Below are positions 1 through 11,987 of a DNA stretch of 11,987 nt, in pieces; within the stretch, counting starts at the first letter, position 1, and every line of letters starts with the position of its first letter. Origin of the DNA: Methylococcaceae bacterium (GTDB taxonomy: Bacteria; Pseudomonadota; Gammaproteobacteria; Methylococcales; Methylomonadaceae); NCBI GenBank assembly GCA_013140465.1, contig JABFST010000353.1, positions 1-11,987 on the forward strand, written 5' to 3'. The notes under the pieces were generated by a model. That model made no database searches, was not told where the DNA came from, and worked only from the letters and a program-made list of their open reading frames with translations. Position numbers and translations under genes: made by a program.

Positions 1-14
1 CGCCTACGCGCAGC

Positions 15-1358
15 TTAGCAAGTTCTTGAAAACGCATCTAATAAACTCCTGTAATACGGTGATAGCGCATGGCCTTGGTCTTGTATCTGTAAAAAATCGC
101 CAATAGGGGCGCTGTCCGTTTGGCTTAGGCCAACAGCCGCCGCCAAGTGTTGGACCACGCTATCGTTGTGCCAGTCGGGTTGGGATTTGATCGCAGAAAA
201 CGCGACTAATGATTCTTCTATTTCGCCGACACATTCAAACGGTTTATAGCCCTCTAAGCCCAGCAACTCCATAAAACCTTGGGTTTGCGCCGGATCATCG
301 AGTAAGTTTTTGCCAAAAATGGCTATCAGTTTGGCCTTGTCCAGAAACGGTGCGAGGGCCAAAAAGACAAAACGGCACTTAGGGCAATCACAACACCAGC
401 CGTTAAGGCGATTTTGCTCACGGATACTAAAGGCGCGGTTACAACTGGTAAACACGCCATGATAGGCGGTTAATTTGGCAAACAGGCTGGCAATCGCAAG
501 TTCTGACAGCGGGCGCAAAAATGAAAAATAATACAGGTTTTTCAGCATATAAGCCGAAACATGGCGGGCAAAGTCTTGTTCAAACTCAAACGATTTGCTG
601 TACTGATGGTTAATATCGTGACCATTGACCACCAAATTGCCGACATTCGCCGAATGCTCATTCGACATCGCAATCCCATTAAAACCATAAAGCACCGCCG
701 CAACCGCCAACACAAACGACAAAATGCCCGTGACAGGAACATGCCCGTTCAACGCCCCCGCCTTATTCAGTTCAAATAAGTTGGTTGACATTTGCCGGGT
801 GACATAAATGGCGGGCAATCCGGCGACGGCGATGGTTTTTTGAATGGGCAGGGCATGGCCTAAAGAAAACAGCACCACATTTTCTCCGGCTTGTTTAAAC
901 GCCTCTAAGGTGACTATCGAATCTTTACCGCCACCCACCGGAATCGCCATGCGCTGCGGCAAAGGCCAGTCCGATGCGGCAACAGGCGTTTGTTGGCCGA
1001 CGGGGAAATGGATTTTATCCTGTAAATCCAATTGGTTTTTATAAGCAAACTCGCCCAAACCTTTTACATAAAATTTTTCAAAAAACCGCGCCTCATCAGG
1101 GCTAAGGCTATTATTATCGATGTGGATCGCGGCAGGGGCATACGCTTTGTAATAACTGACCCCAGCCGCCAAATGCAGCTGGCGGATACACAGCGCCAAC
1201 GCCTGTTTTTGTTCGGCATCTTCAAGCGGCGGCGCATCGTTAAATATAAAGCATTCTTCAAACCGCAAGTCGTCATCAAAACCGTAACGTAATTTAACTG
1301 TCGTGGTCAGTTCATCGTATTCATACGATAAAAATTTAAACAGTTTGTGTTCATTCAT
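15..1358 (-). CDS. murL: MurL-type UDP-MurNAc-L-Ala-L-Glu epimerase
   Basis: The 447-residue protein resembles MurL, the enzyme first described in Xanthomonas. MurL epimerises the terminal L-Glu of UDP-MurNAc-L-Ala-L-Glu to D-Glu in an ATP-dependent step, replacing the usual MurI/MurD order of cytoplasmic peptidoglycan synthesis. Visible signatures are a PP-loop-like nucleotide motif, IPVGGGKDS (residues 139-147), the stretch SNEHSAN (232-238) and a cysteine-rich CCDCPKC (322-328) followed by a hydrophobic helix. The length fits the family (about 450). The ATG at 1358 is preceded only by a weak GAG ribosome site. The stop lies 14 bases from the window edge, so the partner ligase gene murD2, usually adjacent, would start just outside. 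The family call rests on remembered motifs; a generic PP-loop ATPase is the alternative. Confidence 0.8.
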   Translation of the reverse strand: MNEHKLFKFLSYEYDELTTTVKLRYGFDDDLRFEECFIFNDAPPLEDAEQKQALALCIRQLHLAAGVSYYKAYAPAAIHIDNNSLSPDEARFFEKFYVKGLGEFAYKNQLDLQDKIHFPVGQQTPVAASDWPLPQRMAIPVGGGKDSIVTLEAFKQAGENVVLFSLGHALPIQKTIAVAGLPAIYVTRQMSTNLFELNKAGALNGHVPVTGILSFVLAVAAVLYGFNGIAMSNEHSANVGNLVVNGHDINHQYSKSFEFEQDFARHVSAYMLKNLYYFSFLRPLSELAIASLFAKLTAYHGVFTSCNRAFSIREQNRLNGWCCDCPKCRFVFLALAPFLDKAKLIAIFGKNLLDDPAQTQGFMELLGLEGYKPFECVGEIEESLVAFSAIKSQPDWHNDSVVQHLAAAVGLSQTDSAPIGDFLQIQDQGHALSPYYRSLLDAFSRTC

Positions 1359-1549
1359 AGTGTAAAACTCATGTATTTTTTAGAGAGGGCGTAAAGCGGC
1401 GGATAGCATAGACGGTTTTACGCTAACCGTGTTCAGTCTATCAACTAGCAGAATGCTATCATGTTTTAACCCACGCTAGCTGATGAATTGGGTGCGGTTA
1501 AACGTTGGATGGGGCATGACGGGGCGGGTATTGGGCAAAGGCAAGGAGT

Positions 1550-1569
1550 GCAACGGCTTTAGCCGTTGC
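1550..1569. repeat. REP-like hairpin, GGCTTTAGCC family
   Basis: GCAACGGC, a four-base loop and GCCGTTGC form a perfect 8-bp stem. A near-identical, slightly decayed copy with the same right flank (GTTGCCGTG) is found at 11448-11467, about 10 kb away, so this is an interspersed repeat and not a local accident. Confidence 0.6.
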
Positions 1570-1682
1570 CGTGTCGGCTGGGCGTATTTTTCACTGAGGG
1601 TACTTGTACCACGCGTAAGGCAGTTTGACTTCGTGCTGTATGGGTTGCCACAGCAAACTGCCACGCCTAATGCTGTGCCAGG

Positions 1683-1742
1683 GCTATGCTTTGGTGGATT
1701 GCGGGCGCGAACCCAGCTTATATTGATGCGCCTTACGGGTTA
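1683..1742. repeat. Degenerate REP-like segment
   Basis: The segment shares with 2696-2740 the order TGCTTTGGTG, GGATTG, a short variable stretch, then CCTTACGGGTTA. Common gammaproteobacterial hairpin repeats pair GGTGGATT with AATCCACC. Here the right arm is eroded, so this is a decayed member. Confidence 0.35.
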
Positions 1743-1815
1743 CAATGTTTGTTGACGTAGTGGTGACGTGCTACATTTAAGCGAGTATTTCAAATCGAAA
1801 GAATGGGTTATTTTA

Positions 1816-1837
1816 TATAATCAGTAAAATTGAGGTG
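1816..1837 (+). promoter_or_regulatory. -10 box and Shine-Dalgarno for the vapB-like gene
   Basis: A perfect TATAAT lies at 1816-1821. No good -35 is seen 17 bases upstream. A strong ribosome site, GAGGTG, at 1832-1837 stands 7 bases before the ATG at 1845, which fixes the antitoxin start. Confidence 0.5.
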
Positions 1838-1844
1838 ATTAAAT

Positions 1845-2057
1845 ATGCATACAATAGAATTTGAAACAGATGCCAAAGGCCGATTGATTGAAATTCCCAA
1901 AGAATTTGAAGCCTTTGCATCTAAACACCTCAAAGTTAAAATTTCGATAGACGAGCACACGACCAATCCCACTGTACAAACTGCCAAACGCGTGTCTGCA
2001 CTCTCTATAGACACGCGTTCGTTCAAATTCAATCGCGAAGACGCCAATGCCAGATGA
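1845..2057 (+). CDS. VapB-like antitoxin of a PIN toxin
   Basis: This 70-residue protein starts MHTIEFETDAKGRLIEIPKE, typical of the small beta-rich N-terminal DNA-binding half of VapB/AbrB-like antitoxins. It ends with IDTRSFKFNREDANAR, a tail frequent in antitoxins that pair with PIN nucleases and likely the toxin-binding segment. It has a strong ribosome site and overlaps the following PIN gene by 4 bases (ATGA), the usual TA coupling. Such antitoxins neutralise the toxin and autorepress the operon. Because its toxin gene is destroyed, it is probably an orphan. The subfamily is uncertain. Confidence 0.7.
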   Translation: MHTIEFETDAKGRLIEIPKEFEAFASKHLKVKISIDEHTTNPTVQTAKRVSALSIDTRSFKFNREDANAR

Positions 2058-2108
2058 GCAAATACTTTCTGGACACCCATTTACTTATCTACGCTTATTC
2101 GAATAGCG

Positions 2109-2268
2109 AACCCGATGTAACTATTCAGCATCCGGGGCACAACAGCCGTTCGCTGAGCGGAACAGCCGTTCGCTGAGCGGAGTCGAAGCGAACAAACCGG
2201 CTTCGACTCCGCTCAGCCTACGGTAAATTTGACTTATTAGAAGTCGCTCTGAATAGTTACAACCCGAT
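2109..2268. mobile_element. 144-bp MITE with 8-bp target duplication
   Basis: The element occupies 2117-2260. Its ends are a perfect 12-bp inverted repeat, GTAACTATTCAG and CTGAATAGTTAC. It is flanked by identical 8-bp copies of AACCCGAT (2109-2116 and 2261-2268). It carries no coding potential. Ends beginning GTAA plus 8-bp duplications are typical of the IS66 family, so an IS66-type transposase elsewhere is the likely mobiliser (inference). Its body contains a two-copy head repeat and an 18-bp inverted repeat, so it may itself have been invaded by another repeat. Confidence 0.85.
2141..2217. repeat. GCTGAGCGGAG repeat: two heads plus inverted repeat
   Basis: AACAGCCGTTCGCTGAGCGG occurs twice in tandem (2141-2160, 2161-2180). 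Only the second copy continues into AGTCGAAGC. The segment GCTGAGCGGAGTCGAAGC (2172-2189) and its exact reverse complement (2200-2217) form an 18-bp stem with a 10-base loop. The same core recurs at 2859-2915. Confidence 0.8.
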
Positions 2269-2695
2269 AAGGCGGATATAGCGAATGCGCTGCTCTTTGA
2301 CGGTGAGTCGCTTATTTCCTTACAAGTAATCAACGAATTTTCAAACGTGTGCCTAAAAAACTTCGGCTAAATGAAAAAGCCGTCATCGCAGCGATTTTGG
2401 AAATCACAAGTACCACCCTAGTTGTCAGTTTCTCACTGTCAACGCAGATCCAAGCCATACAGCTATGCCAACAACATAGCTTTTGTTTTACGACGCTTTA
2501 ATCATAGCTACTGCGCTCGAAAACGACTGCACCATCTTGTACAGAGAAGATATGCAAAACAACCGGATAATTGCAAACCAGCTCCAGATTGTTAACCCTT
2601 TTCATTAAATAGCTAAACACTGGGCTAAATCAGCAGCATTACTAGAGGAAGATTTTGCTGATAGGTAAGCTGCCATGCCCAGTTCAGCACCAAGG

Positions 2696-2740
2696 CTTTG
2701 CTTTGGTGTGGATTGTTGGCATGAATCCACCTTACGGGTT
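2696..2740. repeat. REP-like hairpin, GTGGATT/AATCCAC
   Basis: GTGGATT and AATCCAC pair across a short loop, followed by CTTACGGGTT. It abuts the PIN fragment on its left and shares layout with the decayed segment at 1683-1742, which marks it as an interspersed repeat. Confidence 0.45.
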
Positions 2741-2850
2741 AGAAACAGCCTTTAACGCCAATGCGGATTATATTATTACCCACAATATCCGTGATTTTAA
2801 AAGCGTGACCGAAAGGTTTGCCATTAAGGGCTACTCACTTAAAGCGGGAC
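2739..2850 (+). pseudogene. C-terminal fragment of a second PIN-family toxin
   Basis: The reading frame encodes NADYIITHNIRDFKSVTERF followed by AIKGYSLKA. This resembles the end of PIN-family TA toxins of the COG1569 type, where (A)DYIVTxNIRDF carries the late acidic residue of the active site. The N-terminal two thirds are missing: a REP-like hairpin sits on the left. On the right the frame runs into a 17-bp repeat array instead of the usual TPxEFL tail. No antitoxin partner is visible. It is a remnant bounded on both sides by repeats. Confidence 0.6.
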
Positions 2851-2858
2851 TGAGGAGC

Positions 2859-2920
2859 CGTTGGCTGAGCGGAGTCGTTGGCTGAGCGGAGCCGTTGGCT
2901 GAGCGGAGTCGAAGCCAGCG
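2859..2920 (+). repeat. Head-repeat array of CGTTGGCTGAGCGGAG
   Basis: Three copies spaced exactly 17 bp apart start at 2859, 2876 and 2893. Only the third extends into TCGAAGCCAGCGG. The core GCTGAGCGGAGTCGAAGC is identical to the arm of the inverted repeat inside the MITE at 2172-2189. Confidence 0.8.
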
Positions 2921-2934
2921 GCGGGATTCGCTTC

Positions 2935-3007
2935 AAATAACTGGGGTCAAAGTAAACTTAAACAAATAACTGGGGTCAAAATAACTGGGGTCAGAGTAAA
3001 CTTAAAT
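2935..3007 (+). repeat. Head-repeat array of AAATAACTGGGGTCA
   Basis: Three units start with AAATAACTGGGGTCA at 2935, 2964 and 2979. The first is 29 bases, the second is cut to 15 bases, and the third runs through GAGTAAACTTAAAT. The left end is constant and the right end varies. The core GGGGTCA(G) is shared with the arrays at 3466 and 3751. Confidence 0.85.
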
Positions 3008-3081
3008 GCCTAATCCAACGCTCCAGCAGAGCTTTCGCTACGTTCCGCTATCTCGCACATGTCGGGAAACCGAGTCCAGGT

Positions 3082-3109
3082 TTGTCTTGGCTGTCAAGCG
3101 TGGTAAACT
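3082..3109 (+). promoter_or_regulatory. Candidate sigma-70 promoter for the DUF1640 gene
   Basis: TTGTCT at 3082-3087 and TAAACT at 3104-3109 are 16 bases apart, and the -10 is preceded by TGG (extended -10). Transcription would begin about 25 bases before the ATG at 3141. Judged by eye only. Confidence 0.35.
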
Positions 3110-3140
3110 GAATATCAAATTAAAAACAGGCGGTAATATC

Positions 3141-3443
3141 ATGGCAGCGATTACATTTGATACTTTAAAATATGCCAACAGGCTTAAGGCTGCTGGCGTT
3201 CCTGACAAACAAGCTGAGGCCGAGGCCGAGGTGCTGGCCGAAGCACTTGAAGTCAATCTCAAGGAGTTGGTCACCAAGGAAGATTTGCACCGTGAAATGG
3301 AATCTTTGCGCCGTGATATAGATGCCCGTTTTGTCCAGGTGGATTCGCGTTTTGTCCAGCTTGAGCAACGCCTGATCATCAAACTAGGCGGTCTCATGGC
3401 TTTATCCATTGGCATAGTTGCCGCTCTGGTCAAGCTGCTTTGA
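3141..3443 (+). CDS. DUF1640-like coiled-coil protein with C-terminal membrane anchor
   Basis: This is a 100-residue protein. The N-terminus ITFDTLKYANRLKAAGVPDK and the alanine/glutamate-rich helix AEAEAEVLAEALEVN resemble DUF1640 (the bacterial relatives of the CCDC90/MCUR1 fold). A heptad-rich coiled coil follows, containing the near repeat RFVQVDSRFVQLEQR (about residues 68-82). It ends with a single hydrophobic helix, LGGLMALSIGIVAALVKLL, probably a membrane anchor. An upstream in-frame ATG at 3006 was rejected because that part is repeat-derived, whereas 3141 has AGGCGG about 8 bases upstream. The function is unknown. It stands alone between two GGGGTCA arrays, suggesting it travels with accessory DNA. 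Confidence 0.75.
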   Translation: MAAITFDTLKYANRLKAAGVPDKQAEAEAEVLAEALEVNLKELVTKEDLHREMESLRRDIDARFVQVDSRFVQLEQRLIIKLGGLMALSIGIVAALVKLL

Positions 3444-3465
3444 GTATCATTAATGCCTAACCCTG

Positions 3466-3540
3466 AATAACTGCAATAACTGCAATAACTGGGGTCAATA
3501 ACTGGGGTCGAATAACTGGGGTCAGAGTAAATTTAAATTT
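3466..3540 (+). repeat. Head-repeat array of AATAACTGGGGTCAG
   Basis: Units start with AATAACTG at 3466, 3475, 3484, 3497 and 3511. The first four are cut after 9, 9, 13 and 14 bases. The fifth continues through GGGGTCAGAGTAAATTTAAATTT. The array lies about 45 bases upstream of the RAYT start codon and belongs to the same repeat family as 2935-3007. Confidence 0.85.
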
Positions 3541-3585
3541 CTACTATACTGCTTATGTTTATATCTATCGACTTCGGGAAAACAA

Positions 3586-3750
3586 ATGGCTAGACTGACC
3601 CGTGCGTGTCCAATCGGAATTCCTCAGCATGTAATCCAACGTGGCAATAACCGACAGGTCTGCTTTGCCAACGAGCAAGATTTCGCAGCTTATGCGGGTT
3701 GGTTGAAAAGCTACTCAAAGAAATACCAAGTAGATATTCATGCCTGGGCG
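3586..3750 (+). pseudogene. RAYT (REP-associated Y1 transposase), N-terminal remnant
   Basis: The first 55 residues, beginning MARLTRACPIGIPQHVIQRG and continuing through NNRQVCFANEQDFAAYAGWL to VDIHAWAE, match the conserved start of RAYT proteins (Y1/IS200-like transposase fold). These act on single-stranded REP hairpins. In intact members HAW is followed within a few residues by the catalytic motif NHVH. Here the sequence switches to an array of GAAAGCCCGGGGTCAG units at 3751, so the metal-binding histidines, the catalytic tyrosine and the rest (usually 150-300 residues in total) are absent. The frame stays open through the array to 3963, which would add a Gly/Pro/Ser-rich repetitive tail. 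No C-terminal RAYT remnant was recognised downstream. Confidence 0.8.
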
Positions 3751-3960
3751 GAAAGCCCGGGGTCAGGAAAGCCCGGGGTCAGGCCTTACGTTTCGGAAAG
3801 CCCGGGGTCAGGCCTCGGAAAGCCCGGGGTCAGGCCTTACGAAAGCCCGCGAAAGCCCGGGGTCAGGCCTTACGAAAGCCCGGGGTCATACGAAAGCCCG
3901 GGGTCAGAAAGCCCGGGGTCAGGCCTTACGTTTGACACAATACCTCAAGGGACCTTGGGG
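3751..3960 (+). repeat. Head-anchored array of GAAAGCCCGGGGTCAG
   Basis: Nine unit starts occur at 3751, 3767, 3796, 3818, 3841, 3851, 3874, 3892 and 3907. The first eight units are 16, 29, 22, 23, 10, 23, 18 and 15 bases long. Each reads from the same left end through part of GCCCGGGGTCAGGCCTTACG before the next head begins. The ninth runs on through TTTGACACAATACCTCAAGG into single-copy sequence. A tenth head (one base different) occurs at 4317. Some junctions carry one to three extra bases, such as CG. All three forward frames are open through the array. Confidence 0.9.
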
Positions 3961-4052
3961 TGAGGCGTTCGCAGTAACCCGTAAGTTGGTTTCGCCGACA
4001 GGCAAACCGTCATAAACGGAGCGCATGAATTTGATTGTTACATTGATTTTTA

Positions 4053-4081
4053 CTAAGCTGCGCTTAGAGTCGTGCTAAAAT
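4053..4081 (+). promoter_or_regulatory. Possible brnT promoter/operator (copy 1)
   Basis: The inverted repeat CTAAGC-TGC-GCTTAG (4053-4067) stands 8 bases before an extended -10, TGCTAAAAT (TAAAAT at 4076-4081). TA antitoxins commonly bind such palindromes over their own promoter. No good -35 is seen. The same arrangement recurs in copy 2 at 4463-4491. Confidence 0.35.
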
Positions 4082-4146
4082 CGGCCTATCACGCAAGACA
4101 GAACCAGTCATGGGTTTCGCCTAATGTAGCAATAATAACTATTTAT

Positions 4147-4315
4147 ATGCATTTTGAATGGGATACTAAAAAAGCTGCATCAAACCATCGTAAACATGGC
4201 GTTACTTTTGAAGAGGCAACCAGTGCATTGCGCGATGTATTTTCAGCTACCGCTCACGATCCTGATCATTCGGAAGATGAAGAACGATTTGTGACATTCG
4301 GCATTTCTTCCCAAG
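4147..4315 (+). pseudogene. Truncated BrnT toxin copy
   Basis: It encodes the first 56 residues of the BrnT protein found complete at 4557, ending at GISSQ. It then reads into the repeat head and its flank, giving an unrelated 36-residue tail to a stop at 4425. It lacks the second half, including the IRIISAR region that carries active-site residues in the RelE-like BrnT fold, so it should be inactive. It arose from the 408-bp duplication and keeps its own leader, so it may still be transcribed into the intact operon. Confidence 0.9.
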
Positions 4316-4462
4316 CAAAAGCCCGGGGTCAGGCCTTACGTTTGACACAATACCTCAAGGGACCTTGGGGTGAGGCGTTCGCAGTAACCCGTAAGTTGGT
4401 TTCGCCGACAGGCAAACCGTCATAAACGGAGCGCATGAATTTGATTGTTACATTGATTTTTA

Positions 4463-4491
4463 CTAAGCTGCGCTTAGAGTCGTGCTAAAAT
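4463..4491 (+). promoter_or_regulatory. Possible brnT promoter/operator (copy 2)
   Basis: This is an identical copy of the inverted repeat CTAAGC-TGC-GCTTAG (4463-4477) and of TGCTAAAAT (-10 at 4486-4491), about 65 bases upstream of the intact brnT start. It would drive the functional toxin-antitoxin pair. Confidence 0.35.
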
Positions 4492-4556
4492 CGGCCTATC
4501 ACGCAAGACAGAACCAGTCATGGGTTTCGCCTAATGTAGCAATAATAACTATTTAT

Positions 4557-4829
4557 ATGCATTTTGAATGGGATACTAAAAAAGCTGCATCAAACCATCG
4601 TAAACATGGCGTTACTTTTGAAGAGGCAACCAGTGCATTGCGCGATGTATTTTCAGCTACCGCTCACGATCCTGATCATTCGGAAGATGAAGAACGATTT
4701 GTGACATTCGGCATTTCTTCCCAAGGACGTTTACTCACGGTATCGCATACGGATAGAGGCAATGCAATTCGAATCATATCGGCACGACTAGCAACAAATG
4801 CTGAGAGTAAAATTTATGAAAAAGGTTAA
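4557..4829 (+). CDS. brnT: BrnT family toxin, complete
   Basis: The 90-residue protein has the full BrnT pattern: FEWDTKKAASNHRKHGVTFE at the start, the acidic HDPDHSEDEERF (about residues 36-47), GRLLTV, and IRIISARLATNAE near the end. BrnT is a RelE-like ribosome-dependent or general ribonuclease that inhibits translation and is neutralised by the gene downstream. The usual SARKAT(R/K)xE is here SARLATNAE, losing basic residues, which could weaken activity (inference). The ATG at 4557 is preferred over an upstream in-frame start at 4482 because homology begins at MHFEWD. It overlaps the next gene by 14 bases. Its first 56 codons are duplicated at 4147. Confidence 0.9.
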   Translation: MHFEWDTKKAASNHRKHGVTFEEATSALRDVFSATAHDPDHSEDEERFVTFGISSQGRLLTVSHTDRGNAIRIISARLATNAESKIYEKG

Positions 4830-5058
4830 ACCAGAAATAATAGACGAACTTCGACCAGAGTACGAGCGGTCGGATTTTGGTAAGATCGTACGCGGAAAGT
4901 ATGCGAACCGAATTAAGGCGGAAACCAATGTGGTACTACTTGAGCCGGATATTGCGGAGGCCTTTCCTAATGATGAAGCGGTAAACAAAGCGCTTCGTTA
5001 TTTATTGGAGGTCGCAAAAACCTCAACCAGCCTAACCCAATCCAGCGGACTCCGCTAA
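4816..5058 (+). CDS. Antitoxin partner of BrnT (non-canonical, RHH-like)
   Basis: The 80-residue protein is made from the ATG at 4816; a GAGAG ribosome site at 4803-4807 is better placed for it than for the ATG at 4798. It contains FGKIVRGKYANRIKAETNVV, then LLEPDIAEAFPNDEAVNKAL. This is a widespread small-protein pattern next to TA toxins, in which a short strand followed by two helices suggests a ribbon-helix-helix-like fold. It is not the usual BrnA sequence. Overlap with brnT (ATGAAAAAGGTTAA) supports translational coupling. Its last residues (SLTQSSGLR) are encoded inside the attC-like site, suggesting the natural C-terminus was rewritten there. The role as antitoxin is inferred from position. 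Confidence 0.7.
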   Translation: MKKVKPEIIDELRPEYERSDFGKIVRGKYANRIKAETNVVLLEPDIAEAFPNDEAVNKALRYLLEVAKTSTSLTQSSGLR

Positions 5059-5086
5059 CGCTCCGCCGCTGAGCTTTGCGTTGGGC
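5030..5086 (+). repeat. attC-like recombination site (57 bp)
   Basis: GCCTAAC at 5030-5036 fits the integron R'' consensus RYYYAAC, and GTTGGGC at 5080-5086 fits R' GTTRRRY. They are nearly complementary. Inside, CAGCGG (5043-5048) pairs with CCGCTG (5066-5071) as L-box arms. They are separated from the R boxes by short unpaired spacers and enclose a GC-rich loop. The 57-bp length equals the smallest known attC sites. It lies at the 3' end of a TA gene, a common integron cassette arrangement. No integrase gene and no clear upstream boundary site are in the window, so a chance hairpin repeat remains possible. Confidence 0.45.
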
Positions 5087-5100
5087 GTTACTACTTAGCG

Positions 5101-5172
5101 CGTAGGATGCGGTGAGGTACGAACCGCATCAATCGCGAACGATGCGGTTCCCTTCGTTCACCGCATCCTACG
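5101..5172. repeat. BIME: two inverted GTAG-type REPs
   Basis: The outer arms, CGTAGGATGCGGTGA (5101-5115) and its exact complement (5158-5172), form a 15-bp stem. The inner arms GAACCGCATC (5121-5130) and GATGCGGTTC (5141-5150) form a second perfect stem. Read as two head-to-head REPs, each starts with GTAG and folds GATGCGGT against ACCGCATC. This is the RAYT-recognised REP design. It lies 1.4 kb from a RAYT remnant, directly upstream of the second brnT. Confidence 0.85.
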
Positions 5173-5184
5173 GCCCTAGGGGTT

Positions 5185-5197
5185 TTGTACATACAAT
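5185..5197 (+). promoter_or_regulatory. Possible operator/-10 for second brnTA
   Basis: TTGTA-CA-TACAA (5185-5196) is a small palindrome overlapping a -10-like TACAAT (5192-5197), only 6 bases from the ATG. If used, the mRNA would be nearly leaderless. No classical ribosome site precedes the start. By eye only. Confidence 0.25.
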
Positions 5198-5203
5198 GTA
5201 ACA

Positions 5204-5491
5204 ATGATTAAGTTTGAGTGGGATACAATTAAGGCTGCAAGCAATCAGAAAAAATATGGCGTTTGTTTCGAAGAAGCCAAGTCCGTTTTTTATGACGAAT
5301 TTGCAATGCAATTTTATGATGATGGGCATTCGGAAGAGGAACACCGTTTCTTGATGCTTGGTTTTAGTTGTGAATCCAGAATGCTTCTTGTCTGTCACTG
5401 TGAACGCGAATCAGGCAATACGATTAGGATACTATCAGCCCGCAAAGCCACTAAACGCGAATGCAGCCATTACAAAGGTAACGTGCCATGA
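5204..5491 (+). CDS. brnT: BrnT family toxin (second locus)
   Basis: The 95-residue protein starts MIKFEWDTIKAASNQKKYGV and carries CFEEAKSVFYDEFA, DDGHSEEEHRFLMLGFS, LLVCHCERESGN and IRILSARKATKRE, the full family pattern including the basic C-terminal SARKATKRE. It should act as a translation-inhibiting ribonuclease. It differs clearly from the first BrnT, so it is a separate locus and not a local duplicate. Its stop overlaps the next ATG by 4 bases (ATGA). The BIME hairpin lies 31 bases upstream and may separate it from the upstream TA unit. Confidence 0.9.
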   Translation: MIKFEWDTIKAASNQKKYGVCFEEAKSVFYDEFAMQFYDDGHSEEEHRFLMLGFSCESRMLLVCHCERESGNTIRILSARKATKRECSHYKGNVP

Positions 5492-5730
5492 AAGCAGAAT
5501 ATGATCTTTCCCAAATGAAATCACGAAGAAACCCCTATGCTGCCAAGCTTAAGAAGTCGGTTACTATCCGATTGGGGGAGGATGTGGTCGATTATTTCAA
5601 AGAAATGGCGGAAGGCACTGGTGTGCCTTATCAAAGCCTCATCAATTTATACCTTCGTGATTGTGTGCGTCAGCATCGTACAATTGACATTTCTTGGCAA
5701 TCCAACTCAAAAGCCGTTTCAAACCCGTAA
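5488..5730 (+). CDS. brnA: BrnA/CopG-type ribbon-helix-helix antitoxin
   Basis: The 80-residue protein starts MKAEYDLSQMKSRRNPYAAK and contains KKSVTIRLGEDVVDYFKEMA followed by GTGVPYQSLINLYLRDCV. The pattern is a beta strand (VTIRL) followed by two helices, the ribbon-helix-helix DNA-binding fold of BrnA-like antitoxins. The N-terminal stretch likely wraps the toxin. It is translationally coupled to brnT by a 4-base overlap. Expected role: neutralise BrnT and repress the operon from the sequence upstream of 5204. The last ten residues after DISW look extra compared with relatives, though this is from memory. Confidence 0.8.
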   Translation: MKAEYDLSQMKSRRNPYAAKLKKSVTIRLGEDVVDYFKEMAEGTGVPYQSLINLYLRDCVRQHRTIDISWQSNSKAVSNP

Positions 5731-6123
5731 ATAGCCTTTACTTTTTTGGCTTATTATTGGCTTTGCGCCACCTGTTTCTCATTCCCAAACCCATCAAAAT
5801 AATCCGCCGATACGACCCATCCAACGCAACTGAAAATAGTAGGCCGACACAAAGTGGGGCAGCAATTTATACAGGCTTGATGGACATTGTTTTTGACCCC
5901 CAAAAAGATTACGGAGTAGGCTGGAGTTTTTACGGCCTTGCCCCTACGTTAAGAGCGCACTACCTAAGGGAGTTGCTTGTTAAGTGCCAAAGTAGCCATG
6001 TTATAATAATCTGCTTCAACGCCTAAGTGCGTCCCGCATCACCACACATCTAAGCCTATAAACGGCTTAAGCAAGCTTAACCCGCCAAGGGGGCTAAGTC
6101 CTGACTTCACTGGCACTCTATCC
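5731..6123. other. Gap between brnA and relA, no supported gene
   Basis: An open frame at 5694-6026 (plus) overlaps brnA out of frame, has no good ribosome site and resembles nothing known, so it is not called. Visible items are a TATAAT at 6002-6007, about 117 bases before relA and without a convincing -35, and a small hairpin TAAGCC/GGCTTA around 6051-6069. The relA promoter presumably lies here. Confidence 0.5.
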
Positions 6124-8231
6124 ATGCACAAGAAGACCGACACCGATAAAAACCTTTTTACCTCCCGCTCTGCGCCTGAACAAGAGCAAATCAGACGCGC
6201 ACTGGCCTTGCTGGCCCTGATTCCTGAAGATCCCGGCTATCACCGGCCCACGGGCATCGAAGTGGCTAGCATCTTAAAAGATTACCATGTCGATATTAAA
6301 ACCTTGTTGGCGGCCTTGCTAAGCGACCCGCGCCTACCGCACTTACCCGCAGCACCCGACATCAGGGCTTTGTTTGGCGATACGGTGGCGGCGTTGGTAA
6401 AAGATGTCAATTGGCTGAACACCCTCACGGTGTATTCCACAGAAATGGCGCACAAGCCCAATCAGGCTGAAACCTTGCGGCGCATGTTGTTATCGATGAC
6501 TCAAGACGTGCGTGCGGTGCTGATTAAGCTGGCTTACCGCATCCACAGGTTGCGCAGCTTGCCTAAAGAAACCTACGAACTGCGCCATTTTATCGCGCAA
6601 GAAACCTTGGACATTTACGCCCCGATTGCCAACCGCCTAGGCATACACCAGTTTAAATGGGAATTGGAAGACATGGCGTTCAGGTATTTGGAACCCCAAG
6701 TTTATCGCCAAATCGCCAAATCGCTGGCCAACAACCGTGTGCAGCGCGAGAACTGCATCAATAACTTTATCGGGCTATTGCAACATCACTTGGCAGAAGA
6801 AAGCATCAGCAACACTTGCTATGGTCGGCCCAAACACATTTACAGCATTTGGAAAAAAATGCAGCGCAAACAACTGGACATAGATGAACTCTATGACTTG
6901 CTGGCGGTGCGCGTGATCGTCGATAACCTCACCCATTGCTATACGGTTTTGGGCATTGTGCATAGCTTATGGCAATACATCCCCAAAGAATTTGACGACT
7001 ATATCGCCAATCCCAAAGGCAACGGCTACCAATCTTTGCATACCGTTATCCTAGACCCCGACGGCAACCGTATTGAAGTGCAAATCCGCACCCAAGAAAT
7101 GCACGATTACGCCGAATTGGGCGTGGCGGCGCATTGGTCTTATAAGAAGGCGGCAAACAAACCCCGGCTATGGACAAAAGCGTTGCCACTTTACGCAAAT
7201 TGCTGGAAGAAAAGCCTAACGAAGAGGCTTTAGGGGGGGATTTTCGCAACGAACTGTTCAACGACCGCGTGTATGTGCAAACCCCGGCTGGCAAATTGGT
7301 CGATTTGGCTAAAGGCTGTACACCGCTTGATTTTGCTTATCAAGTGCATACCGAAATCGGCCACCGTTGCCGTGGTGCTAAAGTCAACGGCAGGATAGTC
7401 CCGCTGACTTACATTTTAAAATCCGGCGAACAAGTCGAGATCCTGACCGCCAAAGAAAGCACCCCCAACCGTAATTGGATAGACCCCAGCTTAGGCTATT
7501 TAAAATCCTCGCGTGCCATCAGCAAAGTCAAAAGCTGGTTTAGAAACCAACAGCAAGCCGAAAACATCGCGCGTGGCAAAGCCATCTTAGATAAAGAAAG
7601 CCAACGTTTAGGGATAAAAACGCCGAATATTGAGGAGATGTGCAGCCACTTTAAACACGCCGACAGCGACACTTTGCTGGAGGCCATAGGCCGCAGCGAC
7701 ATTAACGCCCAACAATTGGCGTTCTTTTTAAAAGTGCCCGAACTGGAAGCGCAGCCCGTTAATGCCAAACAGAAAAAAAACCACGGACAGACTACCGTCA
7801 CGGTGGCGGGCATCGACAATGTGCAAACAGCGTTTGCCCATTGTTGCAACCCGGTGTTGGGCGATGACATTATCGGCTATATCTCGCACCATAAAGGCAT
7901 TACCGTACACCGCAGCCTATGCAAAAATATTGCCCAGCTCAGCCCAGAAAAACAAACCCAGCTGATCGCCGTCAGTTGGGGCGGCAAAAAAGCCAGCCAT
8001 GCCGTGCCGATAGTGATAGACGCTTACAATGGGCAAAACTTGCTGAATAACGTGTCGCACATTTTGGCGCAAGCACACATCCATATCTTTAACGCAGCAA
8101 TGGATACCCACCCCGATTTTTCAGCCACCTTAAACATGACCTTGCAAATAGAAAACACCCACCAACTTAGCCAAGTGTTAAGCAAAATTAGCTGTTTGCC
8201 GCATATTGTGGATGTCCGGCGTAAGGCGTGA
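6124..8231 (+). CDS. relA: RelA (p)ppGpp synthetase, one-base frameshift near 7150
   Basis: Two overlapping frames (6124-7233 and a second running to 8231) together encode one RelA of about 702 residues. Order: degenerate HD domain lacking HDxxED (LAALLSDPRL, about 60-70), synthetase domain with YGRPKHIYSIWKKM (233-246) and EFDDYIANPKGNGYQSLHT (289-307), TGS domain (VYVQTPAGKLVDLAKGCTPLDFAYQVH), the Cys pair region HCCNPVLGDDIIGYISHHKG, and a C-terminal ACT-like domain. EFDD instead of RxKD and the dead hydrolase mark it as the synthetase-only, ribosome-bound RelA responding to uncharged tRNA. Adding one G at 7149-7151 restores YKKGGKQTPAMDKSVATLRK across the join. Codons stay conserved on both sides, so either an assembly error or a very recent mutation is likely. 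Confidence 0.9.
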
Positions 8232-8251
8232 TGTCGTTGGGCAGATAACAT

Positions 8252-8270
8252 AACGGGCAAATTGCCCGTT
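8252..8270. terminator. Hairpin after relA, possible terminator without T tract
   Basis: AACGGGCAA and TTGCCCGTT form a 9-bp inverted repeat around a single A, or a 7-bp stem with a 5-base loop, 20 bases after the relA stop. No T run follows, so intrinsic termination is uncertain. Confidence 0.35.
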
Positions 8271-8370
8271 GATTGTGGGCAGTTCTCGGCTTACGGCATA
8301 AGGGCGGCGGCGTACACTGGCCTTGCCCATTCCATCCGGGTGGGTTTTACCTATGACAGGCGAGGCTTTT

Positions 8371-8802
8371 ATGGCAAACCACACGTTCGACAACGCCCTT
8401 ATCCCTTGGCAAACCCTAGCGGGCTTTGACCATTTACACTATTACATCCTAAATATTGACCAGGCCAATACGGTCATTGATGTGTTGTTTAAATTTGCAG
8501 CGCAGCAACAAATTGTCTTACATCGGCATAAGGCGTTAAACCACACCTTGGTGATCCAAGGTGAGCATCGGCTTTATAGGCCAGAGGGTACGCTGAAGGA
8601 GGTCAGGGCTGTGGGCAGTTATACCGTCAGCCCACCTAGTGATGAACCGCACCGCGAAGGGGGCGGCGACGTGGATGCTATGGTCTTTTTTAGCATACGC
8701 GGTAGCGGGGTGTTGTACGACATTCTGGACGACGGCCTGAATACCGTCGCCACCTTGGGGTTTGCAGATTTTATTGGGCTATACCAACAGCAAGGGGCTT
8801 AA
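8371..8802 (+). CDS. Small cupin-fold protein (ChrR-like)
   Basis: This is a 143-residue single-domain protein. A cupin metal-site pattern is visible: LHRHKALNHTLVIQGEHRLY with His51 and His53 in the first motif, and a second motif around DEPHREGG with His94. Between them are the glycine turns of a beta barrel. Proteins of this type include ChrR-like zinc sensors and small dioxygenases; neither can be chosen from sequence alone. The start at 8371 is preferred over 8353 and 8323 because AGGCGAGG lies 6 bases before it. It is 139 bases after relA on the same strand, with a hairpin between, so it is probably transcribed separately. Soluble and cytoplasmic, with no signal peptide. Confidence 0.65.
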   Translation: MANHTFDNALIPWQTLAGFDHLHYYILNIDQANTVIDVLFKFAAQQQIVLHRHKALNHTLVIQGEHRLYRPEGTLKEVRAVGSYTVSPPSDEPHREGGGDVDAMVFFSIRGSGVLYDILDDGLNTVATLGFADFIGLYQQQGA

Positions 8803-8840
8803 GCCGCCCGCTGTGTTGCGGGTGCGGGGTCGGCTTTATT
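8801..8840. terminator. Bidirectional terminator between cupin gene and ntrC
   Basis: AAGCCG...CGGCTT (8801-8806 and 8831-8836) encloses a second stem CCCGC/GCGGG (8807-8811 and 8818-8822), followed by TATT on the plus strand. It overlaps both the cupin stop codon and the ntrC stop codon, as expected for convergent genes. Confidence 0.6.
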
Positions 8841-10248
8841 CTTCTATGCCCAATTCTTTAATTTTACGCGTCAGGGTGTTGCGCCCATAACCCAATAAGA
8901 TGGCGGCCTCGTGGCGTTTGCCGTGGGTAAAGTTTAAGGCGGACTTGATGAGTATCGCCTCAACAGCGGGGATGGTTTGTTTTGCCACTTCGGCAGATTT
9001 AATCACCAGCTGTTGGTCTACCCAACTGCGTAGTAAAGATTCCCAATCGCTGCCCACGGCTTCTTTGTCAAAGGCGGTGTTCAGCAATTCCGGCGGCAAG
9101 TCATGCAGGTGGATTTCCCGGCTGGACGCCATCACGGTCAACCAACGGCAACTGTTTTCCAGTTGCCGGACATTGCCGGGCCATTCTAAAGTGCTTAAAA
9201 AGGTTTCCGCCTCGGGTTTGAGGATTTTCATTTCCACACCCAATTCTGAGGCCGCTTGTTGCAAGAAGTGCCGCAGCAATAATGGGATGTCTTGTTTACG
9301 TTCGCGCAAGGCGGGAATATGGATGCGGATGACATTCAGGCGATGGAACAAGTCTTCCCGAAACCGACCTTGATGCACTAAGGTTTCCAAATCTTGATGG
9401 GTGGCGGCGATGATGCGCACATCCACTTTAACGGCAAGATGCGCCCCTACGGGGTAAAACTCGCCATCTGCCAGCACGCGCAACAAACGGGTTTGCAGTT
9501 CGGCGGGCATGTCGCCAATTTCATCCAAAAACAAAGTGCCGCCATTGGCTTGTTCAAAGCGTCCGGCACGGCGGGTTTGTGCGCCCGTAAACGCACCTTT
9601 TTCATGCCCAAACAATTCCGATTCCATCAAGTCTTTGGGGATAGCCGCCATATTTAAGGCGATAAACGGATTTTTGGCTCTAGGGCTGTGGCGGTGCAGA
9701 GCTTTGGCGACCAGCTCTTTACCTGTACCCGATTCCCCGTTAATCAGCACGGTAATGTGTGAGCGTGCCAGCCGTCCGATAGCGCGGAACACTTCCTGCA
9801 TGGCCGGGGCTTCGCCGATAATTTCGGGTGTGGGTTCTAGGTTTGTGGTGGCCTTATGGGCATCATCTTGTTGTTGCCGCCCGTGTATGCACGCGCGTTG
9901 CGCCAAATTGACCACTTCTTTGATGTCAAAAGGCTTGGGCAGGTATTCAAAAGCACCGCCATGAAAGGCGGACACGGCACTTTCCAAATCCGAGTGCGCG
10001 GTCATCACAATCACTGGCAAGGTGTTGTGGCTGTGCTGGATGCGTTCCAATAGCTCCAAGCCATCCATGCCGGGCATACGGATGTCGGTAATCAGCGCAT
10101 CGGGCTGATCGTCGCGTAGGGCGGTCAGCAGTTCTTTGCCCGAAGCAAAGCTGCGGGTGATGATGCCGGCTTTTTGCAGTGCTTTTTCCACCACCCAGCG
10201 TATGGATTTGTCATCATCGACGACCCAGACTGTATCGGACTTACTCAT
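8836..10248 (-). CDS. ntrC: NtrC (GlnG) nitrogen regulator, sigma-54 activator
   Basis: The 470-residue protein is the response regulator that, when phosphorylated by NtrB, activates sigma-54 promoters such as glnA under nitrogen limitation. Receiver domain: acidic triad DDD (11-13), phospho-acceptor Asp55 in ITDIRMPG, Thr83, Lys105. AAA+ domain: Walker A GESGTGKE (170-177), GAFTGA sigma-54 contact loop (217-222), Walker B GGTLFLDE (235-242), and a C-terminal Fis-type helix-turn-helix with RHEAAILLGYGRNTLTRKIK. All key residues are present. The frame is open 63 bases further upstream, but MSKSDTVWVVDDD is the family start, and it overlaps ntrB by 8 bases (ATGAGTAA). Confidence 0.95.
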   Translation of the reverse strand: MSKSDTVWVVDDDKSIRWVVEKALQKAGIITRSFASGKELLTALRDDQPDALITDIRMPGMDGLELLERIQHSHNTLPVIVMTAHSDLESAVSAFHGGAFEYLPKPFDIKEVVNLAQRACIHGRQQQDDAHKATTNLEPTPEIIGEAPAMQEVFRAIGRLARSHITVLINGESGTGKELVAKALHRHSPRAKNPFIALNMAAIPKDLMESELFGHEKGAFTGAQTRRAGRFEQANGGTLFLDEIGDMPAELQTRLLRVLADGEFYPVGAHLAVKVDVRIIAATHQDLETLVHQGRFREDLFHRLNVIRIHIPALRERKQDIPLLLRHFLQQAASELGVEMKILKPEAETFLSTLEWPGNVRQLENSCRWLTVMASSREIHLHDLPPELLNTAFDKEAVGSDWESLLRSWVDQQLVIKSAEVAKQTIPAVEAILIKSALNFTHGKRHEAAILLGYGRNTLTRKIKELGIEE

Positions 10249-11290
10249 TGCCAGTCTCCATCGGTAAATAAATTGAAAAGACGGTGTTGCCCGGTTCGCT
10301 GTTACACTCAATCAGGCCGTTGTGTTGGTTAATCAGGGCTTGGGCGATAGACAACCCTAAGCCTGTGCCTTCCGCGCGTCCGGTAATCATTGGGTAAAAG
10401 ATTTGGTTCATCATGTTGGCATCTATGCCTGGACCGTTGTCAATAATGTCGCATTTGACCGCGAGCTTATAGCGTTTGCGCCCTACGCTCATGTGCCTAT
10501 GGATGCGGGTCTTAAAAATAATGTGGCCTTTGCCGTCCATTGCTTGAACGGCGTTGCGGGCAATGTTCAAAATGGCTTGTATCAGTTGGTCTTTGTCGGC
10601 ATTAATGTCGGGTATGCTGGGGTCGTAATCATGCTTGATGACAATGTTGCCGCTGGACTCGGCTTGTACCAATTGTCTTACACGCTCCAAAACCTCGTGG
10701 ATGTTGATGGCTTTTTTGTTGGGCAGTTTGTTGGGGCCCAGCATTTTGTCCATCAGCCCTTGTAGGCGGTCGGATTCGGCAATAATGATTTGCGTGTATT
10801 CTTTAAGGTCGGGGTCGTGCAGTTCCAAATCCAGCAATTGTGCCGCGCCACGCAAACCACCCAAGGGGTTTTTGATCTCATGCGCCAAACCGCGCACCAA
10901 CAAGCGGGCGGTGTTGTGCTGTGACAATAACTGCTCTTCTTTAGAAATGCGCAAATGGTTGTCCACTTGCTGCAACTCCACCAATATCTCGCTGACCAGC
11001 TCATCCACCATTAACGGCGTGGCGCTGAAGTTGATGGTGACGTTGTGGGTCATGCGGTTTAAGGTTAAGGCGCGGTCAACCAAGGGTTCTGCCATTGCCA
11101 ACGATTGGTTGAGGTTAGCCAACAAGGCGCAATCAGACGATTTGAACAGCTCTTCGGCACTGTGCCCGACTAAGTGATGGGCACTGTCAGCCAGCAAAAT
11201 CTCGCCAGTGGTGTTGATAAAGGTGAGTATGAGTTCGTGGTCAAACAATAAAATCGCGGTGTTAAGATGATCCAGTATGCGTTTATACAT
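10241..11290 (-). CDS. ntrB: NtrB (GlnL) nitrogen sensor kinase
   Basis: The 349-residue protein, the same length as the E. coli protein, starts at MYKRILDHLNTAILLFDHEL. It has a PAS-like N-terminal domain (about 5-110), an H box GLAHEIKNPLGGLRGAAQLL with phospho-acceptor His137, an N box NIARNAVQAM (about 242-251), and ATP-lid motifs DNGPG (284-288) and GTGLGLSI (308-315). It is a cytosolic kinase/phosphatase of NtrC controlled by PII proteins. The frame is open for 90 more codons upstream (to 11560), but that part lies in repeat-rich sequence with no homology, so it is excluded. The ribosome site is weak. It is the first gene of the two-gene operon visible here; glnA, often upstream, is not in view. 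Confidence 0.95.
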   Translation of the reverse strand: MYKRILDHLNTAILLFDHELILTFINTTGEILLADSAHHLVGHSAEELFKSSDCALLANLNQSLAMAEPLVDRALTLNRMTHNVTINFSATPLMVDELVSEILVELQQVDNHLRISKEEQLLSQHNTARLLVRGLAHEIKNPLGGLRGAAQLLDLELHDPDLKEYTQIIIAESDRLQGLMDKMLGPNKLPNKKAINIHEVLERVRQLVQAESSGNIVIKHDYDPSIPDINADKDQLIQAILNIARNAVQAMDGKGHIIFKTRIHRHMSVGRKRYKLAVKCDIIDNGPGIDANMMNQIFYPMITGRAEGTGLGLSIAQALINQHNGLIECNSEPGNTVFSIYLPMETGNE

Positions 11291-11447
11291 AGGTTGTCGG
11301 CAGTCTTTAATGGGTATAGTTTTGTACATGCAATTAATAGGCCAGCTCATATAGAAAAGCCTTGCGGGGCTTATTGATTTGGCAAATGAAAGCCAGATAA
11401 AAGCGTGGCGCATCATTTTGGGGCGGTTAAGCCAATATTGCTGGCGT

Positions 11448-11467
11448 GCAAGGGCTTTAGACGTTGC
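11448..11467. repeat. REP-like element, decayed copy of 1550-1569
   Basis: GCAAGGGCTTTAGACGTTGC differs from the hairpin at 1550-1569 at two positions, and both are followed by CGTG. The stem is weakened by the substitutions. Confidence 0.55.
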
Positions 11468-11581
11468 CGTGTTGGCAGTGGAATCGGGAAGACTTCGCCT
11501 GAAGCCGATGTACTCGGTTTGGAAGATGTTGTAAAAGTTAGGTTGGGCTGAATCCAACACCTGAGGCTATACAGAGGACAA

Positions 11582-11613
11582 AGGCTTTAGTCTCGTAGTC
11601 GAGGCTAAAGCCT
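11582..11613. repeat. REP-like hairpin, GTGGGAG head on minus strand
   Basis: Arms AGGCTTTAGTCTCG (11582-11595) and CGAGGCTAAAGCCT (11600-11613) pair over 14 positions with one wobble. On the minus strand it reads GTGGGAG followed by AGGCTTTAGCCTCG. This resembles the GTGG-headed REPs known from pseudomonads. Confidence 0.65.
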
Positions 11614-11716
11614 CTCCCACAAACTTTAACATCAATGACTTAAAAACCACATGTTAGCTTTGGGGGTGCTGCCTATCATACGTTCACAGTCTCTTAAGCG
11701 TATATGCGCCCAGAAA

Positions 11717-11863
11717 TTATCTACGGTAAATTTTTTGTACCCATTCATAAAACCATGCGGGCCTAAACAACACGACCCATATCAGCACAAATGGCGTGAT
11801 AGGCACGGGCCCTATTTCAATCAGGGCTATTGTTAGCAATGCAAAAAAGGAAAGGATGCGCAT
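11717..11863 (-). CDS. Small hypothetical membrane protein (48 residues)
   Basis: The ATG at 11863 opens a 48-codon frame, MRILSFFALLTIALIEIGPV then PITPFVLIWVVLFRPAWFYE and WVQKIYRR. Two hydrophobic segments (about 3-16 and 20-33) are separated by a Gly-Pro/Pro turn, with a basic, aromatic C-terminus, as expected of a short hairpin or single-span inner-membrane peptide. AAGG lies 8 bases upstream. A -10-like TATAAT is at 11905-11910 on the same strand. The composition (hydrophobic, clean positively charged end) argues for a real gene even at this length. The function is unknown. Same strand as ntrB but separated by a repeat-rich gap. Confidence 0.5.
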   Translation of the reverse strand: MRILSFFALLTIALIEIGPVPITPFVLIWVVLFRPAWFYEWVQKIYRR

Positions 11864-11904
11864 GAACTTGACCTTGAAGAGTCACACAAGCGGGCTAAAA
11901 CGCC

Positions 11905-11910
11905 ATTATA
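11905..11910 (-). promoter_or_regulatory. -10-like box upstream of the 48-residue ORF
   Basis: A perfect TATAAT on the minus strand lies about 42 bases before the ATG at 11863. The -35 region is poor (GAACTG with a 15-base spacer). Confidence 0.3.
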
Positions 11911-11987
11911 TGACTGTTTGCTGCGCAGTTCGCCTATGTTCTGGCGGCAGGATTGCAAAAGAACACATTAGCTATCGGCATGTTTTC

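Follow-up and report, generated by a model that had tools for sequence, protein, structure and literature searches.

Genes and repeats in the window

The window, by which we mean the whole stretch of 11,987 nucleotides analysed here, carries three ladders of shortened repeat copies, the beginning of a transposase gene and a partly duplicated brnT toxin gene (Table 1). The motif GGGGTCAG is present in all three ladders, the second of which lies upstream of the transposase fragment. The 55 codons of this fragment alone match nothing in Pfam or NCBIfam; a tblastn comparison with the transposase of another ladder locus, L176, gives 34% identity (E 1e-9) over 3586-3834.

Table 1. Features of the window and their coordinates
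Feature	Position	Strand	Description
Ladder A	2935..3001	+	TIR family 1; GGGGTCAG preceded by the head AATAACT; two units (29 and 15 nt); complete copy from 2979
Ladder B	3465..3535	+	TIR family 1; units of 9, 9, 13 and 14 nt; complete copy from 3510
TIRYT-like Y1 transposase fragment	3586..3750	+	First 55 codons; cut off by ladder C before the HUH motif
Ladder C	3751..3906	+	Eight short head-anchored units, TIR family 2 (GGGGTCAGGCCTTAC)
Ninth unit, 410 nt	3907..4316	+	TIR, intergenic DNA and first 56 brnT codons (4147-4315)
Terminal TIR copy	4317..4353	+	End placed approximately, by comparison with matching family-2 copies elsewhere in the genus
Complete brnT toxin gene	4557..4829	+	Start codon inferred; Pfam BrnT_toxin E 1.5e-26 for ORF 4482-4829

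Ladder C had been described in the initial annotation as ten copies of one head with right ends of different extent, and its unit lengths were recovered exactly from the sequence. The eight short units begin at 3751, 3767, 3796, 3818, 3841, 3851, 3874 and 3892 and measure 16, 29, 22, 23, 10, 23, 18 and 15 nt, respectively, followed by the unit of 410 nt. Their common start is GAAAGCCC, and all eight begin 8 nt 5' of GGGG. The ten starts are thus real, the tenth (from 4317) having A instead of G as its first base, but the copies are less uniform than proposed: the unit at 3841 is truncated inside the motif (GAAAGCCCGC) and that at 3874 deviates (GGGGTCAT). When up to 3 mismatches are allowed, the window contains 9 occurrences of the 16-mer where 0.06 would be expected by chance; its 7 exact occurrences in the host genome (507 contigs, 83% complete) are all inside the window. 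Since the units range from 10 to 410 nt and have one fixed edge, they lack the constant length of an ordinary tandem repeat (VNTR).

The long unit was said to carry half of brnT, and the first 56 codons are indeed found in it. The exact duplication spans 408 bp (3908-4315 versus 4318-4725, 100% identical), with the junction bases CA (4316-4317) after the first block. Its left edge lies at -7 from GGGG, or at -8 with one base changed, as in the short units, which supports the idea that a single process of fixed head and variable extent generated both the array (edges at -8) and the gene duplication (edge at -7). The brnT homologues of four relatives align with the window only from 4555-4557, that is from the gene start onward, and therefore cannot be used to date the duplication. 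Downstream, an 86-aa frame without Pfam match (4798-5058) follows the complete brnT, and a second brnT (5204-5491) precedes a BrnA-like antitoxin gene (5488-5730). GACCCC is absent from the window between 1158 and 5895, so that the TIR ends have no inverted partner there.

Relation of the repeats to TIRYT genes

The motif GGGGTCAG conforms to GGGGWSAS, which is partly shared by the terminal inverted repeats (TIRs) of genes named TIRYT by Di Nocera et al. (2013; PMC3733652); the passages cited from that account also describe dispersed TIR repeats and note TIR dimers and clusters. TIRYT genes are probably the same as RAYT subclass 2.1 (PMC6006769); they have TIRs, and that source, in the parts drawn on here, reports no REP-like sequences near the genes.

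Ladders precede open transposase genes at two loci, L176 and L017, the latter on a contig of 4.4 Mb. A third ladder, at L018, stands before a broken gene of 82 codons, which is excluded from the full genes for that reason. Inverted repeats flank the L017 gene on both sides. Both complete transposases contain the Pfam Y1_Tnp domain and fall below the NCBIfam cut-off for IS200; the cut-off for REP-associated tyrosine transposases is passed by L176 and not by L017. A C-terminal HTH, given as a trait of subclass 2.1 in the portion of PMC6006769 consulted, may be present in L017 (HTH_23, E 4.5e-4, below the curated cut-off), and L176 has no HTH_23 match. Among the open genes of relatives, HUH is found in 86/89 and Y---NP in 83/89. 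The window's own TIR family (GGGGTCAGGCCTTAC) is represented at L394, where a gene start that extends to the contig end follows a two-unit ladder. These data support assignment of the window ends to a TIRYT/TIRtron-like element rather than to a canonical IS200. As a separate observation, a long ladder of units of about 14 nt, more regular than the others, stands before an HTH-type TIRYT gene at L402 (G555:C85).

Occurrence in the host genome, relatives and other taxa

The array of the window is one case of a recurrent pattern, in which ladders of shortened copies stand before the ends of TIRYT elements. A search for three GGGGTCAG motifs at most 30 nt apart, head and tail being left free, hit 42 places, spread over 11 of the 61 genomes searched (the host genome and relatives), while the reversed pattern returned none in the same 61 genomes. 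The places found are alike in design and differ in their heads. The general pattern is independent of the window locus. An 18-mer from the family-1 end is present in 15/35 genomes of the genus; genome contigs searched with the window's own head doubled gave no match.

Two other lines of evidence were set aside. All 11 genomes with arrays match Y1_Tnp, but so do 38 of the 50 others, which makes co-occurrence per genome weak evidence. A cross-phylum scan (at least 118 loci) yielded a mixture: among the matches listed, 48/120 arrays have uniform spacing and 72/120 do not. Since many of these arrays resemble simple or coding repeats, the scan served purely as a source of examples.

Several loci show peculiarities of their own. 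Unrelated genomes contain series of 7-mers resembling GGGGTCAGGGGTCA (L138, L145, L160, L215, L248 and similar), which seem to be a repeat phenomenon of another kind. At L026 (G036:C1, about 101-390), ladders occupy both arms of a short palindromic element with heads outward, one arm carrying many nearly identical 14-nt units in a row. L107 (G000:C278) has a family-2 ladder of ten motifs and, nearby, a second, shorter version that repeats a large part of it and gives the impression that the entire ladder was duplicated. At L045, L098, L102 and L125, ends of family 1 or 2 run into a third type of motif (AATCAATGGGGTCAG / AATCAATGGAGTCTGACC), which suggests nested insertion of different TIR families.

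Fixed left edge and variable right edge

To compare the two edges, the last complete copy of each array was taken as reference and all maximal exact upstream matches were collected with no start assumed; matches wholly within preceding units were excluded. As 9-mers were too noisy, 10-, 12- and 14-mers were used. The genus set comprised 60 regions around most, not all, of the listed copies, together with a few other arrays. With 12-mers, a match was obtained for 47 of 91 references. Of 110 matches, 78 start at -12 to -6, with a peak at -8 (sd 1.0), and these same 78 stop anywhere from +3 to +80 (sd 10.3). The remaining 32, as judged by eye, are mostly continuations after a mismatch, palindromic partners and dispersed repeats.

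The edge is also apparent when single columns are compared within and between arrays: identity among copies of one array is close to background at -9 and reaches at least 0.98 from -7 inward. With the 7-nt head required, which forces identity from -7 inward, identity is 0.34 v 0.26 at -9, 0.73 v 0.31 at -8 and 1.00 v 0.77 at -7. With only GGGGTC required, the respective values are 0.44 v 0.35, 0.76 v 0.32 and 0.98 v 0.73. Among copies that have no unit close upstream (n=51), the information content drops from 1.54 bits at -6 through 1.00 bit at -7 to 0.19 bits at -8; the within-array cliff between -8 and -9 thus adjoins the limit of element conservation.

Unit lengths and match to the terminal copy

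Parsing of the genus set, in which the 7-nt head was required, gave 104 units. Most of them (95/104) measure 8-29 nt, with a tail toward longer units such as the 53-nt unit of L081. Of the four longest intervals, those of 120, 177 and 195 nt match the terminal copy over 11-21 nt only and are probably separate neighbouring copies. The fourth (L105, 131 nt) matches it over 87 nt and resumes after a mismatch; by reading, this unit takes in the beginning of a transposase gene, a broken one, and so parallels the unit with brnT.

The units match their local terminal copy closely: 62/104 fit it with no leftover base and 85/104 with at most 2, and the family-2 set, the window included, gives 22/32 by the latter measure. 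The initial annotation had pointed to extra bases at some junctions; such insertions do occur, but the 62 units just mentioned fit without any. It had likewise asked if the last copy is always the longest. This is usual and not universal, as internal units of L107 and L391 exceed the match length of the terminal copy.

These figures bear on a model of serial insertion, in which every unit is a separately transposed TIR fragment that landed on the tip of an existing TIR. The end of a transposase element is a plausible preferred target, and the internal units of L107 and L391, being longer than the terminal copy, need another source. Against this stand the 85 units that match the local terminal copy and the base at -8, which varies between sites yet is common within arrays. 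We regard serial insertion as very improbable.

Unit number at shared sites and in complete plasmids

The same site could be compared in two genomes in seven cases (left-flank identity 91-100%). Three pairs are alike and four differ by whole units. At one site (L114/L079) genome G033 has one unit and G011 three; at another (L088/L109) G011 has one and G033 about five. At the other two (L089/L110 and L095/L111) the difference is a single unit, placed immediately next to the complete copy. The differences are unpolarised, so that loss of units is possible as well as gain. Should units be added beside the complete copy, the youngest one of the window would be that of 410 bp, a 100% match to the terminal copy next to it.

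Ladders were also found in two complete plasmids, three units in Skermanella mucosa pSM-2 and two in S. rosea pSR-1, in both cases before the transposase gene and with different head bases. The L176 transposase had matches in 20 plasmid records, of which 12 were examined, and the L017 transposase in 12 records. Among the 12 L176 records examined, GGGGWSAS is absent upstream in eight regions: seven from Paraburkholderia, which have no such ladder, and one from Pseudoalteromonas. Regions from Rhodospirillum and Iodobacter have a single GGGGWSAS copy each.

The doubt that the array might be an artefact of assembly, raised at the outset because long reads were wanted for it, has its ground in the window being one contig of a fragmented metagenome genome (507 contigs). 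It is countered by the differing unit numbers at sites shared by two genomes and by the ladders in complete plasmids; moreover, the same geometry is found on megabase contigs (that of L017 and a 3.7-Mb contig at L320). An artefact is accordingly hardly credible.

TIRYT genes of the class and phylum

A search with the L176 transposase gave matches in 133/276 genomes. From these, a class set of 90 TIRYT genes was assembled from 30 returned loci and 60 chosen among those listed, most partial matches being passed over. GGGGWS occurs within 250 bp upstream of 60 of the 90 genes and is missing there from 30. Of the 60 motif-bearing genes, 23 have a tandem pair in contact with some motif and 21 have one in contact with the last motif; 39 have no pair at the last motif. 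In 20 shuffles that kept the last motif, the mean number of genes with a pair was 0.5 and the maximum 2, versus 21 observed. The 37 matches located at the last motif begin at a median distance of 8 nt upstream of it (sd 2.2), their heads being unrelated, and end at a median of 7 nt past the motif start (sd 8.1, range 1-41). The 3' TIR, reverse complemented, behaves alike: the motif is present in 53 cases and a tandem pair in 17/53, with starts mostly near 8.

The column test is blunter in the class set (22 arrays), with 0.21 v 0.23 at -9, 0.53 v 0.32 at -8 and 0.74 v 0.39 at -7, and has an unexplained excess at -11 (0.50 v 0.27). A second TIRYT set came from a search of the phylum with the L017 transposase (matches in 81/249 genomes). 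Its 30 returned loci have the motif in 22 and an array in 8 of these 22, with a start mode of 8; 7/17 matches lie outside 6-10. The opposition of fixed left and variable right ends, initially noticed in one array, thus holds with the same edge in relatives and across TIRYT genes.

IS200 genes served as control (loci L255-L284, of which 18/30 were scored). An upstream direct pair was found in 0/10 IS200-like genes, and GGGGWS upstream in 1/10; Y---NP genes within this control set have an upstream pair in 3/8. Of the movers first considered, IS200 itself consequently finds no support. The broader guess of RAYT-type single-strand chemistry gains plausibility from the association of ladders with TIRYT genes.

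An alternative also put forward earlier is slippage or jump-back of replication at a structured or hard-to-copy GGGG site, which would require no transposase. Short tandem repeats with small changes at junctions are typical of slippage, and each complete unit has a G-run. When five ends were folded, however, none was better than its shuffles (z -1.54 to 0.80), so that the notion of a structured GGGGTC site was abandoned. The edge lies about 8 nt from the motif regardless of the head and at both TIRs. Furthermore, direct pairs within 130 bp are found upstream of 46/90 class-set genes and inside only 6/90 of the same genes. We therefore consider slippage improbable.

A model of ladder formation

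We propose that the arrays are footprints of TIRYT, a TIR-associated tyrosine (Y1) transposase of the HUH type, acting at the end of its own element by nicking, extension and rejoining. As judged from sequence patterns, we hold this to be probable, if by no means assured. In a first step, TIRYT would make a single-strand cut at a complete TIR, about 8 nt to the 5' side of GGGGWSAS, the tyrosine keeping the 5' end. Host polymerase would then extend the 3'-OH into the TIR, usually by 8-30 nt and occasionally by hundreds, while the old strand is displaced. Finally, the held 5' end would be rejoined to the new 3' end rather than trimmed. Because of rejoining without trimming, the copied stretch would be exactly duplicated, with a fixed left edge and a variable right edge. 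Repetition of the cycle would let the ladder grow beside the complete copy, and one long extension would have taken half of brnT.

That the offset of about 8 nt is independent of head sequence and recurs at both TIRs points to an enzyme cutting at a measured distance. As the base at -8 is common to only 73-76% of pairs, the cut may lie at -9/-8 or at -8/-7. The enzyme would act in the window from elsewhere, since the transposase gene there is broken. Parts of the chemistry have precedent in the related system treated in PMC8266576: in the sections cited, HuH cleavage yields a 5'-phosphotyrosine and a 3'-OH that can prime replication, through strand transfer the 3'-OH can also release the tyrosine link, and both activities might help REPs spread. 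From these elements we infer nick, short extension and rejoining as ordered steps that could yield the observed geometry, with TIRYT as the putative agent.

Several observations count against nicking, extension and rejoining: the incomplete sharing of the base at -8, lower still in the class set, where -11 stands out as well; the 30 of 90 class-set genes that lack the upstream motif and the 39 of 60 that have it but no pair at the last one; the unpolarised differences at shared sites; the broken transposase gene of the window; the long internal units of L107 and L391; and a small excess of microhomology at the junctions (mean 0.73 nt v 0.43 nt expected). The latter suits end joining and thereby the main rival model, collapse of a replication fork at the same nick. 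A fork would meet the TIRYT nick, and the broken end from -8 would be joined by host repair to a variably extended or resected sister, with the same products. On the other hand, 30/62 junctions have no microhomology, and most units are shorter than 30 nt, which would be below what resection is expected to leave. Fork repair appears unlikely to us, though it is to be taken more seriously than the alternatives weighed above.

Comparison with known systems

The closest relatives of the ladders are TIRtron / TIRYT elements themselves. The account of these (PMC3733652), in the parts relevant here, contains no fixed-edge ladders, unequal units or co-duplicated neighbours, and the window copies differ from them as single ends beside a broken gene. 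REPs, BIMEs and REPINs are associated with GTAG-RAYTs (TnpAREP), which are related enzymes; by the portion of PMC8266576 drawn on, the products of a TnpAREP nick are a 3'-OH and a 5' end linked to tyrosine. REPs are GTAG-tagged hairpins, whereas the window ends have no significant fold and share the constant motif GGGGTCAG. Y1 single-strand chemistry is common to IS200/IS605 as well, from which the ladders differ by the lack of upstream pairs and the scarcity of upstream GGGGWS in the controls given above.

The TAACTGA repeats of Beggiatoa (PMC4679880) have a similar heptamer and form short direct repeats, also in sulfur bacteria among others. In the text of that source, sets of the heptamer stand near start codons and neither "transposase" nor GGGGTC occurs; these repeats were set aside, their motif as described being another one. 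No earlier description of head-anchored ladders was found in the open-licence literature, subscription papers being outside the scope of the search.

We regard it as about evenly balanced whether TIRYTs are generators of sequence-anchored tandem duplications, which form ladders at their own ends and sometimes duplicate neighbouring genes without transposing. If so, bacteria would have a route of gene duplication that does not need pre-existing repeats and is anchored by a motif beside the element. The ladders would then document in DNA sequence that both element ends are cut at an almost fixed base, in many genera, and a direct biochemical prediction for TIRYT follows from this. Such a process could also offer an origin for clusters of REP-like repeats.

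Tandem duplication by a displaced strand is familiar from flap-nuclease mutants, in which a displaced 5' flap is joined back and a tandem duplication of the displaced length results. The ladders differ from these flap-ligation duplications in that a sequence motif determines where they begin, presumably owing to a transposase that holds the 5' end.
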